Shown here in pieces: positions 1 through 64,000 of a DNA stretch of 64,000 nt (its first letter is position 1; each line of letters begins with the position of its first letter). The translations under genes were made by a program, and so were the position numbers. Source of the stretch: Nitrospira sp. (GTDB taxonomy: Bacteria; Nitrospirota; Nitrospiria; Nitrospirales; Nitrospiraceae); the NCBI GenBank assembly GCA_036984305.1, contig BQWY01000001.1, positions 434,001-498,000 of the forward strand, read 5' to 3'. Below the pieces are notes generated by a model. That model searched no databases. It was not told the DNA's origin and worked only from the letters and a program-made list of their open reading frames with translations.

Positions 1-153
1 GCTGACGGCGACCGCGTCGCAGGACAAGCGGGCTGCACGAATGAGCGCGCGGTGTCCCGCATGGAGCGCACCCATCGTCGGCACGAGTCCGATCCGAATG
101 CCTTCTCGGTGCAACAACCGACTCCATGCCGAGACCCGATGCGGGTGTCGCAT
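1..153 (-). CDS. panC: Pantothenate synthetase, 5' part (cut by window edge)
   Basis: Only the first 51 codons are present; the gene runs off the left edge. The visible N-terminus carries the LVPTMGALHAGH signature of pantothenate synthetase, which binds ATP and pantoate when condensing pantoate with beta-alanine in pantothenate (CoA precursor) synthesis. The ATG overlaps the folK stop codon as TGATG, so translation is probably coupled to folK. The N-terminal region before the signature is short, as usual in this family. Assignment rests on the signature alone, but it is highly characteristic. Confidence 0.9.
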   Translation of the reverse strand, partial: MRHPHRVSAWSRLLHREGIRIGLVPTMGALHAGHRALIRAARLSCDAVAVS

Positions 154-728
154 CACGCGCACGAGCTGCTCCCCGTGCTGTGTTGGATGGAAGAGTTGAG
201 CCGAAGCCCGAATTTCGTGGAGGGTTGTGGAGTGAGGATGCGAACCGTTGTTGCATCGGCCGACTCCGACAGGAGGTCTCGGATGGATCGCTGTTGAGTC
301 GGATGCAGAAGATCTGGGGCCAGCTCGGCGAGAGGAGCGAGAACGAACCGTCGCAGATGCATGCGCGGGTGCGGGATAGACAAGTCGACATCGTCGATGA
401 GGCGTTGCCCATAGAGCAGAATGTCAAGGTCGATGGTGCGCGGTCCATCGCGATGGTCCTGATCGCGTCCGAGCGCCGACTCGATCTCTCTGCACACGGC
501 GAGGAGGCTACGAGCAGTGATGTCCGTCTCCAGCCGGACCACGCCGTTCAAGAACCATTCAGGCCCAGGATTCCCACGGTCGACGATCGGCTCTGATTCA
601 TACAAGGACGAAACTCCGTTGACCTGGGAATGAGGTAGGAGGGAGAGGAGCGTGACCGCGCGCTCGCAGTAGTCCACGCGGTCGCCCATGTTGGAACCGA
701 CACCGATGAAGACGATTTCATGGGTCAT
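153..728 (-). CDS. folK: 2-amino-4-hydroxy-6-hydroxymethyldihydropteridine pyrophosphokinase
   Basis: HPPK transfers pyrophosphate from ATP to 6-hydroxymethyl-7,8-dihydropterin in cytoplasmic folate synthesis. The 191-residue protein has the N-terminal VGSNMGDR motif (about residues 10-17) and the family signature GPRTIDLDILLY near residue 100, with the Asp residues that bind magnesium. It is somewhat longer than the usual 160 residues; the extra C-terminal tail (from about 160) is poorly conserved-looking. It lies downstream of dapL by 72 bases and overlaps the panC start, forming a vitamin/amino-acid biosynthesis run on the minus strand. Confidence 0.93.
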   Translation of the reverse strand: MTHEIVFIGVGSNMGDRVDYCERAVTLLSLLPHSQVNGVSSLYESEPIVDRGNPGPEWFLNGVVRLETDITARSLLAVCREIESALGRDQDHRDGPRTIDLDILLYGQRLIDDVDLSIPHPRMHLRRFVLAPLAELAPDLLHPTQQRSIRDLLSESADATTVRILTPQPSTKFGLRLNSSIQHSTGSSSCA

Positions 729-800
729 GGGGCACCGGCCCGGGAAAAGGAAAGAGTCTCGTCCGCGTCGACACAGATGACTGTCGACCCATGATGATAC

Positions 801-1976
801 TCAAAACCCCGCTTTTTTGATTCGTTCGACTGCCTCTGCCAACCGTTCCTTCGAAGTGGTCAGCGTCATCCGGACGTATCCCTCTCCCGGTTCGCCGAAT
901 CCGTTTCCCGGTGTACTGACGATCCCGGCCTTCTCCAGCAGATGCGCAGTAAAAGAAGCGGAGGTGTAGCCCTTCGGCACTCCGATCCATACATAGAACG
1001 CGGCGGGAGGCAGGAGGGCGTCGAGTTCAAGCTGTCGCAGTCCCGGGACGAACACGTCGCGCCGTTCCTGATAGATCTTACGCAGTCCGTCGACATGATG
1101 TTCGCCGGACTCCAATGCGGTAATGCCGGCTTCCTGGATGGCCTGGAACGCACCCGAATCGAGGTTGCTCTTCACCTTGCCAAGACCGGCCAGAACCTGT
1201 TTGTTTCCCACTGCAAATCCGATCCGCCACCCCGTCATGTTGAACGTTTTCGACAAGGAGTGAAACTCGATCCCTACGTCCCGTGCGCCGTCCGCCTCCA
1301 GAAAACTGGCGGGTCGTTGGCCGTCAAAGTAGATCTCCGAATAGGCGGCATCGTGGCAGACGATTATGCGATGCTCTCGTGCGAAGGCCACGACCTTGTC
1401 AAAATACGCTTTGCTCGCGACGACAGAGGTCGGGTTGTTGGGCGAGTTCAGAAACATGAGCTTAGCGTTGGCGGCGACATCCTTTGGGATGGCATCAAGG
1501 TCCGGCAGAAACCCGTTCTCTTTCGTCAGCGGCATCGAGTAGGGCGTGCCACCGGCGAAGGTAGTGGCCACGGGGTAAACAGGATAGCCGGGCGTCGGGA
1601 CAAGCACGATATCCCCCGGATCGATAAACGCCAATGGAACGTGCCCGATTCCTTCCTTCGATCCAATGAGCGCCAGCACTTCGCTTGCCGGGTCGAGGGA
1701 GACGTTGAACCGGCGCTTGTACCAGCCGGCGACGGCTTGGCGAAAGCTTAACATCCCTTCGTAGGAGGGATATTGATGATTGCGCGGCTCGGCCGCCGCC
1801 GCCTTGAGCCGGTCAATGATCGGTGTAGGGGTCGGGAGGTCAGGGTCACCGACACCAAGGTTAATGATATCGACCCCTCGCGCAATCGCCTCTTGCTTCA
1901 TTTTGTCGATCGCGGCGAAGAGGTATGGGGGCAGCGTCCTGATGCGAGTCGCATATTCGATCGGAAATCCGGACAT
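801..1976 (-). CDS. dapL: LL-diaminopimelate aminotransferase (fold type I PLP enzyme)
   Basis: This 391-residue class I/II aminotransferase most resembles the LL-diaminopimelate aminotransferases that convert tetrahydrodipicolinate directly to LL-DAP for lysine and peptidoglycan. Visible features are NSPNNPT (177-183), the Asp209/Tyr212 PLP contacts, the Schiff-base lysine in [11 protein letters not shown] (Lys243) and GWRIGF with the carboxylate-binding Arg. The ATG at 1976 is preferred because AAAGGAG lies about ten bases upstream; an in-frame start 13 codons earlier lacks this. Specificity within the family (DapL versus a general alanine/aspartate-type aminotransferase) is inferred, not proven. 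Confidence 0.85.
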
Positions 1977-2061
1977 GAGTAGTCGGCTCCTTTCTGCGTC
2001 ACGTAAACTGGCCAATGCGTCGATGAGCGACCTCGTAGAGTACAGCAGGCTGGCGTGCCAA

Positions 2062-2751
2062 TCAATGCAAGGCGGTCAACAGATGGGCAATCAAGCGGTC
2101 GGCGTAGACATGGAGTTGAGGCAAGCAGGGACGAGCGCGCTCCATCACCTCCGATGCCGTTGTCTTCGCGGCCGCCAACCCGGACGCGCATTCGCGACAA
2201 AGAGCGGTGATTCCGGGTTCGTCCATTTCCAGATGGAACAGCAAGCCGTAGGCGAAGGGGCCGAACCGAAAGGCCTGCAAGGGGGCCACGTTCGAGCCGG
2301 CCAGTGGAACGGCTCCAACGGGCAGGTCGAATACTTCCCCGTGCCACTGGAAGACCGAAAAGCGCTCGGGACAGGATCTAAAAAATGGATCTTGGCGGCC
2401 CTCCGGGGTGACGGTAATTTGAGTCATTCCGATCTCCAAGGCATGGCCCTTGAGCACGGATGCGCCGAGCGCTTTCGCCATGAGTTGACTGCCAAGGCAG
2501 ATTCCGAGGACAGGCGTCCCTCCGTCGATGGCCTTCCGTATGAAGACGGTCTCTTCCGCCATCCACTGAGTGGCATCGTTCACCGACATCGGCCCGCCCA
2601 TGACAATCAGCAACTCGCCGGCATCCTTCGGCAACCCGTCGGATGGCACGAGATAGCGTTCGAGTGTGATGCCACGCGTGTATAGGGAGGTGGCAAAGGC
2701 ACCCGGCCCTTCGAATGGAACATGTTTCAGACAGACAGCTCTCCTGCTCAT
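2062..2751 (-). CDS. Class I glutamine amidotransferase, GMP synthase-like
   Basis: A 229-residue stand-alone GATase1 domain. The nucleophile elbow GICLGSQ carries Cys85, and FHLEMD carries the catalytic His173 and Glu175, so the Cys-His-Glu triad is complete. Such free-standing proteins related to the glutaminase half of GMP synthase hydrolyse glutamine or related gamma-glutamyl compounds; the acceptor is unknown. I chose the ATG at 2751 because family members begin close to the first beta strand; a longer frame upstream has a poorly conserved extension. It is the first gene of the minus-strand run leading to dapL, folK and panC, but no functional link is evident. Confidence 0.8.
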
Positions 2752-3017
2752 CTCGCCCAGCCTGTCCCCCCCGTTACTGAGGCTCGAACGTATACCAATA
2801 GCGTTCCCCACACTCTCGATCAAGTCTTTGTTTCAACGAGACAGGCGTTCGTGGTCGAGCCCGGCTCACGGTGAGCGTGTGAGCATCGGGCCGTGTCATC
2901 ATGTCGGCGTCGGGCAGGCGGGCGGAATTCCTAAAGAATCAGGACGCCTTAGCCGATATCGTACTGGCATTTCATGTGGGTGCGGTTTCCGCTTTGAACT
3001 TGGCGAGGGAGACAGAC

Positions 3018-4241
3018 GTGACTCGAAGTATCTCGATCGATGAACTTCAAATTGGCATGTTTGTAAGCCGCTTCGATCGGTCGTGGTTTCGCACGCCCTT
3101 CCTACGACACCGATTCTTGGTTCGGTCGAGCGCTGATATCCAACGGCTCCGTCGATCGGGAATCAAGACGGTGGAGATCGATCTGACACGCGGTGCGGCT
3201 CCCGCTGAGAATCCGCGGCTGGACGCTGACGAATTGTCGAGTGTGCCTGCCGCGTGGGTCAACGAGACGACGCCGTCCAAGGGATTTGACGAACTCCGCC
3301 ATGATATGCACCTGGCAATGGAGGTACGGAAGAAACTCGAGCACACCGTGCACTGCCTGTTCGATAACATTGCGGCGATGGGAACAATCGACAATGAGCA
3401 GGCCAATGAGGCCGCGCAGGAGATCGGTCTCGTGGCCAGGACACTGAGCAATCCGGCCCTCTTCATGGCGATGAGTCAGATTCCAGAGGCCTCTCTCGGG
3501 CTGAGTCAGCATGCGATGGCGACGTGTACCCTGTCGATGATTTTAGGCCAGGCCGTGCAGTACGACTTGGCGGCGCTGCAGGAACTGGCCGTAGGGGCGT
3601 TGCTGCACGATATCGGGTTGCTACGTGTCCCGACTCCCATTCTTCTCCGCATTTATGACAGTTCCAATAGTCTTCGAGACAGAGAGCGTGCGGTGTACGA
3701 GATGCATGCCAGACAGGGAGCCGTGGACCTTGAACGGCAGGAAAACTTCTCCCTGGATGTGCGGCGCATCGCGGCGGAGCATCATGCGTTGCCTGACGGA
3801 CGAGGTTTTCCCGCGGAAATCAATCCGCGCTGGATCAGTCAATCGAGCCGTATCGTCATGATCGCCGATCAGTACGACGAGCTCATCACGGGCTTCGGTG
3901 GACGAACCCCGATGCAGCCTCACGAGGCATTACACCGGCTCTATCAATGCGCGCAAGACGGCGGCTTGGATCTCGATCTGACGTCATGCTTTATCAAGCG
4001 TGTGGGTGTCTTTCCGATCTACAGCACTGTGGAACTGAATACGGGGGAGCGAGGCGTCATTGCGGAATTGAACCCAGCGCAACTGCACCTGCCCGTGATC
4101 TTCGTGACGCATGTGAAGGGGGGAAAGCCGCTTGCATCACCTCTTCGGGTGGACCTGCTTGAACAGGAAGCCGGGGAACCCGTGCGATCGATTGTGCGAG
4201 TCCTGAAGTCGGGCGCACCCGCCCCGGGATCGGCGGGGTAG
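3018..4241 (+). CDS. HD-GYP domain protein with N-terminal DUF3391-like region, altered active site
   Basis: The first ~60 residues (IDELQIGMFVSRFDRSW) match the N-terminal region typical of DUF3391/HD-GYP proteins, and the C-terminal half is an HD-GYP cyclic-di-GMP phosphodiesterase-like domain. Metal-ligand positions are recognisable: His165, HD at 197-198, His230, HH at 255-256, DG at 260-261, Asp284. The signatures deviate: HDIGL replaces HDIGK, HHALPDG replaces HHExxDG, and GFP replaces GYP. The GTG at 3018 has GAGGGAG about six bases upstream and begins right at the conserved region, so it is preferred over an in-frame ATG at 2901. Whether it is active or a c-di-GMP/partner-binding relic is uncertain. 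Confidence 0.82.
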   Translation: MTRSISIDELQIGMFVSRFDRSWFRTPFLRHRFLVRSSADIQRLRRSGIKTVEIDLTRGAAPAENPRLDADELSSVPAAWVNETTPSKGFDELRHDMHLAMEVRKKLEHTVHCLFDNIAAMGTIDNEQANEAAQEIGLVARTLSNPALFMAMSQIPEASLGLSQHAMATCTLSMILGQAVQYDLAALQELAVGALLHDIGLLRVPTPILLRIYDSSNSLRDRERAVYEMHARQGAVDLERQENFSLDVRRIAAEHHALPDGRGFPAEINPRWISQSSRIVMIADQYDELITGFGGRTPMQPHEALHRLYQCAQDGGLDLDLTSCFIKRVGVFPIYSTVELNTGERGVIAELNPAQLHLPVIFVTHVKGGKPLASPLRVDLLEQEAGEPVRSIVRVLKSGAPAPGSAG

Positions 4242-4651
4242 GTTGCGGAGTGCCCAACGACCTGCTCGGCGGGATTCGCGTTCGGAAGTCGTGTCCTAAT
4301 CGGAAGAGGGCAGCAAGACCCTTGATCGTGGGTGTCCACGGTCGGTCGGATCGGGTTCGCGACGGACTCGAGGGTCGCACAGGGTTCATTGAGTCCCGCC
4401 ACGCGGCCCGGTACGGGTTTCTTTCCTCTATGCCGGCACCCGTTGGGGGCGCGCCATGTGGTTGCGTGGGTACAGGATCTGTCCAGGGTGATCGAGATTG
4501 AGATGATGCGATTGTCGCGATATCCAAGACCAGCGAATCCTCCCCACCTATGATACGGTAACATCGAGCTGTGGCGGCGATCTCCGCAGGCGGTACACTG
4601 CGGGTAGCGCACGCCTGGCCGATCTGGCATCGTGGGAGCAGGCGACCTCTG
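4242..4651. other. Intergenic stretch without a convincing gene
   Basis: About 410 bases between the HD-GYP gene and the next plus-strand gene. Open frames exist on both strands, as expected at this GC content, but their translations are Arg/Pro-rich, lack recognisable motifs and have no good ribosome site. I see no hairpin followed by a T-run. The 3' end presumably holds the promoter of the downstream gene. Confidence 0.55.
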
Positions 4652-5458
4652 ATGAAACGACGTATCAATCACAATGATGATCTCGAATGGCTGCTTCGGC
4701 ATTCCCGCGCATTTCGGGGGGGCCAAATGGTTGAAGTCCACATCGTTCGGCGCCACCTCTATGACGAGAACCTTGGTGCAGAGATTCTCGCTGGCACGAT
4801 GATCACGCTGTTAATCCGCTATGCCGTCATGGAGGCGGTCGGTCGGGAAACACTTCGAATTCAGCGGAGGACACGCTTGGTCTTCTCGGGAGTGAGCGAC
4901 TTTTCGTTTTTCGAGCAGGAAGGGGCCAACAGCGGCACCATCGAGGCGTTGCAGGCTGAGTGGAAGGACGGCAGCTTTCGGTTCTGGTTCGATCAATACG
5001 GCGAAGTCTACATCGTTTGCGATGAGGCCGAACTCGAAGAGGTCGGCGTGCCGGAGGGCGCCCCCGGCCGCGATATCCTTCATGAATGGGTATTCCAGGC
5101 TCAGCAGGGTACGCTCCCGACGGTGGAGTGGCTGCTCGATGAGTTGGACCGCGCTGGGTGTGCCTGCACGTGGAGGCCGGGTGGAGTGGAATGTGCGGCG
5201 TCGGGCCGCTTCGAGTGGAGCGGATTCCTTTCGAGGCATGTGCCGGTCGATCAAAACCAGATGGGAACCGTCGCCATACAGGGATACGGTCCCTTAGGGG
5301 AACATTCGTTTGGGATCGTCGCTCGCGTCCGTGGGTCTGCCGGGGGAGCCGAGTTGCTGGCGCAGCTGGCTCACGTGCTGACGACGCATTTCTCCGGGCA
5401 CAGTATCGGATTGGAATCGGCGACGCTCCAGCGCGTTCGCAGGAGTGAAAGGGACTAA
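4652..5458 (+). CDS. Conserved hypothetical protein
   Basis: A 268-residue soluble protein with no signal peptide or membrane segment. It is acidic and mixed alpha/beta in appearance, with a Trp-rich middle (VEWLLDELDRAG, EWSGFLSRHV). I do not recognise the family. The ATG at 4652 gives the N-terminus MKRRINHNDDLEWLL; a GGGAG lies about 13 bases upstream. An in-frame start at 4571 would add an Arg-rich, low-complexity extension. The gene ends five bases from the convergent methyltransferase gene, so it is probably a monocistronic unit. Confidence 0.6.
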   Translation: MKRRINHNDDLEWLLRHSRAFRGGQMVEVHIVRRHLYDENLGAEILAGTMITLLIRYAVMEAVGRETLRIQRRTRLVFSGVSDFSFFEQEGANSGTIEALQAEWKDGSFRFWFDQYGEVYIVCDEAELEEVGVPEGAPGRDILHEWVFQAQQGTLPTVEWLLDELDRAGCACTWRPGGVECAASGRFEWSGFLSRHVPVDQNQMGTVAIQGYGPLGEHSFGIVARVRGSAGGAELLAQLAHVLTTHFSGHSIGLESATLQRVRRSERD

Positions 5459-5463
5459 AGAGT

Positions 5464-6189
5464 CTATACCGAGGAGTGTGATGGATACGCGGGGGCCGCG
5501 GTTGAGGCAGTCCGGCCGAGATGGTAATCGGTTCCATTCAGGTGGTGGCCGTTGCCATTCCTTGGACTCAGGGGCTTGGCATTGACACATTCGACGAGGT
5601 GCCAGAAACGCATGGGATTGACGGCCTGCTTCCGGGACACCTGCAACGTGGTTCCTTCCAATACGGTCGTGAGGGAAAGATCAGTTCTCCAACCGAGATG
5701 CTTGGTCAGGGGAGAGATGACCTTCTCGACGGCGGCAATGAGTTTGTTACCATTGCTGAAGTGATTCAGCATGATGATGCGTCCCCCCGCCCGGCAGACA
5801 CGGATCATCTCGTTCACGACGCTTCGATAGTCGGGCACGGCCGTCACGACGTAGGCGGCCACGACGGTGTCGAAACTGTCATCGGGAAACTCCATCGATC
5901 CAGCATCCATTCGGTAGAGTTCGACGTGGTCCATTCCATGCGCCTCGGCGCGCTTTCGGGCTTGTGCCAGCATTCCTTCGGACAGATCGATGCCGACAAT
6001 GCGGCAGTGGCGTGGGTACATCGGCAGTGCCAAGCCCGTTCCTACCCCGACTTCGAGCACGCGTTCGTCGGGCTGCACGCTCAGATTACGAATGGCCGCG
6101 TCGCGCCCCTCGTGGAAGACCCTTCCGAAAATCCGGTCATAGACCCCTGCGTAACTGGTATAGACGCGTTCGATCTTCTTCAGGTCCAT
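5464..6189 (-). CDS. Class I SAM-dependent methyltransferase, possibly phospholipid N-methyltransferase
   Basis: A 241-residue Rossmann-fold methyltransferase. Motif I is VLEVGVGTG (44-52), followed by the acidic strand GIDLSEGML and the motif GSMEFPDDSFDTVVA. Overall architecture, including the early YAGVYDRIFG segment, resembles bacterial phosphatidylethanolamine N-methyltransferases of the PmtA/UbiE-like group, so membrane-lipid head-group methylation is a reasonable guess. The last ~30 residues are a hydrophilic Ser/Pro/His-rich tail. It converges on the preceding hypothetical gene. The methyl acceptor cannot be read from sequence. Confidence 0.78.
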   Translation of the reverse strand: MDLKKIERVYTSYAGVYDRIFGRVFHEGRDAAIRNLSVQPDERVLEVGVGTGLALPMYPRHCRIVGIDLSEGMLAQARKRAEAHGMDHVELYRMDAGSMEFPDDSFDTVVAAYVVTAVPDYRSVVNEMIRVCRAGGRIIMLNHFSNGNKLIAAVEKVISPLTKHLGWRTDLSLTTVLEGTTLQVSRKQAVNPMRFWHLVECVNAKPLSPRNGNGHHLNGTDYHLGRTASTAAPAYPSHSSV

Positions 6190-6511
6190 GCCCTGCCTCC
6201 CACACTCCGCGACGTTCCCTTAGCCACCCGGCGAAAGCACGTCCGTTTCGAGCACTTCCGGTCGCTACTGAGTACTCAGTTCGTCCTGGCGCCGATAAAA
6301 TCGGGGATTCGTCGAAGGCGGGAAACCCGTTGATACTAGGTGAGGTGCCGCGCCCGCCAGATTCAGTCAAGCGACTTACTCTAGCCAATGTAGGGACAGT
6401 GAGTCAACAGCGGCGGAGAAAAACCGTTCCGCGCGCGGGGAACGGAAGAATGCGTAGTGCCGGATTGACCGCATATTCCGGTCGTTGACGAAGGTGTGCT
6501 ATGGTCCGCCG

Positions 6512-7117
6512 ATGATTGCCGCCGGCCTGTTTGCTGCGTGTCTCATAGTGGGATTCGTCGTGTTGGACTGGTGGTATTTCGGGCGGCCTGAACGTCAGTC
6601 GATGATGTACGGTTGCCCGATCGGTTCGATGACGGTCGAATTGACCGCTCCTTCAAGCGATGCCCTGGCCGCCCATTTTGGTCCCAACGGCGTGCTGCCG
6701 CTGCCGCATGGGCGCGCCCTCTGGTTTCCAGAAGGTGGACGTATCCTGTTGCAAGCCGATTGCCGAAAATTTGCGTCTCGATTCCGGACGGCTTGGCCCT
6801 TGAAAGGATCGATCGAGGTCCGACAGAACATTGAGGGACGTCTTACGGTCTTTTGCACGAAACGGACACCCTGGACCTCCGCGGCCATCACCCTGCTCTG
6901 GTTCCTTCTGGTCGGTGGCGGATCGTTGGGGTTTGTCATGTCGTTCGGGTTCGCCGGCGGATTTGCTTCGATGGCAGGAATGATGCTGGGGTTCGGTATC
7001 GTGGCATTGGGGGGGCTTGTGCTCTTTTTCGGCTTGGTGACCGTCGCGATGGCGTACCGAATTGAGAACGGTCGACTGCTGCAGGTGTGGCAGGAGTGGC
7101 ACGAGGCAACAAGTTGA
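6512..7117 (+). CDS. Membrane protein of unknown function
   Basis: About 201 residues with one N-terminal membrane segment (MIAAGLFAACLIVGFVVLDWW), a soluble region of ~110 residues, then two closely spaced Gly-rich hydrophobic helices (LLWFLLVGGGSLGFVMSFG and the following stretch) near the C-terminus. This suggests an inner-membrane protein with a central domain outside or inside the membrane. The family is not recognised. The ATG at 6512 begins right at the hydrophobic helix; an in-frame TTG at 6485 is possible but less likely. A TATGGT box at 6500-6505 sits just in front of the ATG. Confidence 0.55.
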   Translation: MIAAGLFAACLIVGFVVLDWWYFGRPERQSMMYGCPIGSMTVELTAPSSDALAAHFGPNGVLPLPHGRALWFPEGGRILLQADCRKFASRFRTAWPLKGSIEVRQNIEGRLTVFCTKRTPWTSAAITLLWFLLVGGGSLGFVMSFGFAGGFASMAGMMLGFGIVALGGLVLFFGLVTVAMAYRIENGRLLQVWQEWHEATS

Positions 7118-7168
7118 CGCGTTGTCATCGAGGACCTCCCACGGCGGGACGGAACCGTAGGGTGGCGG

Positions 7169-7507
7169 CTAAAGAAACGTGTCGAGGAAGGAAGCGTACT
7201 CGGCAGGCAAGTTTAACACCTCGCGCCGCCGTGCAAGCCCCGCAAGAATCCCTCGATGTTTCTGGTTCAATCCCGACGTCACAAAGGCCTGCGCAAAGTG
7301 GAGCCACTGGGCCTGAAGATCTTCGGCTACCCGGCGTCGTTCCTCGATCGGAAGCGTGTGCAGGACCTTGGTCAATTCGGTAATAGCCTTCTCCACGCTG
7401 TGATAGGGCGGTGCCAATTGTACTGCAGCGTAGAATGCCTCCAAGTGGCGGCGAAACGTTTCGCGAAGAAACTGAACGGGGTCGGGCGCGGGTTGAGGGT
7501 CGGTCAT
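7169..7507 (-). CDS. Small conserved hypothetical protein
   Basis: A 112-residue, probably all-helical cytoplasmic protein (FRRHLEAFYAAVQLAPPY, ITELTKVLHTLPIEERRR). No known domain is recognised. The ATG at 7507 (MTDPQPAPDP) is chosen because a promoter-like pair, TTGCCG and TATGCT with a 17-base spacer, lies just upstream at 7545-7573, which would place more distal in-frame starts before the transcript begins. No strong Shine-Dalgarno sequence is visible. It appears to be a single-gene unit. Confidence 0.55.
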   Translation of the reverse strand: MTDPQPAPDPVQFLRETFRRHLEAFYAAVQLAPPYHSVEKAITELTKVLHTLPIEERRRVAEDLQAQWLHFAQAFVTSGLNQKHRGILAGLARRREVLNLPAEYASFLDTFL

Positions 7508-7544
7508 CGCACGGTCAGCGATACGCGGATGGTACAAGATCGAT

Positions 7545-7573
7545 AGCATAGAATATTGTCGTACAGGCGGCAA
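7545..7573 (-). promoter_or_regulatory. Sigma70-like promoter for the small gene ending at 7169
   Basis: Read on the minus strand: TTGCCG (7573-7568), a 17-base spacer, then TATGCT (7550-7545). The predicted transcript start near 7538 leaves a leader of about 30 bases before the ATG at 7507. Pattern match only. Confidence 0.45.
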
Positions 7574-7731
7574 CCCGTGATCGGCCCATCTTAGAGGATT
7601 GAACCTGCGGTTTCAAAAAGAGACGCCATGGTGCCGGCCAAGAAAAGGACGATCTCGATCGACGCCCGGATGGCTATCGACGCAAGTATGACGGGGGTCG
7701 TCTGCCGTCGTGAGCAGGGCGTACGGATCGG

Positions 7732-8346
7732 TCAGTGACGCGACGTCTGCTCGGACAGATTGATGCAGGCGGCCGTCCATTGACCTGGCCCGCCGGGCGA
7801 TGATTCGAGGCGAGTCAACGAAGCATGGTCGAACCGGAACACGTGAATGGCCGTGAGCGGTAGCCCCAACAGATGCGCCACGAGTGCCCGCAAAACGTCC
7901 CCATGTGTCACGACCAACACCGTCTCGCGATCGCGCTCAAAGAGGGCGTCGGTCATCGCCGCGGCGGCGCGGGCTTGGACCTCGGCGAGTGTTTCGCCAC
8001 CGGGAAATCGTGCGTCGTTCGGGCGGGCATACCAATATCGGCGGACAGGCTCGTGGTCCAGGTCTCGCCAAAATCGACCTGCCCAGTCTCCCACCTCGAT
8101 TTCGCGTAGACGTGGGTCCTCGCGTATGACGAGCTCCCGCGAGGCGGCCAGAAACTCCGCCGTTTGTATGGCGCGCGCAACCGGACTTGAATACAGGGCT
8201 CCGATCGGTTGGTCTCGCAGTCTCAGGGCCAAGTCGGATGCCTGTCGCCGGCCGCGCTCGTTCAACGGGACCGGATGCTGTCCCATGATCTGACCGCTTC
8301 GGTTCCAATCCGTTTCACCGTGCCGAACGAGCAGGAGTGTGGGCAT
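7732..8346 (-). CDS. Histidine phosphatase family protein (phosphoglycerate mutase-like)
   Basis: A 204-residue branch-1 histidine phosphatase. The phosphoryl-accepting His is in LLVRHGETDWN near the N-terminus, the second catalytic His is in VVTHGDVLRAL, and the proton donor Glu is in LREIEVGDWAG. Family members act on phosphosugars, alpha-ribazole phosphate or nucleotides; none can be assigned here. The ATG at 8346 has GGAG about ten bases upstream. It starts two bases after the stop of the upstream beta-propeller-like gene, so the two are co-transcribed. No cobalamin genes are nearby to suggest CobC. Confidence 0.82.
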   Translation of the reverse strand: MPTLLLVRHGETDWNRSGQIMGQHPVPLNERGRRQASDLALRLRDQPIGALYSSPVARAIQTAEFLAASRELVIREDPRLREIEVGDWAGRFWRDLDHEPVRRYWYARPNDARFPGGETLAEVQARAAAAMTDALFERDRETVLVVTHGDVLRALVAHLLGLPLTAIHVFRFDHASLTRLESSPGGPGQWTAACINLSEQTSRH

Positions 8347-8348
8347 GG

Positions 8349-9428
8349 TTATGACTCCGTGCGGGAGGCGGGCGTGAGCGGTATCGAGGTCCACGTGTTG
8401 CCGCCGTCCGTTGAACGATACAACCCACTGCCGTTGGTGCCGGCATATAACGTAGCGGAGTCATGGGGGCTGATCGTAATCGTCCGCATGTTCAGCGTCG
8501 CGAGACCCTCATTCACACGGGTCCATGACCCACCGCCGTCCACGCTCTTCGCGACACCTTCCCGTCCCACCACGTAGAGCGTCTGCGGAGTAGAAGGGTC
8601 GATAGCCATCCAGCTCACAAATTGATCCGGAAGCGTCTGGCCGATCCGCGTCCACGTTGCGGCGCCGGTCGTCGTTTGAAACAGGCCATCCGTAGTCCCC
8701 GCGTAGACGGTGTCCGATGTGCGGGGATCGACCATGAGAACATTGACGCCCAACGCCATCGAAGCTTCCAGAATGTGATCCGGGATCAGGCCCTGGTTCA
8801 CTTTCTTCCAGGTCGCCATGCCGTCGGTGCTCTTGTAGACGCCTCCGGTCGTACCGGCGTACCACGTCTGTGCGTATTGTGGATCCACTGCGAGCGTCAC
8901 GACGATGTGCACCTCCGTCATGCCGGTCATGTGTTCGGTCCACGTTCGGCCTCCGTCGCGGGTGAGAAACGCCCCCACCGTCGTGGCGGCCCCGATCGTC
9001 TGGCTGTTCCTGGGATGAAACACAAACTGATTGATAAAGGACACGTGCTCCTTCAGGCCCACATTGTGGGGCAACCAGCGTTGACCTCCATCCGGACTCT
9101 TGTACACGGCGTCGCCCATCGTCCCTGCATAGACCGTGGCCGGGAAGTTGGGGTCCACGGTTACAGTGGTGACACGTCGCGCGCTGAAACTCGGAATACG
9201 CGACCACGTCGCTCCCGCATCGCGTGATTTAAAGACCGCGTCGTTGGTGGCCACATACAGGATGTCCGGTTTGCTGGGATGGACCACGATGGATACGACC
9301 GATTCGCTGCCCTTGTCGCATGCCGAACAGGTGAACCATATGGCCCATAGGGTCGCCCGCAGCAGAACGACCGGAACGCGTAGGGTGAATTGAGGTGTCA
9401 CGAGTGAGGTGGTGGTGCGCGGCGGCAC
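8349..9428 (-). CDS. Secreted BNR/YCF48-like repeat protein (photosystem-assembly-type beta propeller)
   Basis: A 359-residue exported protein. After a hydrophobic N-terminal segment (VPVVLLRATLWAIWF) followed by CSACDKG, which might be a weak lipobox, come about seven repeats of the form TVYAGT...GVYKSTDGGxTW, the Asp-box/BNR pattern of sialidase-like and YCF48-like propellers. The Asp-box (S-x-D-x-G-x-T-W) is seen in SRDAGATW, SPDGGQRW, TRDGGRTW, SVDGGGSW and STDGGNTW. No sialidase catalytic residues can be claimed. The start used is a GTG; a second GTG nine codons in is possible. It is transcribed with the phosphatase gene two bases downstream. Confidence 0.72.
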   Translation of the reverse strand: MPPRTTTSLVTPQFTLRVPVVLLRATLWAIWFTCSACDKGSESVVSIVVHPSKPDILYVATNDAVFKSRDAGATWSRIPSFSARRVTTVTVDPNFPATVYAGTMGDAVYKSPDGGQRWLPHNVGLKEHVSFINQFVFHPRNSQTIGAATTVGAFLTRDGGRTWTEHMTGMTEVHIVVTLAVDPQYAQTWYAGTTGGVYKSTDGMATWKKVNQGLIPDHILEASMALGVNVLMVDPRTSDTVYAGTTDGLFQTTTGAATWTRIGQTLPDQFVSWMAIDPSTPQTLYVVGREGVAKSVDGGGSWTRVNEGLATLNMRTITISPHDSATLYAGTNGSGLYRSTDGGNTWTSIPLTPASRTES

Positions 9429-9452
9429 CCTAATCTGAAGAGGTCGATCGAG

Positions 9453-10646
9453 TCAAGGCGTGGTCTCGAATCCGCTCCGCTGTCCTGGTCGATACGGCTC
9501 CGCATAGCCTGTCAGTTCCACATAGCCCCGTCCGGTGATCGGACGGTCACCAAGCGCTCCACTCATGCGTGCCGCCCCTTCCCAATATGTGATGCCGGTG
9601 CTCCTTTCCGTCAGGAGTTCCTGATCCGGCAACAGGGGAATGACCTCGAGCACGGCGCCAAGCGGGGGTATGGAGACCCGCCATCGGCTTGGATAGGAGG
9701 CGTTGCTATGGGGACTCTTCCAATGGTCCAATACCTCGATCCGGATGGACTCTCCGGTCAGGTGCCTCGAACGTCCTGCCTGATCGACCCAGGTGCCGCT
9801 TGAAGCCGCATCCGGTAACCCATCGCTCCGCCGCAATTGATAGAGCATGAGTTCCTCGCCCGATTCCAACTGCATGCTGAACCAGTCCCATCCGGTCAGA
9901 TCCGAGCTCAAATCACCGGACCCGAATTCGTGATCCATCCAGCTCAAGCCGGTCACAGGCATGGTGTGCCCCTCGAGGGTCAGGGCTCCTGAAGTCGCCA
10001 ACCGCGTCAGGGAATAGTAATGGGAGGCTTGAAGGGGATCAGCCCCCTTGCGACTCACGCCATCAGCCCCATGGATCACCGGAGGCTTGAGTGGAGTCAA
10101 CTCCAGATCAAGACCGATGGATGGAAGGCCGTTGTGCGCGTCCGTCCCCTCAGTCCGTCCTTCGGCAGTAAGACGATGACGGTCACTGGAGCCGTGGGGC
10201 ATCTCGGCCCGCCAGCGGTCCAGCCAGACGTGTAAGCGACCTTTCTCCGCCCCGGCTTTCCCGAGACCTTCGCGGCTGATCACATCGAAGAAGTAGAATC
10301 GGCCGGGTTGGAGGTCAGAAAGAGCGAGGTGGGCAAAATAGAGATCGTCGAGTCGCCACTTGGACCGGGACGGAGCAAACGTTTCGGGATTGCGGCGAAT
10401 GCCGCGCCGGAAGAACGTGACTTGATAGCCAAAGCGCCGACCGCTGTCCGTTTGGAGATGGCCGGTGTAGTACCACCATTCGGTTTTGAAGGCTGGGTGC
10501 GCTCCGTGGTCAAAGGGAAAGTTAAACAGATAGCCCGGCTTGGCAGCCTGAAATGCAGGGGATGGAGCGTTCGGCCCTGCTGCATAGGCTTGCCAGCACG
10601 GGATTGTGACGGAGGCCGCGCAATCTATCGATGCCAACAATGCCAT
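9453..10646 (-). CDS. CrtC/AttH-like lipocalin-fold protein (carotenoid 1,2-hydratase family)
   Basis: About 397 residues with a signal-peptide-like start (MALLASIDCAASVTIP, cleavage after AYAAG) and a long two-lobed beta domain. The segments FPFDHGAHPAFKTEWWYYTG, GYQVTFFRRG and SWMDHEFGSG are typical of the CrtC/AttH (hydroxyneurosporene synthase) superfamily. In most non-photosynthetic bacteria the substrate is unknown and the protein is periplasmic, often next to FtsX-like ABC transporter genes; here it is not, and the following gene is a repeat protein. Start choice is uncertain: there is no good ribosome site and the frame is open to 10940, overlapping the divergent gene. Confidence 0.72.
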   Translation of the reverse strand: MALLASIDCAASVTIPCWQAYAAGPNAPSPAFQAAKPGYLFNFPFDHGAHPAFKTEWWYYTGHLQTDSGRRFGYQVTFFRRGIRRNPETFAPSRSKWRLDDLYFAHLALSDLQPGRFYFFDVISREGLGKAGAEKGRLHVWLDRWRAEMPHGSSDRHRLTAEGRTEGTDAHNGLPSIGLDLELTPLKPPVIHGADGVSRKGADPLQASHYYSLTRLATSGALTLEGHTMPVTGLSWMDHEFGSGDLSSDLTGWDWFSMQLESGEELMLYQLRRSDGLPDAASSGTWVDQAGRSRHLTGESIRIEVLDHWKSPHSNASYPSRWRVSIPPLGAVLEVIPLLPDQELLTERSTGITYWEGAARMSGALGDRPITGRGYVELTGYAEPYRPGQRSGFETTP

Positions 10647-10822
10647 CGCGAGAATGGTCCGGGACTCGGTGGGGCGAGAGTAAGCGGGAAATCGCGTGGC
10701 GAAGAGGCGTCGAGGACCAGTGAGTAGAAGCGTCAGAGCGGTCCAAACATCGAAACGCCCCAACGGCGCGTCCTGCGCGGGTTCCAGACGTGTCCACGCG
10801 GAGCAGAGAATGCGTCGCGTCG

Positions 10823-10851
10823 TTGACAAGATTTGCAGCCTTCGGCTATCG
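10823..10851 (+). promoter_or_regulatory. Promoter-like pair just in front of the Lon-N gene
   Basis: TTGACA (10823-10828), 17-base spacer, CTATCG (10846-10851). The expected transcript start falls at or within a base or two of the ATG at 10858, so the mRNA could be leaderless. The -10 match is weak. Confidence 0.35.
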
Positions 10852-10857
10852 TGCTCC

Positions 10858-11544
10858 ATGCTTATCGAGCCCCGTCCGGGAGAGGATTCGGACCCGTATA
10901 TCCCACGCCAATCCGTGCGGATCCCTGAGATCATCCCCATATTCAGTTTGCCGACCGTTGTGTTTTTCCCTCGTACTTACTTGCCGTTACACGTGTTTGA
11001 ACCCCGGTACCGGGAGATGGTGGCGGACGCGGCCCGGGAAGGACAGTGTATCGGGATGGTTCTCTTAAGGGAAGGCTGGGAAACGGACTACTACGAGAAT
11101 CCTCCCGTTTACGCAATTGGTTGTGTGGGCCGGCTCTTGAACGTCCAACTCTTTTCCGACGGCCGCTCAAACATCATGCTTCAAGGCCTAGAACGATTTG
11201 AAATTCAAGAAGAATTTTCTGATCGGAGCTATCGACGCGCGCGGGTGACCCTCAAGCCGAATTCCGGCCCGAAGAGCCTCGACGGATCCGTACGAGCGCT
11301 GTTACTGGATCGGCTTCAGCGCTATGTCGCCACACGCGACAATAGCCATCTGTGGCAAGAATTCTTGGGGCAGGACATCAGTGACGAAAGTCTGGTGCAC
11401 ACCATTTCCTCTCATTTGGACTGCACGCCGCTCGAACGGCAGTTCCTCTTGGAAGCCGACTCGCTGACGTGCCAAACGCGCCGGCTCACCGACCTTCTGC
11501 ACTTCATGTTGCACGAACATCGTGGCGCCACGGGGCGAGGGTAA
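10858..11544 (+). CDS. Lon N-terminal (LAN) domain protein without protease
   Basis: A 228-residue protein consisting of a Lon substrate-binding domain only (IIPIFSLPTVVFFPRTYLPL, VFEPRYREMV, GCVGRLLNV, LQGLERFEI). Neither the AAA ATPase nor the Ser-Lys protease of Lon is present. Such free-standing LonN proteins are common in bacteria, with no firmly established role; substrate or peptide binding is the usual suggestion. It is the first gene of a plus-strand run with the ABC exporter genes, whose ATPase start lies eight bases downstream. No Shine-Dalgarno is visible, consistent with a leaderless transcript. Confidence 0.8.
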   Translation: MLIEPRPGEDSDPYIPRQSVRIPEIIPIFSLPTVVFFPRTYLPLHVFEPRYREMVADAAREGQCIGMVLLREGWETDYYENPPVYAIGCVGRLLNVQLFSDGRSNIMLQGLERFEIQEEFSDRSYRRARVTLKPNSGPKSLDGSVRALLLDRLQRYVATRDNSHLWQEFLGQDISDESLVHTISSHLDCTPLERQFLLEADSLTCQTRRLTDLLHFMLHEHRGATGRG

Positions 11545-11552
11545 ACACGCAT

Positions 11553-12530
11553 ATGGGCGGCCGGGCCATCACCATCGACGTAGCCAATTTGCGGAAGACC
11601 TATGACTCGATCACGGCGGTCGATGACTTGTCGTTCCGTGTCTACGCCGGAGAGATTTTCGGACTCCTGGGACCCAATGGGGCCGGGAAGAGTACGACCC
11701 TGCGCATTCTCATGACGCTGCTGGCTCCCACGTCCGGGCGGGCGACGGTCCTGGGATACGATGTCACCACGCAGGCCGACCAGATCCGCCAATCGATCGG
11801 GTATGTACCTCAAGAGCGCGCCATCGATCGGTTTCTGACCGGTCGAGAGCATTTGGAATTGCTGGCGAACCTCTATCACTTGAGTCCCGCCCAAGCGGCG
11901 ACGCGCATACCAGAGCTCCTGAAGCTGGTTGATCTGGAGGCACAGGCCGATCGACCTGCCAAGACATATTCCGGCGGCATGAAGCGAAAACTGGATATTG
12001 CCTGCGGACTGTTACCCAATCCTCAGCTTCTTTTCCTTGACGAACCGACGCTGGGACTGGACGTGCAGAGCAGACTCCGTATCTGGGAGTACATTCGGAT
12101 GCTGCGCGAGGGCGGTTTGACCGTGGTGATGACCACGAACTATCTGGACGAGGCTGACCAACTCTGCGACCGGCTGGCCATTATCGACCGTGGCCAGATC
12201 AAGGCGCTCGGTTCACCGGCTGAATTGAAAGTTGGTCTGGGCGGGGACATCGTGTCGTTAAGGCTCAAAGATGCCTCGCAGGTCGACGTGTTGGCGGGTG
12301 CGGTCTCCTCCTTGCCAGGGGTTCGGTACGTGGAGAGGAAACCTGCGGGCCTGGACATTCGCGTGGATTCCCCAGAAAAATCGTTGCCTGCGCTCCTGGA
12401 AGCGGCGAGCCGGCACAATTGCAGTTTGGATTTCATCGACTATCACCGTCCTCGACTGGACGACGTGTTCATCGCCCATACCGGGCGATCCTTCAAGGAA
12501 GAGACCATGGAATTCGAGGAGGGCGCATGA
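11553..12530 (+). CDS. ABC transporter ATP-binding protein, DrrA/ABC-2 type
   Basis: A 325-residue ATPase with Walker A GPNGAGKST, signature SGGMKRKLD, Walker B LLFLDEPT and a switch His/Asn in MTTNYLDEAD. The ~100-residue C-terminal extension after the nucleotide-binding domain is typical of DrrA-type daunorubicin/multidrug exporters and of related ABC-2 systems. It works with the membrane protein encoded 25 bases downstream; the substrate is unknown. The ATG at 11553 follows the LonN stop by eight bases. An in-frame start at 11469 inside the upstream gene gives a non-conserved extension and was not used. Confidence 0.87.
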   Translation: MGGRAITIDVANLRKTYDSITAVDDLSFRVYAGEIFGLLGPNGAGKSTTLRILMTLLAPTSGRATVLGYDVTTQADQIRQSIGYVPQERAIDRFLTGREHLELLANLYHLSPAQAATRIPELLKLVDLEAQADRPAKTYSGGMKRKLDIACGLLPNPQLLFLDEPTLGLDVQSRLRIWEYIRMLREGGLTVVMTTNYLDEADQLCDRLAIIDRGQIKALGSPAELKVGLGGDIVSLRLKDASQVDVLAGAVSSLPGVRYVERKPAGLDIRVDSPEKSLPALLEAASRHNCSLDFIDYHRPRLDDVFIAHTGRSFKEETMEFEEGA

Positions 12531-12555
12531 GACGTGACGTCTCGCGCGAATTGGC

Positions 12556-13335
12556 GTGAAACACTACTGGCAGGAAGTTCGGGCTCTGACGCTACGGTGG
12601 GTTCGCCGTCTGAGCCGAGAGAAGTTTAGCATGCTGTTTACACTGGTTCAGCCGATGCTGTTCTGGCTGATCTTCTTCGGCAACTTGTTTCAGCGCGCGG
12701 CCGATACGCAGGTTGTTCAAGCGCCCAATTACATCAGCTTCCTTGCGGCCGGCGTGGTCGTGATGACCGTATTGAACAACGGTCTTGCCGGCGGAGTGGA
12801 TCTCTTGTTCGACAAAGAGAACGGATTTCTCGAACGGCTGATGTCGACGCCGATTCATCGATCGTCGGTGATCGTGAGCCGCTTCCTGTTCGTCATGACG
12901 ATCACGTCGCTCCAAGTCTTGGTCATCCTCGGCGTGGCGTGGCTGTTCGGCGTGCAACCGGCAACCGGCTTACTCGGTGTGCTGACCATTTTGCTGATTG
13001 GAATGGCGTTTGGGATCGGACTCACGGCCATCTCGATGGCCATGGCGTTTTCGGTCAAAAGCCATGGTGACTTCTTTTCCGTTTTGGGGTTTCTCTCACT
13101 GCCGATGATTTTTCTAAGTTCCGCACTCGTGCCACTGACGGCGATGCCGGCATGGATGGGGTTCCTCGCGCAATTCAATCCCATGACATGGGCGATCGAT
13201 GCGGTCCGGCCGCTGATCCTTTCCGGTTGGACGGAGGCCCTGCCAAAAGTGGGCATGGTGGCGCTGGTGATGTTGGCGTTCGACGCAGTCTGCCTCTATG
13301 GGGGCGCGCAAGCGTTCCGACGCGCCATGGGGTAA
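12556..13335 (+). CDS. ABC-2 type transporter permease
   Basis: A 259-residue integral membrane protein with six predicted helices and the ABC-2 family pattern: N-terminal cytoplasmic helix, LFDKENGFLERLMSTPI in the first cytoplasmic loop (the coupling helix), and FLSSALVPLTAMPAWM before the last helices. It starts with GTG and partners with the ATPase just upstream. DrrB-like exporters move drugs, lipids or polysaccharides outward; nothing here fixes the cargo. The gene is followed after 42 bases by the SirB1-like gene on the same strand. Confidence 0.85.
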   Translation: MKHYWQEVRALTLRWVRRLSREKFSMLFTLVQPMLFWLIFFGNLFQRAADTQVVQAPNYISFLAAGVVVMTVLNNGLAGGVDLLFDKENGFLERLMSTPIHRSSVIVSRFLFVMTITSLQVLVILGVAWLFGVQPATGLLGVLTILLIGMAFGIGLTAISMAMAFSVKSHGDFFSVLGFLSLPMIFLSSALVPLTAMPAWMGFLAQFNPMTWAIDAVRPLILSGWTEALPKVGMVALVMLAFDAVCLYGGAQAFRRAMG

Positions 13336-13377
13336 CGATGGCACTGCACGGCAAGCTCAAAACGAAGAGGAACGGCC

Positions 13378-14241
13378 ATGCCGACAAGTGAAAGCCAAAT
13401 TCGTGCCCTCATCCGCTTGTTGAGCGACGAGGACGAGCGGATTGTAAAAACGATTACCGGCAAGCTCATCGACATGGGGTCTAGCGCAGTGCCACTGCTC
13501 CAAGAAGCGGAAGTGGAAGATCCCGAGCTCGGCGATCGCGTGAGCACGATCTTGGAAGAGATTCGTGGAAGCCGGTTGGAGCAGGAACTGGCGTCCCTTG
13601 TCGCCCAGGGAGGGGACAAAGTCGATCTGGAGGGGGGGGCGTTTCTTATGGCCCGCTATGCCTATCCGGATTTGGACCAATTGCAATGGATGCGGTATCT
13701 CGACCGGATGGCGGCGGACGTGCGTGCGTGCATCGGCCTCCGAGCGAGCGGGGAGGAGACGGTCAAAATCCTCGGCCGATATCTCTTCACGGAGCTCGGC
13801 TACAGTGGCAACACGCGGAACTACTATGAGCCCGATAATAGCTTTCTCAATCGCGTGCTGGAGCGCCGGACGGGGATTCCCATCAGTCTTTCGACGATCT
13901 ACTTGTTGATCGGCCAGCGGCTCGGGCTTCCGGTAGTAGGGATCGGCATGCCCGGACACTTTTTGGTCAAGTACGATTCCGAGCGCTACAAGATCTTCAT
14001 CGACTGCTTCAACGGCGGGACGTTGTTGACGGAACGCAACTGCTTGCGATTTTTGACGGAAGCGGGGTATGGATTCGACGACCGGTACCTCCAGCAAAGT
14101 TCCAACCGCGCCATCCTCATTCGGACGGTCAAAAACCTGGTGGCGATCTATGGGAAGCTCGACGAGCCATTGAAGAAGGCCAGGTTGATCCGATTCATGT
14201 CGATTCTTGAAGGACAGTCCCCGGAGGAGGAACTCGCATAA
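13378..14241 (+). CDS. SirB1-like transglutaminase-fold protein
   Basis: A 287-residue cytoplasmic protein. Residues 1-60 look like a short helical repeat region (EDERIVKTITGKLIDMG, AVPLLQEAE), followed by a SirB1/transglutaminase-like core with NSFLNRVLERRTGIPISLST and GIGMPGHFLVKY, motifs found in the YchA/SirB1 group. The group is conserved but functionally uncharacterised. The usual transglutaminase Cys is not visible at the expected position, as is common in this subfamily. The ATG is preceded by AGAGGA at good spacing. It is the last gene of the LonN-ABC run. Confidence 0.75.
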   Translation: MPTSESQIRALIRLLSDEDERIVKTITGKLIDMGSSAVPLLQEAEVEDPELGDRVSTILEEIRGSRLEQELASLVAQGGDKVDLEGGAFLMARYAYPDLDQLQWMRYLDRMAADVRACIGLRASGEETVKILGRYLFTELGYSGNTRNYYEPDNSFLNRVLERRTGIPISLSTIYLLIGQRLGLPVVGIGMPGHFLVKYDSERYKIFIDCFNGGTLLTERNCLRFLTEAGYGFDDRYLQQSSNRAILIRTVKNLVAIYGKLDEPLKKARLIRFMSILEGQSPEEELA

Positions 14242-14281
14242 CTCGCCGAACCGCGAGCCCTTGTCCGATCCCTTCCGACCA

Positions 14282-15034
14282 CTACCACCGCACTGTCATC
14301 AAATCGCGGGCTCGTGCGATGCTCCCACGGAAAGTGCGCGCCGCCTGCCGCTTCACGTCGAATCGTTCCGCGTCCGTGTAAAAGTGCGACAAGAGCAGCC
14401 GGCCGATCTGGGCTTCTTCCGCCACCTGACCGCACTCGCCGGCGTGCATATGTGCGGGACCCGGGCGATTGGAGGGGTACGAGCAGTCGAGCACGGCGAC
14501 ATCCGCCCGATCGCACAGAGACACGAGGGCGTCGCAGTACATGGAGTCTCCCGAGTACGCCATCGTGCGTCCGCGATACGAAACCCGATATCCAAGGCAG
14601 TGCAGCCGGGAGGTATGGCGTACCGACTGCGCCGTAATGCGAGCGGTCCCGACCGAAAAGGTTTCGTCACCGACCTCCTCGATGCGAGTGCGGAACGGCG
14701 CCTCGCTGAAAACCGGAAAGATGCGGATGATCGCACGAAAGAGCTTGCGACTTCCGCGCGGACCGATCAGCGTGAGATCTGGGCGACGGCGTACCAACTT
14801 CGAATAAATAACGGCGTCGAAATAGAACGTGATGAAGTCGGAAAAATGATCTGCGTGAAAATGGGAGAACAAAAGGTGTGTGATCCGATGTCGGTCCACG
14901 GAGGTTTTGAGCAAGTTGGAAAGGGTCCTCGGACCGAGGTCCATCAGCATCGGCCGATCGGTTTCCACAAGGTAGCCGGCTGCAGCGCGACGCGGGTGTA
15001 CATTGGTTCCGGAGCCCAAGATCGTCAAGCGCAT
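14282..15034 (-). CDS. MBL-fold metal-dependent hydrolase, RNase Z-like
   Basis: A 250-residue metallo-beta-lactamase-fold hydrolase. It begins directly with the first strand MRLTILGSGT, has the metal-binding motif FSHFHADHFSD, a later Asp in YSGDS and a His near the C-terminus in LLLSHFYTDAE. Size and layout fit the RNase Z/ElaC-like branch, but the long flexible arm of true tRNase Z is absent, so substrate is open. It lies 39 bases downstream of the MarR-family gene and is probably co-transcribed with it. Confidence 0.8.
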   Translation of the reverse strand: MRLTILGSGTNVHPRRAAAGYLVETDRPMLMDLGPRTLSNLLKTSVDRHRITHLLFSHFHADHFSDFITFYFDAVIYSKLVRRRPDLTLIGPRGSRKLFRAIIRIFPVFSEAPFRTRIEEVGDETFSVGTARITAQSVRHTSRLHCLGYRVSYRGRTMAYSGDSMYCDALVSLCDRADVAVLDCSYPSNRPGPAHMHAGECGQVAEEAQIGRLLLSHFYTDAERFDVKRQAARTFRGSIARARDLMTVRW

Positions 15035-15073
15035 GAGGGTATTTCGCTGAGTGGATCGGCGGCAACGGGTCGG

Positions 15074-15646
15074 CTAGCGCCCTTCATGACCACGCGTCCT
15101 TGGTGAAGTGCTGGCAAGAGCGCGATCCGGTGGGGCGAAACTATCACGTAGACGCCGAAGCATTCCGACGATCGAATTGATTTCGTCGGCCGTGAGCGAA
15201 CGTTCGACATATGGGCGTAGAAAGGCGATGTGTTTGGCAAACACAATTTGAAAGAGCGCATAGCCCTTCGGAGTCAGACGGATTGTCCTAGAGCGCCGAT
15301 CTCGTGGGCCAGGATCGCGCCGTATCAATCCTTTCGCGCACAAGCGGTCCAGAACCCCGGTTAACGTCCCCTTGGTGACCAACGTCGCCGCCGACAACTC
15401 CGAGCAGGTCATCCCGTTGGTATCGCCCAGCGTGACGAGCACGTCGAACTGGGAGGGGGTCAAACGCATCGACCGGATATGACGGTTGTCCGCCCGTGAA
15501 AACGCAAGGTAGGCTTCCACGAGGGGGCGAACCACTTTCAGATGCGGATCGTCTTTCAGGTCCGGCAGGTCCACTCGGCGACGGATCGTAGTGGGAGGTC
15601 GGGTATGTGTCAAGTCCAGTCTCGATCTCGAGGTCCCGGTTGCCAA
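15074..15646 (-). CDS. MarR-family transcriptional regulator
   Basis: A winged-helix regulator of the MarR family: helix-turn-helix in LTPSQFDVLVTLG...ELSAATLVTKGTLTGVLDRL and wing RRDPGPRDRRSRTIRLT. It presumably dimerises through the N- and C-terminal helices and is likely to control its own unit with the MBL hydrolase. The start is uncertain: the frame used begins with TTG, and a GTG 24 codons further in (at 15574) begins close to the conserved region. Neither has a clear ribosome site. The gene is divergent from the HEAT-repeat gene, sharing a 45-base intergenic region. Confidence 0.83.
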   Translation of the reverse strand: MATGTSRSRLDLTHTRPPTTIRRRVDLPDLKDDPHLKVVRPLVEAYLAFSRADNRHIRSMRLTPSQFDVLVTLGDTNGMTCSELSAATLVTKGTLTGVLDRLCAKGLIRRDPGPRDRRSRTIRLTPKGYALFQIVFAKHIAFLRPYVERSLTADEINSIVGMLRRLRDSFAPPDRALASTSPRTRGHEGR

Positions 15647-15653
15647 GTGGTGG

Positions 15654-15683
15654 TTGACGGCGAAAATCCACCCTACCTATAGT
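15654..15683 (+). promoter_or_regulatory. Sigma70-like promoter for the HEAT-repeat gene
   Basis: TTGACG (15654-15659), 18-base spacer, TATAGT (15678-15683). Expected transcript start is near 15690, only a couple of bases before the ATG at 15692, suggesting a leaderless or near-leaderless mRNA. It lies in the gap to the divergent MarR gene and may be under MarR control. Confidence 0.5.
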
Positions 15684-15691
15684 GCGGCTGC

Positions 15692-16327
15692 ATGGCGATT
15701 CGGCAGCATCATGGACACGCTCGTTTAACGGCCGGCCTCTTGCTCATCGGGGCAATCGTGGCTGGCGTCTGGGTGTGGAAACGGCTCCCACTCGATACGC
15801 AGGACATCATTGTCGAGGAAGCGATCCCGATCGCCGCCCTGTGCGTGGGGATATTGTGGGGCACCTGGTTTGCCGTGATTCGGCCAATCCGACATCGGCG
15901 GGACCGAGAGCGGCGACGAGCCGACCTGCTGGCCCGTTTCGCCAAGACACGGAGCTGGAATCAACGGCGATCGTTGGCATTCGAATTGGTGGAGGTGAAT
16001 GAGTACCGACTGGAAGGTCTGGAATCGGTTGTAGGCTCGCTGAAGGAAATCTTCTCGCTCACGCTCACACAAGCGATCGGAGACAAACAGCACCGCATTC
16101 GCGGCATGGCGGCCAGCCACCTAGGTATTCTCCAGGATCGGTCGGCTGTGCCGCTCCTCGTGAAAGCGTTGGACGATGATCATGCCTACGTGCGAGGGTG
16201 CGCCGCGCTGGGGTTGGGACGGTTGCGCGCGACGGAAGTCAAAGATCGGCTGGTTGTCGTCGCAAAGGACGACTGGGATCAAACGGTCCGCAGCCGAGCT
16301 CGAGAAGCGGTCGAGCGGATGAGCTAA
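15692..16327 (+). CDS. HEAT-repeat membrane protein
   Basis: A 211-residue protein with two N-terminal membrane helices (LTAGLLLIGAIVAGVWVW and IPIAALCVGILWGTWFAVI), a basic juxtamembrane stretch and a cytoplasmic C-terminal half with HEAT/PBS-lyase-type helical repeats (GMAASHLGILQDRSAVPLL, GCAALGLGRLRATEVKDRL). Such domains usually mediate protein contacts. The partner is unknown. It is divergently transcribed from the MarR gene and converges on the metallophosphoesterase gene. Confidence 0.68.
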   Translation: MAIRQHHGHARLTAGLLLIGAIVAGVWVWKRLPLDTQDIIVEEAIPIAALCVGILWGTWFAVIRPIRHRRDRERRRADLLARFAKTRSWNQRRSLAFELVEVNEYRLEGLESVVGSLKEIFSLTLTQAIGDKQHRIRGMAASHLGILQDRSAVPLLVKALDDDHAYVRGCAALGLGRLRATEVKDRLVVVAKDDWDQTVRSRAREAVERMS

Positions 16328-16366
16328 CAACTGCACGATTCCGGTATCAGGGTGGTCCGCCACCCG

Positions 16367-17224
16367 CTAACTTGCCGCGGCACGACATTCCGGCACATCC
16401 ATCCACTCGATCAAGAGGATTTCCGGTGCGCAGTTCCATCGCAGGGGAAGAAGTGACCAGCCCAATCCTCTGTTGACGTACAGGCGGTGACGGCCCGCCT
16501 CATAGAGGCCATGTGCGCGTCCCTTGCAACCGGGCGGGAGCCAGAACGGTTCAAGCAAGGGGGGACGCCATTGCCCACCATGGCTATGACCGCAAAGAAT
16601 CAGGTCAACCTCGTGCTGCTCCTCCAACTGATCGAGGATATTCGGGGCATGTGCCAGTAAAAGCGTGAATCGGTCGTCGGAGGCGGGGGGGATACAGTGC
16701 AGGCGGGCGCGATGGAGCGAAGGGTCGTCGACTCCGACGATAGCCAATTCGGTCTGCCCGGCAGAGACGATGGAGAAGTCGTTGATCAGAAGTGTAATCT
16801 TGTGCCGTTCGGCCAAATCCGCGAACCGTTCAATGGGGACGCCGCTGTAGTGGTCGTGGTTGCCCAGTGTGACGAACACCGGTGCGATCCAACGGAGTCC
16901 GCTGAGAAAGCGAAAACAATGGGGTAAACCGCTCGCCAGATCGATAAGGTCGCCGGTGACGAATATCCAATCCGGGCGCAGATCCCGAACCATGCGCAGC
17001 ACATGGTCGTGGCGATAGAGATAGCGGTCCAAGTGGAGATCGCTTAATTGGACGGCGCGCCGGCCACGTAGCGGAGGATGGTGAATCGGTAGGTGGGTCA
17101 GTTGAGGACGGGTGAGGCCGTATTCCCACGCCGGCAGAAAGTTAAACAGGCGCAGAAGTTGGTGAGTAACGGCGCGCCCTGCCAGTCTGCGTGCAGCATG
17201 ATGCCACGGACGCCTCCGGGTCAT
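16367..17224 (-). CDS. Metallophosphoesterase, YaeI/YkuE-like
   Basis: A 285-residue calcineurin-like phosphoesterase. All five metal-binding motifs are visible: SDLHLD (61-66), GDLID (91-95), GNHDHY (121-126), a lone His in LLLAHAP and GHSHGGQ (212-218). The layout matches the YaeI/YkuE group, some of which hydrolyse UDP-diacylglucosamine or other membrane-linked phosphodiesters. The first ~50 residues are basic with a weakly hydrophobic stretch, compatible with peripheral membrane attachment. It starts inside the last codons of the upstream gene (ATGA overlap), so the pair is translationally coupled. Confidence 0.82.
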   Translation of the reverse strand: MTRRRPWHHAARRLAGRAVTHQLLRLFNFLPAWEYGLTRPQLTHLPIHHPPLRGRRAVQLSDLHLDRYLYRHDHVLRMVRDLRPDWIFVTGDLIDLASGLPHCFRFLSGLRWIAPVFVTLGNHDHYSGVPIERFADLAERHKITLLINDFSIVSAGQTELAIVGVDDPSLHRARLHCIPPASDDRFTLLLAHAPNILDQLEEQHEVDLILCGHSHGGQWRPPLLEPFWLPPGCKGRAHGLYEAGRHRLYVNRGLGWSLLPLRWNCAPEILLIEWMDVPECRAAAS

Positions 17225-17913
17225 CGCATGACCCGGTCGAGCGCCGCTCGGTCTGCTTCCGTGAGCCGGTAGCCGTGGTCGTACAGGCGGCCCATTCCAA
17301 TCATGATCTGTTCGAGGTTTCGATCCTTCAGCCAGACGTCGAACTTGGTTTTGAGCGCCGAGGCGGCGTCCAATTGAGCGGCGACCGATGGGAGGATCAT
17401 GGCATCGAGGAGATCGCCCAATTCCGCGCTGCTGTAGGCCCGGTCGTCGTCGCGGTCCGCGACAAGCGCCAGTTCATAGAACGTCAAGCCCAAGGATAGT
17501 GAGGCTTGCGAATGGGAAAAGGCTTGTCGCGCCTCTTCTAGGCCGTTGGGGTACAATCGCGGGCAGTCGTCGGCCGGCGATAAGCTCATGAGCCCCTCGG
17601 TTGATCCGGCGACGGTGGAGCTCCACGAAATAGGTTCCACGGTTGGGGACTCCGGCTTGCGTGGTTGACGTTTGTAATACCATTCGGTACAGGCGGTGGC
17701 TTCGTGAAATCGACGTTTCTCCACCCCCAGTGCCTGCTCCACATGCTGGGTCAATGCGGCAAACTCGTTCAAGCGACTGGCAACAGGATGGGCGAAAAGC
17801 GCAGGAATCAGCCAAACAAATGACAGGCAGGCCGTCGCGTACGTGACCGCGGTCGCTCTGTGGAAGCGGCTGCCGATTGGCGATCGCGCGGAGAACCGAG
17901 TAAAACAACGCAT
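17221..17913 (-). CDS. Exported hypothetical protein
   Basis: A 230-residue protein with an N-terminal hydrophobic segment (ATACLSFVWLIPALFAHPVA) that reads as a signal peptide or anchor. The remainder is helical and hydrophilic (SRLNEFAALTQHVEQALG, AYSSAELGDLLDAMILP). No known domain is recognised. Its stop overlaps the start of the metallophosphoesterase by four bases, so the two likely act in one envelope-associated process. It is divergent from truD. Confidence 0.58.
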   Translation of the reverse strand: MRCFTRFSARSPIGSRFHRATAVTYATACLSFVWLIPALFAHPVASRLNEFAALTQHVEQALGVEKRRFHEATACTEWYYKRQPRKPESPTVEPISWSSTVAGSTEGLMSLSPADDCPRLYPNGLEEARQAFSHSQASLSLGLTFYELALVADRDDDRAYSSAELGDLLDAMILPSVAAQLDAASALKTKFDVWLKDRNLEQIMIGMGRLYDHGYRLTEADRAALDRVMR

Positions 17914-17923
17914 GACGTGTAAT

Positions 17924-17952
17924 CTGACCGTACCTCGATGGCGCAGTATAGC
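17924..17952 (+). promoter_or_regulatory. Sigma70-like promoter for truD
   Basis: CTGACC (17924-17929), 17-base spacer, TATAGC (17947-17952). This -10 lies downstream of an in-frame GTG-type start at 17938 and so supports the ATG at 18007. The overlapping minus-strand TATACT could serve the divergent gene. Confidence 0.45.
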
Positions 17953-18006
17953 ATGCCTCTCGTGGTCGGCCAGGGAAATTCCAGTGAATTGATTGGAGCA
18001 CCGTCG

Positions 18007-19083
18007 ATGAACTATCCGGAGAAGGCTATCCCCAGGACCGTCTCGTTCCTGAACGAGCTACCCTATCTGACAGCGGAAATGGCGGGAATCGGTGGGGTGC
18101 TCCGCAGCCGTCCTGAAGACTTTCGTGTCTCTGAACGACCGTTGTACCTTCCCTGTGGAGAGGGAGAACATCTGTATCTGCGAATCACCAAGCGTGGGCT
18201 ATCGACAACGGACTTGGTCCTTCGCTTATCGTCCATCTTGGGAATCAAGGCTATGGGTATCGGAGTTGCCGGGCTCAAGGATAGCAATGCCGTCACGACC
18301 CAAATGGTCTCGCTCCACGGTGTGCGGCCTGATGCCGTCGGGCGCATCAGGTTGGATGACCATGTGCTGGCGGTCGAGATGCTTGGCCGACATCGCAACC
18401 GGCTCCGCACGGGCCATCATGCAGGCAATGAATTCACACTGGTCGTGCGCGGGGTTGCGCAAGAGGCCGCCGAGGTGGTCCCTGCGGTCCTGGAGGTGCT
18501 GCAAAAACGTGGCGTGCCGAATTATTTCGGCCCGCAGCGCCAGGGGCGTAAGGGCGACAATTTTCTCATCGGCGCGCAACTGCTCGTCGATCCCCAGCGA
18601 CGGGCGCGGCTCTCACGCAGCAAGCGGCAGTGGTATCTCAACGCCTACCAATCCCATCTCTTCAATCGGATTCTGGCTCGTCGGATTCAGACGATCGATC
18701 GCCTCCTCTCTGGCGAGTGGGCCGCCAAGGTTGCCAATGGCGCCTGTTTTCGTGTCGAGGAGCCGGCTGTCGAACAGCCTCGCTGTGACGCGTTCGAGGT
18801 CAGTCCCACGGCGCCGCTGTTCGGGTCTCGTACAGAGTGGGCGAACGGAGAGGCGGGAGCAATCGAAGCAGCCGCCGTGGCGGAATGTGGCGCGACACGA
18901 GACGGTCTGACAGCGGCTGCCAGGGCCTGCGGCTTTCGAGGAGAACGACGTTCTCTTCGAATCCTCATGACCAATTCCGCCTGGTCGATGTCCGATCAAA
19001 ATCTGACGATCTCCTTCGCACTTCCTCCTGGTGCGTATGCCACCAGCGTCCTTCGCGAATTCATGAAGCAGGACTCCCAGTAG
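18007..19083 (+). CDS. truD: tRNA pseudouridine(13) synthase
   Basis: TruD makes pseudouridine at position 13 of certain tRNAs. The 358-residue protein shows the TruD hallmarks: RPEDFRVSE near the N-terminus, the catalytic Asp in GLKD (Lys91-Asp92), FTLVVRG, YFGPQRQGRKGDNF and YLNAYQSHLFNRIL. The ATG at 18007 has GGAG eight bases upstream and follows the putative promoter at 17924-17952; an earlier in-frame start at 17938 was rejected. Length is typical. It is followed by the TIGR00300-like gene on the same strand after 129 bases. Confidence 0.93.
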   Translation: MNYPEKAIPRTVSFLNELPYLTAEMAGIGGVLRSRPEDFRVSERPLYLPCGEGEHLYLRITKRGLSTTDLVLRLSSILGIKAMGIGVAGLKDSNAVTTQMVSLHGVRPDAVGRIRLDDHVLAVEMLGRHRNRLRTGHHAGNEFTLVVRGVAQEAAEVVPAVLEVLQKRGVPNYFGPQRQGRKGDNFLIGAQLLVDPQRRARLSRSKRQWYLNAYQSHLFNRILARRIQTIDRLLSGEWAAKVANGACFRVEEPAVEQPRCDAFEVSPTAPLFGSRTEWANGEAGAIEAAAVAECGATRDGLTAAARACGFRGERRSLRILMTNSAWSMSDQNLTISFALPPGAYATSVLREFMKQDSQ

Positions 19084-19212
19084 TTTCAGGGGCTTGGAGA
19101 AAGAAGACGATTCGGCTGCTCCTACTGCTTGCTCGGCCGCGTGCTATCATAAATGTAGTGACGGGAGCACACGGGCGTCCGATCTCCAGTCTTCTGTAGG
19201 AGTGCCGGGCAC

Positions 19213-20451
19213 ATGAAAGCCGAGACCGTCGTACTTCGCGGGCACATTATCGATTCGCTGATTCTAGCCAAAGTCCTGGATACTATCGTGATGATGGGCG
19301 GGACGTTCGATTTGGAGGACGTCCACATTGGTAAGACCCGGGAACAAGCCTCCAGCGTCAAGATCGCGATTTCGGCCGCTACGCCGCAGGGGCTGAGCGA
19401 CATTCTTACTGCGCTTCAACCCCATGGGGCTGTACCGGAGACCGAGCAGGATTGTTCGACCGAGGCGGCTCCGGCAGACGGTGTGTTGCCGGAGTCCTTC
19501 TACGCGACCAGCCATCTGCCGACTCAGGTGAGGGTGGGAGGACGTTGGATCGATGTCAATCGGATCGAAATGGATACCGCGATCCGCATCGATCCGAAGA
19601 CCGGTACGGCTGCGACCGTGCCCATGGCTGATGTGAAGCGGGGAGAAACCATTGTCGTAGGCCGGACAGGTGTGCGTGTGGTGCCATTGGAACGGCCGAG
19701 GGAGCGGGACGTCTTCGGATTCATGGAGGCGCAAGTATCTTCCGAACGACCGCATGCGCCGTTGATCGCCGACATCGGGCGAAGACTAAGCGCCCTTCGG
19801 TCTGGTCATGAGCGCGGGCAGGCTGGATGCAAAGTGCTCTTGGCCGGGGGCCCGGCGATTGTGCATGCCGGGGGACGGGAAGCGCTCGCGTGGTTGATCG
19901 ATGCCGGCTATATTCAGGTCCTGTTCTGTGGCAACGCGCTTGCCGCCCACGATATGGAGGCCTCGTTGTTCGGCACGTCGCTCGGCTACGGCCTAGCCGC
20001 AGGGCGAACCATGCCGCATGGACACGAGCACCATTTGCGAACGATCAATCGGATCCGTGGCATCGGAACCATCGAACGAGCGGTGACAAACGGCCTCATT
20101 ACCTCGGGGATCATGGCGGCGTGCGTCCGTCGAAACGTTCGCGTGGTCATGGCGGGCACCATTCGTGACGATGGACCTCTGCCGGGCGTGATTACCGATG
20201 CCATGGAGGCACAGGCTGCCATGCGTGCCGCGTTGCCGGATGTGGGCCTGGCGCTATTGATCGCATCGACGCTGCACGCCATCGCCACCGGCAATTTACT
20301 GCCCGGCACCGTTCCAACAGTGTGCGTGGATGTGAACCCCTCGGTTCCCACGAAGTTGGCCGACCGCGGCAGCTTCCAGGCGGTCGGTATCGTGATGGAT
20401 GCTGCCTCGTTCCTTCGAGAGCTGGCCCGAACCCTGGGGTGGACCCCATGA
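19213..20451 (+). CDS. LOR/SDH-type (TIGR00300 family) protein, probable ornithine cyclodeaminase
   Basis: A 412-residue protein matching the archaeal/bacterial TIGR00300 family, whose N-terminal region resembles the lysine-ketoglutarate reductase/saccharopine dehydrogenase (LOR/SDH) domain (VVLRGHIIDSLILAKVLD, GGTFDLEDVHIG). The Gly-rich segment KVLLAGGPAIVHAGG suggests nucleotide binding. In cyanobacterial ArgZ/AgrE this domain is the C-terminal half and converts ornithine to proline with ammonia release; methanogens have stand-alone versions. Here it is separate and encoded immediately upstream of the matching arginine dihydrolase-like gene, with a four-base ATGA overlap. AGGAG lies ten bases before the ATG. 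Function is inferred from family and neighbour. Confidence 0.78.
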   Translation: MKAETVVLRGHIIDSLILAKVLDTIVMMGGTFDLEDVHIGKTREQASSVKIAISAATPQGLSDILTALQPHGAVPETEQDCSTEAAPADGVLPESFYATSHLPTQVRVGGRWIDVNRIEMDTAIRIDPKTGTAATVPMADVKRGETIVVGRTGVRVVPLERPRERDVFGFMEAQVSSERPHAPLIADIGRRLSALRSGHERGQAGCKVLLAGGPAIVHAGGREALAWLIDAGYIQVLFCGNALAAHDMEASLFGTSLGYGLAAGRTMPHGHEHHLRTINRIRGIGTIERAVTNGLITSGIMAACVRRNVRVVMAGTIRDDGPLPGVITDAMEAQAAMRAALPDVGLALLIASTLHAIATGNLLPGTVPTVCVDVNPSVPTKLADRGSFQAVGIVMDAASFLRELARTLGWTP

Positions 20452-21248
20452 GCAGACTTCTCGTATGCCCTCCGGATTACTTTGCCATCGACTATGAGAT
20501 CAATCCGTGGATGCGACGTGGCAATGCCGTCGACCCGGCTCGAGCCACGCTCCAATGGGGCGAACTCATGCGCGTGTTCGAGCAGGAAGTGGGGGTCACC
20601 CTTGAGCGAATGATGCCGCTGCCCCGGTTGCCAGACTTGGTGTTTACGGCAAACGCGGGCATCGTGGTCGGGCGACGGGTCGTGACCAGCCGATTTCGAC
20701 ATCCGGAACGGCAGCGTGAGGAAGCCCATTTCGAGGCCTGGTTTAGGGACCATGGATACGAGGTGCATACATTGGATGCGGGCATATATTTCGAAGGTGC
20801 CGGGGATCTGCTCGGATTTTCAGAGATCTGGTTCGGTGGCTACCGACAGCGCACCGATATCAAGGCCTATCCCATCTTGGGGGCTATCTTTGGTCGGGAA
20901 ATCATCCCACTGGAGCTCATCGACAGCAGGTTTTATCACCTCGATACGTGCTTCTGTCCACTGAGCGGAGGTGAAATTCTGTATTACCCGCAGGCATTCG
21001 ACCGGTACGGGCAGGCCGTTATTGCGGATCGTATTGCTCAACGCTCGCGTATTGCCGTGTCCGAATCGGAAGCCCTGCGGTTTGCCTGCAATGCCGTGTG
21101 CGTGGGGAAGCACGTGGTCATGCCTGCAGGATGCCCCGACGCGCAGGCTCGCTTAACGGAGGCCGGCTATCGGGTGCATCCAGCCGCCCTCGATGAGTTC
21201 ATGAAGTCCGGCGGGTCGGCCAAGTGCTTGACGCTGGCGTTGGACTGA
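20448..21248 (+). CDS. Arginine dihydrolase-like enzyme of the guanidino-group modifying family (ArgZ N-domain type)
   Basis: A 266-residue amidinotransferase/dimethylargininase-fold hydrolase. It resembles the N-terminal domain of cyanobacterial ArgZ/AgrE, which converts arginine to ornithine, two ammonia and CO2. Visible active-site candidates are Asn19 in NPWM, Asn69 in FTANAG where arginine deiminases have Asp, FEGAGD (115-120), His164 and Asp166 in YHLDTC, and the nucleophile Cys260 in GGSAKC. The retained Asn favours dihydrolase over deiminase chemistry. Its ATG overlaps the stop of the LOR/SDH gene. The two products together would catabolise arginine to proline. The homologous enzymes in other bacteria are usually one fused chain. 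Confidence 0.78.
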   Translation: MSRLLVCPPDYFAIDYEINPWMRRGNAVDPARATLQWGELMRVFEQEVGVTLERMMPLPRLPDLVFTANAGIVVGRRVVTSRFRHPERQREEAHFEAWFRDHGYEVHTLDAGIYFEGAGDLLGFSEIWFGGYRQRTDIKAYPILGAIFGREIIPLELIDSRFYHLDTCFCPLSGGEILYYPQAFDRYGQAVIADRIAQRSRIAVSESEALRFACNAVCVGKHVVMPAGCPDAQARLTEAGYRVHPAALDEFMKSGGSAKCLTLALD

Positions 21249-21382
21249 TTCCCTCCCTCAGAAAGTGGCGAGCGGTCTCAAAAGACAATATGAACTATGG
21301 GCTGCCATAACCCGTCGACTCGGCAGATGGAACTGTACAGCGAGGCTCCGGTATCGACCGCCGGTGAATAATCGGAGTCGCT

Positions 21383-21733
21383 TCATTTCCTGCGAAACAA
21401 CCACGAACTATACAACCCCCCGATAGCGATAGTCGTCGTTTCGATGGTCAGCAGCATCCGGCTGATGATGGCAGTCGGGGTTGGAGCTGACCAGAACGGA
21501 TGCAGCCCCAGAAAGGCCGGTGGATCGGTCGGAGGGGCCTCCCAGGGCGGGACTATCACCGCCAGTACCAGGAGCACCGCCATGCCGTACAAGACGGACA
21601 GATTGAGTTCACCGAGGTGATCCCGTGGGTGGGACGGCGAGGTGATGGTTAGGTCGAGAGAGCTTCCGCAGTGGGAACAGAATCGCGCGTGATCAGGTGC
21701 CGTGCGTCGGCAGACAGGACAGGTGGTTGGCAT
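21383..21733 (-). CDS. Small zinc-ribbon membrane protein
   Basis: A 116-residue protein with an N-terminal zinc ribbon (CPVCRR and CSHCGS, two CxxC knuckles 14 residues apart) and two hydrophobic helices (LNLSVLYGMAVLLVLAVIVP and IISRMLLTIETTTIAIGG). The ATG at 21733 puts the ribbon at residue 5. Function unknown; zinc-ribbon/double-helix proteins of this size are common in this group of bacteria. It follows the outer-membrane protein gene by 85 bases on the same strand. Confidence 0.65.
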   Translation of the reverse strand: MPTTCPVCRRTAPDHARFCSHCGSSLDLTITSPSHPRDHLGELNLSVLYGMAVLLVLAVIVPPWEAPPTDPPAFLGLHPFWSAPTPTAIISRMLLTIETTTIAIGGLYSSWLFRRK

Positions 21734-21818
21734 GCAGGCCCTCTGCGTGCTCCCGACTTGAAGTATAGCGCGGCAATGGAGGCGAGCCAAGGTGTGCGAC
21801 GATGTTGCGCTCCCTCCT

Positions 21819-22541
21819 CTAGAACAGGTACGCCACGCCGAAGGCAAAATGATTCATGCGGTAGTCCGCCTTGAGGCCGAACGGCTGGATGAAGTTGAGA
21901 TTCTGATCGAAATTCATCCGAGTATAGTTGTATTTCCACTCCCCGAAGACGGCGAAATGCCTCGTGACGAGGTAGCGAAGTCCTGCCATGACGTTCAAGC
22001 CGACGCTGGTGCTGGAGATGCTCTCGCCCAGTTGGGCTTCCTTTAGTCGGGCCAGGAAAATGCCTGGTCCGACCCCGACATACGGCTGGAGGCGCTTACC
22101 GGGATAACGAACCATGAAATTGATCGGCGCGATTGTCAGAACGCGCAAATAATTTCCGTCGATGGACCCGGTGACCGACCCGAACCCCGGCACGGTCAAT
22201 GTGCTCGGCTGTTGCTTGAGGTGTGGATTGGCGTTGTAGATTTCTCCTTCGATCCCGAACCATCGGATCTGCCGGAAGTAGTGTCCCACCTTTCCCCCAT
22301 ACATGATGTTGGACTTCAGCGCCAGGTCGGAAAATGTGGTTCCGGCGGGGAAGGTGCCGGTATTGTCCACGGCCTCGACATTCGTGAGACCCTTGCCGAT
22401 GGAGGGAATCGTCAAACCCAACTCACCGGCAACGTAGGATTCCGCATACGACGTGTGTACGCCAATGTGCACTGAAAGTGATGCCGCCGTGAGGTGCAGC
22501 AGGACCGTGAAGCGCCAACTTCTGAATATCTTCCAGGGCAT
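21819..22541 (-). CDS. Outer-membrane beta-barrel protein, OmpA/OprF-like
   Basis: A 240-residue exported protein: signal peptide through about residue 32 (cleavage after SYA), then alternating-hydrophobicity strands (YVAGELGLTIPSIG, GVGPGIFLARL, FAVFGEWKYNYTRM) ending in an aromatic C-terminus (GVAYLF) as required by the BAM machinery. It fits eight-stranded outer-membrane proteins of the OmpA-barrel/OMP_b-brl type, without a peptidoglycan-binding domain. Role unknown; such barrels may be structural or sensory. A candidate promoter lies about 120 bases upstream. Confidence 0.75.
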   Translation of the reverse strand: MPWKIFRSWRFTVLLHLTAASLSVHIGVHTSYAESYVAGELGLTIPSIGKGLTNVEAVDNTGTFPAGTTFSDLALKSNIMYGGKVGHYFRQIRWFGIEGEIYNANPHLKQQPSTLTVPGFGSVTGSIDGNYLRVLTIAPINFMVRYPGKRLQPYVGVGPGIFLARLKEAQLGESISSTSVGLNVMAGLRYLVTRHFAVFGEWKYNYTRMNFDQNLNFIQPFGLKADYRMNHFAFGVAYLF

Positions 22542-22658
22542 GATGTCGGTTCCTTCCGTGAGGGGTCAGTCCGGAAACTGGATGCGACCGCCTGTATCGA
22601 GGACTACCGCAAGGAGCGTGCCAAGAGGCCTTGTGGTCTCGGACGTGCCGATCTCGTC

Positions 22659-22686
22659 AGTCTAGCAAATCCGGCCCAAAGGACAA
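22659..22686 (-). promoter_or_regulatory. Sigma70-like promoter for the outer-membrane protein gene
   Basis: On the minus strand: TTGTCC (22686-22681), 16-base spacer, TAGACT (22664-22659). The leader to the ATG at 22541 would be about 110 bases, long enough to hold regulation. Pattern match only. Confidence 0.35.
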
Positions 22687-22774
22687 GAAAACTCGCATCA
22701 ATTTTCGTCCCTAGGGGTTTTTTGTAATAGCAGTTATTGACCGCGCGAGGATCGAGCGCACGCCAGCAGGTTCG

Positions 22775-22804
22775 TTGACAGTCGAGAAGAGGGGTTCCTA
22801 TAAT
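22775..22804 (+). promoter_or_regulatory. Consensus sigma70 promoter for gpsA
   Basis: Perfect consensus hexamers TTGACA (22775-22780) and TATAAT (22799-22804) separated by 18 bases. The transcript would start near 22811, about 20 bases before the gpsA ATG. This is the strongest promoter match in the window. Confidence 0.75.
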
Positions 22805-22832
22805 CCGCGGCGCCGATTTCCAATGAGGCAGC

Positions 22833-23882
22833 ATGGCCTGCATGGCGCAGCATGAACCGATGGCGAAACCTTTGCAAAATCCGATTGCTGTGGTGGGTGC
22901 CGGAGCGTGGGGGACGGCCCTGGCGCATCATCTTTCCAGAAATGGTCGCACGGTGAGACTATGGGCATACGAGACAACGGTCGTGAGTGCCATCCGATCG
23001 AGCCGTGAGAATTCGGTCTTTTTACCCGGGGTCCTCCTCCCTGCGTCCCTCGAACCCACCAACTCCTTGGGCGAGGCCCTGCGCGATGCGGACGCCGTCG
23101 TCTTTGCCGCGCCCTCGCATGTCGCGCGTGACGTGCTGGTGCAGATGCATCGGTCGAGGCCTGAACCGTGTCCGTTGATCAGTGCGACCAAGGGAATCGA
23201 GGAGGGCACGCATGAGCTCATGTCCGACGTGATCGTCGACACGTTCCTCCAGGGGCGAGCAGACTTGTGCACCGTGCTCTCTGGACCAAGCTTCGCGCTG
23301 GAGGTCGCCCAGGGCCAGCCGACAGCGGTCACGCTGGCGGGAGCGGATGCTGAGCTCGTACGGCGGATGCAGGCGGTTCTCATGAGTTCACGGTTCCGGG
23401 TCTACGGAGCCACGGACTTCATCGGCGTGCAGCTGGGCGGTGCGCTCAAGAATGTCATCGCCCTTGCCGCCGGCGCCGTCGACGGCCTTCGGCTTGGACA
23501 CAACACGAGAGCGGCGTTGATTACTAGAGGGTTGGCGGAAATGATTAGACTGGGACGAGCCATGGGGGCCGACCCGCGGACGTTTTACGGCTTGTCTGGC
23601 GTCGGAGATCTCGTGCTCACCTGCACGGGTCCGGCCAGCCGAAATCATCGAGTCGGCGTCCGTCTCGGGGAAGGGGAATCACTGGATCAGATCCTGTCCG
23701 GCATGCAGACTGTGGCGGAAGGTATCCGCACCGCCCGTGCCGCTGCGGGGTTGGCCGAACGCTATGCCGTGGACATGCCGATCGTTCGGGAAATCTGTGC
23801 GGTGCTGTTTGAAGGCAAATCGTGTCTCCGTGCCGTCGATGCGTTGATGGAGCGTGAGCCCAAAGAGGAATTGGCGCATTAA
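22833..23882 (+). CDS. gpsA: NAD(P)-dependent glycerol-3-phosphate dehydrogenase
   Basis: GpsA reduces dihydroxyacetone phosphate to sn-glycerol-3-phosphate, the first step of phospholipid synthesis. The 349-residue protein has the Rossmann motif VVGAGAWGTALA (20-31), the active-site region SATKGIE and GGALKNVIALAAG with the catalytic lysine, plus the C-terminal GVGDLVLTC. The ATG at 22833 has GAGG five bases upstream; a second ATG nine codons later (22860) starts closer to the Rossmann fold. Transcription is probably driven by the consensus promoter at 22775-22804. larB follows seven bases after the stop. Confidence 0.94.
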   Translation: MACMAQHEPMAKPLQNPIAVVGAGAWGTALAHHLSRNGRTVRLWAYETTVVSAIRSSRENSVFLPGVLLPASLEPTNSLGEALRDADAVVFAAPSHVARDVLVQMHRSRPEPCPLISATKGIEEGTHELMSDVIVDTFLQGRADLCTVLSGPSFALEVAQGQPTAVTLAGADAELVRRMQAVLMSSRFRVYGATDFIGVQLGGALKNVIALAAGAVDGLRLGHNTRAALITRGLAEMIRLGRAMGADPRTFYGLSGVGDLVLTCTGPASRNHRVGVRLGEGESLDQILSGMQTVAEGIRTARAAAGLAERYAVDMPIVREICAVLFEGKSCLRAVDALMEREPKEELAH

Positions 23883-23888
23883 CCTGTC

Positions 23889-24701
23889 ATGATTGCGAAG
23901 GGTCAAATCGAACGACTGTTGCAACATCTGCAGGACGGGACCTTGACACGCCAACAAGTGGTAGACCGGCTTCACGCTCCGGCCGCTGAGCTGTTGGGGT
24001 TTGCGACGGTCGATCATCATCGCGCGATCCGGCAGGGATTCCCGGAAGTCATTTTTTGCGAGGGCAAGACCACGGCTCAGGTCGTCGCCATTGCACGAGG
24101 CCTCGTCAGGCATAATGGAGCGGTGTTGGCCACCCGCGTGGAGCCAAAAACGGCCCGCGCGCTCCTTCGACAACATCGGCGTGCGCGCTACCATGAGACC
24201 GCGCGCGTCGTTGCCCTGGAGGCCCCCGTGCCCCGTCGCCTGGGCCACGTGTTGATCATTACCGCTGGGACGGCCGATGTGCCGATCGCGGAGGAGGCCC
24301 GCGTCACGGCGGAAACGATGGGAAGTCGCGTGGAAACGTTGTATGACGTCGGAGTGGCGGGGCTCCATCGTTTATTGAGTCAGCACGACCGGCTCGAAGC
24401 GCCGCGTGCGATCATCGTCGCCGCCGGAATGGACGGGGTGCTCCCAAGCGTCGTAGGAGGTTTGGTATCCAAGCCGGTCATCGCCGTGCCGACCAGCCGC
24501 GGATACGGGGCCAGCTTTGGAGGGTTGGCCGCGCTGTTGACGATGTTGAATTCCTGTGCTGCAGGTGTCGGAGTGATGAATATCGATAACGGCTTTGGGG
24601 CCGGCTGCCTGGCTCATCGCATCAACATCCTCGCGGAAGAAGCATACCGTGGGAGCGGCGGAGCCGCGCCAAGCAGGGGTAGGAGCCGTTCGGACAAGTA
24701 G
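23889..24701 (+). CDS. larB: Nickel-pincer cofactor biosynthesis protein LarB
   Basis: LarB carboxylates and hydrolyses nicotinic acid adenine dinucleotide in the first step of nickel-pincer nucleotide synthesis. The 270-residue protein has the family layout: a helical N-terminal part (IERLLQHLQDGTLTRQQVV), GFPEVIFCEGKT, and a PurE-like C-terminal domain with ITAGTADVPIAEEA, DVGVAGLHR and AAGMDGVLPSVVGGL. Length is normal. It follows gpsA by seven bases and shares the strand with larC, but an opposing gene lies between the two lar genes. larA and larE are not in the window. Confidence 0.9.
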   Translation: MIAKGQIERLLQHLQDGTLTRQQVVDRLHAPAAELLGFATVDHHRAIRQGFPEVIFCEGKTTAQVVAIARGLVRHNGAVLATRVEPKTARALLRQHRRARYHETARVVALEAPVPRRLGHVLIITAGTADVPIAEEARVTAETMGSRVETLYDVGVAGLHRLLSQHDRLEAPRAIIVAAGMDGVLPSVVGGLVSKPVIAVPTSRGYGASFGGLAALLTMLNSCAAGVGVMNIDNGFGAGCLAHRINILAEEAYRGSGGAAPSRGRSRSDK

Positions 24702-24746
24702 GTCGCGTCTTTGGAATCACGGTGACGGAGGACGGGGTGAACGGTG

Positions 24747-25337
24747 CTATTTGACGGCGAGCGTCCCGCGCTTGGGCCATGACACGGTCAATGCCCGAGG
24801 AGTATTGTCACCCTTGCCGATCACCTTGGCGCGCAGTTCGTAGTGGTAGGTTCCTGGTGAGACCTCTTGCTTGGTATGATCCTTTCCGTCCCAGGTCAAC
24901 GTGATGTGCACGCGTGGCGAAGGCGCCTTTCCGGCGGCGGTGCTGACGTGCTGTGCCGGACGTTCGGTCGCGCTCGCGAGCTTGAGCAAGGGTTCGATTG
25001 ACTCCCGGTACGAAAGAAAGCGCAGGCTCGATCGAGATGGTGAACTGATCAACGCGGTAACCTCCAACAGCGCGGCCCGCTCGACGTCCGGAGGCAGGTC
25101 GACCGTTACGCTGAACTCCAGGTCTCCCTGTTGCGGCACGTACGGCACCGGCTTGATGTTCACCTCGATGATTTTCAGCTGAGGTTCTTTTCTCGGGGCA
25201 GATCGGCGCTTCTTCGCCCACGCGTCGTTGTCGGTGATGAACTGAGTTCCCGGTCCGGCCGCCAAGCCGACGACGATCAGAAGGAGCATCAATCGCGGGA
25301 GAAGCCCCAGTAACCCTGAGGATCTGAGTGGGTGCAT
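24747..25337 (-). CDS. Exported hypothetical protein with Ig-like fold region
   Basis: A 196-residue protein with a signal peptide (LLPRLMLLLIVVGLAAGPG), a Lys/Arg-rich linker (KKRRSAPRKEP) and a beta-rich domain. The last ~80 residues (HITLTWDGKDHT, GTYHYELRAKVIG) resemble the FlgD-type Ig-like modules used in exported proteins. Function unknown. It sits on the minus strand between larB and larC, interrupting what is otherwise a same-strand lar pair. A TTGACA sequence on the minus strand near 25415 may belong to its promoter, but the -10 is poor. Confidence 0.6.
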   Translation of the reverse strand: MHPLRSSGLLGLLPRLMLLLIVVGLAAGPGTQFITDNDAWAKKRRSAPRKEPQLKIIEVNIKPVPYVPQQGDLEFSVTVDLPPDVERAALLEVTALISSPSRSSLRFLSYRESIEPLLKLASATERPAQHVSTAAGKAPSPRVHITLTWDGKDHTKQEVSPGTYHYELRAKVIGKGDNTPRALTVSWPKRGTLAVK

Positions 25338-25534
25338 GAAGTCGGGTGCGGCGATCGAATGCGAAGATCCTGTTCAGCCAATAACATAGGTGTTCGGTGC
25401 TGTCAATTGAAGACGGAGATGTGTCGCTGCGGCGTCCCGATCGCGCTGCGCGCTCAGCCCTTCGACGCATCTGCTAAGAGGGCGGCCTTTGGGGAGCGCT
25501 TCCCAGCGCCTTCTCCGGCGGTCCAGGGGGGCGA

Positions 25535-26755
25535 ATGAGCATCCATCTCCATTTCGATTGTAGCTCAGGAGTGAGCGGCGACATGTTGTTGGGTGCCTGT
25601 GTGGATGCCGGGATTTCCATCCAGCAGATTCGCCGGTCTGCGCGGTCTCTCCATCCCGGGGGAGCGGCGGGCGTGGATGTACGAAGCCGACGCGTGAAGC
25701 GAGGCGCAATTCGAGCGATGAAGGTCGACGTCATTATTCGTCGCGGCATGCGTGCGCCCCTGTCCATGGAGCAGATCTTACGTCGTATTGCCGCGAGTAC
25801 CTTTCCCGCGGAGGTGAAGCAACGAGGGCGTGAGGTGTTTACCCGCTTGGCTCGGGCGGAAAGTCGGGCGCATGGCGTTCCAGTCCCCCGTGTACATTTT
25901 CACGAAGTGGGAGTCGTCGATTCGCTGGTCGACGTCATGGGCAGCTTGTTGTGTTGCCATCTCTTGGGCGCCACCCGGATCACGGCGTCACCGATTAACG
26001 TCGGATCCGGCATCGTGCAGACGGCGCACGGGTCTCTTTCCGTCCCTGGGCCGGCAGTGGCCATCTTAGCGGAAGGAGTTCCCATTTATTCGAACGGGCC
26101 TCGCCGCGAGCTGGCGACTCCCACGGGCGTCGCGGTGTTACGAACCGTGGCCGAGACGTTCGGCGACTTGCCGCCGATGCGTGCGAGGAGGATCGGATAC
26201 GGCGCGGGTGATGCGAATCCTGAGGGATGGGCGAACGTGCTGCGTGTCTTCGTTGGGGACGAGCTCGCACCGTACAGGATGCGGACGGAACCAATCTATG
26301 AGGTCGAAACGAATCTCGACGATCTCAATCCTCAGATCTATGACGCCGTGATCGAGCGCCTCTTCGCGGCAGGAGCGGTCGACGTCACCTTGACTCCGGT
26401 GGTGATGAAACGAGGTCGGCCCGGGGTCATACTGACCGCGCTGGCCGACCGGGCGACGGTGGGAACCGTGGCGGATGTGATCCTTCGCGATACGACGGCG
26501 CTCGGAGTCAGATATCGTGAGACCGAGCGCATCGTGCTCCCCCGGAGATTTGAATCGGTCAGCGTGCGCGGCAGCCGTGTGCAGATGAAGATTGCCGAAG
26601 CGCCGGGCGGAGAGACTCGTGCCGTGCCGGAATACACCGACTGCCGCAGGCTCGCGGAACGGCAGGGTGTTCCGGTCCGTACGGTGATGGAGGACGCGCT
26701 GATCGCGTTCTGGAGCCGTCACCGGCGGAGGCCGAGGGCAAGACGGAGTCGATGA
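25535..26755 (+). CDS. larC: Nickel-pincer cofactor biosynthesis protein LarC
   Basis: LarC inserts nickel into the pincer nucleotide in a CTP-dependent cyclometallation. The 406-residue protein carries the family hallmarks: FDCSSGVSGDMLLGA at the N-terminus, VHFHEVGVVDSLVDVMG (His-rich metal site), GPRRELATPTGVAVL, and ETNLDDLNPQIYDAVIERL in the C-terminal domain. It is encoded as one uninterrupted frame, unlike the frameshifted larC of some lactobacilli. AGGGGGG precedes the ATG. The antiporter gene follows eight bases after the stop. Confidence 0.92.
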   Translation: MSIHLHFDCSSGVSGDMLLGACVDAGISIQQIRRSARSLHPGGAAGVDVRSRRVKRGAIRAMKVDVIIRRGMRAPLSMEQILRRIAASTFPAEVKQRGREVFTRLARAESRAHGVPVPRVHFHEVGVVDSLVDVMGSLLCCHLLGATRITASPINVGSGIVQTAHGSLSVPGPAVAILAEGVPIYSNGPRRELATPTGVAVLRTVAETFGDLPPMRARRIGYGAGDANPEGWANVLRVFVGDELAPYRMRTEPIYEVETNLDDLNPQIYDAVIERLFAAGAVDVTLTPVVMKRGRPGVILTALADRATVGTVADVILRDTTALGVRYRETERIVLPRRFESVSVRGSRVQMKIAEAPGGETRAVPEYTDCRRLAERQGVPVRTVMEDALIAFWSRHRRRPRARRSR

Positions 26756-26762
26756 AAGGGTT

Positions 26763-27785
26763 GTGCCGTCCGTGACTGTGGTGTTCTACGTACTGGCCGT
26801 GCTCGCTTCCGTCTTTATCACTCTGGGAGGGTGCCACCTCTTTACGAATGCCATCGAGTGGCTGGGGAAGCGGCTTGGCGTGTCCGAGGGCGCCGTCGGA
26901 AGTATATTTGCCGCGATCGGCACGACCTTGCCTGAAACCTCCATCCCCCTGCTTGCGATTTTTTTCGGGACGAGCGTGGAGCAACAGGCCGTCGGACTGG
27001 GCGCGATTCTGGGAGCGCCGTTCATGCTTAGCACGTTGGTGGTCCCGATTCTGGCGGGGTTGTTACTTCTGTATGCCCGGCTTGGCAAGCGAGCGCCTCA
27101 ATTTCATCTCGACTACCGGGAGGTCCGGCTCGACCTTTGTTTTTTCCTGCTTGCCTATGGGGTCGCGTTGCTGTGCGCCGTCACGCCGGGGAGATGGCTC
27201 CACATTGGGGCAGCGGTCGGTCTTTTCGGAGCCTATGCGTATTATATGTGGATAAAGCTGTCAGTCCCCGGGACCGACGAGGCGGAGGGCGAGGGCGGCG
27301 GTCTCGAACCTCTTTTCTTCGCCAAGCGGACGAAGAAGCCGGGCTTGGGCCTGATCGGCGCCCAGGCGGTCGTCGGCTTGTGCGGTCTCGTGATGGGGGC
27401 CGAGATCTTCGTGATGGCGGCAGAGTTTCTGGCGGAGACTCTCCATGTTGCACCGATCATTCTCGCCTTACTAATTGCACCGCTCGCCACGGAATTACCG
27501 GAGATGTCGAACAGCTTTCTTTGGCTCTATCGAAAAAAGGATCAGTTGGCTGTGGGCAATGTCACTGGGGCCATGGTTTTTCAAGGCACCTTCCCGGTGG
27601 CGATCGGCCTGATTGGAACCGACTGGGTTCTGACCCCGTCAGCCCTTGCCACCATGGTGTTGGCGATGGTGGCTGGCGGTATGGCCGTGATGCAACTGGT
27701 CGGGGGAGGGCATTGGCGGCCTTGGGTGCTTCTTCCCGGTGCACTCCTGTATATTGGCTATACGGCCTATCTGTACGGAGTCTGA
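26763..27785 (+). CDS. Sodium/calcium exchanger family membrane protein
   Basis: A 340-residue CaCA-superfamily antiporter with about ten helices. The two characteristic alpha-repeats are visible: GTTLPETSIPLLAIFFG in the first half and ATELPEMSNSFLWLY in the second, each with the acidic residue that coordinates the cation. The central loop (TDEAEGEGGG) is acidic and hydrophilic. It probably exchanges Ca2+ for Na+ or H+ across the inner membrane. Several in-frame GTG codons (26763, 26772, 26778, 26781) could be the start; AAAGGG at 26756 favours a slightly later one. Confidence 0.85.
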   Translation: MPSVTVVFYVLAVLASVFITLGGCHLFTNAIEWLGKRLGVSEGAVGSIFAAIGTTLPETSIPLLAIFFGTSVEQQAVGLGAILGAPFMLSTLVVPILAGLLLLYARLGKRAPQFHLDYREVRLDLCFFLLAYGVALLCAVTPGRWLHIGAAVGLFGAYAYYMWIKLSVPGTDEAEGEGGGLEPLFFAKRTKKPGLGLIGAQAVVGLCGLVMGAEIFVMAAEFLAETLHVAPIILALLIAPLATELPEMSNSFLWLYRKKDQLAVGNVTGAMVFQGTFPVAIGLIGTDWVLTPSALATMVLAMVAGGMAVMQLVGGGHWRPWVLLPGALLYIGYTAYLYGV

Positions 27786-27789
27786 ACGC

Positions 27790-28881
27790 ATGCCGAAGCG
27801 GGCGAGCACACCGAGAAGGCGAACGGCCACTGGGCGTGATGGGCGTGAACTGCCGTTGCTCGCGGTCACCATGGGCGATCCTGCGGGGATTGGGCCCGAA
27901 GTGGTCGCGAAAGCGTTGGCCATGCCGGCGATACGCCGTCGGTGTCGTCCTGTTGTGATCGGATCGGTGCCGGTCATGGAAACAACCATCAAAAGTCTGC
28001 GCTTACCTCTCAAGGTGGTGCCGGTATCAGAAGCCGAAATCCCGGTCGGAGGGTCGCGCGAGATGTTGGTCATCGACCCCCTCGATCGCCGATTGAGATC
28101 TTTCAAGGTCGGAACGGCGGCGGCTGAAACCGGGGTCGCATCCGTTCGCTTCATCACGACCGCGGTCGGCTGCGCCCAGCAAGGATTCGTCGATGCGATC
28201 GTCACGGCTCCGATCAATAAGGAAGCCATGCATCTCGGAGGCTATGCCTACCCCGGGCACACGGAACTTCTGGCGGATCTCACGAAGAGTCCCGAAGTCG
28301 GAATGATGATCGTCGGGGGGCCGCTTAAAATCATGTTCGTGACCACCCACGTGGCGCTACGCGAATTGCCCAATCGCTTGTCGGTCGCCGTGATCGGCAG
28401 GGGGATTCGGCTGGCGGATCGAGCCCTTCGCGAGTGTTTCCTTGTGCGCAGACCCAAGATCGGTGTCGCGGCGCTCAACCCCCACGCCGGAGAAGCCGGA
28501 ATTTTTGGCGACGAGGAACAGACCCTCATTGGTCCGGCCGTAGCCGAGGCGCGACGGGGTGGGATTCAGGCCAGCGATCCGCTCCCGGCGGATACCCTGT
28601 TCGGCAAGGCGGCCCGAGGAGCCTATGACGGGGTGGTGGCCATGTATCACGATCAAGGGCTGATCCCCCTGAAACTGGTGGCGTTCGGAAGGTGCGTGAA
28701 CTTGACGGTCGGCCTTCCGATTATTCGGACGTCGGTCGATCATGGCACGGCATACGATATCGCGGGGAAGGGCGTGGCGGAACCGAGCAGCTTGGTTGAG
28801 GCACTGACGCTGGGTGCACAATTGGTCCGCATTCGGCAGGGGCGGGGAGGGCGACGAGCGCAGAGGGAGGAACGACAGTGA
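27790..28881 (+). CDS. pdxA: 4-hydroxythreonine-4-phosphate dehydrogenase
   Basis: PdxA oxidises 4-phosphohydroxy-L-threonine in the DXP-dependent pyridoxal phosphate pathway. The 363-residue protein shows AVTMGDPAGIGPEV at the N-terminus, TAPINKEAM, the metal ligands His in PGHTELLAD, His in TTHVALRE and His in MYHDQGLIPLK, and DHGTAYDIAGKG near the C-terminus. The first ~20 residues are a basic extension. The ATG at 27790 follows the antiporter stop by four bases. pdxA and rsmA adjacent, as here with one small gene between, is a common bacterial arrangement. Confidence 0.93.
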   Translation: MPKRASTPRRRTATGRDGRELPLLAVTMGDPAGIGPEVVAKALAMPAIRRRCRPVVIGSVPVMETTIKSLRLPLKVVPVSEAEIPVGGSREMLVIDPLDRRLRSFKVGTAAAETGVASVRFITTAVGCAQQGFVDAIVTAPINKEAMHLGGYAYPGHTELLADLTKSPEVGMMIVGGPLKIMFVTTHVALRELPNRLSVAVIGRGIRLADRALRECFLVRRPKIGVAALNPHAGEAGIFGDEEQTLIGPAVAEARRGGIQASDPLPADTLFGKAARGAYDGVVAMYHDQGLIPLKLVAFGRCVNLTVGLPIIRTSVDHGTAYDIAGKGVAEPSSLVEALTLGAQLVRIRQGRGGRRAQREERQ

Positions 28882-29198
28882 CGGATCAACACGCAACGTT
28901 GCAGGCGATTGTACGCCAGGCCAGTGAGCTTGAGAGCATCTCCAAGTGGGTGTCTCAGGAATTGAATACGGTCGCCGGAAGTGAACGTCTCGGGAAGTGG
29001 AAGGCCGCCACGATTGAGGTTCTCCGCCGGCATGCCGGCAATCGCATTGCCGGCCAGTTTGCCAAGGTAAAGCCCGGCATGTCGTTTACGAACGATCTGG
29101 TGGAGGAATTTCAGGAGGAGGTGGAGACGTATCGAGCGGCATTGACCGCCGCGGCTAAAGCCGTGCAGGCCCAGGGGCTCAGCGGTTCCACTGCGTGA
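28878..29198 (+). CDS. Small conserved hypothetical protein
   Basis: A 106-residue, helical, soluble protein (LQAIVRQASELESISKWV, VEEFQEEVETYRAALTAA). Starts with GTG overlapping the pdxA stop (GTGA), and ends seven bases before rsmA, so it is certainly within that operon. No domain recognised and no catalytic motif visible. Its conserved-looking placement between pdxA and rsmA may indicate a structural or RNA-related role, but this is speculative. Confidence 0.6.
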   Translation: MTDQHATLQAIVRQASELESISKWVSQELNTVAGSERLGKWKAATIEVLRRHAGNRIAGQFAKVKPGMSFTNDLVEEFQEEVETYRAALTAAAKAVQAQGLSGSTA

Positions 29199-29205
29199 GT
29201 ATGGC

Positions 29206-30024
29206 ATGACTCCGGTGCCGCCCCCGGCGCGCAAACATCTTGGGCAGAACTTTCTGGTCGATCCTAATATCGTCCGCAAAATCGTCGAGGCGGCGGCACT
29301 CACATCGGAGGAGACCGTCCTCGAGATCGGGCCGGGGCGAGGCGTCCTTACGCGTGCGCTGTGCGCGGTCACGCGCCGTGTTCAGGCTGTCGAGATAGAT
29401 CCTCGATTGTGCGCCTACTTGCGTGAGGCCTTGGCAGACTGCCCGAATCTCGAATTGTACGAAGGAGATGCGCTGCACTGGCCGCTGGACCAACTTCCAC
29501 AAGAATCGGCGGTCGTGGCGAACTTGCCCTATTACCTCTCCACGCCGCTGCTGCTCCGACTGCTCGACGCCCGCCCTCGTCTTTCACGGGCCGTGGTCAT
29601 GCTGCAGGCCGAGGTGGCGCACCGACTGGTCGCGCGCCCAGGGACTAAAGACTACGGGAGTCTCTCGGTCGCGGTGCAGCGGGCCTCGGAGCCCCGTGTG
29701 CTCTTTCGAGTCTCACCCAATAGCTTTCGCCCTCGCCCGGAGGTCGACTCGGCTGTCGTCTCCTTGACCATGTGCCGGTCGACGCTGTCTGTCGAGGTCG
29801 AGCGAGTATGCCAGCGCTTGGTCCGTTCGGCGTTTGCGCATCGCCGCAAGCGAGTAGTCAATTCCTTGCGCGATGAGGGTTGGTCTGCCGAAGAGATCGA
29901 TCTGGTGCGGCAGGCATTGGCTCCGCGTCCAGACCGGCGTGCCGAAGAAGTCTCCCCGGCGGAATTCGCGGATATTGCAAACCGGGTGGCCGCTTGGACT
30001 GGAGCCACAGGTTCAGACCAATAG
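29206..30024 (+). CDS. rsmA: 16S rRNA (adenine1518/1519-N6) dimethyltransferase
   Basis: RsmA (KsgA) dimethylates two adjacent adenines in helix 45 of 16S rRNA during small-subunit maturation. The 272-residue protein has HLGQNFLVD, motif I EIGPGRG (40-46), GDALHW, catalytic motif NLPYY (106-110) and FRPRPEVDSAVV, all characteristic. Length is typical. It is the last gene of the plus-strand run gpsA to rsmA and converges on the antiporter gene 11 bases away. Confidence 0.95.
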   Translation: MTPVPPPARKHLGQNFLVDPNIVRKIVEAAALTSEETVLEIGPGRGVLTRALCAVTRRVQAVEIDPRLCAYLREALADCPNLELYEGDALHWPLDQLPQESAVVANLPYYLSTPLLLRLLDARPRLSRAVVMLQAEVAHRLVARPGTKDYGSLSVAVQRASEPRVLFRVSPNSFRPRPEVDSAVVSLTMCRSTLSVEVERVCQRLVRSAFAHRRKRVVNSLRDEGWSAEEIDLVRQALAPRPDRRAEEVSPAEFADIANRVAAWTGATGSDQ

Positions 30025-30035
30025 CCGAGCCGACG

Positions 30036-31265
30036 CTATCGGCTAGCCGTCCGTACCAGCCTCTCCACCGTCAATCCTTGTACGAGAATGGAAAAGATCA
30101 CGACGATGTAGGTCATGCTGACGAGCGCGTCGCGATAGGTGGACAACGGAAGAGAGAGCGCCATGGCCACGGAGATGCCACCACGCAATCCTCCCCAGGT
30201 CAGGATCAGTGTTGCGCGATTGGTAAATTCGTGGAAGGACCGAAACAAGAGCACAGGCAGGCTGACGCTGACAAAGCGGGCCACGAGGACGAGCGGAATC
30301 GTCATGAGACCCGCCAGAAGGTACTCGGCTTGGAACGTAAGAGCCAAGACTTCCAGGCCGATCAGGACAAAGAGAATGGCATTGAGCAAATCGTCGATCA
30401 CCTCCCAGAACGTGTCCAAATAATCGCGGGAGGTTTCCGACATGGCCTTGTGTCGGCCGTGATTGCCGATGAGCAATCCCGCGATCACCACGGCGATTGG
30501 TCCCGAGGTGTGCAGCGCGTCGGCGAGAGCGTATGTGCCCATGACGAGGGCGAGCGAGATGAGTATTTCGACATGGTGTTGGTTGATGGAGCGAAACATG
30601 AGGAAGGCGCCGTACCCTGCGGCCAGTCCGATGATGGCACCGCCCACGGCCTCCTGCAGGAACAACAGCGCCACACCCCCAGGGGTGACGTGTCCCGTTT
30701 CCGCGATACCGAGCAACCCCAAAAATATCGCCACGGCGACTCCGTCATTGAACAACGATTCGCCCGCAATCTTGATCTCCAGGCGCTTGGGCGCTCCCAC
30801 TTGCTTGAGGATGCTCATCACGGCGATAGGGTCCGTGGGAGAGATCAGCGCGCCGAACAGCAGACAGCCGATGAGAGGGACGGGAAAGCCGAGCCACCCA
30901 AGAAAGATGTACATGAGGGCGCCGACGATCGCAGTCGAGACCAACACGCCCAAACAGGCCAGTGTCGCAATGAACCATTTTTGCTCGAGGAGATCGTCCA
31001 AACTGATGTGCAGAGCTCCGGCGAACAACAAGAAGCTGAGCATGCCGTGCAGCAGCGTGATGTCGAAATCGATGCTCCGTATGAAGCTCTCGGCTTCCGC
31101 CTCGATGCCGTATCCCAGCTTTCCCAACGCAAGCAGGACCAGCGACATCGCCAGCGCGATCGCCATGAGGCCGATCGTGGCCGGAAGTTTGATATAGCGG
31201 TGATTCAGATAACTGAACCCAGCTGATAAACTCACGAGAATGGTGATCGTATGAATCAGTGTCAT
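30036..31265 (-). CDS. CPA1-type Na+/H+ antiporter, NhaP-like
   Basis: A 409-residue monovalent cation:proton antiporter with about 12 membrane helices. The sequence has the CPA1 features GALISPTDPIAVM (the TDP of the antiporter core), ESLFNDGVAVAIFLG (the ND motif) and WGGLRGGISVAMALSLP. These place it with NhaP/NHE exchangers. It would expel Na+ or K+ in exchange for protons at the inner membrane. It lacks a large cytoplasmic C-terminal domain. It follows the other antiporter gene on the same strand by 37 bases. Confidence 0.88.
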   Translation of the reverse strand: MTLIHTITILVSLSAGFSYLNHRYIKLPATIGLMAIALAMSLVLLALGKLGYGIEAEAESFIRSIDFDITLLHGMLSFLLFAGALHISLDDLLEQKWFIATLACLGVLVSTAIVGALMYIFLGWLGFPVPLIGCLLFGALISPTDPIAVMSILKQVGAPKRLEIKIAGESLFNDGVAVAIFLGLLGIAETGHVTPGGVALLFLQEAVGGAIIGLAAGYGAFLMFRSINQHHVEILISLALVMGTYALADALHTSGPIAVVIAGLLIGNHGRHKAMSETSRDYLDTFWEVIDDLLNAILFVLIGLEVLALTFQAEYLLAGLMTIPLVLVARFVSVSLPVLLFRSFHEFTNRATLILTWGGLRGGISVAMALSLPLSTYRDALVSMTYIVVIFSILVQGLTVERLVRTASR

Positions 31266-31302
31266 GTCGGGGTCGGCTGACGGCGCTACCCTGCCGTGCG
31301 TG

Positions 31303-32592
31303 TCATGTTGCGGGGCTCGAGGACGGTGCCGATTGCGGGGCCGCGCGGTGCGCGGCCGATGGATTCCACCGCTGATGCACAGCGAGGATCACGGTCATGC
31401 CGATGACGCCCAAGAGGATGACGCTCAGCGCATAGACGGGAAACAACTCCGTATCCGGAATGCCTGTGGCGGTCGGAAGAAATGCCATCACGGCCGTTGC
31501 GATCCCGCGCGGGAACATAGACGCGATGACGAGTTGCTCTCCGGGTTCCCATGCATGCGTGAGCTGCCCGAACAACTGCGTGATGATCCATCGGGCTCCG
31601 ACGACGATGACGAAGAGCCCGAGGCTCGTGAGCGCAATGCCGACGGTCAGGGAGGAGAAATCAAGGATCAGGCCCAGGAGGACGTAAAAGAAGGTACGCA
31701 CCAAGAACGAGAGTTCTTCATTGATGCGTTTCAAAAAGGCATCAAGGACGAACTTGGCTTGATCCAGTTCATAGCCGATCAATGTTCGGATGGGCCGGGC
31801 CAGACGGCCGACCAGATATTGCATATTGCTGAGCACGATGCCGAATAGCAAAATGGTGATGGCCCCGTTGGCACCGATGATCTCCGCGACATAGTAGAGG
31901 ACGAGAATGGCCGCCATGGTAATCATGTACGAAAGCGTCTGTCCTTCCAGCCACGCCAGCAGGCGTGCCCATAAGGCGCCCGCGAGCACGGCGAGCATGA
32001 GAGCATCCCAGAACGCGTGAAAAATGTCTCTCACGACGACCTCGGTGCCGCTCCCGCCGCGCATGGTGCCCATAATGGCGAGGGCGATGACGACGACAAA
32101 AACCTCCGAGAAGGCGGAGTCGAGACTGACGAGAACTTTGGCATGGTCGCGTAGTGCGGGCATTTGCGAGATCAACGGCATGATGATTGCCGCGGCCGTG
32201 CCACCGAGAATGGAGCCGAGCAGTAGCCCATGCAACCACGTCCCGCCCATCGACGAAACGTAGAACACGGCAATGGACGCGACCGTCATGGCGAAGACCG
32301 TCATCGAATAGAACAGCGCCAAGGGGGTTTCGTTGATGACCTTCATCACGTGGAGGCGGAGGCCGCCGTCGAAGAGGATGATCAAGAGCGCCAGCGTGCC
32401 GAAATAGGGCGCCAGCTTCATCACGACGGTGGGCTCGGCTAAATGAAACACCGGGCCGAGCAGGATTCCGAAACCCAACAGAAAGATCACGCTGGGTATG
32501 CCCGTTCGTCTCAGGATCAGCTCTCCGGCCAAACCCACAAGAATGATCACCCCTGTCAGTCCCAGAACGGCATTGACGCTCAGTGATTCCAT
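31303..32592 (-). CDS. Cation:proton antiporter, CPA1/NhaP2-like
   Basis: A 429-residue antiporter with about 12-13 helices. Diagnostic segments include FGILLGPVFHLAEP near the N-terminus, LLLGSILGGTAAAIIMPLI, VSLDSAFSEVFVVVIALAI (acidic pair on the transport helix, SDSA-like) and MFPRGIATAVMAFLP. This pattern fits the NhaP2/CvrA-like branch, but TrkA-C domains are missing. The ATG at 32592 has AAAGGAT about 12 bases upstream. Together with the downstream CPA1 gene it forms a two-antiporter unit, divergent from the mechanosensitive channel gene. Confidence 0.83.
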   Translation of the reverse strand: MESLSVNAVLGLTGVIILVGLAGELILRRTGIPSVIFLLGFGILLGPVFHLAEPTVVMKLAPYFGTLALLIILFDGGLRLHVMKVINETPLALFYSMTVFAMTVASIAVFYVSSMGGTWLHGLLLGSILGGTAAAIIMPLISQMPALRDHAKVLVSLDSAFSEVFVVVIALAIMGTMRGGSGTEVVVRDIFHAFWDALMLAVLAGALWARLLAWLEGQTLSYMITMAAILVLYYVAEIIGANGAITILLFGIVLSNMQYLVGRLARPIRTLIGYELDQAKFVLDAFLKRINEELSFLVRTFFYVLLGLILDFSSLTVGIALTSLGLFVIVVGARWIITQLFGQLTHAWEPGEQLVIASMFPRGIATAVMAFLPTATGIPDTELFPVYALSVILLGVIGMTVILAVHQRWNPSAAHRAAPQSAPSSSPAT

Positions 32593-32738
32593 TGCGCGGC
32601 ATCCTTTACTGTGCCGGGGATCCGCTCTTGACCGAGCGTAGTCCCCCATCTATAAGCACCGATCATTGAATGTAGCCTAAGGCTGCATTGGATGCCAGAA
32701 TATTTCGGACCAGTGCCAGTCACAGGAGGTGAGCCCAC

Positions 32739-34829
32739 GTGACGCGAGGATCTGTACGCCCAAGCAGCACATTTGGACGCCGATGGTGGTGGATCGGAGT
32801 GATGGTGACCGTCAGTTGCGTGTGGGTGATCTGGTCGGATCAGATCGCGTGGGGTGCCGCCGCTACGGAACCGAACGGCGGCAGCCCCGTGCGGATCGGC
32901 GATCAGGTGCTCTTTTCGATTCACAGCACCCTGGCCGACGTCCCACCGGCCGATCGCGCTCGCATGGTGGAGGAACGGATCAAGAAGCTCGTCGATGCGC
33001 CAGCGTCGACTGTTCCGGCCGTGACGGTCGAGGACGGCGAAGGCAGTTCCTACATAGTCTCGCCGGAGGAAGTTCTCTTCGTTGTCACCGACGTGGAGGC
33101 AAAGGCGGTTGGCCTTCCTCGCCGAGACCTTGCCGAGCACTATGCGCAGGACATTCGGGAGGGCGTCGCGATCGCCAGGCAGGCCGTCGCGTTACCGTCA
33201 TTGCCACCGCCGGTCGGAACCCGGGCGATCCTATGGGCGATATTTGCCACTGTCCTCGTTCTCGGTTTGGCGACTGCACTCTCGGTCGTGTTCCCCAAAA
33301 TCTTCGACCTGCTGGAATCCTGGCGGGGCACCCGGCTGCGAGGGGTCTGGATCGCAGGGGTCGAACTGCTGTCTGCCAGCCAGTTAACCGACGCCCTCCT
33401 GTTGCTGAGCCGATTTATCCGGCTGTGTCTTATTCTCGGCGCCCTCTATCTTTATATGCATTTCATGTTGGGGCTGTTTCCCTGGACCTACGATTTGGAG
33501 TCTCGTCTGTTACGAGCCCTGTCCACGCCGCTGGAAAAGATGCAAGGATTACGCGCGGGACTGGCGGCGTTCTTCATTGGGGTCATGTTTACGCTGATCG
33601 CGACTGCGGTATTCGTAGGCGCACTGAAACTACTGCAGCAGCTCTTTCCGCGGTTTCTCGGGTGGCTCTCAAACTGGGGGCGGACGACACTGCCGACGCT
33701 CAAGATTCAACGTGTGGAGTTGTTGTCGGCCGAACAGGTGACCGAAGGCCTGTTGGGAGTACTCCAAGTCGCACGCCTGGTTGCGCTCGCCTTCCTCGTC
33801 TACTTCTATGCCTCGTCCGTGCTCGGATTTTTCCCCTGGACGCGGCAACTCTCCGTCGAACTCTTCGGATACATTTTGACCCCCGTCAGGATGATCGGCG
33901 GTGTATTTGCCGACTCCGTGCCGAACATCATCGCCATCGTCGTGATCGTGTTCGTCGTGCGGTATATCCTCAAGCTCATCCATCTGTTTTTTCGTGGAAT
34001 CGAACGAGGGGCAATACGATTTGCGGGGTTTCCCCAAGACTGGGCACAGCCGACGTACGGCATCGTGCGTTTCCTTGTCATCGTCTTCGCCGCCATTGCC
34101 TGTTTCCCGTACATCCCGGGCTCCCAGTCCGAGGGCTTCCGCGGCATTTCGGTCTTTTTGGGCCTACTGATCTCGCTCGGATCCGCGGCGGCCATCGGGA
34201 ATATCATTGCCGGCGTGGTGCTGACGTACATGCGGCCGTTTCAACTCGGCGATCGGGTCAAGATTGCAGACACCGTGGGAGACATCACGGAAAAAACCCT
34301 CTTGGTCACGAGAATCCGCACCATCAAGAACGTGGACATCACAATTCCCAATTCACTGATTTTAAGTGCACACATCGTGAATTACAGTTCGACCTCGCTG
34401 AACACGCCGCCGCTCATTCTCAATACCTCAGTGACCATCGGGTACGACGCGCCATGGCGCAGGGTTCATGAGCTGCTGAAAGAAGCGGCAGCGGCGACCA
34501 GGAACGTGCTGACCGATCCCGAGCCATTCGTGCTCCAAACGGCGTTGAACGATTTCTACGTCTCATATGAACTCAACGCCTATACCGGCGCGCCCAATCA
34601 GATGGCAGTCACGTATTCGGATCTGCACCAGAACGTTCAGGATCGTTTCAATGAGGCCGGCATCGAAATCATGTCGCCGCACTACGCGCAGATACGAGAC
34701 GGCAATCACACGACCATCCCCCAAGATTATCTACCCAAGGACTATCACGCGCCCGCGATTCGGATTGAGAGTCTGCGGACGGTGGCTCGACCCGCCAACG
34801 ACCCGACCATCTCGCAAGGAGAAACTTAA
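32739..34829 (+). CDS. Large mechanosensitive channel of the MscS family with repeated helix hairpins
   Basis: A 696-residue inner-membrane protein. An N-terminal hydrophobic segment (about 16-40) is followed by a periplasmic region, then multiple helices, and the conserved MscS core near residues 465-545 (GSAAAIGNIIAGVVLTYMRP, FQLGDRVKI) plus a beta/alpha cytoplasmic domain. Residues 207-250 and 325-368 are clear repeats of one another (VELLSAxQ... to LGxFPWT), and 427-462 looks like a third. MscS channels open under membrane tension to release solutes. The GTG start has an excellent AGGAGGTGA. The gene is followed two bases later by a second MscS gene. Confidence 0.85.
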   Translation: MTRGSVRPSSTFGRRWWWIGVMVTVSCVWVIWSDQIAWGAAATEPNGGSPVRIGDQVLFSIHSTLADVPPADRARMVEERIKKLVDAPASTVPAVTVEDGEGSSYIVSPEEVLFVVTDVEAKAVGLPRRDLAEHYAQDIREGVAIARQAVALPSLPPPVGTRAILWAIFATVLVLGLATALSVVFPKIFDLLESWRGTRLRGVWIAGVELLSASQLTDALLLLSRFIRLCLILGALYLYMHFMLGLFPWTYDLESRLLRALSTPLEKMQGLRAGLAAFFIGVMFTLIATAVFVGALKLLQQLFPRFLGWLSNWGRTTLPTLKIQRVELLSAEQVTEGLLGVLQVARLVALAFLVYFYASSVLGFFPWTRQLSVELFGYILTPVRMIGGVFADSVPNIIAIVVIVFVVRYILKLIHLFFRGIERGAIRFAGFPQDWAQPTYGIVRFLVIVFAAIACFPYIPGSQSEGFRGISVFLGLLISLGSAAAIGNIIAGVVLTYMRPFQLGDRVKIADTVGDITEKTLLVTRIRTIKNVDITIPNSLILSAHIVNYSSTSLNTPPLILNTSVTIGYDAPWRRVHELLKEAAAATRNVLTDPEPFVLQTALNDFYVSYELNAYTGAPNQMAVTYSDLHQNVQDRFNEAGIEIMSPHYAQIRDGNHTTIPQDYLPKDYHAPAIRIESLRTVARPANDPTISQGET

Positions 34830-34831
34830 CC

Positions 34832-35332
34832 ATGTGGGGGGGAGATCGAGCAATTCATTCGGAGTGGGTCTTTGATCCCACCGTGGGGCAAATCGCCTCG
34901 GCGGCTATTGGCATTTTCGTCGTCATTGCCCTCGTACGAGTTTCGGGGCGGCTGCTCAACCGATATGTGAGCGAACCGGGGAATCTCTACCGGGCCAAGA
35001 AGATGGTGACGTTTCTCGGATATTTTACCGGGATCGTCATTATTTCCCTGGTTTTCAGTGACCGGCTCGGGAAAATGGCCGTCGCATTTGGCGTCGCGGG
35101 CGCCGGGGTTGCGTTCGCTCTCCAAGAGGTTATTGCCAGCCTGGCCGGATGGGTCGCCATCTCATTTGGAAATTTTTACAATACCGGCGATCGGGTGCAC
35201 CTCGGCGGCATCAAGGGAGACATCATTGATATCGGGATGCTGCGCACGACGATGATGGAAATCGGAGAATGGGTGCGCGCGGATCTCTACAACGGACGGA
35301 TCGTGAAGATCGCCAACAGTTTCGTCTTCTAA
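34832..35332 (+). CDS. MscS-family channel, N-terminal part (separated from its C-terminus by a frameshift)
   Basis: A 166-residue fragment with an N-terminal membrane segment (IGIFVVIALVRVSGRLL), a second (MVTFLGYFTGIVIISLVF) and the MscS pore helix and beta domain start (VAGAGVAFALQEVIASLAG, GNFYNTGDRVHLGG). It ends in ANSFVF followed by TAA at 35330-35332, exactly where homologous MscS proteins continue with KEPVFNYS. AAGGAG about ten bases before the ATG and a two-base gap to the upstream channel gene indicate co-transcription. The fragment alone would have a pore helix but no complete cytoplasmic vestibule. Confidence 0.75.
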   Translation: MWGGDRAIHSEWVFDPTVGQIASAAIGIFVVIALVRVSGRLLNRYVSEPGNLYRAKKMVTFLGYFTGIVIISLVFSDRLGKMAVAFGVAGAGVAFALQEVIASLAGWVAISFGNFYNTGDRVHLGGIKGDIIDIGMLRTTMMEIGEWVRADLYNGRIVKIANSFVF

Positions 35333-35342
35333 GGAGCCGGTG
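35327..35342 (+). other. One-base frameshift site within a MscS gene
   Basis: The sequence TTC T AAG GAG reads TTC TAA in frame; removing one T restores F-K-E-P-V-F-N-Y-S. AAGGAG directly after the stop and a GTG at 35340 also form a plausible, tightly spaced reinitiation signal. It could be a sequencing error, a real mutation, a +1 programmed shift or coupled reinitiation. Confidence 0.6.
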
Positions 35343-35759
35343 TTTAACTATTCCGGCGATTTCCCATTTTTGTGGGACGAGATCACCCTTCCAATCAAGT
35401 ATGGCAGCGATTATCGACTGGCGAGAACGCTGTTTGAGCAGACCTTGCTCGAGACTACCGGAGACTACTCCGCCAAAGCCAAGACGAGTTGGCTGGGCCT
35501 GATTGAACAGTATCGGATCGATCCGACCGAACTGGACCCTCGCGTGTACCTAGCGGCCGATGACAACTGGATCACATTGCGCTATGCGGTTGATTATAAA
35601 CGGCACCGGATCACAAAGGATCTCTTGTTCACTCGGGTCTTGGACGACATCCAGCGATCGCAAAGCCGGGTCGCCTTGGCCTCAGCGACGGTCCACCTCG
35701 TGGAGGCTCCGGAACTCAAGGTGGCGCTCGTACGGTCGCAGGGGACAACACAATCCTGA
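35340..35759 (+). CDS. MscS-family channel, C-terminal part
   Basis: A 139-residue fragment beginning FNYSGDFPFLWDE, matching the cytoplasmic beta and alpha/beta domains of MscS proteins (LPIKYGSDYRLARTLFEQTL, LRYAVDYKRHRITKDLLF, ending in DIQRSQSRVALA and a C-terminal extension). It lies in the +1 frame relative to the upstream part. A GTG at 35340 with AAGGAG five bases upstream could start it independently, which would give two chains that may assemble. Alternatively this is the 3' part of a single disrupted gene. It has no membrane segment. Confidence 0.7.
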   Translation: MFNYSGDFPFLWDEITLPIKYGSDYRLARTLFEQTLLETTGDYSAKAKTSWLGLIEQYRIDPTELDPRVYLAADDNWITLRYAVDYKRHRITKDLLFTRVLDDIQRSQSRVALASATVHLVEAPELKVALVRSQGTTQS

Positions 35760-36119
35760 TGGGAGGGTGTCGGGCAGTGCACCGGCATTTGCTACGACTC
35801 CAGACATCCCCGCGGGCATGCTGTTCCCCACAGCCCTCGTCGTACCCAGGCTACCACGGCATGGAAGGGGACAGCAGGCGGCGTCGGGTCTGTCACTTGG
35901 GCTCCTCTTCATGCCATACTTGGCGCCATGCCGGTGAGGGAGGGCTACCGCATGAATGGCCGACTGATCGGAGGCATAAAGGTCAGTTTTTCTCGAAACT
36001 TCCAGCCGGCAGACACTCCACGCGCGGCCTTGACTCCAGCGCCGGCTAGCACGAACGCCATGTCCCCAGTGTGTCACGAACCTTCACCCGTCATGCCCGA
36101 ATGAGTGACTGAGCTTTAA
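35760..36119. other. Intergenic stretch without a convincing gene
   Basis: About 360 bases between the MscS gene and the LapA-like gene. Open frames on either strand translate to Arg/Ser/Pro-rich, motif-free sequences. I see no stable hairpin with a T-run, tRNA or repeat. It likely holds the promoter of the LapA-like gene. Confidence 0.5.
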
Positions 36120-36419
36120 ATGGTAATGCTGATCCTCGTGCTGGTACTTGCGTCAGCCACTGCCCTATTTGCACTTCAAAATACCGATACGGTCATTATT
36201 CAATTCTTGCTGTGGCGCTACCAAACCTCGCTGGTTTTGGTGATCCTTGGTTCGTTCACTTCCGGCGTCGCGTTGGCCATACTTGCGTCGGTGGGTGGTC
36301 GACTCAGGCGCCGCCGTGACCGGCGATCTCTGGAGTCTACGATTGAGTCCCAACAGAACCGCATCCGCGACCTGGAAGACCAAGTGCGATCCGTCCATGA
36401 GACATCTCCCTCCTCCTAG
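36120..36419 (+). CDS. LapA-domain (DUF1049) membrane protein
   Basis: A 99-residue membrane protein with two helices (MVMLILVLVLASATALFALQ and SLVLVILGSFTSGVALAIL), the conserved QNTD between them (FALQNTDTVIIQF) and a basic, helical C-terminal cytoplasmic tail. This matches the LapA domain of the lipopolysaccharide assembly protein A family, which in E. coli pairs with LapB and regulates LPS synthesis. A LapB gene is not nearby, so role here is uncertain. It lies upstream of the potassium channel gene. Confidence 0.78.
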   Translation: MVMLILVLVLASATALFALQNTDTVIIQFLLWRYQTSLVLVILGSFTSGVALAILASVGGRLRRRRDRRSLESTIESQQNRIRDLEDQVRSVHETSPSS

Positions 36420-36517
36420 AGGCAGATCGTTGAGCGGCGCCAGTGCTCGAGCAGCGCTGCGCGACCTTCCCTTCCTGCAGAGTCTAACGTTGTGCCGAAT
36501 GGCACCGGAGACGGCAC

Positions 36518-37624
36518 ATGGTGGGTGATCGGCCCCTGCAGCATTGGATCGAGCGGGTGCGCTTCCAGTGGACGAAGCGTCCGCGAAGCGGATCCTCCCA
36601 TCTGCTCGTATCTCCCCGTGAAGCCTCTCCCGCTAGAATTCTGGGCACCCGCCTCCTCGTGGCATGGTCGCTGTTCGTCTTCGTGTTCGGAATACTCTGG
36701 TGGGACAGAGAGGGGTTGCGTGACCAGATCGATGGCCACGTCTCATTCAGTGACATCGTCTACTTTACGATGATCACAGTGACGACGGTGGGTTATGGAG
36801 ATATCGTGCCCGTCTCCACGCGGGCCCGGCTCGTTGATGCGTTGGTCGTGACGCCGATCCGGTTCGCAATCTGGTTTGTGTTTCTCGGCACGGCCTATCA
36901 GTTGATCTTGCGACACTATATGGAGGGATATCGCATGGCCAAACTTCAGGCCAGCCTGACAGGCCATATCATCGTCTGCGGATTCGGGCATACGGGCCGC
37001 TCGTCGGTAAACGAACTGCTGGCACGCGGGACCAAATCGGACCAGCTCCTCGTCATAGACCGAACTGAAGAGTGCGTTCGTATGGCGGGAGCCATGGATG
37101 TGGCGGCGTTTCAAGCCGACGCAACCCAGGAGTCCGTCCTGCGGGATGCGATGATCGATAAGGCCAAGGCGGTCATCATCGCGGCGGGGCGAGACGACTC
37201 GACGGCCCTCATCTTACTCACAGCGCGTCATCTCAATCCGAGCATCCGCATTATCGTTAGCGCCAAGGAGGAAGAAAACGTCAAGTTGTTTAAACAAGGT
37301 GGAGCAGACGCGATCATCTCGCCCGCCACCTTCGGCGGCTATATTTTGGCTGCCGCCGTGGATCACGGACATATGGTCCACTATCTGGATGATCTTTTGA
37401 CTGCGCGCGGCAAGGTGGCGCTCATCGAGCGACCGGTCCGACCCGATGAGGTCGGGAAAATGCCGGCAGATCTGAGGCCTGACGTGCTGCTGCGCGTCTA
37501 CCGCGGCGCAAGCATGGTCTCACTGGTTGAACTGGAGCAGGCGGGCCCCCTGCAATCAGGTGACATTCTGGTTGTGGTCACAGGCGGGCAGGACCAGTCG
37601 ACAGAGGCGACGGCATCTGGCTGA
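36518..37624 (+). CDS. Potassium channel protein with TrkA-N (RCK) domain
   Basis: A 368-residue Kch-type channel. After a basic N-terminus come one membrane helix (TRLLVAWSLFVFVFGILWW), the K+ selectivity filter TVTTVGYGD in the pore loop, and a second helix (FAIWFVFLGTAYQLIL), giving the two-helix-per-subunit architecture. A TrkA-N/RCK domain follows (HIIVCGFGHTGRSSVNEL, a Rossmann motif) and a TrkA-C-like end (RVYRGASMVSLVELEQAG, LQSGDILVVV). RCK domains open such channels on binding Ca2+, NAD or nucleotides. The neighbourhood of antiporters and MscS channels points to ion and turgor homeostasis. Confidence 0.9.
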   Translation: MVGDRPLQHWIERVRFQWTKRPRSGSSHLLVSPREASPARILGTRLLVAWSLFVFVFGILWWDREGLRDQIDGHVSFSDIVYFTMITVTTVGYGDIVPVSTRARLVDALVVTPIRFAIWFVFLGTAYQLILRHYMEGYRMAKLQASLTGHIIVCGFGHTGRSSVNELLARGTKSDQLLVIDRTEECVRMAGAMDVAAFQADATQESVLRDAMIDKAKAVIIAAGRDDSTALILLTARHLNPSIRIIVSAKEEENVKLFKQGGADAIISPATFGGYILAAAVDHGHMVHYLDDLLTARGKVALIERPVRPDEVGKMPADLRPDVLLRVYRGASMVSLVELEQAGPLQSGDILVVVTGGQDQSTEATASG

Positions 37625-37818
37625 ACCGACCCTTTCTGCTGGGCGAGGGGTTGAGTAACGCATTGCCAGGCAGTAAGGTGTTGGACAGCGTGGGCAGCCG
37701 GGCATGTGGAGCAGGGCGATATGTTCAGGTCACTCCCATGTGTGCGCCGAGCCGCCACCGAGGTCTGCCTGTTGCATTAAGAGTCCATCCCTGAACGAGG
37801 TGTGCTTTCAGGCCTGCT

Positions 37819-38511
37819 ATGCCCATGAAACATGAAGAAGCCGAGCTACGCACGTTGGCGGGAAAGTTGCTCACCGTTCAGGACGAGGAACGGCGTCGAA
37901 TCTCTCGTGACCTCCACGATGATGTCAACCAGCGATTGGGAGCACTCGGGCTGCAGTTGGACGCCTTGTGCCGGAATCTGCCGGACTCACCAGCGGCGAT
38001 CCGTCGTCGCATTCGGGCCATTCGGCGCCATGTCGGGACGCTGTCCGACGAGGTGCGGCAACTCGCCTACCGATTCCATCAAACGACGGTGGAAGATCTT
38101 GGCTTGGTGGTGGCCTTACAGCGCTATGTCAACGATTTCGTCAAGCGCACCGGCATCAAGGCCCGGTTTCTGAAACCGCAGGCGGTCCCGCCGATGTCGC
38201 CTCGGCTCGCCACCTGCCTTTATCGCATCGCGCAAGAAAGTTTGGGAAATGTCGCGATGCACGCAAAGGCCGGGCAGGTCACGCTGACCCTCTCGATTCA
38301 AGAGGATACCGTCAGGCTGGCGGTTCGGGACAATGGAATCGGGCTCGATCTGAATGTAGAAGGGGCACAGTCGACGGGATTGGGTATTCTGAGCATGCGG
38401 GAACGGGCTCGGTTATTGAACGGCACCTTGGAGCTGTCGGCGCAACCGGGTGAGGGCACGGAGGTAATGGCAGTGCTGCCTCTGGTACGTGAACCGGTGG
38501 AGGGTTCATGA
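37819..38511 (+). CDS. Sensorless histidine kinase, NarL-partner type (HisKA_3)
   Basis: A 230-residue cytoplasmic kinase without sensor or membrane domain. The dimerisation/phosphoacceptor helix is EERRRISRDLHDDV with the likely phosphorylated His33. The HATPase_c domain has the N-box around ESLGNVAMH (Glu140, Asn144, His148), G1 DNGIGL (171-176) and G2 GLGILSMRERA. This is the NarX/DegS-like family. Its stop overlaps the start of the response-regulator gene by four bases, so the two form a pair. A kinase without input domain presumably relies on a partner protein or an upstream membrane sensor, which is not evident here. Confidence 0.88.
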   Translation: MPMKHEEAELRTLAGKLLTVQDEERRRISRDLHDDVNQRLGALGLQLDALCRNLPDSPAAIRRRIRAIRRHVGTLSDEVRQLAYRFHQTTVEDLGLVVALQRYVNDFVKRTGIKARFLKPQAVPPMSPRLATCLYRIAQESLGNVAMHAKAGQVTLTLSIQEDTVRLAVRDNGIGLDLNVEGAQSTGLGILSMRERARLLNGTLELSAQPGEGTEVMAVLPLVREPVEGS

Positions 38512-39149
38512 CGCGACCACGTCTCCTGTTGGCGGACGATCATACCTTGTTCGTCGAGGCGCTCCAAAAGGTACTTGAACCGGAGTTCGATCTCATCGGT
38601 GCTGTCGGCGACGGCCGCGCCTTGCTGGAAGCGGCCCCGCGCCTCATGCCGGATATCATTCTCTTGGATCTTTCCATGCCGCTGTTGAACGGCATCGATG
38701 CCGCTCAGCAGCTGCGTCGGCTGGTCCCGGAGGCCAAGCTGGTCTTTCTGAGCATGCACGGGGATCCGACGTACGTGACCGAGGCGTTCCGTGCCGGCGC
38801 CTCCGGCTACGTCCTTAAACGGGCCAGTGCGACGGAATTGGTGCAGGCGATTCGGACGGCTCTCCGCGGTCACCTGTACGTGTCGCCGTTACTGGCCAAA
38901 GAAGTGCTGGATCCGTTGCTGCACCAACGTGGGGGGCGATCCGATGCGCAGTCGGTGCTCACGCTTCGTCAGCGCGAGGTCCTACAACTCGTTGCGGAGG
39001 GGCGATCGATGAAGGAAATTGCATCGATCCTATGCATTTCAGTGAAGACCGTGGAATTTCACAAGTCTCGCATCATCAAGCAACTCAATCTTCATACCAC
39101 TGCGGACCTTACCAAATACGCTGTCACACATGGGCTTGTTTCCCCGTAG
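38508..39149 (+). CDS. NarL/FixJ-type response regulator
   Basis: A 213-residue regulator. The receiver has the acidic pair Asp10-Asp11 (LLLADDH), the phosphoacceptor Asp54 (DIILLDLSMP) and the conserved Lys104 (GYVLKRAS). The C-terminal GerE/LuxR helix-turn-helix is LTLRQREVLQLVAEGRSM followed by IASILCISVKTVEFHK. It is translationally coupled to the kinase gene (ATGA overlap). Likely phosphorylated by the kinase to control an ion- or stress-related regulon; no target site is identifiable in the sequence. Confidence 0.9.
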   Translation: MTRPRLLLADDHTLFVEALQKVLEPEFDLIGAVGDGRALLEAAPRLMPDIILLDLSMPLLNGIDAAQQLRRLVPEAKLVFLSMHGDPTYVTEAFRAGASGYVLKRASATELVQAIRTALRGHLYVSPLLAKEVLDPLLHQRGGRSDAQSVLTLRQREVLQLVAEGRSMKEIASILCISVKTVEFHKSRIIKQLNLHTTADLTKYAVTHGLVSP

Positions 39150-39417
39150 CGACGGACGTCGGTACGGCCTGCTCCGCTGCCCTCTTGCAGCCTGAACGAT
39201 CGACCGTATCGAGAGCCTCATCGTGTGCCCTCTCCGCTGGACTCGTCTGTTCCGGTCATGCGCGTGATGGTGGCGCCCTTCGCCAGTCCTGGTAGGCCAA
39301 CGGACGGAGGCACTGGGGAATGTCCGGCGCATAACCGGGTACTCCCCCAGTTCCATCGCTGCGCACGATCGCGCACAATCGAACTTTCACATGCGGTAAC
39401 AGGCGAAAGGGAGTGAC

Positions 39418-40113
39418 ATGTCACCGGCAAGCAGAAACGGCCAGAGCCCCGCGCGGGATCGGGTGCTGTTCGCAGGCGTCCACCCGCTGATCCTTGAAGA
39501 TAGTCGAACGCAAGTGGAAGCATTCTATGAGGTCGACTCTGTCTCTCAGGCGGGAGACGAGCTTGTCCTCGAGTTGGAGCGACGAGCTCCAGATGCGCTC
39601 GTTCTGGACCTGTTGCACGTCTCCAGTCTGCGTATGGTGTCACGCCTCGGACGGTCTCGCCCAAGCTGCCGAATTATTGTGTTAACGGGACTCCGAAACG
39701 GCACCGCCAATGACATGGCCTTTACTGCCGGAGCGTCCGGTATCATCTATCGGCTGCACGCATCGTTGGAGATCCGCGTCGCCTTGGCTGCGGTGTTGGC
39801 AGGCCGTCGGTACGTATCGCCGGCGTTGAGTGTTGTGACGAACAAGGAAGAGCGCGAGGTGAAGGCGCGTCGCCGTGACCGATCGCCCACGCCGATTCAT
39901 AACCACCGCTTCCTCCTGCGGCTGTTGGAAAAAGGATGCTCGGTCCCCACGATCGCGGAGGCGCTCGGGCTTTCCACAGAGGCGGTGAGGAGAGCGATCG
40001 CGAACTTAACGATACGAGTGGCGACCACCGACGCCCGGCGCCGGACGACTCGCTCGAAGCCGCAAACATGGGCTGCCCAATTGCGCGCACTGCGCGCCGA
40101 TAGAGACTCCTGA
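39418..40113 (+). CDS. Degenerate response regulator-like protein
   Basis: A 231-residue protein with a receiver-like N-terminal half and a small helix-turn-helix C-terminal region. The phosphoacceptor position is kept (ALVLDLLHV), but the acidic pair normally at ADDH is replaced by FAGVHP, and the conserved Lys lies in YRLH instead of a KxA motif. The C-terminal part (KGCSVPTIAEALGLSTEAVRRAIANL) resembles a LuxR-type DNA-binding helix pair but lacks the usual LTxREREV start. A receiver that probably is not phosphorylated in the standard way, perhaps a modulator of the preceding two-component pair. Confidence 0.62.
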   Translation: MSPASRNGQSPARDRVLFAGVHPLILEDSRTQVEAFYEVDSVSQAGDELVLELERRAPDALVLDLLHVSSLRMVSRLGRSRPSCRIIVLTGLRNGTANDMAFTAGASGIIYRLHASLEIRVALAAVLAGRRYVSPALSVVTNKEEREVKARRRDRSPTPIHNHRFLLRLLEKGCSVPTIAEALGLSTEAVRRAIANLTIRVATTDARRRTTRSKPQTWAAQLRALRADRDS

Positions 40114-40149
40114 AGGGCGTCGTAGGTCCATCTGTCTGGGGCGGGGCCG

Positions 40150-40171
40150 GATGACCAATAGATGACCAATA
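40150..40171 (+). repeat. Perfect 11-base tandem repeat
   Basis: The unit GATGACCAATA occurs twice in direct succession immediately upstream of the SlyD-like gene's ribosome site. Length too short to infer function; may be a binding site or slipped-strand duplication. Confidence 0.75.
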
Positions 40172-40183
40172 AAGGGGAGTACG

Positions 40184-40705
40184 ATGAGCGTATCTGGAAG
40201 AGGCTCGCAATCAGGATTGGCCCCACACCCACGCCACGTTCGCTGGGGGGATACGATCCGGGCGCACTATATGGCTTGGCAGGAGGACGGCACACTGATC
40301 GATACATCCCTGTACGGTGAACCGCTCGTCTTTACTCCCGGGCGTCACGCCGTCCTGGAGGCGCTCGAGAGTCTGACGGTTGGCATGACGGTGGGTGAAT
40401 CGAAAACGGAAAAGGTTCCGCCCGAGTTGGCCTTCGGCACGTATCAACCGGATCTTTCCTGCCAGGTCAGCAGGGAATGGCTTCGCGCACACGATGTGAC
40501 GCCGGATGTCGGGCTTGAACTGGAGATTCACCAGGCTGATGGCACGGCAGTGTCGATGGTCATCGCGGAGGTGACAGGTGAGCAAGTGACACTCGACGCG
40601 AATCACCGGCTGGCAGGAAAGACCATCATCCTGCAGGTGGAGGTGTTGGATATCCTGGAGACCGTCGAGCAGCACAGGCCGACCCCGCCGCAACTCGACG
40701 TGTAG
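40184..40705 (+). CDS. FKBP-type peptidyl-prolyl isomerase, SlyD-like
   Basis: A 173-residue cytoplasmic isomerase. It has the FKBP core with the partially conserved pocket LVFTPGRHAVLEALESLTVG, an inserted IF-like domain (residues ~85-130) and the SlyD hallmark LDANHRLAGKTI. No His-rich metal-binding tail is present. SlyD proteins act as chaperone-isomerases. The ATG is preceded by AAAGGGGAG at optimal spacing. A small 47-residue membrane peptide gene follows 16 bases downstream. Confidence 0.82.
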   Translation: MSVSGRGSQSGLAPHPRHVRWGDTIRAHYMAWQEDGTLIDTSLYGEPLVFTPGRHAVLEALESLTVGMTVGESKTEKVPPELAFGTYQPDLSCQVSREWLRAHDVTPDVGLELEIHQADGTAVSMVIAEVTGEQVTLDANHRLAGKTIILQVEVLDILETVEQHRPTPPQLDV

Positions 40706-40721
40706 TATCGATGGAGCCTGT

Positions 40722-40865
40722 ATGGATTGGCTGCTGATTGTCTTGATCATGCTCGGCTGTCTTGCCTGGTACATGGCGACTCGGCGGGGACGTCGACTGG
40801 CGTCGGCAAGAAGCCGAAAGAACCGTCCGATTCGCCGGGTCGTGATCAACGGAGGACCAGGCTGA
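40722..40865 (+). CDS. Very small membrane peptide
   Basis: A 47-residue frame: a single hydrophobic helix (MDWLLIVLIMLGCLAWYM) followed by an Arg/Lys-rich cytoplasmic tail. The positive-inside pattern looks genuine and the position just behind the SlyD-like gene supports a small membrane protein, but ribosome-binding evidence is weak and the length gives no homology clue. Could be spurious. Confidence 0.4.
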   Translation: MDWLLIVLIMLGCLAWYMATRRGRRLASARSRKNRPIRRVVINGGPG

Positions 40866-40870
40866 TCGCG

Positions 40871-41182
40871 ATGAGCGTGTCCCTCGATGTGAAACAGCAG
40901 GGCGTTTCTCGGTGCGTGCGGTCGTCGTCTCAGGAGCCTGTCCTGGGGCTGCGCCGTTCCGTGTTGCTGACACCGCTATATGTCATGGCCTTGTGGTTCA
41001 TGTGGCAGAAAGGATGTGTGCCGAAGGAGGACGTCCTGCCGACCGCGGCTGTAACGGCCCACGCCGCTGGCCTTGCATGGTCTTGGGACACGACGACGGG
41101 CGATCGAGGGAGGCCGGCGGTCGCCCGTGAGCGAGAGGCTCGATTCGAGACGGCGCTTGGCGATGAAACTCAGCCTGAATGA
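40871..41182 (+). CDS. Small hypothetical protein
   Basis: A 103-residue frame with one moderately hydrophobic stretch (LLTPLYVMALWFMWQ) and no recognised domain. It begins five bases after the small membrane peptide's stop. Coding potential is uncertain; the amino-acid composition is plausible but not characteristic. Reported because it fills a gap in an otherwise tightly spaced same-strand run. Confidence 0.35.
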   Translation: MSVSLDVKQQGVSRCVRSSSQEPVLGLRRSVLLTPLYVMALWFMWQKGCVPKEDVLPTAAVTAHAAGLAWSWDTTTGDRGRPAVAREREARFETALGDETQPE

Positions 41183-41191
41183 GGTGGCCGA

Positions 41192-41410
41192 ATGACTGGA
41201 GGCATGATGAATACCAAACAGGAGAACCAGCGATCAGCAGCACAGGGACGGACTCATTCCCCGTGTCGGTCGTGCGGAAAACCCGTTCAGCTGCAGGGGC
41301 GGTCCGCCTTTATCGAGCCCAATGAGGAGTCCAAACGGGCTGGATCGTCGCAGCATGTGTGGCATCGGGAGTGCTTCGATGCCTATCTCGAAGAGGGCGA
41401 AGAGACGTGA
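41192..41410 (+). CDS. Small zinc-finger-like hypothetical protein
   Basis: A 72-residue protein with a metal-site pattern CRSCGK near residue 25 and HVWHREC near residue 55, resembling a CxxC...HxxC zinc ligand set. GAGG lies about seven bases before the ATG; later in-frame ATGs at 41204 and 41207 are alternatives. Function unknown; the family of tiny zinc-binding proteins is abundant in this window. Confidence 0.5.
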   Translation: MTGGMMNTKQENQRSAAQGRTHSPCRSCGKPVQLQGRSAFIEPNEESKRAGSSQHVWHRECFDAYLEEGEET

Positions 41411-41667
41411 GGCGTGGGCGCGATCATGTCCACGTCGCGGACCGGCGGCGGAGGACGCGACAGTGAGGACGTGCAAGATCGCGTCGATTGAGTCCAGGTC
41501 GTCATGCAGAACACTCATGCCCAAGTGCTATTCCTGTAGGGGCCGGCGAAGTATGAGGCCGTCGGCCAGACGGGTCATGACATCGTCATCATACTCATAT
41601 GGAGAGAGATGAGCGCATGCCGCCGTGCAATCGTCTCACCGGCCGCTTCCAACCGGGAGATCCAGCT

Positions 41668-42492
41668 ATGAGCCGGACTATAGCCCTCGTTCGTCGAGTC
41701 GGCCGGGCGGTCGTGATTCCGATCGCGGCCTTGGTACTAACGGGATGCGACTACTGGCCTCCCGCGCTTCAGAGCGAAATCGCGGACCTTCGTGCCGCTC
41801 TGCACGAGACGATGGACGAACGCCTGCGTCTGTCTCAGGAACTGCTCGAGCTCAAGAATTCCCACGATGCGATGCGCAAGGAAATCGAAGATAAGGCTCG
41901 GGCCAATCGTGAGTTGCAACGGCAGGTTGCGCAGTTGAGCCGGAACGTCCGCACGCGCCCAGGCGGATCGCATGAGGAGGCTTCTACGCGATCGGCATCC
42001 GTTCGATCCTCCGCCTCCAAGGGGCTCCCGACGAAAACCCGGACGGCGGTCGCGTCGCGGAAAGATCTCGCCCGCCATCGCCCACGCCAAGTTCGAGAGG
42101 TCCAGCGATTGCTCCGCCGGCACGATCTGCCGATTCGGATCGATGGGGTGTATGGACCGAATACCCGGGCGGCCGTCCGCTGGTTTCAACGCACGCGCGG
42201 CCTCAGGGCCGACGGAGTCGTGGGACCGGTTACCTATACGGCATTGCGCCGCAGTCAGGGATCCGGAGGATCCGCTCGGCTGCTGCGGCTGACCGATCCC
42301 GTGCAAACCGGACGGGACGTCGCGACGTTACAACGCGCACTGCGCCGATTCGGCCATCGTGTCGCTGTGGACGGACGGTTTGGTCCGCAGACAGACATCG
42401 CAGTGACGCGGTTTCAACTCACCCACCGTCTCACTCCCGACGGCCGTGTGGGACCGAAAACCTGGCGTGCCCTGAACAAGCGTCGCCGATAG
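41668..42492 (+). CDS. Lipoprotein with coiled coil and two peptidoglycan-binding domains
   Basis: About 274 residues. A lipoprotein signal ends in LVLTGC, followed by a predicted coiled coil (LRAALHETMDERLRLSQEL and on, roughly residues 40-100), a Ser/Thr/Arg-rich linker, and two PG_binding_1 domains (VREVQRLLRRHDLPIRIDGV with AVRWFQRTRGLRADGVVGP, and DVATLQRALRRFGHRV with AVTRFQLTHRLTPDGRVGP). It likely bridges the outer membrane and peptidoglycan or recruits a cell-wall complex. The ATG at 41668 has GGGAG at good spacing; an in-frame start at 41599 would bury the signal peptide. Confidence 0.8.
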   Translation: MSRTIALVRRVGRAVVIPIAALVLTGCDYWPPALQSEIADLRAALHETMDERLRLSQELLELKNSHDAMRKEIEDKARANRELQRQVAQLSRNVRTRPGGSHEEASTRSASVRSSASKGLPTKTRTAVASRKDLARHRPRQVREVQRLLRRHDLPIRIDGVYGPNTRAAVRWFQRTRGLRADGVVGPVTYTALRRSQGSGGSARLLRLTDPVQTGRDVATLQRALRRFGHRVAVDGRFGPQTDIAVTRFQLTHRLTPDGRVGPKTWRALNKRRR

Positions 42493-42815
42493 GCGAATCG
42501 ATTCATAATTGAGTTCTTGTCGCGGTCTGTACAGTCGACCGTCGTCTTACTCTGTGTCGACGCATGAGTCAGTGGCGACGGCGCCTACTGGCATTGTCGC
42601 GCGGTGAGCGCGTTCCAGCGAACGACACCTCCGCTGATTGCTTGGTCTATCGGCGGGTCGCTCCGCTGAATGTGGGTGGTCGGCAAGAGGTCCTGGTGGC
42701 CAGTAGCGAGTGCGCACTGCCCTGCTGATCCATAAGATGCCTTGGGCATCCCGGCGTATTGTGCTTTGGCCGGATGAAGCACCCATCCTGCTGCTCGAGT
42801 AACTCGTTCAGTCGC
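42493..42815. other. Intergenic stretch without a convincing gene
   Basis: About 320 bases between convergent genes (plus lipoprotein, minus MscS-like). A minus-strand frame starting with TTG at 42829 would give a Cys-rich 60-residue peptide, but it lacks a ribosome site. No good terminator hairpin seen; both neighbouring genes end here, so terminators would be expected. Confidence 0.5.
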
Positions 42816-43520
42816 TCACAGGTGCGCAATGTCGTCTTTCACGTCGTCTTTCGTCCCCCGCCACCGACGTTCCAGCGCTTCCCGGGCGATGTGACGGCCA
42901 CCTAATCCCACGGCGATTGCCAAGGCTAAAACCACGCCGCCAAACAGGATGGAGAATGCCGACACGACAATTTCTGTTGCGATGCCCAACTGAGTCAGGA
43001 CCATGGCGGCGGTGAACAGTCCAATTCCCCAACGCACGAGGTTGGCGATCAAACGGGCTTCCTGAATTTGAGCGTTCACCGTCGCGATCAACGTCGCCTC
43101 CGCGAAAAAGTTTGCGAGCAAAAGCCCGATGAGGAGCAAGAGTCCGGCGGCGACGACGTGAGGCAAGAAGCCCAACACCTGCCCCATCAGCACTGCTGTA
43201 GCCGGAAGATTCAGCGAATCCACACCCATAAAAACGAATACGATGAACACGAACCAAAAGGCCAAGCGGCCGGCAATATGAGACAGCGGCTGTTTCACCC
43301 CCGCTCTGATCAATGCTCCTTGGATGCCCCATCGCTCGCTGAGCACGTCGAGCCGCAAGGCTTTCAGGAGGCGTTGGAGGACCGTCTTGGTCAATCCGCC
43401 GACCACGAGCCCAAGGACGACGAAACTGATCAGTGCCAGCAGTCGCGGCATGATGATGGCAATCCGCAGCGTCATGTCGCGAAACGCTTCCACCATGGCA
43501 TCGCCCCAGAGGTCATCCAT
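42816..43520 (-). CDS. Membrane protein with mechanosensitive-channel-type helix repeats
   Basis: A 234-residue membrane protein with about four to five helices of the conserved TM-helix repeat found in small MscS-related proteins (LLALISFVVLGLVVGGLTKTV, LAFWFVFIVFVFMG, HVVAAGLLLLIGLLLANF, SAFSILFGGVVLALAIAVGLGG ending GRHIAREALER). The last segment resembles a MscS pore helix (AIAVGLGG) but the cytoplasmic MscS beta domain is absent. It could be a small channel or a partner subunit. Its start overlaps the end of the glycosyltransferase gene by eight bases, so they form one operon. Confidence 0.72.
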   Translation of the reverse strand: MDDLWGDAMVEAFRDMTLRIAIIMPRLLALISFVVLGLVVGGLTKTVLQRLLKALRLDVLSERWGIQGALIRAGVKQPLSHIAGRLAFWFVFIVFVFMGVDSLNLPATAVLMGQVLGFLPHVVAAGLLLLIGLLLANFFAEATLIATVNAQIQEARLIANLVRWGIGLFTAAMVLTQLGIATEIVVSAFSILFGGVVLALAIAVGLGGRHIAREALERRWRGTKDDVKDDIAHL

Positions 43521-44781
43521 CCTTCCACCTCCATCGCTGAGTCAGATACGGTTTCATCGATTCGAAACGATCGGTCAGTCGGGCGAACTCCTGCGCGACG
43601 TGGTCGACCGTCTGTGCGCGCGTGTCCGCGATGAATGACGCGGTATAGCCCAGATACAGAGGAGTGAGGGCCTTGAGAAGGTGCTCGCGATGCAAAAGAC
43701 GATCATGATACGCCAATGCGAAGTCGTAGACGGCTTGCACCCACAAGGAGGCCGGAAAGCGGAAGGCCTCACGGTCTTCGGCACCGAGTTCCAAGATCCG
43801 CTCGAGCGTATCGCCGGACAGCACCAGCTGCCAGACGGGGAGCAAGTCCCGCAGGCCTTGCCGAAATCCATCCGCCAGACGCTCCGTTCGGATCGTCCCC
43901 ACTTCTCCTCCTAATTCCACGGGTGCGCCGACGACGGGGATGGCGACAGACCTTCCGGCACCCTCCCACGCGGTTTCATACCGCTCCATCAAGTGAAAAA
44001 TGCAACCCACGGCTTGGGCGACCACCAAAGACAAGTCGCTGGGGGATTTGGGCGGCTGCACGCGTGGGCCGAGAGAAGCTTGGCAGACGTGCATGTCCTC
44101 CGCCACGGCGGCCGTGGTCAACCAACCGTCGATGCCGAATTGCGCGATCTCTTCATCCCAAGGCAGGGACGTCAACTTCGTGCGTGCGAGTTCGCCCGAG
44201 AACGCGTAGGCGCCACCAAGGTGGTACGGGCAACGTTTGCCATAGAGGGCGGTTGTCAGCGGCGCGAGCAACGTATTGGTCAACGTGCCCTCGTAGCGGT
44301 TTCGGCGAAAATGGGGCAGCACGCAATCCATGCCCTTTTCTAAAATAGGCTGCACCAGGCACTGCGGCCATTGAGTCGGATCCGACTTGACGTTGCCGTC
44401 TACCACGAGGCAAGCGGACGCCCGTACCGGCTCCGTGAGATAGACCAAGGATTGCACCGCGCTCTCGCGACCAGGGACGCCGGATTCGGAGAGTGGGGGA
44501 TGCCAGGAGCCGACAATGGGATGGCGAACGGTCCAGACCGGCACGGAGGACGGCACGGCGTCTCGGATCAGTCGCGGCGTATCGTCCTGCGAGCCTCCAT
44601 CGCAGTTGACGACCAGCACGCGGCGGTCTGGGAAGGATTTTGCACAGCCCTCTACCAACGATCGAGCCAACGCCGGGGCCGTGCTGTGATCATTGTACGT
44701 CAAGATGCCGAGCAGAATCTCCGCGGATTCGCCGGATTGAAGCAACGGTTCGACAGCGCTCAAGCTCGCAGGAAGGCCCAT
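43513..44781 (-). CDS. GT81-like glycosyltransferase (glucosyl-3-phosphoglycerate synthase type)
   Basis: About 422 residues. The N-terminal GT-A domain begins ILLGILTYNDHSTA and has an acidic metal-binding DxD-like DGN (CLVVDGNVKSD); the C-terminal half (GKRCPYHLGGAYAFSGELA, FGIDGWLTTAAVAE, and a His-rich tail) resembles GT81 enzymes that make glucosyl- or mannosylglycerate. Substrate cannot be fixed. The ATG at 44781 has AGGGA at good spacing; a GTG at 44787 is also in frame. It sits beside trehalose/glucan genes, consistent with compatible-solute or glycolipid synthesis. Confidence 0.68.
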   Translation of the reverse strand: MGLPASLSAVEPLLQSGESAEILLGILTYNDHSTAPALARSLVEGCAKSFPDRRVLVVNCDGGSQDDTPRLIRDAVPSSVPVWTVRHPIVGSWHPPLSESGVPGRESAVQSLVYLTEPVRASACLVVDGNVKSDPTQWPQCLVQPILEKGMDCVLPHFRRNRYEGTLTNTLLAPLTTALYGKRCPYHLGGAYAFSGELARTKLTSLPWDEEIAQFGIDGWLTTAAVAEDMHVCQASLGPRVQPPKSPSDLSLVVAQAVGCIFHLMERYETAWEGAGRSVAIPVVGAPVELGGEVGTIRTERLADGFRQGLRDLLPVWQLVLSGDTLERILELGAEDREAFRFPASLWVQAVYDFALAYHDRLLHREHLLKALTPLYLGYTASFIADTRAQTVDHVAQEFARLTDRFESMKPYLTQRWRWKDG

Positions 44782-44837
44782 GATCACGGTCCCTGAACAG
44801 ACACAAACGGCCGACGGCTGTGTGCCTGGCCACCCGG

Positions 44838-46037
44838 TTATTCGCGGCCAATCAGTTTCAATATCGTGAGGTAGTCACTCAGATGTCGTGTTATGAGAAA
44901 ATTTCTTCGCACGTGTTCGCGGGCCATCGCTCCCATGCGCGTCATCGCCGCCGGGTTGTTCAGGAGGTAGCCGATCCGAAACGCCGTCCCCTCGACCGAA
45001 TGCACGACGAATCCGGTCACTTCGTGGACGATCTGTGCGGAGACCCCGCCCGCAGTGCCGCCAATGACAGGCTTGCCTTTCCACATGGCTTCCGAGACGG
45101 CCATCCCAAAACCCTCCTTGAGGGCTTTCTGGACCACGATTGCGGCGGCGCGCTGAAGCGCGTTGATTTCTCGGTCGGCTTCAGGGGGCAGTTGGAGAAT
45201 ATGGATGTCGGGGTCGTTTTCTGCGGCCTGCTGAACCTCCGCGAGCACGGCCTCACCCTCGGGATCATGGAGGACCCCGCTGCCGGCGAGGACCAACTGG
45301 CAGTCATGACGGCGTTTGGCTAAGCGGTAGGCCCGAATGGTACCGACCTGATCTTTGAACCGATCGAACCGCGCGACCTGAAGCAAAATCGGCTTTCGAC
45401 GCGGGATTCCGAGGTGATCGAGCACCTGAACAATCTCGGAGCGCGTGAGCTCGCGATTTTTCTCGGCCAGCGGGTCGATCGACGGAGAAATAAGAAACTT
45501 AGGGATCGGCAACCGCTGCGCAAACCCGGGCAGTGAGAACACGGCGGCGTCGTATTTCAAGACGTGTCGGCGGAACAGACTCCAGACTGCACGATGGGGT
45601 TGACCGGCGTCCAGGTGACACCGCCACACCCAGGCGCCGCCCTTGCGGTGGTCGACAAGCGCGGCGGGCTGCGGGTCATGCACGAGCACCAGGTCGGCAT
45701 CAAGATCCAAGGCCTTGGCGTTTCGTTCGCTGACGTCCAAGTAGGTGCGGTACATCTCCTCGGTGATCGGAACGGCGCGGCCCTGGAGTCCGTCCGAGAT
45801 CCGTCTCGCGACATCGGAAAATTCCTGAGTGCCGGCGATGACCTCCCACCGGGCCTCGATGCCGAGACTTTTCATGGCGGGGACCAAGCGCCGGAGAATT
45901 TCAGCGACGCCGCCTCCATACCGCACCGCCGTAATGTGAAGAAATCGCTTGCCCTGCACCATGTTTCCCAAGCGATGCAGGAGATCGATCGTCCCCTTGG
46001 GAGCGAGTTCACGATATTGCTCTAATTCACTGCTCAT
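44838..46037 (-). CDS. TreT-like trehalose synthase (GT4 family)
   Basis: A 399-residue GT-B glycosyltransferase. N-terminal features include HITAVRYGGGVAEIL and the trehalose-synthase-specific RCHLDAGQPHRAVW; the C-terminal domain has LLQVARFDRFKDQVG and the GT4 E-x7-E in KEGFGMAVSEAM. These match TreT, which makes trehalose from ADP- or UDP-glucose and glucose, usually reversibly. It would link ADP-glucose from the GlgC in the same cluster to the trehalose used by TreS. AAGGAA precedes the ATG. Donor specificity is not deducible. It lies between the GT81-like and TreS genes, all on the minus strand. Confidence 0.8.
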   Translation of the reverse strand: MSSELEQYRELAPKGTIDLLHRLGNMVQGKRFLHITAVRYGGGVAEILRRLVPAMKSLGIEARWEVIAGTQEFSDVARRISDGLQGRAVPITEEMYRTYLDVSERNAKALDLDADLVLVHDPQPAALVDHRKGGAWVWRCHLDAGQPHRAVWSLFRRHVLKYDAAVFSLPGFAQRLPIPKFLISPSIDPLAEKNRELTRSEIVQVLDHLGIPRRKPILLQVARFDRFKDQVGTIRAYRLAKRRHDCQLVLAGSGVLHDPEGEAVLAEVQQAAENDPDIHILQLPPEADREINALQRAAAIVVQKALKEGFGMAVSEAMWKGKPVIGGTAGGVSAQIVHEVTGFVVHSVEGTAFRIGYLLNNPAAMTRMGAMAREHVRRNFLITRHLSDYLTILKLIGRE

Positions 46038-46102
46038 GGTGTTCCTTCACCGAGGGTGAAGCCTTCGAATGAGACCTGTCTCTGGTGTCCCGGGCAACCC
46101 CG

Positions 46103-47782
46103 TTACAGGGCCGACTGTTCAATGCCATAGAAATCCGCGGCCGACGGTTTTTGGACGAGATGCAACCAGTAATACCCATAGGGGGCCAGCGTCAACACAT
46201 AGGGCTGGTCGGTCACTTCAGGGAAACGCGAGTCGCCCAGCAGTTCGACCGGCACTGCCCCGACCCATTTGCGCAGGTCCAACGATGCGGATTGCGCGGA
46301 GCCGGACAAATTGTGTACGAGCAACAAGAACACGTCTTCATATTGGCGCAGATAGGCCAGCACCTTGCCGTTGGACGGTCGCAGGAACTGGATATTACCG
46401 CGACCGAAGGCCCGGAATCGCTTGCGCACCGCGATCATGCGCCTCATCCATTGCAACAGGGAATGCGGCACCATCTGCTGTGATTCAACATTGATCGATT
46501 GGTATCCATAGACTCCGTCCGAGACGACCGGCAGGTACAAGCGCGCCGGATCCGCGTTCGAAAACCCGGCGTTCCGATCCATCGACCATTGCATCGGCGT
46601 CCTGACCCCGTCGCGATCCTTCAATTGAATGTTGTCGCCCATGCCGATCTCGTCACCGTAGTAGACGATCGGACTGCCGGGCATCGTAAACACCAGGCTG
46701 TTCAGGAGTTCGATCTTGCGGCGATCGTTGTCCAGCAAGGGAGCCAGGCGACGGGCGATGCCGATGTTGCGGCGCATTTTAGGATCGCGCGCATACGTGT
46801 AGTACATGTAATCCCGTTCCTCGCCGGAACACATCTCCAGCGTCAGTTCGTCATGGTTGCGAAGGAACAGGCACCACTGGCTGTTCGGAGGGATTTCCGG
46901 CGTGTGGGTAAACATGTCCAAAATAGGATCCCGGGATTCGCTGCGCACGCCCATGTAGAGTCTGGGCATAAGCGGAAAATGGAAGGCCATGTGGAACTCG
47001 TCGCCATCGCCGAAATAGGGTCGTACGTCGGATGGCCATTGGTTGGCTTCCGCAAGCAGGATCCGTCCCTGGTACGTCTCATCGATGCGGCGGCGGATTT
47101 CCTTGAGATAGGTATGGGTATCTGGAAGGTTCTCGCAGATCGTGCCTTCACGTTCGAACAGGTAGGGGACCGCATCGCAGCGAAAGCCGTCCAACCCCTT
47201 GTCGAGCCAGAAGGCCATCGTATCGAGCATGGCTTGGCGGACTTCCGGATTGTCGTAGTTCAAGTCCGGCTGATGACTGAAAAAGCGATGCCAATAGAAC
47301 GCCTTGGCTTCCGGATCCCACGTCCAATTGGACTTCTCGGTATCGATAAAAATGATTCTCGCCTTCTCGTATTTACGATCGGTGAGCGACCACACGTAGT
47401 AGTTGCGCTTGGGTGACTGTGGCGACTGTCGTGACTCCTGAAACCAGCGATGTTGATCCGAGGTATGGTTTAGCACCAGATCCGCGATGACCCGCATGCC
47501 ACGCCGATGGGCCTCCTCCAAGAAGCGGCCGACATCCTCGTTGGTACCGTACTGTTCCGCGACAGAAAGAAAGTCGGAGACGTCGTAGCCGTCGTCCTTC
47601 AGGGGAGACGGGTAGAAAGGAAGCAGCCAAAGACAGTCCACCCCCAGCCACTGGAGGTAATCCAGCTTGCTGATCAGTCCCTGAAAATCACCGACCCCGT
47701 CCCCGTTCCCGTCGGCGAAGGCCTTGACGTGGATTTCATAGAAGACCGCGTCTTTGTACCAGAGCGGGTCTCCGCTTACCAT
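46103..47782 (-). CDS. treS: Trehalose synthase / maltose alpha-D-glucosyltransferase (GH13)
   Basis: TreS interconverts trehalose and maltose. The 559-residue protein is a GH13 subfamily 16-like enzyme: VIADLVLNHTSDQH, nucleophile Asp in GFRCDAVPYLFE, acid/base Glu in LLAEANQWP, and the transition-state Asp in FLRNHDELTLEM. The typical DPDLNYDNPEVR (SHQPDLNYDN) segment is present. Unlike many actinobacterial and proteobacterial versions it is not fused to a maltokinase, which is encoded separately upstream. Located downstream of the DUF5752-like gene by 18 bases. Substrate direction in vivo here is presumably trehalose to maltose. Confidence 0.88.
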   Translation of the reverse strand: MVSGDPLWYKDAVFYEIHVKAFADGNGDGVGDFQGLISKLDYLQWLGVDCLWLLPFYPSPLKDDGYDVSDFLSVAEQYGTNEDVGRFLEEAHRRGMRVIADLVLNHTSDQHRWFQESRQSPQSPKRNYYVWSLTDRKYEKARIIFIDTEKSNWTWDPEAKAFYWHRFFSHQPDLNYDNPEVRQAMLDTMAFWLDKGLDGFRCDAVPYLFEREGTICENLPDTHTYLKEIRRRIDETYQGRILLAEANQWPSDVRPYFGDGDEFHMAFHFPLMPRLYMGVRSESRDPILDMFTHTPEIPPNSQWCLFLRNHDELTLEMCSGEERDYMYYTYARDPKMRRNIGIARRLAPLLDNDRRKIELLNSLVFTMPGSPIVYYGDEIGMGDNIQLKDRDGVRTPMQWSMDRNAGFSNADPARLYLPVVSDGVYGYQSINVESQQMVPHSLLQWMRRMIAVRKRFRAFGRGNIQFLRPSNGKVLAYLRQYEDVFLLLVHNLSGSAQSASLDLRKWVGAVPVELLGDSRFPEVTDQPYVLTLAPYGYYWLHLVQKPSAADFYGIEQSAL

Positions 47783-47800
47783 GACTCAACTCCCCCATGT

Positions 47801-48466
47801 TCACGCACGGCCGGCCTTTGACACATACTCGTCACACATCATGAGGAGACTGGATCGCAAGCGCTCCAAGCTCCCGAGGTAGGGATTGAGCGCCCGGATG
47901 CGATCCGCCAACTCGTGGAGATTGAGCGATCCCCGCATCCAGGCGGAAAAGTCGTTTTCCTCTCGCTGCAGACGAAGATGGGCTTCGAACACGTGAAAAT
48001 AAATCGCGCTGACCTCCACCTCGGCCAGCGCGTCCCGGAACTCGCGCAACGTGGTGACCGTGATCCCCGTGGGGACCTCGAGAATACGGGACCGATTGAA
48101 ATGGAATGCGCCACCTGGTCCGGCCCGCGGCACGGTGACCAAGGTCGTGAGATGGTCGTCAATGATCGAGATGACCTCCTCGCGAAGCGCCTCGAGGCTG
48201 AGGAAGTCAAACGGATCGACGACGGCCAATCGTTCGGCCAGAACGTGATCGCGCACCTGTCCAGCCGCCCATTCCGCGAAATCGTTCGGATAGGTCCGTT
48301 CAATGAACCGGTGGCGGAGGAAGTAGCTGTGCGTGTGGTAATAGACCGAGTCGATCGGTACTTCCTCCAGCAAGTCGACGAGGGTGCGTTCGTCCTCCGC
48401 CTGCTTGCCAAGCAGCTCCCGGATCTCGCTGCACTCGATGAATCGAAATGCCGCTTCTTCGCTCAT
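47801..48466 (-). CDS. DUF5752-like protein with internal duplication
   Basis: A 221-residue soluble protein I place in the DUF5752 family. It consists of two similar halves (about 6-107 and 120-216): VYYHTHSYFLR and IYFHVFEAHLR; NDFAEWAAGQ and NDFSAWMRGS; the ER...DP and DR...NP segments; SLEALREEV and SLERLRSSL. Conserved His, Asn-Asp and Trp suggest a binding or catalytic role, but no enzyme activity is known to me. It is encoded between maltokinase and TreS in the same direction, so a role in trehalose or glucan metabolism is a reasonable but unproven guess. Confidence 0.65.
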   Translation of the reverse strand: MSEEAAFRFIECSEIRELLGKQAEDERTLVDLLEEVPIDSVYYHTHSYFLRHRFIERTYPNDFAEWAAGQVRDHVLAERLAVVDPFDFLSLEALREEVISIIDDHLTTLVTVPRAGPGGAFHFNRSRILEVPTGITVTTLREFRDALAEVEVSAIYFHVFEAHLRLQREENDFSAWMRGSLNLHELADRIRALNPYLGSLERLRSSLLMMCDEYVSKAGRA

Positions 48467-48526
48467 CTGTCACCTGTCGGGCTCGTGCACATCAGGACAC
48501 GATCCATCCATTGTGATCGCTCGCTT

Positions 48527-50095
48527 CTAGGACAGCAGCGCCCGGATGCCTGCGGCTGGGATTGCCAGCCACTGCGGGCGGTGTCGCAGTTCATATCGTA
48601 GCTCATAAAACACCTTGTCGAGCTCGTACGCACGGATGACGTGGAGAGCCTGGTCCCAGGTGCGAGGCAGGAACGACGCGATTCCCGGTTTGGCAACCGT
48701 CTGGTATCCGGTTAAGAAGGCCTCACGCACGGCCCGCTCCCACTCCGCGGCCCACTGCGGCTCGCTTGAACGTGTGCGCTGCCTCCAGGCAGTATGGATC
48801 GCGTAATTGAATGACCGCAACATGCCGGCCACATCTTTTAAGGGACAGGTTTTTGCGCGACGTTCCTCCAGGGGTCGAGCCGGTTCGCCTTCGAAATCAA
48901 TAATCACAAAGCCATCGCGCGTCTTCAAGACTTGGCCGAGATGGAAGTCACCATGATGCCGTATCTTGGAAGTCGCGTGTCTCGACAACTCGGCCAGTGC
49001 GGCGAACGTGTTCCGTGCGGCCGTACGCCAGGACGGGATCTCGTCGGACGACATGCCGGCCGCCCGTAACTGATCCATCTCAAGGGATCGCAGATCCCGG
49101 CAGACGGCGTCCGCTTGTTCTTCCATCAAGCCTTGCCAGTGGTCAATGTCGTCCATCGTAATGCGTTCTGGTCGAAAGGCGTCTATATCCGAGATGGACG
49201 CCAATGCCACATGGAGGTCGGCCGTAATGGAGCCTAGGCGATGGACGTCCTGGAGGTACGGCGCGCAGCTGTCGGTCAGTCCGGCGACGAGCTCGTCGTG
49301 GGAGCGAGCTGTGGCCGGACCGGCCTCCTCCCAGAGCGAGTCGAGGTGAGCGAGGGTAAACTTCCAGCCGTCGCCGCTGTTCGGGACAAATTGTTGCACG
49401 ACGGCGGTCGTTGCGGGCTGGTCGGTCTCTTCAGGACCATGTTCATACATCATCAGCCCCCACAGTTGCGGCACGTGGGGACAGGTGGTTCTGGTCGTCA
49501 GGAATTCGAGCATCTCCGAATCCGGGTTGATCCCGGCGTCCCACTTTCGAATCCATTTCAAAATGGCCCGACCGTCGAATACAACGGATGTATTGCTCTG
49601 CTCGACGGACAGGACGGCGACGTCCCCAACCGGCTTCGCCAATTCCTCTCGCCCCTGTGAGAAAGTTCGGCCGATCAGGCAGCCAGCCTGCCCAAGGAGT
49701 TCACGATTTTGGCCGATCGCCGCATACAGATGCTTCCAGGTGCGAGTGTCACGAGAGGCGTCACACAACCAAGCTTGGTGGCTCGGTTCGGAAGTGGACG
49801 GCCAAGGGACGATGTGCAGAGCCTCTTCTTGTCCCTGTGCAGGGCAGAGGAGGAGCGGCATCGCATAGCGTTCCGATGCCTGTCCTCGATACTCCACGCC
49901 GACCAGAGCCACGCACCGCCGTTCGTTGTCCGTCGAGAGGTCCAGGGCGTCCAAGACGCGCACGTCCACCAACGGACGCCCCTTTCCTGCGAACCAGCGC
50001 TGGCGTTGAAGAAATTCGATCAGCGGGCGACGCCCCTGTGATTCCAGTGCGGTCCGCACGTCGTCGATCCAGGCTTCCGGTGTTGTCGGTGTCAT
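48527..50095 (-). CDS. Maltokinase
   Basis: Maltokinase (Mak/Pep2-type) phosphorylates maltose with ATP to alpha-maltose-1-phosphate, the substrate of GlgE. The ~522-residue protein has an N-terminal lid region (EFLQRQRWFAGKGRPL, typical of Mak) and an aminoglycoside-phosphotransferase-like C-lobe with the catalytic loop HHGDFHLGQVL and DFG-like IIDFEGEPARPLEERR. The ATG at 50095 lies 11 bases after the GlgE stop; a frame continuing upstream gives a non-conserved extension. The gene is not fused to TreS. Functionally it connects TreS and GlgE in this cluster. Confidence 0.88.
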   Translation of the reverse strand: MTPTTPEAWIDDVRTALESQGRRPLIEFLQRQRWFAGKGRPLVDVRVLDALDLSTDNERRCVALVGVEYRGQASERYAMPLLLCPAQGQEEALHIVPWPSTSEPSHQAWLCDASRDTRTWKHLYAAIGQNRELLGQAGCLIGRTFSQGREELAKPVGDVAVLSVEQSNTSVVFDGRAILKWIRKWDAGINPDSEMLEFLTTRTTCPHVPQLWGLMMYEHGPEETDQPATTAVVQQFVPNSGDGWKFTLAHLDSLWEEAGPATARSHDELVAGLTDSCAPYLQDVHRLGSITADLHVALASISDIDAFRPERITMDDIDHWQGLMEEQADAVCRDLRSLEMDQLRAAGMSSDEIPSWRTAARNTFAALAELSRHATSKIRHHGDFHLGQVLKTRDGFVIIDFEGEPARPLEERRAKTCPLKDVAGMLRSFNYAIHTAWRQRTRSSEPQWAAEWERAVREAFLTGYQTVAKPGIASFLPRTWDQALHVIRAYELDKVFYELRYELRHRPQWLAIPAAGIRALLS

Positions 50096-50106
50096 CGCGT
50101 CGTCCG

Positions 50107-52101
50107 TCAGAAAAAGTAATCGAACTCCTGCTCCCGATGCGTCCATCGACGTACGGCATAGATCGCCGCCGGTTCCACTTGGGGGTCCAGACGGATGGGA
50201 TACTGATCGCCCTTCACGAGATCGCGTTGGTCGGTGATGAGATTGTGAAGCTGATACATTTCATCGGGTTTGATGCCAAGCGATTCGATCGGGACTCGGA
50301 GCCTCGCCTCTTGCGCCTGAAAAGGATTCAGGTTGACCGCAATCAGAACCGTATTGCGGCGATCCAGTGTGCTCTTGCCGTAGAAAAGAATATGTTCGTT
50401 GTCGGCGTCGTAAAAGTCCACGTTTTCTAATTCGAGCAACGCCGGATTTTCACGCCGGATTCGATTGATGGTGGTGACGTACTCGACGAGATTTCCGGCT
50501 CGGTCCCAATCCCAGACCTTGAATTCATACTTTTCGGAATCGAGGTACTCTTCCTTGCCTGGAAGGGCGCGGTTCTCACACAGCTCGTATCCGCTGTAGA
50601 TGCCGTATGAAGGTGAAAGGGTGGCCGCCAGGACCAAGCGAAATTTAAAGGCTGGTCGACCCCCATGTTGGAGAATCTCGGGCAAGATGTCCGGAGTATT
50701 CGTGAAGAAATTGGGACGGAAATACTCTTTCATTTCACTGCGGGAGAGCTCCAGCAGATAATCCGCTATTTCCTGTTTGAAATTGCGCCACGTGAAGTAG
50801 GTGTACGACTGCGTGAAACCGACCTTCGCAAGCGCGCGCATCATCTTGGGTCGCGTGAAGGCCTCAGACAGAAACATGACTTCCGGATGGCGCTCCTGCA
50901 CGTCGCGAATCAGCCAGGCCCAAAAGGCTACCGGCTTCGTGTGCGGGTTGTCGACCCGGAAGATTTTCACTCCGTGTCCGACCCAGAATAGAATCACGCG
51001 CTTCATTTCGTTCCAGAGGCCCCGCCAATCGGCGCAGTAGAAGTCGACGTTGTAAATGTCTTGGTATTTCTTGGGCGGATTTTCGGCATACTTGATCGTG
51101 CCATCGGGCCGATGGGCGAACCACTCGGGGTGCGATCGCACGTAAGGATGATCGGGGGAACAATTGATGGCAAAGTCGAGCGCGATCTCCATGCCGAGGG
51201 CGCGTGTGGCTTCCTGGAAGCGATCGAAGTCCTCGATCGTACCCAAGTCGGGCTCGACCGCGTCATGCCCCCCGTGCTCGTTGCCGATGGCATAGGGACT
51301 GCCGGGATCTCCGGCTCGGGCAGTCAACGCGTTATTCTTCCCTTTTCGGTTCGTCCGTCCGATGGGGTGAATGGGTGTGAGATAGACGACATCGAAACCC
51401 ATGGCTTTGATCGCAGGGAGGCGCGCCTCGCAATCCTTGAACGTGCTCCCGCGCCCAGGGTCGCTGCCTTGAGAGCGCGGAAAGAACTCGTACCACGCGC
51501 CGTACCGGGCCAATCCTCTGTCGACAATCACCTCGAGTTCGCGATCATACATCGTCCAGGCCCGGCGCTCCTGGTGCCGCTCCACCAGGGCTGCGACCTC
51601 CGGATTCAGTGCGACGTCCAGTTGGACCGATGCCGAGTCCTCGGATCGCCACCGTCGGAGCCACTCCTGAATACGTTCGCCGTCGTGTCCCGTCGCGCGT
51701 CGAGACGCCTCGGCGATTAGATCTCGGCCCTCCAATAACTCGCTGGCGATGTGTTCGCCGGCCTCGTGCTTTTTCGTGATTTCCTGCCGCCAGGAGCCGT
51801 ACAGGTTCACATAGGCGCCGATGGTATACCGATAGCGTGTATTTTGTGTCAGGTCGAAATAGCCTGACCAACGATCGTTCCCGACCGGCCGCATGGGCGC
51901 TTCCTGCCATACCTCGTCTTTGTGGGTTCGGTACTGAAGGATACAGGTAAGCTCGTCGTGGCCCTCCTTGAAGATGTCTGCGGTAATCTCTAAACGATCT
52001 CCGACCTCTCGTTTGATGGGATGCCGGCCGGAGTCGATCTCCGGCTCCACCCGCTCGATGATGATCGACGTCCAACTCGTCGCTTCACGTGCCGCGTTCA
52101 T
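50107..52101 (-). CDS. glgE: Alpha-1,4-glucan:maltose-1-phosphate maltosyltransferase
   Basis: GlgE extends alpha-1,4-glucans using maltose-1-phosphate. About 664 residues: an N-terminal beta domain (IIIERVEPEIDSGRHPIKRE), a GH13 subfamily 3 barrel with IHPIGRTNRKGKNN, DFAINCSPDHPY, the nucleophile Asp in FRVDNPHTKP and the acid/base Glu in FLSEAFTRP, then C-terminal beta domains. Length and motifs are typical. The ATG at 52101 has GAGGA about nine bases upstream; an in-frame ATG at 52122 is an alternative. Immediately followed by the maltokinase gene, preceded by a YtxH gene. Confidence 0.92.
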   Translation of the reverse strand: MNAAREATSWTSIIIERVEPEIDSGRHPIKREVGDRLEITADIFKEGHDELTCILQYRTHKDEVWQEAPMRPVGNDRWSGYFDLTQNTRYRYTIGAYVNLYGSWRQEITKKHEAGEHIASELLEGRDLIAEASRRATGHDGERIQEWLRRWRSEDSASVQLDVALNPEVAALVERHQERRAWTMYDRELEVIVDRGLARYGAWYEFFPRSQGSDPGRGSTFKDCEARLPAIKAMGFDVVYLTPIHPIGRTNRKGKNNALTARAGDPGSPYAIGNEHGGHDAVEPDLGTIEDFDRFQEATRALGMEIALDFAINCSPDHPYVRSHPEWFAHRPDGTIKYAENPPKKYQDIYNVDFYCADWRGLWNEMKRVILFWVGHGVKIFRVDNPHTKPVAFWAWLIRDVQERHPEVMFLSEAFTRPKMMRALAKVGFTQSYTYFTWRNFKQEIADYLLELSRSEMKEYFRPNFFTNTPDILPEILQHGGRPAFKFRLVLAATLSPSYGIYSGYELCENRALPGKEEYLDSEKYEFKVWDWDRAGNLVEYVTTINRIRRENPALLELENVDFYDADNEHILFYGKSTLDRRNTVLIAVNLNPFQAQEARLRVPIESLGIKPDEMYQLHNLITDQRDLVKGDQYPIRLDPQVEPAAIYAVRRWTHREQEFDYFF

Positions 52102-52144
52102 GGCTTCGGTCCTCGCTTCCATCCCATCCCGTGTCGCTGTATGC

Positions 52145-52519
52145 TCACTTCTCCACCACAGTTGAGGCTCCCGGTCCGATTGGTCTGGGACCGTCCTCCT
52201 TGAGGACCGCATCCTTCGTAACCTGGGCCGCTTCTTTGAGGCGGGCGGTGGTCCGCTTCATCGCCTGACGTGCTTCGTTCCCCACGCTGCCCCAAGACTC
52301 CTTCGAATCCGCCAAGGCCTCATCGAACGCACGTCTTGCGGTTTCCGCTCCACGCTGAAGCCGTCGGCGCACGATGGTCCCCGCTTCCGGGGTCGTCAGA
52401 AGTCCTGCGGCAGCACCTGCCGCCAGGCCCATACCGAAGGCGATCATCACCGTCAACACGCCGACTCCCCCATCATCATCTTCGTATCGTCGTGGTGCGA
52501 GGCTTCGTTCTTGCTCCAT
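52145..52519 (-). CDS. YtxH-domain protein
   Basis: A 124-residue protein with an acidic N-terminus, one Gly/Ala-rich membrane helix (GVGVLTVMIAFGMGLAAGAA) followed by the conserved GLLTTPEAGTIVRRRL, then a long amphipathic helical tail (rich in Lys, Glu, Ala). This is the YtxH/general-stress pattern. An AAAGGAG lies about ten bases before this ATG. The frame remains open to 52765, where an ATG overlaps the treY stop (TGATG) and would add a second hydrophobic segment (WTWILGVVGSFALGVLA); a longer form of 206 residues is thus possible. Role unknown, often stress-induced. Confidence 0.65.
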   Translation of the reverse strand: MEQERSLAPRRYEDDDGGVGVLTVMIAFGMGLAAGAAAGLLTTPEAGTIVRRRLQRGAETARRAFDEALADSKESWGSVGNEARQAMKRTTARLKEAAQVTKDAVLKEDGPRPIGPGASTVVEK

Positions 52520-52761
52520 AATCGTGCTCCTTTCCAAGTGTTCCACAGGTGCGGATTTCTCACGTGTGCTTGTCCCGCTGGCCAGGACGCCCAGTGCGAA
52601 GGATCCGACGACTCCAAGAATCCACGTCCAGGCCGAGTCCGTGCCGTCCAGTGGTGACCGTCTTCTGGACCATCCATAGGGACGGCCGATGTGCGCCTCG
52701 CCGCCCAACCACCACTCTCCTCGACAGGCTCCATTGCGCGACACCTCGCGTCGGTGTCCCA

Positions 52762-55680
52762 TCATCGATCCTCGCTCACTAGCAGTGCAACCGGCAGGTC
52801 TTCGAAGATGCGTCCAACCGGTAGGGCGGAATGATCCTGCTCTGCGTGTGCCGTCAGTATAGCCCCAGTCAACACGTTACGGAACCGTCTCATTCCGTCC
52901 AGTTGAGGGAGGAGCAGTTGGGTATTCCCCCACACAGTCTCGCCCAGCGGCGGGGCGTGTGGGTCCGGGATCAGCTGCGTCAGTAGTCTCGGGATGACGG
53001 CGAGGGCGGACTGTCCGGCATGCGACCGAGCGAAGGCAAAGACGTGCTCGTGTTGTTCTCCTGAGGGCTCGAGAGGGATGTACGTGCCCTCTCGAAAGAG
53101 ATCCGCATGCGCGCGTCGACATCGCAGTCCCTCGGCCGTCACATACAGCTTGATACGGCCGTCGGCGCGCGTGCGCAATAACTCGCGGACGAGGTCGACA
53201 CGTCCGGGCGGAGTACCCACAGCGTTCCTCAACGTCCTGAGTGTGTCCATGCGTTCGGAGAAGTCAACCGGCCGCCGGTTGTCTGGATCGACCAAACTGA
53301 AGTCCCATAGTTCCGTACCTTGGTAAAAATCAGGAACGCCAGGGGCGGCAACTTTGAATAGGAGCTGAGACAGGGAATTGTACAGACCGTACTGTGCCAA
53401 GCGATCCTGGAACGGGAGAAAGTCGCTTAGAAACGGATCGGACTCGGTCCGGTCCAGGATGTTGGCCACGAATTGCGAGACGGCCTCTTCGTATTCACGG
53501 TTGGGACTGATCCAACTGGTGTGGAGCTTGGCCTCCTTCAGGGCCTTGATCATGTAACCCTGAATGCGGCCGATGAGTACGGCATACTGGTCTTCGCTCG
53601 GCCGTTCGAGCGGCCATGCTCCGAGAAGGGTTTGATACAAGAGATATTCATCCTGTGCACCGGGCACGGGTTCGTCGTCCACGATCGTCTTCCACCGCTT
53701 GTTGAGCTTCTTCCATCGAGACACACGCTCTTTCCACGGCTTCGGGACCTCGGACAATGCGTTCAGACGCGCACGGACGTCTTCGCTGCGCTTCGTGTCG
53801 TGCGTGGAGGTCGCAGACAACGCCGCCGGCCAACGTTCCTGTCGGGTCTTGAGTTGCTGGTGAACCAGAAACGGGGGGGTGCCGAACACATGAGGATCGC
53901 TCCCCACCTCATTCAACGAAATAAAGCGGTGGTAGCGATAGAATGCCGTGTCCTCCACGCCTTTGGCCGTCACCGGGCTGGTGGTCTGCTGGAACTTCGT
54001 GACGAAACGTAAGCGCTCACCGAGGGCCGGCTCGGCCGGGTCGACCGGCCGGAGGAGAAGATCCCGCACGAAATCAAAGACCTGCCGACTGACGGTCGGG
54101 TTGCGACGCTTCGCCCTCGTCACGGCCTGCCAGATGAACACGCGATCGCGATCCAACACGCCGAATTCTCCGCCCGTCATGTAGGTCCGGTAGACAGGAA
54201 AGCAGGCAATGATCTCTCGAATTGCGTGTGTCAAACTGTTGAGGGTAAAGTCGCGCGAGCGGCGATCCTGTTCGGAGAGTCGGTCGAGCTGATGCCCCAA
54301 CACGTTGAGCTCACTGGCCATCGACGATTCCATGATGAGCTGCTTGCACTGATAGCTCAATTCTTCAAACGACGACGCCTGCTTCGTGAACTGGGCGTAA
54401 ATCGAGTCGAACGCCCGCTCGTTGGCACGGGCGACGAATAACGAGTTCACGAGGGCTAGGAACTCGTAGCCCGACGTCCCGTACACGAGCCAGTTAGCGG
54501 GTAATTCCTCATTGACCCCCAGGATTTTCTCCACCACGACATACAGCGGCCGGTCGTGCGCTTGGGGCGACTCCGGCAGCGTGGAACGCGCCCACGCTTG
54601 CAGCTTCGACAGGTAATCCGCGGGATCGTACAAGCCGTCGACGTGGTCGATACGCAATCCGGTGACCGCGCCTTCCTTGAGGAGCCGAAACAGCAGTGCG
54701 TGGGATTCTTCGAACACCGCCGGGTCTTCCATCCGAATGGCCGCCAATTCGTTGATGTCGAAGAATCGCCGGTAGTTGATTTCTTCGGCGGCCACCCGCC
54801 AGTAGGCCAGGCGGTAGGCTTGGTCGTTCAGAATCTGATCCAACAGATCAAAGCTGTGAACATCGCCCCGATTCCCATTGATCAGCCGGACGTTCTCGTC
54901 GAGATGGTGCCGAATAGTCGGGCTGCCGTCGTAGAGAGCGGCCAGACGTGCCTTGATGATTTCCTTCTCGCGGTACCGTTCCTCGACGAGTTCGGGCGAG
55001 CGTTCCTGTCGGCTCGGGAGATGTCGAAGGGCCGTAATAATGCTCTGCAATTCCATCACGTGTGGGCTGTTCGCGCTTGCCTCTTGGAACAGTTCCTCTA
55101 GTCGATGTGCGAGGATCATCACGCTCGACTTGGGCGCAATCGGGAGGGAATGCTCGTAATAACGCACGATGAACGCGCCCCGCTCATAGGCCAATTCCAG
55201 TTCCTGGTTTTCCAGCACCACTCCGTAGTGATCGCCCAGGATGGGCAACAGAACTTTGTCCTTGAGATCCGCTTTGACCGGATCCCAGTCAATGTCGAAA
55301 AACGAGGCATACGGCGAACTGGGGCCGTTTTCGAGCATATCGCGCCACCACTCGTTGGTGGCCTGTGGCGTAATGCCCATATGGTTGGCGACCACGTCGA
55401 GAACTTGCCCCATGCCATGGCGACGGAGTGCGGCGACGAGTTCCTGGTAGTCTGCCTCGGAGCCCAGTTCGGGATTGAGACGTGTGGGGTCGACGACGTC
55501 ATAGCCGTGCATACTTCCCGGCACGGCCTTAAAATAAGGGGAGCAGTACAGGTCCGTGATTCCGAGCTCGTGAAGATACGGAATCAGCTGCGCGGCCGCT
55601 TTGAACGTGAAGCGGTGATTGAGTTGTACCCGGTACGTTGCCGTCGGGATAAACGGAGGCACTGCGCTGCCGGTCGACAT
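52762..55680 (-). CDS. treY: Maltooligosyltrehalose synthase
   Basis: TreY rearranges the reducing-end alpha-1,4 bond of glucan chains to alpha,alpha-1,1, giving maltooligosyltrehalose. The 972-residue GH13 enzyme starts TATYRVQLNHRFTF, has VLDVVANHMGI, the nucleophile Asp in LRIDHVDGLYDPADY, the acid/base Glu in VVVEKILGVNE, and the transition-state Asp in STHDTKRSEDVRARL. It is somewhat longer than the ~700-860-residue average for the family, in the middle region. AGGGAGGG precedes the ATG. TreZ, which normally releases trehalose from the product, is not encoded in this window. Confidence 0.92.
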   Translation of the reverse strand: MSTGSAVPPFIPTATYRVQLNHRFTFKAAAQLIPYLHELGITDLYCSPYFKAVPGSMHGYDVVDPTRLNPELGSEADYQELVAALRRHGMGQVLDVVANHMGITPQATNEWWRDMLENGPSSPYASFFDIDWDPVKADLKDKVLLPILGDHYGVVLENQELELAYERGAFIVRYYEHSLPIAPKSSVMILAHRLEELFQEASANSPHVMELQSIITALRHLPSRQERSPELVEERYREKEIIKARLAALYDGSPTIRHHLDENVRLINGNRGDVHSFDLLDQILNDQAYRLAYWRVAAEEINYRRFFDINELAAIRMEDPAVFEESHALLFRLLKEGAVTGLRIDHVDGLYDPADYLSKLQAWARSTLPESPQAHDRPLYVVVEKILGVNEELPANWLVYGTSGYEFLALVNSLFVARANERAFDSIYAQFTKQASSFEELSYQCKQLIMESSMASELNVLGHQLDRLSEQDRRSRDFTLNSLTHAIREIIACFPVYRTYMTGGEFGVLDRDRVFIWQAVTRAKRRNPTVSRQVFDFVRDLLLRPVDPAEPALGERLRFVTKFQQTTSPVTAKGVEDTAFYRYHRFISLNEVGSDPHVFGTPPFLVHQQLKTRQERWPAALSATSTHDTKRSEDVRARLNALSEVPKPWKERVSRWKKLNKRWKTIVDDEPVPGAQDEYLLYQTLLGAWPLERPSEDQYAVLIGRIQGYMIKALKEAKLHTSWISPNREYEEAVSQFVANILDRTESDPFLSDFLPFQDRLAQYGLYNSLSQLLFKVAAPGVPDFYQGTELWDFSLVDPDNRRPVDFSERMDTLRTLRNAVGTPPGRVDLVRELLRTRADGRIKLYVTAEGLRCRRAHADLFREGTYIPLEPSGEQHEHVFAFARSHAGQSALAVIPRLLTQLIPDPHAPPLGETVWGNTQLLLPQLDGMRRFRNVLTGAILTAHAEQDHSALPVGRIFEDLPVALLVSEDR

Positions 55681-55796
55681 GTCCCTCCCTTATGCACTCA
55701 AGTATGGCTTATCTCACCGCCGAGAGACTGCATGCCTCGCGGTTGTGGTCGCCGCACCCTCCACTCGAAATCTGATTCGAGTGTCAGCCGGTCCCC

Positions 55797-56450
55797 CTAT
55801 TCGTCGCCCAGACGCTGCAGGCTGCCCAGCTGAGTCAGCGGCGGGCGAAAGTAGCCACGCTTGGGCCTGTCCGTGCCGCCCCGCGTCGAATCGTCGCGCA
55901 ATTGGGGCTCGGGGGCGATCATGCGGGCCACCCACGCGATGTCGGTGTTCCGGTCGGAACGTTCCGACGCGAGTTGGATCAGCATGTCCTGTTGAGTCCG
56001 AATTTGCGACTGCAGCACCTGCACCTCCCAGCGCAATTGGTGCAGCGTCTCGATGAGCTCGTTCTCCGCCCGCCTCGTGGTAAGGGCCGTACGCTGCCGC
56101 CTGACCCGTCGTATGCGACCCCGCAGTCGACGGACGGTGCGAATCATGCCTCGTGTTCCCGCCTGGGCCACCCGAAAGGCGCCGGTTGTCCCAGCCGCGA
56201 CGCGTGGTCGAATCCAGCGAAGGGCCTCGTTCAATCGACGGCGCAGAACGTGCGCTGCCTTGGTGAGGCCGTCCCACAGAAAGGTCGCGAGCACCAGGAT
56301 CCCTCGGTTGACCCGAGCGAGGCGCTCACTGACCCCACGCCAGCGCTCTGCAAGCGGGATGAGTTCCGAGTTCACAGCCAACTGGGTGGCCCCCGCGATG
56401 CCGGTAAATGTGATCATTTTGATGGGTCGTGTCGAGCGTCGTGCATGCAT
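55797..56450 (-). CDS. Basic coiled-coil hypothetical protein
   Basis: A 217-residue protein, strongly basic in the middle (RRLRGRIRRVRRQRTALTTR), with a predicted coiled coil around residues 125-165 (ENELIETLHQLRWEVQVLQ). There is a hydrophobic patch near the N-terminus but no clear signal peptide. AAAGGAG lies about six bases before the ATG, so it is likely translated. No domain recognised. Its position between treY and glgC suggests relevance to glucan storage or nucleic-acid/polysaccharide binding, but nothing direct supports this. Confidence 0.55.
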   Translation of the reverse strand: MHARRSTRPIKMITFTGIAGATQLAVNSELIPLAERWRGVSERLARVNRGILVLATFLWDGLTKAAHVLRRRLNEALRWIRPRVAAGTTGAFRVAQAGTRGMIRTVRRLRGRIRRVRRQRTALTTRRAENELIETLHQLRWEVQVLQSQIRTQQDMLIQLASERSDRNTDIAWVARMIAPEPQLRDDSTRGGTDRPKRGYFRPPLTQLGSLQRLGDE

Positions 56451-56469
56451 GAGCGACTCCTTTCTGGCA

Positions 56470-57711
56470 CTACCGCTTTCCGCCTGGAGGCAGTCCTCGC
56501 CGTTGCCGTGGGAGGACCACCAAACCGGAAGGGGTCGTGCGGGGCCATTGCTTGTCGTGTTTCCCGCCTAGGCCCAACTCCGTGGCTTCGGGGATGACGT
56601 TGAAGCGATCCACAATGACCCGCCGAAGACGGGCTTTCGATCCAATACGTGCATTATCCAGAATGACGCATTCCTCAATTTCGGCACCGTGGTCGATCTG
56701 CACATTGCGTCCGATGACCGATCGGCGAATCTTTGCGTCGACGATCATACTGCCTTGGCCGACGATCGCGTCCTCAAGAGTCGCCCGTGCAAAGCTCGCG
56801 ATGGGACCGTCAAACGTGTCGCTGAGGATGGGCCAATGATCGTTGCGCAAGTCCAAGAGCGGGGTCGGCCCCAGCATGTCCATGTGGGCTTGCCAGTAGG
56901 CCTCGAGCGTGCCGACGTCGCGCCAATAGCCGCGTTCCTCATAGGGTTTGAGGCCGGGCACGACGTTCTCGCTGAAATTGTAGGCGACCAACCGATGCTT
57001 CTTGAGGAGGCGTGGGAGAATGTCGCGGCCGAAGTCGTGTGAACCCGGACGTGCGGCATCCTCCTCCAAGACCTTCACCAAGAGGTCCGTTTCGAATACG
57101 TAATTCCCCATCGACGAATAGGCGTGTTCCGGGTCGTGGGGCATTGGCTTGGGGTGCTTCGGCTTTTCCTGGAATCCAACAATCTGACCAGCGGAGTCGG
57201 CCTCGATGATCCCGAAGCCCGTGGCGGCATGAAGTGGAACGGGGAGCGCGGCGACGGTGACGTGGGCCTGATGGTCTCGATGATGTTCGACCATTTGATT
57301 GATGTCCATGCGGTAGATGTGATCGGCGCCGAACACCGCCACCAGGTCGGGCGCAAAGTCGTGGATCAGGTTGAGGTTGTGATACACCGCATCCGCCGTC
57401 CCTTCGTACCAGCCGCCCCGCGCCTTCATCTGAGGCGGTACGACCGTAATGAAGTGCTGCTTGATACGTCCCCCGATCCGCCATGCTCGACGGAGGTGCT
57501 CGATAAGTGATTGCGACCGGTATTGCACCAGGACGTACATCGCAAGGATGTCTGAATTCAGAAAATTGCTGAGCACAAAGTCGACGATGCGATATTTCCC
57601 TCCGAACGGCACGGCGGGCTTGCTCCGCTGTTCGGTTAGCGGCATCAGTCGTTCGCCTTTCCCTCCGGCCATGATCATGGCCAGCACTCGAGGTTTTCTC
57701 CTGTCGGTCAC
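56470..57711 (-). CDS. glgC: Glucose-1-phosphate adenylyltransferase
   Basis: GlgC makes ADP-glucose from glucose-1-phosphate and ATP. The 413-residue protein has the nucleotide-binding start MAGGKGERLMPLTEQRSKPA, PFGGKYRIVDFVLSNF, the substrate region GTADAVYHN, the catalytic-site GADHIYRMD and EKPK, and the C-terminal left-handed helix hexapeptides (IDHGAEIEECVILDNARIG). The GTG at 57711 has AAAGGAA upstream and begins close to the conserved start. No GlgA is nearby, so the ADP-glucose may feed TreT. It follows TetR, CBM48 and other genes of the cluster on the minus strand. Confidence 0.9.
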   Translation of the reverse strand: MTDRRKPRVLAMIMAGGKGERLMPLTEQRSKPAVPFGGKYRIVDFVLSNFLNSDILAMYVLVQYRSQSLIEHLRRAWRIGGRIKQHFITVVPPQMKARGGWYEGTADAVYHNLNLIHDFAPDLVAVFGADHIYRMDINQMVEHHRDHQAHVTVAALPVPLHAATGFGIIEADSAGQIVGFQEKPKHPKPMPHDPEHAYSSMGNYVFETDLLVKVLEEDAARPGSHDFGRDILPRLLKKHRLVAYNFSENVVPGLKPYEERGYWRDVGTLEAYWQAHMDMLGPTPLLDLRNDHWPILSDTFDGPIASFARATLEDAIVGQGSMIVDAKIRRSVIGRNVQIDHGAEIEECVILDNARIGSKARLRRVIVDRFNVIPEATELGLGGKHDKQWPRTTPSGLVVLPRQRRGLPPGGKR

Positions 57712-57802
57712 CGGTTCCCATTCCTTTCGTGCGGGTCGCACGTGGAGGCGCCGCGGTGCCCTTGGCAGAGCCCGCCCCTGTATCCTTTGCCAGCCGCCCC
57801 GT

Positions 57803-58456
57803 TCACGACCGGCCTCCGTTCCCCAGTTTGACGAATCCGTGGAGGCTTCGCTCCAATTCCCTGACAAACGAATCGCGTCGTCGCGACACCGCCTCATACC
57901 CGTCGAACAGCACGTGATAGGTCAGCAATCCAGACGTATAGGCGGCCACGGCCGTGGCGAGCTCGCGCGGGGTATGAGGGCCCCCCGACGCGAGCGCCGG
58001 CTTGAGCAAGAGAGCCAGCCGGCGAAGATGGCTATCGTAGACCTCTCTCAGGTTCTTGGAGGCTCCGAGTTGCAGTTGCATCAATCCTCTGACTTGATGA
58101 AAGAGCAACAAGAAGTCTGGATGCCGGAGAAAAAAATCCACGCGCGCGCCGATCACCGCATTCAGGAGCTTGGCGGGGGAAGAGGCGGATCGAACCGTTT
58201 GCTCCGTTTCGTATAGCAGCTCGGCGAGTCCTTCATCGAGGAGAGTGTGGATGATCGCCTCCTTCGAGTCGAAATACTTGTAGAACGTGCCCTTTCCGAG
58301 GTCGGCCAATTCTGTGATGTCTTCCACCTTGGCCCAGTAAATTCCTTTCTCCGAAAATAATTGACGCGCCACTTGCAACAGCGTCCGCTTGGTCTTTTCC
58401 TTGCGCCGCTCCACGCGAGACCGTGGGACGTCAGCGCGGGCCGCCATGTTCAACAT
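57803..58456 (-). CDS. TetR-family transcriptional regulator
   Basis: A 217-residue TetR-type repressor. The DNA-binding domain is RTLLQVARQLFSEKG and DITELADLGKGTFYKYFDSKE, with the recognition helix in GKGTFYKYF. The C-terminal ligand domain is helical. AGGAG lies about seven bases before the ATG at 58456; an alternative ATG is at 58447. It overlaps the end of the CBM48 gene by 26 bases, so it is in the same transcript, and glgC follows downstream. A likely local controller of the glucan/trehalose genes, although its ligand and operator are unknown. Confidence 0.86.
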   Translation of the reverse strand: MLNMAARADVPRSRVERRKEKTKRTLLQVARQLFSEKGIYWAKVEDITELADLGKGTFYKYFDSKEAIIHTLLDEGLAELLYETEQTVRSASSPAKLLNAVIGARVDFFLRHPDFLLLFHQVRGLMQLQLGASKNLREVYDSHLRRLALLLKPALASGGPHTPRELATAVAAYTSGLLTYHVLFDGYEAVSRRRDSFVRELERSLHGFVKLGNGGRS

Positions 58457-58820
58457 GTTGTTCTCCTGGTGTGGGCTCGCTGCCATGGACTGGGTCTGTG
58501 CGCACGCCGACGCTGCGAACCGAGTTGAACGTCCCGTGTTCGTTTGGGACACGATGGAGATTGACAGGATCCTCTTCCCACCGTTGGCCATTGATGACGA
58601 ATTTGTATTGATACGTGCCGGGATCCAGCCGCAAGGTTCCCTTCCACATCCCGCCGGCATCGCGTTTCAGCGGACGGGCCCGTGGATCCCAATGGTTGAA
58701 TTCGCCCACCAACGCGACAACGGTCGCTTCAGGATCAAAGTATTCGAATATCACCGATGTCTTCGTCGACGCTCTCTTGGGAGCACGTGACGGCGACGGC
58801 TTGCGCGTCTTTCCCTTCAT
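58431..58820 (-). CDS. Stand-alone CBM48/AMPK-type glycogen-binding protein
   Basis: A 129-residue cytoplasmic protein that is essentially one carbohydrate-binding module of the CBM48 (AMPK-beta/isoamylase N-domain) type. After a basic, Ser/Lys-rich N-terminus come FEYFDPEATVVALVGEFNHW, WKGTLRLDPGTYQYKFVI and NGQRWEEDP, the alpha-glucan-binding loop region with the conserved Trp residues. No catalytic domain follows. AGGGAGGA precedes the ATG. It overlaps the TetR start, so the two genes are transcribed together. A small glycogen-targeting or sensing protein beside glgC, treY and glgE is an attractive inference. Confidence 0.8.
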   Translation of the reverse strand: MKGKTRKPSPSRAPKRASTKTSVIFEYFDPEATVVALVGEFNHWDPRARPLKRDAGGMWKGTLRLDPGTYQYKFVINGQRWEEDPVNLHRVPNEHGTFNSVRSVGVRTDPVHGSEPTPGEQHVEHGGPR

Positions 58821-58852
58821 GCCATCCTCCCTTACTGCGTCGTATGCATCAT

Positions 58853-59035
58853 TTAGCCGACGATCACATACATGAGACCAAGGCCGACCAGAAGTCCTAG
58901 GGTGACCAGAGCCGCTCCCCACACGTAATCTCGTATGGACGACTCCTCTCCGGAACCGAGCCTCCACAGACGCTTGGCTCTGCGGGGATGCGGCACGTCT
59001 GGCTCCTCCCTTCCATCTGGTTTCATCGTCGGCAT
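58853..59035 (-). CDS. Small single-span membrane protein
   Basis: A 60-residue protein: a charged N-terminal half (KPDGREEPDVPHPRRAKR) and a C-terminal membrane helix (GAALVTLGLLVGLGLMYVIV). The topology suggests a tail-anchored small membrane protein. Ribosome-site evidence is weak. It lies upstream of the CBM48 gene on the same strand. Function unknown. Confidence 0.45.
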   Translation of the reverse strand: MPTMKPDGREEPDVPHPRRAKRLWRLGSGEESSIRDYVWGAALVTLGLLVGLGLMYVIVG

Positions 59036-59080
59036 CTGTGCCGGGGAACCGGCAATGCCATTGTTGGCCAGCGAGGGTTC

Positions 59081-60043
59081 TTATGCAACTCCCACCTGCT
59101 GCAAGGGAAACAACGGAACCTTACCGATGTAACGAAGACTGTCGACGATGCGTTCGGGCGATTGCCAATCGCTCCAGTGGACCTCCGGCACGTCCAATGC
59201 CGCTAATCGGTGAGGGAGATGCTCGAGGATGTCCGTCGAGAAATTTCTGACCGGCATGTTGTCGTAGAGAGTTGAGAGCACACGAGACTCGCGTGCCGAT
59301 CCGATTGCCGGCTGGAACGTTTCGAACAATCGGACCATCGACGGAAGAATCTTATACCCCACGGCCCACAGTAGGTCCACCCTGGCTACGATCACCATGG
59401 TGTTCCAAAGCAAGTCGTCGCCGGCCAGCACCTGGGGCGCCTGAAGGCTGGGTTGCTCAATGAAGCGGCCGACTGTCCACAAGGCATGTGCCCCATAGAC
59501 GCCGAGTCGGCGATCGAGCCGGATGTGCCGGTAGTCCAGCCGCTGGCCACGGGGACGCACGCCCATGACGATGATCCGATCCTTGAGCACGTCGACTGCC
59601 CACACGGCATGTCGAAGGGCTTGTACAAACTCGGTCTCTGGATAGATGAAGTGGTCGGCCGGATAGATGACCACCGTCGCCGATGGGTCGGCGGCCCGCA
59701 CGTACGTCAAGGGAAGGTAAATGCCGGGCGCCGTGTCGCAATTTCGTGGTTGGACGACGACGCGACCGCTGCGACTTCTCAACTGCTCGGCCGCGTCGCA
59801 ATGGGTCGTGTCGACGACCGTGATACGGTGTTCCGGCGAAGCAAGCCGATCGGCGCGATCGATCGTGTGCTGAAGCATCGATCGGGTTCCCGTGAAGGTA
59901 CAATATTGCTTGGGTCTTTCCCGACCCAGCCACTGTGCCACCATCGGAGCGAGATGCCGTCCGTTTCCTCCAGACAGCACAATCGACCAGAGACGCGGGT
60001 ACTCCCCTCCTCGAGACGTTCCATCCGTTCTCATGCCCGTCAT
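59081..60043 (-). CDS. Sugar-phosphate nucleotidyltransferase, ManC-like
   Basis: A 320-residue GT-A nucleotidyltransferase resembling mannose-1-phosphate guanylyltransferase: SIVLSGGNGRHLAPMV at the N-terminus, ERPKQYCTFTGTRSMLQHT, QPRNCDTAPGIYLPL, and the metal-binding IYPADHFIYPE. The canonical GGxGTRLxPLS is altered to GGNGRHLAPMV, so the Arg and Leu positions differ. It lacks the cupin domain of bifunctional ManC. GGGAGGA precedes the ATG at 60043. A related family seems widespread in Nitrospira-like genomes. The actual nucleotide and sugar are unknown. Confidence 0.75.
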   Translation of the reverse strand: MTGMRTDGTSRGGEYPRLWSIVLSGGNGRHLAPMVAQWLGRERPKQYCTFTGTRSMLQHTIDRADRLASPEHRITVVDTTHCDAAEQLRSRSGRVVVQPRNCDTAPGIYLPLTYVRAADPSATVVIYPADHFIYPETEFVQALRHAVWAVDVLKDRIIVMGVRPRGQRLDYRHIRLDRRLGVYGAHALWTVGRFIEQPSLQAPQVLAGDDLLWNTMVIVARVDLLWAVGYKILPSMVRLFETFQPAIGSARESRVLSTLYDNMPVRNFSTDILEHLPHRLAALDVPEVHWSDWQSPERIVDSLRYIGKVPLFPLQQVGVA

Positions 60044-60164
60044 GATGGAGTCCTCCCTTGTCTGTTCGGGGGCGCCTGAATTCCACGCACGGCCTGTCTC
60101 TCGCAAACGGCCCCGGTGACCTCGACAGATCCGGGAAGCCGGGCTGGTCGTCCAACCCCGGACC

Positions 60165-60431
60165 CTAAGCAGATGGAGGCCGTGGGTCGTGCGGCGTGGG
60201 ATCCGGCACCTGAGAGACGTCCGACGACGCGTTGGGGTCGGACGCAGCTTGTCCGGCGACGTGCGGTGGTGGGCTGCCCTCGACAGGCTCCGGTTCGTGT
60301 ACCGATTTTTTGAACCCCTTGATCGCCTTTCCGAGTCCCTCGCCGAGTTGCGGCAATTTGCCCGCCCCAAAAATGATCATCACAATGACCAAGATCAGCA
60401 CGAGTTCCATCATTCCAAATGAACCGAACAT
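60165..60431 (-). CDS. tatA: Twin-arginine translocase subunit TatA
   Basis: An 88-residue TatA/E-type protein: short periplasmic N-terminus MFGSFGMME, a membrane helix ([19 protein letters not shown]) with the conserved FGxxKLP hinge, the amphipathic helix [15 protein letters not shown], and a Pro/Asp-rich tail. GGGAGGAGG precedes the ATG. TatA forms the pore-like part of the Tat pathway that exports folded proteins; TatC and TatB are not present here. Probably one of several TatA paralogues in the genome. Confidence 0.88.
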
Positions 60432-60506
60432 GGCGCCTCCTCCCCGCCCTCTGCGGGTCGTTCTTCACCTCCCTTTCGCCGGTACGGAACAGACGGTCCG
60501 CTGTTT

Positions 60507-60722
60507 TCACGCCGCCGCCAATCGTTCCCATATACGACGGTCCCGCGTGCGTCCTCGGTACGGGGCGGTGGGAGGAATCGACCGGTGGTTCATGACCACG
60601 GGATCGACCACTTCCCCACAGTTCACACACCGCCACACTCCGAATGCAATCTGCCCGGTATCATCCCTCAAGTCCATACAGGTGTCCTTGATCATGCACC
60701 CCTGGCATCGTTGGCAACGCAT
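60507..60722 (-). CDS. Small zinc-ribbon protein
   Basis: A ~71-residue protein with two CxxC knuckles (CQRCQGCM near the N-terminus and CVNCGE near residue 35), the layout of a zinc ribbon. The stretch between contains DLRDDTGQIAFGVWR. AAGGAAAGG lies upstream; a GTG two codons earlier (60728) is an alternative start. Similar Cys-rich 70-residue proteins beginning MRCxRCxG appear to be common in this kind of genome; function unknown, possibly nucleic-acid or stress-related. Confidence 0.62.
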   Translation of the reverse strand: MRCQRCQGCMIKDTCMDLRDDTGQIAFGVWRCVNCGEVVDPVVMNHRSIPPTAPYRGRTRDRRIWERLAAA

Positions 60723-60792
60723 ACTCACCTGCCTTTCCTTTGCTATTGACGTTTGGTCGACGTCGCACCCTGTCTCCTAGTGAGAGAGGACG

Positions 60793-61032
60793 CTACACTG
60801 AGATCTTTCGGCCACGTTCAATTACCCGATGCACGGCGTCCGTCGTATCCTCTGCCAGTTCCGTGGCACGTTCCTTGACATCCTCATACATGTCTTCGGC
60901 ATAGTTGGCTAACCGGCGACGGGTACGGGGTCCGGACTGCGGTGTCAGGAGCACGCCGGCCGCCCCTCCAACAACCAATCCGACCGCAAAAGATAGAATT
61001 CCTGTCATGATCGCATCCCGACCGTTTGTCAT
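60793..61032 (-). CDS. YtxH-domain protein, small
   Basis: A 79-residue protein with a Gly/Val-rich membrane helix (GILSFAVGLVVGGAAGVLL), the conserved TPQSGPRTRRRLA and an amphipathic helical tail (MYEDVKERATELAEDTTD). It is a shorter version of the YtxH protein downstream at 52145. A strong AAGGAGGTG precedes the ATG and a promoter-like pair lies about 130 bases upstream. Probably stress-related; it appears to be the first gene of this minus-strand cluster. Confidence 0.75.
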   Translation of the reverse strand: MTNGRDAIMTGILSFAVGLVVGGAAGVLLTPQSGPRTRRRLANYAEDMYEDVKERATELAEDTTDAVHRVIERGRKISV

Positions 61033-61391
61033 GTCGCACCTCCTTTTTATCGAGCCAGGTTAAATCTGAGTCTGCTGTCGTGCCGCCGCTTTTGCACCCC
61101 GGGATAAGCCGGTGAATCCCATATATGACCAGATCGCCATAAGTGACCAGGTAGTCATGTTATGAAGTTCGGCTGTGTGCTGTCAAGCCTCTCTATCAAA
61201 AACTTTGTGAGAAACGGATCCGTACCGGACCTGGAGCGAGCCAGAGAAGGATCGCTGGACCCATATCTGATATGATGCGGGCGGAGACCAGGCGTGGGCG
61301 CGAGCGCGCTCTCCGAAACTTGGGCGCCCATACACGCGTAAGCGGTCTCCTAAAATCGTTTGCGCACAGCAGGATGTACCCAGTAAGACCC
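61033..61391. other. Divergent intergenic region
   Basis: About 360 bases between the YtxH gene (minus) and the TPR gene (plus), holding the promoter of the former at 61157-61186 and presumably that of the latter. TGACCAG occurs twice (around 61126 and 61144), the second as part of TGACCAGGTAGTCA, a short inverted repeat that might be an operator. No gene or terminator seen. Confidence 0.5.
61157..61186 (-). promoter_or_regulatory. Sigma70-like promoter for the YtxH gene and cluster
   Basis: On the minus strand: consensus TTGACA (61186-61181), an 18-base spacer, TAACAT (61162-61157). The transcript would start near 61150, giving a leader of about 120 bases before the ATG at 61032. Confidence 0.5.
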
Positions 61392-62600
61392 ATGATTACC
61401 GTATCAGCTCCCTCACACGGTCGACCCTCGAAACATCCCCAGTTTCTTCTGGCCTGTGTTGTTTTCTTGGGGTTGACCAGCCCGAATATACTCCTCGCGG
61501 CAGAGGACTCTCCCGCAGTGATGTCCGAACAGCCTCCATCGGGTCGCGCGCCACAACCGAAGCCAACTTACGGGGCTGAGGCGTCCGCGTCGTCGGAGGC
61601 CGTCACCCATCACAACCTTGGCGTGGCGCTGTTTGCCAAAGGGGAGGTCGACTCGTCGCTCGAGCACTTTACGGAAGCCGTCCGTCTCGATCCCGAGTTT
61701 GCAGAGGCGCATCATGCCCGGGGTCTGGTGCTGGCGGCCCTTGGCAGATCAGACGAAGCCGTCAAAGCCTATCATCGTGCCCTGGCGCTCCACCCCGATC
61801 ATGCCCAGGCGCATGGCAGCCTGGGTCTTGCGCTGGAATCTCAAGGCGATTTGCCCGGCGCCATTGCCGAGTATCGAGAGGCCCTTCGTCTCCGGCCGGA
61901 TCTCGCCTTGGTACACAATAACCTGGGGGTGGCCCTCAAATCGCAGGGAGAACTTGATGCTGCGATCGCCGCCTATCGGGAAGCCATCCGTCTGCATCCC
62001 GATCTGGCTGCCCCTCAAAACAATCTCGGCATTGCGCTGCAGGCCAAAGGCGACCTCGACGGAGCCATTGCCGCCTACCGCATGGCATTTCGGCTCCAGA
62101 CTGGATCGGCGGCCCTTCGATACGCGCTCAATCTCGGGGGCGCCCTCAGAAAGAAGGGGGACATCGATGCCGCCGTTGCTGTCTGCCACATCGCACTCCG
62201 TATCGACCCCAAATCGGCCGATGCGTATCGCGAATTGGGGTTGGCACATCAGGCTCGGGAAGAGTTCGAGCAGGCCGCGGAAGCCTACCGGCAGGCGCTG
62301 GTGTTGGATCCGGAGGAAGCCGCCGTGTACATCAATCTAGGTATCGTGCTGCAGAACCAGGGCGATCTGGATGGTGCCATTGCAGCCTATCGTCGGGCCG
62401 TCGCGCTTCAGGCCGAAATCGGGACGGCACAATACAACCTAGGGCTGGCGTCGATTGCCGTCGGACATCGCGAAGAAGCCATCGCGGCGTTCCGAAACTT
62501 TTTGCGCGTCACTCCGGATACACCGGAAACGCGCGTCAAGAGAGAGGACGCGCAAGCCCGTCTGCTCAACCTTTCTGATGCAAGGCCGCCTGTCCAATAG
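61392..62600 (+). CDS. Exported TPR-repeat protein
   Basis: About 402 residues: signal peptide (FLLACVVFLGLTSPNILLAA) then roughly ten consecutive 34-residue tetratricopeptide repeats from about residue 70 to 395. The repeat consensus (xxNLGxALxxxGDLDGAIAAYRxAxRLxPD) is unusually regular, implying recent internal duplication. It is probably a periplasmic or outer-membrane scaffold for protein complexes. The ATG at 61392 begins just before the signal peptide; upstream in-frame ATGs at 61272 and 61374 are alternatives. The stop codon TAG lies inside a 15-base tandem duplication. No clear ribosome site. Confidence 0.72.
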   Translation: MITVSAPSHGRPSKHPQFLLACVVFLGLTSPNILLAAEDSPAVMSEQPPSGRAPQPKPTYGAEASASSEAVTHHNLGVALFAKGEVDSSLEHFTEAVRLDPEFAEAHHARGLVLAALGRSDEAVKAYHRALALHPDHAQAHGSLGLALESQGDLPGAIAEYREALRLRPDLALVHNNLGVALKSQGELDAAIAAYREAIRLHPDLAAPQNNLGIALQAKGDLDGAIAAYRMAFRLQTGSAALRYALNLGGALRKKGDIDAAVAVCHIALRIDPKSADAYRELGLAHQAREEFEQAAEAYRQALVLDPEEAAVYINLGIVLQNQGDLDGAIAAYRRAVALQAEIGTAQYNLGLASIAVGHREEAIAAFRNFLRVTPDTPETRVKREDAQARLLNLSDARPPVQ

Positions 62601-62627
62601 GCATACTCCGGGTAGGCATACTCCGGG
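62598..62627 (+). repeat. Perfect 15-base tandem repeat over a stop codon
   Basis: TAGGCATACTCCGGG occurs twice without interruption. The first copy contains the stop codon of the TPR gene. Looks like a recent slipped-strand duplication. Confidence 0.85.
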
Positions 62628-62714
62628 CAAACGTCTTGCATAAGCGAGAAAATTCCCGTAGGCTCCCCCCGAAATAGGTGTTTCACCTGCGTTGCCCGCA
62701 ACGTGCATTCTCTG

Positions 62715-63950
62715 ATGCATATCCCGGCCCCTGTGCGATGTTACGTTCGGCACATAGTGGTCGCTTCGCTTCTGACGAGCCTGACGGGGTGTCTTTCTCC
62801 GCTTGCGATGCATGAGGCCGTACTGGAGTACGACCGCACAGTCAGTCGAGTGGAAGCTGAAATGCTTCTGCTCAATATCGCACGGGCGCGGCACTTCCAC
62901 CCGAATCATTTCACGGCGTTGTCGAGCGTCGCCGCGACGTTCGAGTTTCAGACGAGTGCGGGAATCGCTGCGGCCGGGTCCAATACGTCCTCTATCGTCG
63001 CTCCCATTTTCGGCGCAACAGCGGCGGAACGGCCGACGATGACCATTGTGCCCATTCAGGGCGAAGAGTTCACAACGCGCATTCTGACCCCGTTTGATGC
63101 TAGCAAAGTCGCATTCCTCTTCCAACAGGACATGGAGCCGGCCATCATTCTGCGTCTCATGGGCCGTGAGTTCATGCTCAGCGGGTATGGCGAATCGGGA
63201 CGGTTGCGCAATGAACCGTATCGAAAAACTGAGTACGAGGAATTTCGGCGGCGCGTGCTGCACTTGTCCTATCTCAACCTCACCCGGCACTTGTACGTCG
63301 GCCCATTGGTGTATGATGAGCCGTACCCGTTGGTCGTCGATCGTCCCCTGACAGGGAACGAGATGCTGGGCAGCCTCGCGCAGGTGCTTCAAGCCTCTCA
63401 GGAGGGGTACCGGTGGATTCCGGATCAAAAGCAAGGCTTTCGCCTCGCACGGAGCGTCACCGGGCGGATCGCCATCACGAACTACGATCCTTCTGCCATC
63501 TCCAACGAGGAGCGGCGGCAGCTGGCCTTGGAAGCCGAGCGAAATCCGCGCCATGCCATTCTGGTCGACATACGCCCGGACCGGCCGGGCGGGGACTATC
63601 CGATGCACGGAACGCTCGTGGTCAGAAGTTTCAATGCCATTCTTCAGTTCCTGGCCCAAGGCATTGCAGATGCGCCCGAATACCATGTCGCCAAAGACCC
63701 GCGGACACTGGAGGTGCCCAGGAACCCTCCCTGGACGGTCGCGGTGGAAGAAGCTGTCGATAAGCCGTCTACGGCCGCCTTCGCGGTGAAGTACCGAGGC
63801 CGTTGGTATGCAATCAGAAGTGCACCGAAAACGACGGGAGGTGTGCAACCGTGGAATCAGGTCGCGTTCCGTCTCTTGAACCAGTTGTTTCAGATGACCG
63901 TGACCGAGGTCTCAAAGGTTCCGACCCCCGCGATCACGATTGCCAAGTGA
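62715..63950 (+). CDS. Conserved lipoprotein of unknown function
   Basis: A ~411-residue exported lipoprotein with signal IVVASLLTSLTGC (lipobox around residue 26). The remainder is mixed alpha/beta with many Arg/Tyr residues (FEFQTSAGIAAAGSN, LNLTRHLYVGPLVYDEPY, YRWIPDQKQGFRLA), resembling no family I recognise. A GTG at 62703 is also in frame and could be the start. It follows the TPR gene by about 115 bases and may be co-transcribed, suggesting a shared envelope process. Family assignment would need a profile search. Confidence 0.6.
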   Translation: MHIPAPVRCYVRHIVVASLLTSLTGCLSPLAMHEAVLEYDRTVSRVEAEMLLLNIARARHFHPNHFTALSSVAATFEFQTSAGIAAAGSNTSSIVAPIFGATAAERPTMTIVPIQGEEFTTRILTPFDASKVAFLFQQDMEPAIILRLMGREFMLSGYGESGRLRNEPYRKTEYEEFRRRVLHLSYLNLTRHLYVGPLVYDEPYPLVVDRPLTGNEMLGSLAQVLQASQEGYRWIPDQKQGFRLARSVTGRIAITNYDPSAISNEERRQLALEAERNPRHAILVDIRPDRPGGDYPMHGTLVVRSFNAILQFLAQGIADAPEYHVAKDPRTLEVPRNPPWTVAVEEAVDKPSTAAFAVKYRGRWYAIRSAPKTTGGVQPWNQVAFRLLNQLFQMTVTEVSKVPTPAITIAK

Positions 63951-64000
63951 GGCGCTGACCCGTGCATGCCCACCCCGTTCGACGGACGACCCCAGTGAGA

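Follow-up and report, generated by a model that had tools for sequence, protein, structure and literature searches.

A two-gene, cyclodeaminase-first counterpart of ArgZ/AgrE in Nitrospira and its nickel-pincer nucleotide gene context

The gene pair and its surroundings

The window analysed here, a stretch of 64,000 nucleotides from Nitrospira sp. (assembly GCA_036984305.1, contig BQWY01000001.1), carries two overlapping genes on the forward strand. The first codes for an ornithine cyclodeaminase (OCD) of the TIGR00300 family and the second for a predicted arginine dihydrolase-type guanidino hydrolase. The pair and its neighbours are listed below.

17998-19083, + strand: truD, a conserved neighbour, upstream of OCD in 27 loci
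19213-20451, + strand: ORF A, TIGR00300 OCD (ATG start, 412 aa)
20448-20451, + strand: start/stop overlap of OCD and hydrolase, ATGA (4 bases, read directly)
20448-21248, + strand: ORF B, predicted arginine dihydrolase-type guanidino hydrolase (ATG start at 20448, 266 aa)
21383-22541, - strand: one zinc ribbon gene and one outer-membrane beta-barrel gene, separating the pair from gpsA-larB
22833-23882, + strand: gpsA, glycerol-3-phosphate dehydrogenase (assigned by Pfam)
23889-24701, + strand: larB, nickel-pincer nucleotide (NPN) biosynthesis (NF033503, 288.9 bits, cut-off 175)
24747-25337, - strand: ORF without Pfam match, between larB and larC
25535-26755, + strand: larC (LarC1+LarC2), NPN biosynthesis (TIGR00299, 186.1 bits, cut-off 90; NF052512, 132.3 bits, cut-off 50)

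The automatic ORF list places the start of ORF B at GTG 20322; we adopted ATG 20448, where the hydrolases of homologues start. The resulting overlap suggests translational coupling of the two genes. A 4-base overlap (ATGA, or GTGA in two loci) is found in most Nitrospira loci and in some other phyla. The gpsA gene occupies the same place in Nitrospira loci, with no clear functional link to the pair. With genes on the opposite strand in between, the pair and the lar genes form a neighbourhood rather than one operon.

The OCD matches TIGR00300 over its full length (model positions 1-403 of 407) with 458.9 bits, above the curated cut-off of 410.8. Three Pfam domains (PF04455, PF21571, PF21570) are assigned, and the protein is organised as follows.

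aa 4-101: Saccharop_dh_N (N-terminal)
aa 103-185: ArgZ-like_C_1st
aa 201-404: Rossmann domain

The closest solved structures for the hydrolase are the hydrolase domains of ArgZ (Synechocystis Sll1336) and AgrE (Anabaena Alr4995), with E-values of 2e-75 to 2e-70. It matches these chains at positions 8-270 and 6-268, respectively, while the OCD matches the same chains at 288-694 and 287-690. Both parts are thus homologous to the cyanobacterial enzymes end to end, and the catalytic Asn, His, and Cys are kept. ArgZ and AgrE, however, are single chains of about 700 aa with the hydrolase at the N-terminus, whereas two separate chains are encoded here, the OCD gene being first. As there are two chains in reverse order, the pair falls outside the bifunctional ArgZ/AgrE model NF052231, which describes a fused chain with N-terminal hydrolase scoring above 1025 bits. 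The identities of the two genes, their four-base overlap, and the split and inverted order relative to ArgZ/AgrE had been proposed in a first-pass annotation and are all borne out. A stand-alone OCD chain also occurs in Methanococcus maripaludis (LOR/SDH protein, 3c2q, also TIGR00300; 42% identity over the aligned part), but the OCD described here has an adjacent hydrolase partner gene.

We consider it very likely that the pair turns arginine into proline, both reactions being predicted; an ammonia-releasing route of this kind had been expected from the outset and is supported by homology and by the residues described below. The hydrolase would remove the guanidine group from arginine by a thiol mechanism involving Cys260 and His164, yielding ornithine, CO2, and two ammonia. 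The OCD would then convert ornithine to proline, with release of a third ammonia, in a hidden redox cycle: a hydride would be taken off the alpha-carbon, cyclisation would proceed with loss of ammonia, and the hydride would be returned. For AgrE, conversion of arginine to proline, one CO2, and three NH4+ is reported, with PutA completing the route to glutamate (PMC8262935). A PutA with PutA_N, proline dehydrogenase, and aldehyde dehydrogenase domains is encoded elsewhere in the genome and would carry proline on to glutamate. The role of the pair would be arginine catabolism with recovery of nitrogen as ammonia, three per arginine. Two ProC genes in the genome speak against the pair as the sole source of proline. 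Cyanophycin was rejected as the arginine source: for cyanophycin synthetase, the genome has only partial matches to TIGR02068, all below cut-off.

Taken as a whole, a two-gene ArgZ/AgrE-type pathway, with separate chains encoded in a bicistronic unit and with NPN as the likely hydride carrier, is the probable explanation of the locus, the functions being read from the sequence.

NPN biosynthesis genes and the hydride carrier of OCD

The presence of larB and larC downstream of the pair, which bears on the mechanism of OCD, was absent from the first-pass annotation. A larE gene is located far away in the genome (276 bits). LarB, LarC, and LarE all score above cut-off, so that the NPN cofactor system is present, while no match to PF09861 (LarA) was found in the genome. 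Wherever all five genes were found (20 loci), they follow the order OCD-hydrolase-gpsA-larB-larC. In 28 of the 30 family genomes with listed positions, larC follows downstream at a distance of 3-6.1 kb and on the same strand; in the other two it sits on a different contig. In the sister family, LarC is not linked to the pair. Among the loci searched in other phyla, only one (L109) has a lar gene near the pair, with larC about 7 kb downstream. The clustering is limited to one family and may therefore reflect one event, which weakens the case for NPN.

Across the 246 genomes of the phylum that were sampled, LarC is present in 71 of the 72 with OCD and in 126 of the 174 others (Fisher 1.4e-7, with shared ancestry ignored). 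The sole OCD genome without LarC (G208) is a draft assembly with an OCD fragment only. Outside the family, LarC is found in 31/35 genomes with OCD versus 1/4 without it (Fisher p 0.014, again ignoring shared ancestry); the four with OCD and no LarC are all draft MAGs. A gut cyanobacterial relative (Gastranaerophilales, L144:9767-9988) retains only the N-terminal domain of OCD (about 74 codons) as a small ORF before the hydrolase. LarC was not found in that genome, as would be expected if the lost catalytic domain used the cofactor.

A second protein family, GSU2086 (NF052581), has a member in this genome.

G000:C1:4106753-4107667 (L167:4703-5704): GSU2086 family protein (no Pfam domain, no PDB sequence match)

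LarC is found in 179 of the 186 genomes with GSU2086 and in 18 of the 60 without (246 genomes). When OCD, LarA, or GSU2086 is present, LarC is found in 190/198 genomes; with none of the three, in 7/48. Because LarC also tracks GSU2086, its presence is not specific to OCD. GSU2086 shares a weak stretch with OCD and deoxyhypusine synthase; in the profile comparison with OCD, a probability of only 22% was obtained over 65 columns, which is at most a hint. The family is a candidate further NPN-dependent enzyme.

According to NCBIfam release 20 (June 2026), TIGR00300 is named 'ornithine cyclodeaminase, nickel-pincer nucleotide-dependent'. NPN, made by LarB, LarC, and LarE, would then be the likely carrier of the hydride, and the hidden-redox chemistry would be analogous to that of the lactate racemase LarA, which shares the larB, larC, and larE background. 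Alternatively, the pathway could be run with bound NAD+ as the hydride carrier of OCD, the lar genes serving other enzymes such as the GSU2086 family; the strong association of LarC with GSU2086 and the GSU2086 gene in this genome speak for this reading. The strongest point for NAD+ is entry 6lrg, whose title describes AgrE crystallised in a ternary complex together with ornithine and NAD+; the sequence of OCD does not decide between the two. The fold points in the same direction. The AlphaFold2 model of OCD (mean pLDDT 85) has 3c2q (Z 41.5) and ArgZ 6juy (Z 37.2) as top matches, followed by AgrE, and its C-terminal, catalytic domain has the fold of the NAD-using deoxyhypusine synthases (Z 18.2, 220 residues, 3.2 A). 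These synthases, and not LarA, are among the fold matches listed. Against NAD+ stand the clustering of lar genes with the pair in the family, the choice of NPN by the NCBIfam curators for TIGR00300, and eight genomes in which LarC occurs with OCD as its only known client, neither GSU2086 nor LarA having been found. On balance we favour NPN as the cofactor of OCD, though not strongly, and regard NAD+ as the less likely carrier. A literature search found no paper joining 'pincer' with 'cyclodeaminase'.

Assignment of the hydrolase

The top-scoring model for the hydrolase is NF052232 'arginine dihydrolase', with 291.8 bits, which is below the cut-off of 450. A fused verrucomicrobial relative, with 444 bits, likewise stays under that cut-off. 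Since the dihydrolase cut-off is missed, it might be asked whether the protein is a dimethylargininase, an arginine deiminase, or some other guanidino enzyme; there are lower-scoring matches to the dimethylargininase model NF045659 (M. tuberculosis type; 234.3 bits, cut-off 300) and weak ones to deiminase models (25.4 bits for arcA, cut-off 489). The highest scores, however, belong to the dihydrolase model and the ArgZ/AgrE structures. A placement with deiminases or another amidinotransferase group, or the lack of the dihydrolase-specific Asn, had been named beforehand as grounds for abandoning the assignment; NF052232 came out best, with deiminase models at about 25 bits, and Asn69 is present.

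Asn69, His164, and Cys260 align with the corresponding positions of ArgZ, as had been anticipated for a dihydrolase. The counterparts of N69 and C260 are Ser in entries 6juz and 6jv1, respectively. In an alignment of 83 hydrolases that spans several phyla and contains both cyanobacterial enzymes, N69, E116, H164, D166, and C260 are invariant. We take Asn at position 69 to be the mark of a dihydrolase, from what is known of ArgZ. Paralogues of DDAH type from the same order, for which DDAH is the best model (199-224 bits), have Asp at this position (FIED, versus FTAN in this hydrolase). Furthermore, the hydrolase is constantly paired with OCD, an enzyme which requires ornithine, and this argues for ornithine as its product: a dihydrolase makes ornithine, a deiminase does not. 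We thus consider a guanidino enzyme other than an arginine dihydrolase improbable.

Distribution of the pair and its biological meaning

A hydrolase match of this type is present in 82 and OCD in 72 of the 246 genomes of the phylum. In all 72 with OCD (58 in the family, 11 in another family of the order, and 3 others of the class), OCD adjoins the hydrolase upstream on the same strand; a fused gene occurs in none. The pairing is thus not due to chance. A fused gene broken apart by a frameshift or an assembly error, a reading for which nothing but the 4-base overlap speaks, is ruled out for practical purposes, as the order is opposite to that of the fused form and is the same in 72/72 genomes and in several phyla. 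A horizontal oddity of this genome is excluded by 57 other genomes of the family with the pair.

Ten genomes of the phylum have the hydrolase without detected OCD. Among them, G008, G017, G026, G035, G054, G059, G064, and G069 (about 245-254 bits; one fragment) represent one distant family. In four small genomes of the family (G105, G161, G165, G239), OCD, hydrolase, and LarA were not found, while LarC and GSU2086 are kept. In one Nitrospira MAG (L082:9918-10004), OCD is truncated to roughly its first 28 codons, which run straight into the start of the hydrolase, with larB-larC kept; this is either a deletion or an assembly error.

A collection-wide scan yielded 582 loci, the best 80 of which were inspected with organism names; this selection is biased to near relatives. 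The pairs of N. moscoviensis (L070) and N. defluvii (L072) represent essentially the same system, with proteins 71-75% identical, OCD first, the ATGA overlap, and gpsA-larB-larC downstream; the order and the 4-base overlap are found in many other Nitrospira. OCD-first pairs among these best 80 loci also come from Planctomycetes, Chloroflexi, Verrucomicrobia, Armatimonadetes, and Thermodesulfovibrionia. In these pairs the two genes range from overlapping by 29 bases to lying about 200 bases apart, with a single spacing of 1.9 kb. Many Planctomycetes have OCD elsewhere in the genome, away from the hydrolase. Only one of the best 80 of the 582 loci, from a Spartobacteria MAG (L139), is fused with the hydrolase first; it scores 1211 bits against the bifunctional ArgZ model, and both trees place it with the cyanobacterial enzymes (support 1.0).

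Split pairs with OCD first are thus standard in the family and the order and in the remaining sampled members of the class, and this is also the usual form in the sample as a whole. Hydrolase-first fusions, as judged from the trees, make up one clade in this sample, comprising cyanobacteria and one Verrucomicrobium; no reversal is therefore needed to explain the order in this genome. The order described as 'reversed' is indeed opposite to that of ArgZ/AgrE, and the arrangement is real, but its novelty, together with that of the host, had been overstated, given its regularity in the family and its occurrence in four or more further phyla.

Enzyme pairs of this kind are therefore known, and the arrangement is widespread; what is added here is the distribution of that arrangement and its cofactor context; we found no paper on this pair in Nitrospira. 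The nickel-pincer cofactor is known from racemases and epimerases. We tentatively propose that Nitrospira and their relatives keep NPN in the absence of LarA for nitrogen recovery from arginine to proline via OCD, with GSU2086 as a possible second client with a related core. LarB/C/E without LarA have been noted as a gap for Haloferax volcanii (PMC8305020), and the pair offers a testable case for their role in organisms of this kind.

A route from arginine to proline known as a fused cyanobacterial enzyme would thus mainly take a two-gene form among the other sampled bacteria, and within the Nitrospira family the pair is a core trait. The three ammonia that each arginine would yield could be assimilated and, where the host oxidises ammonia, could also enter energy metabolism.
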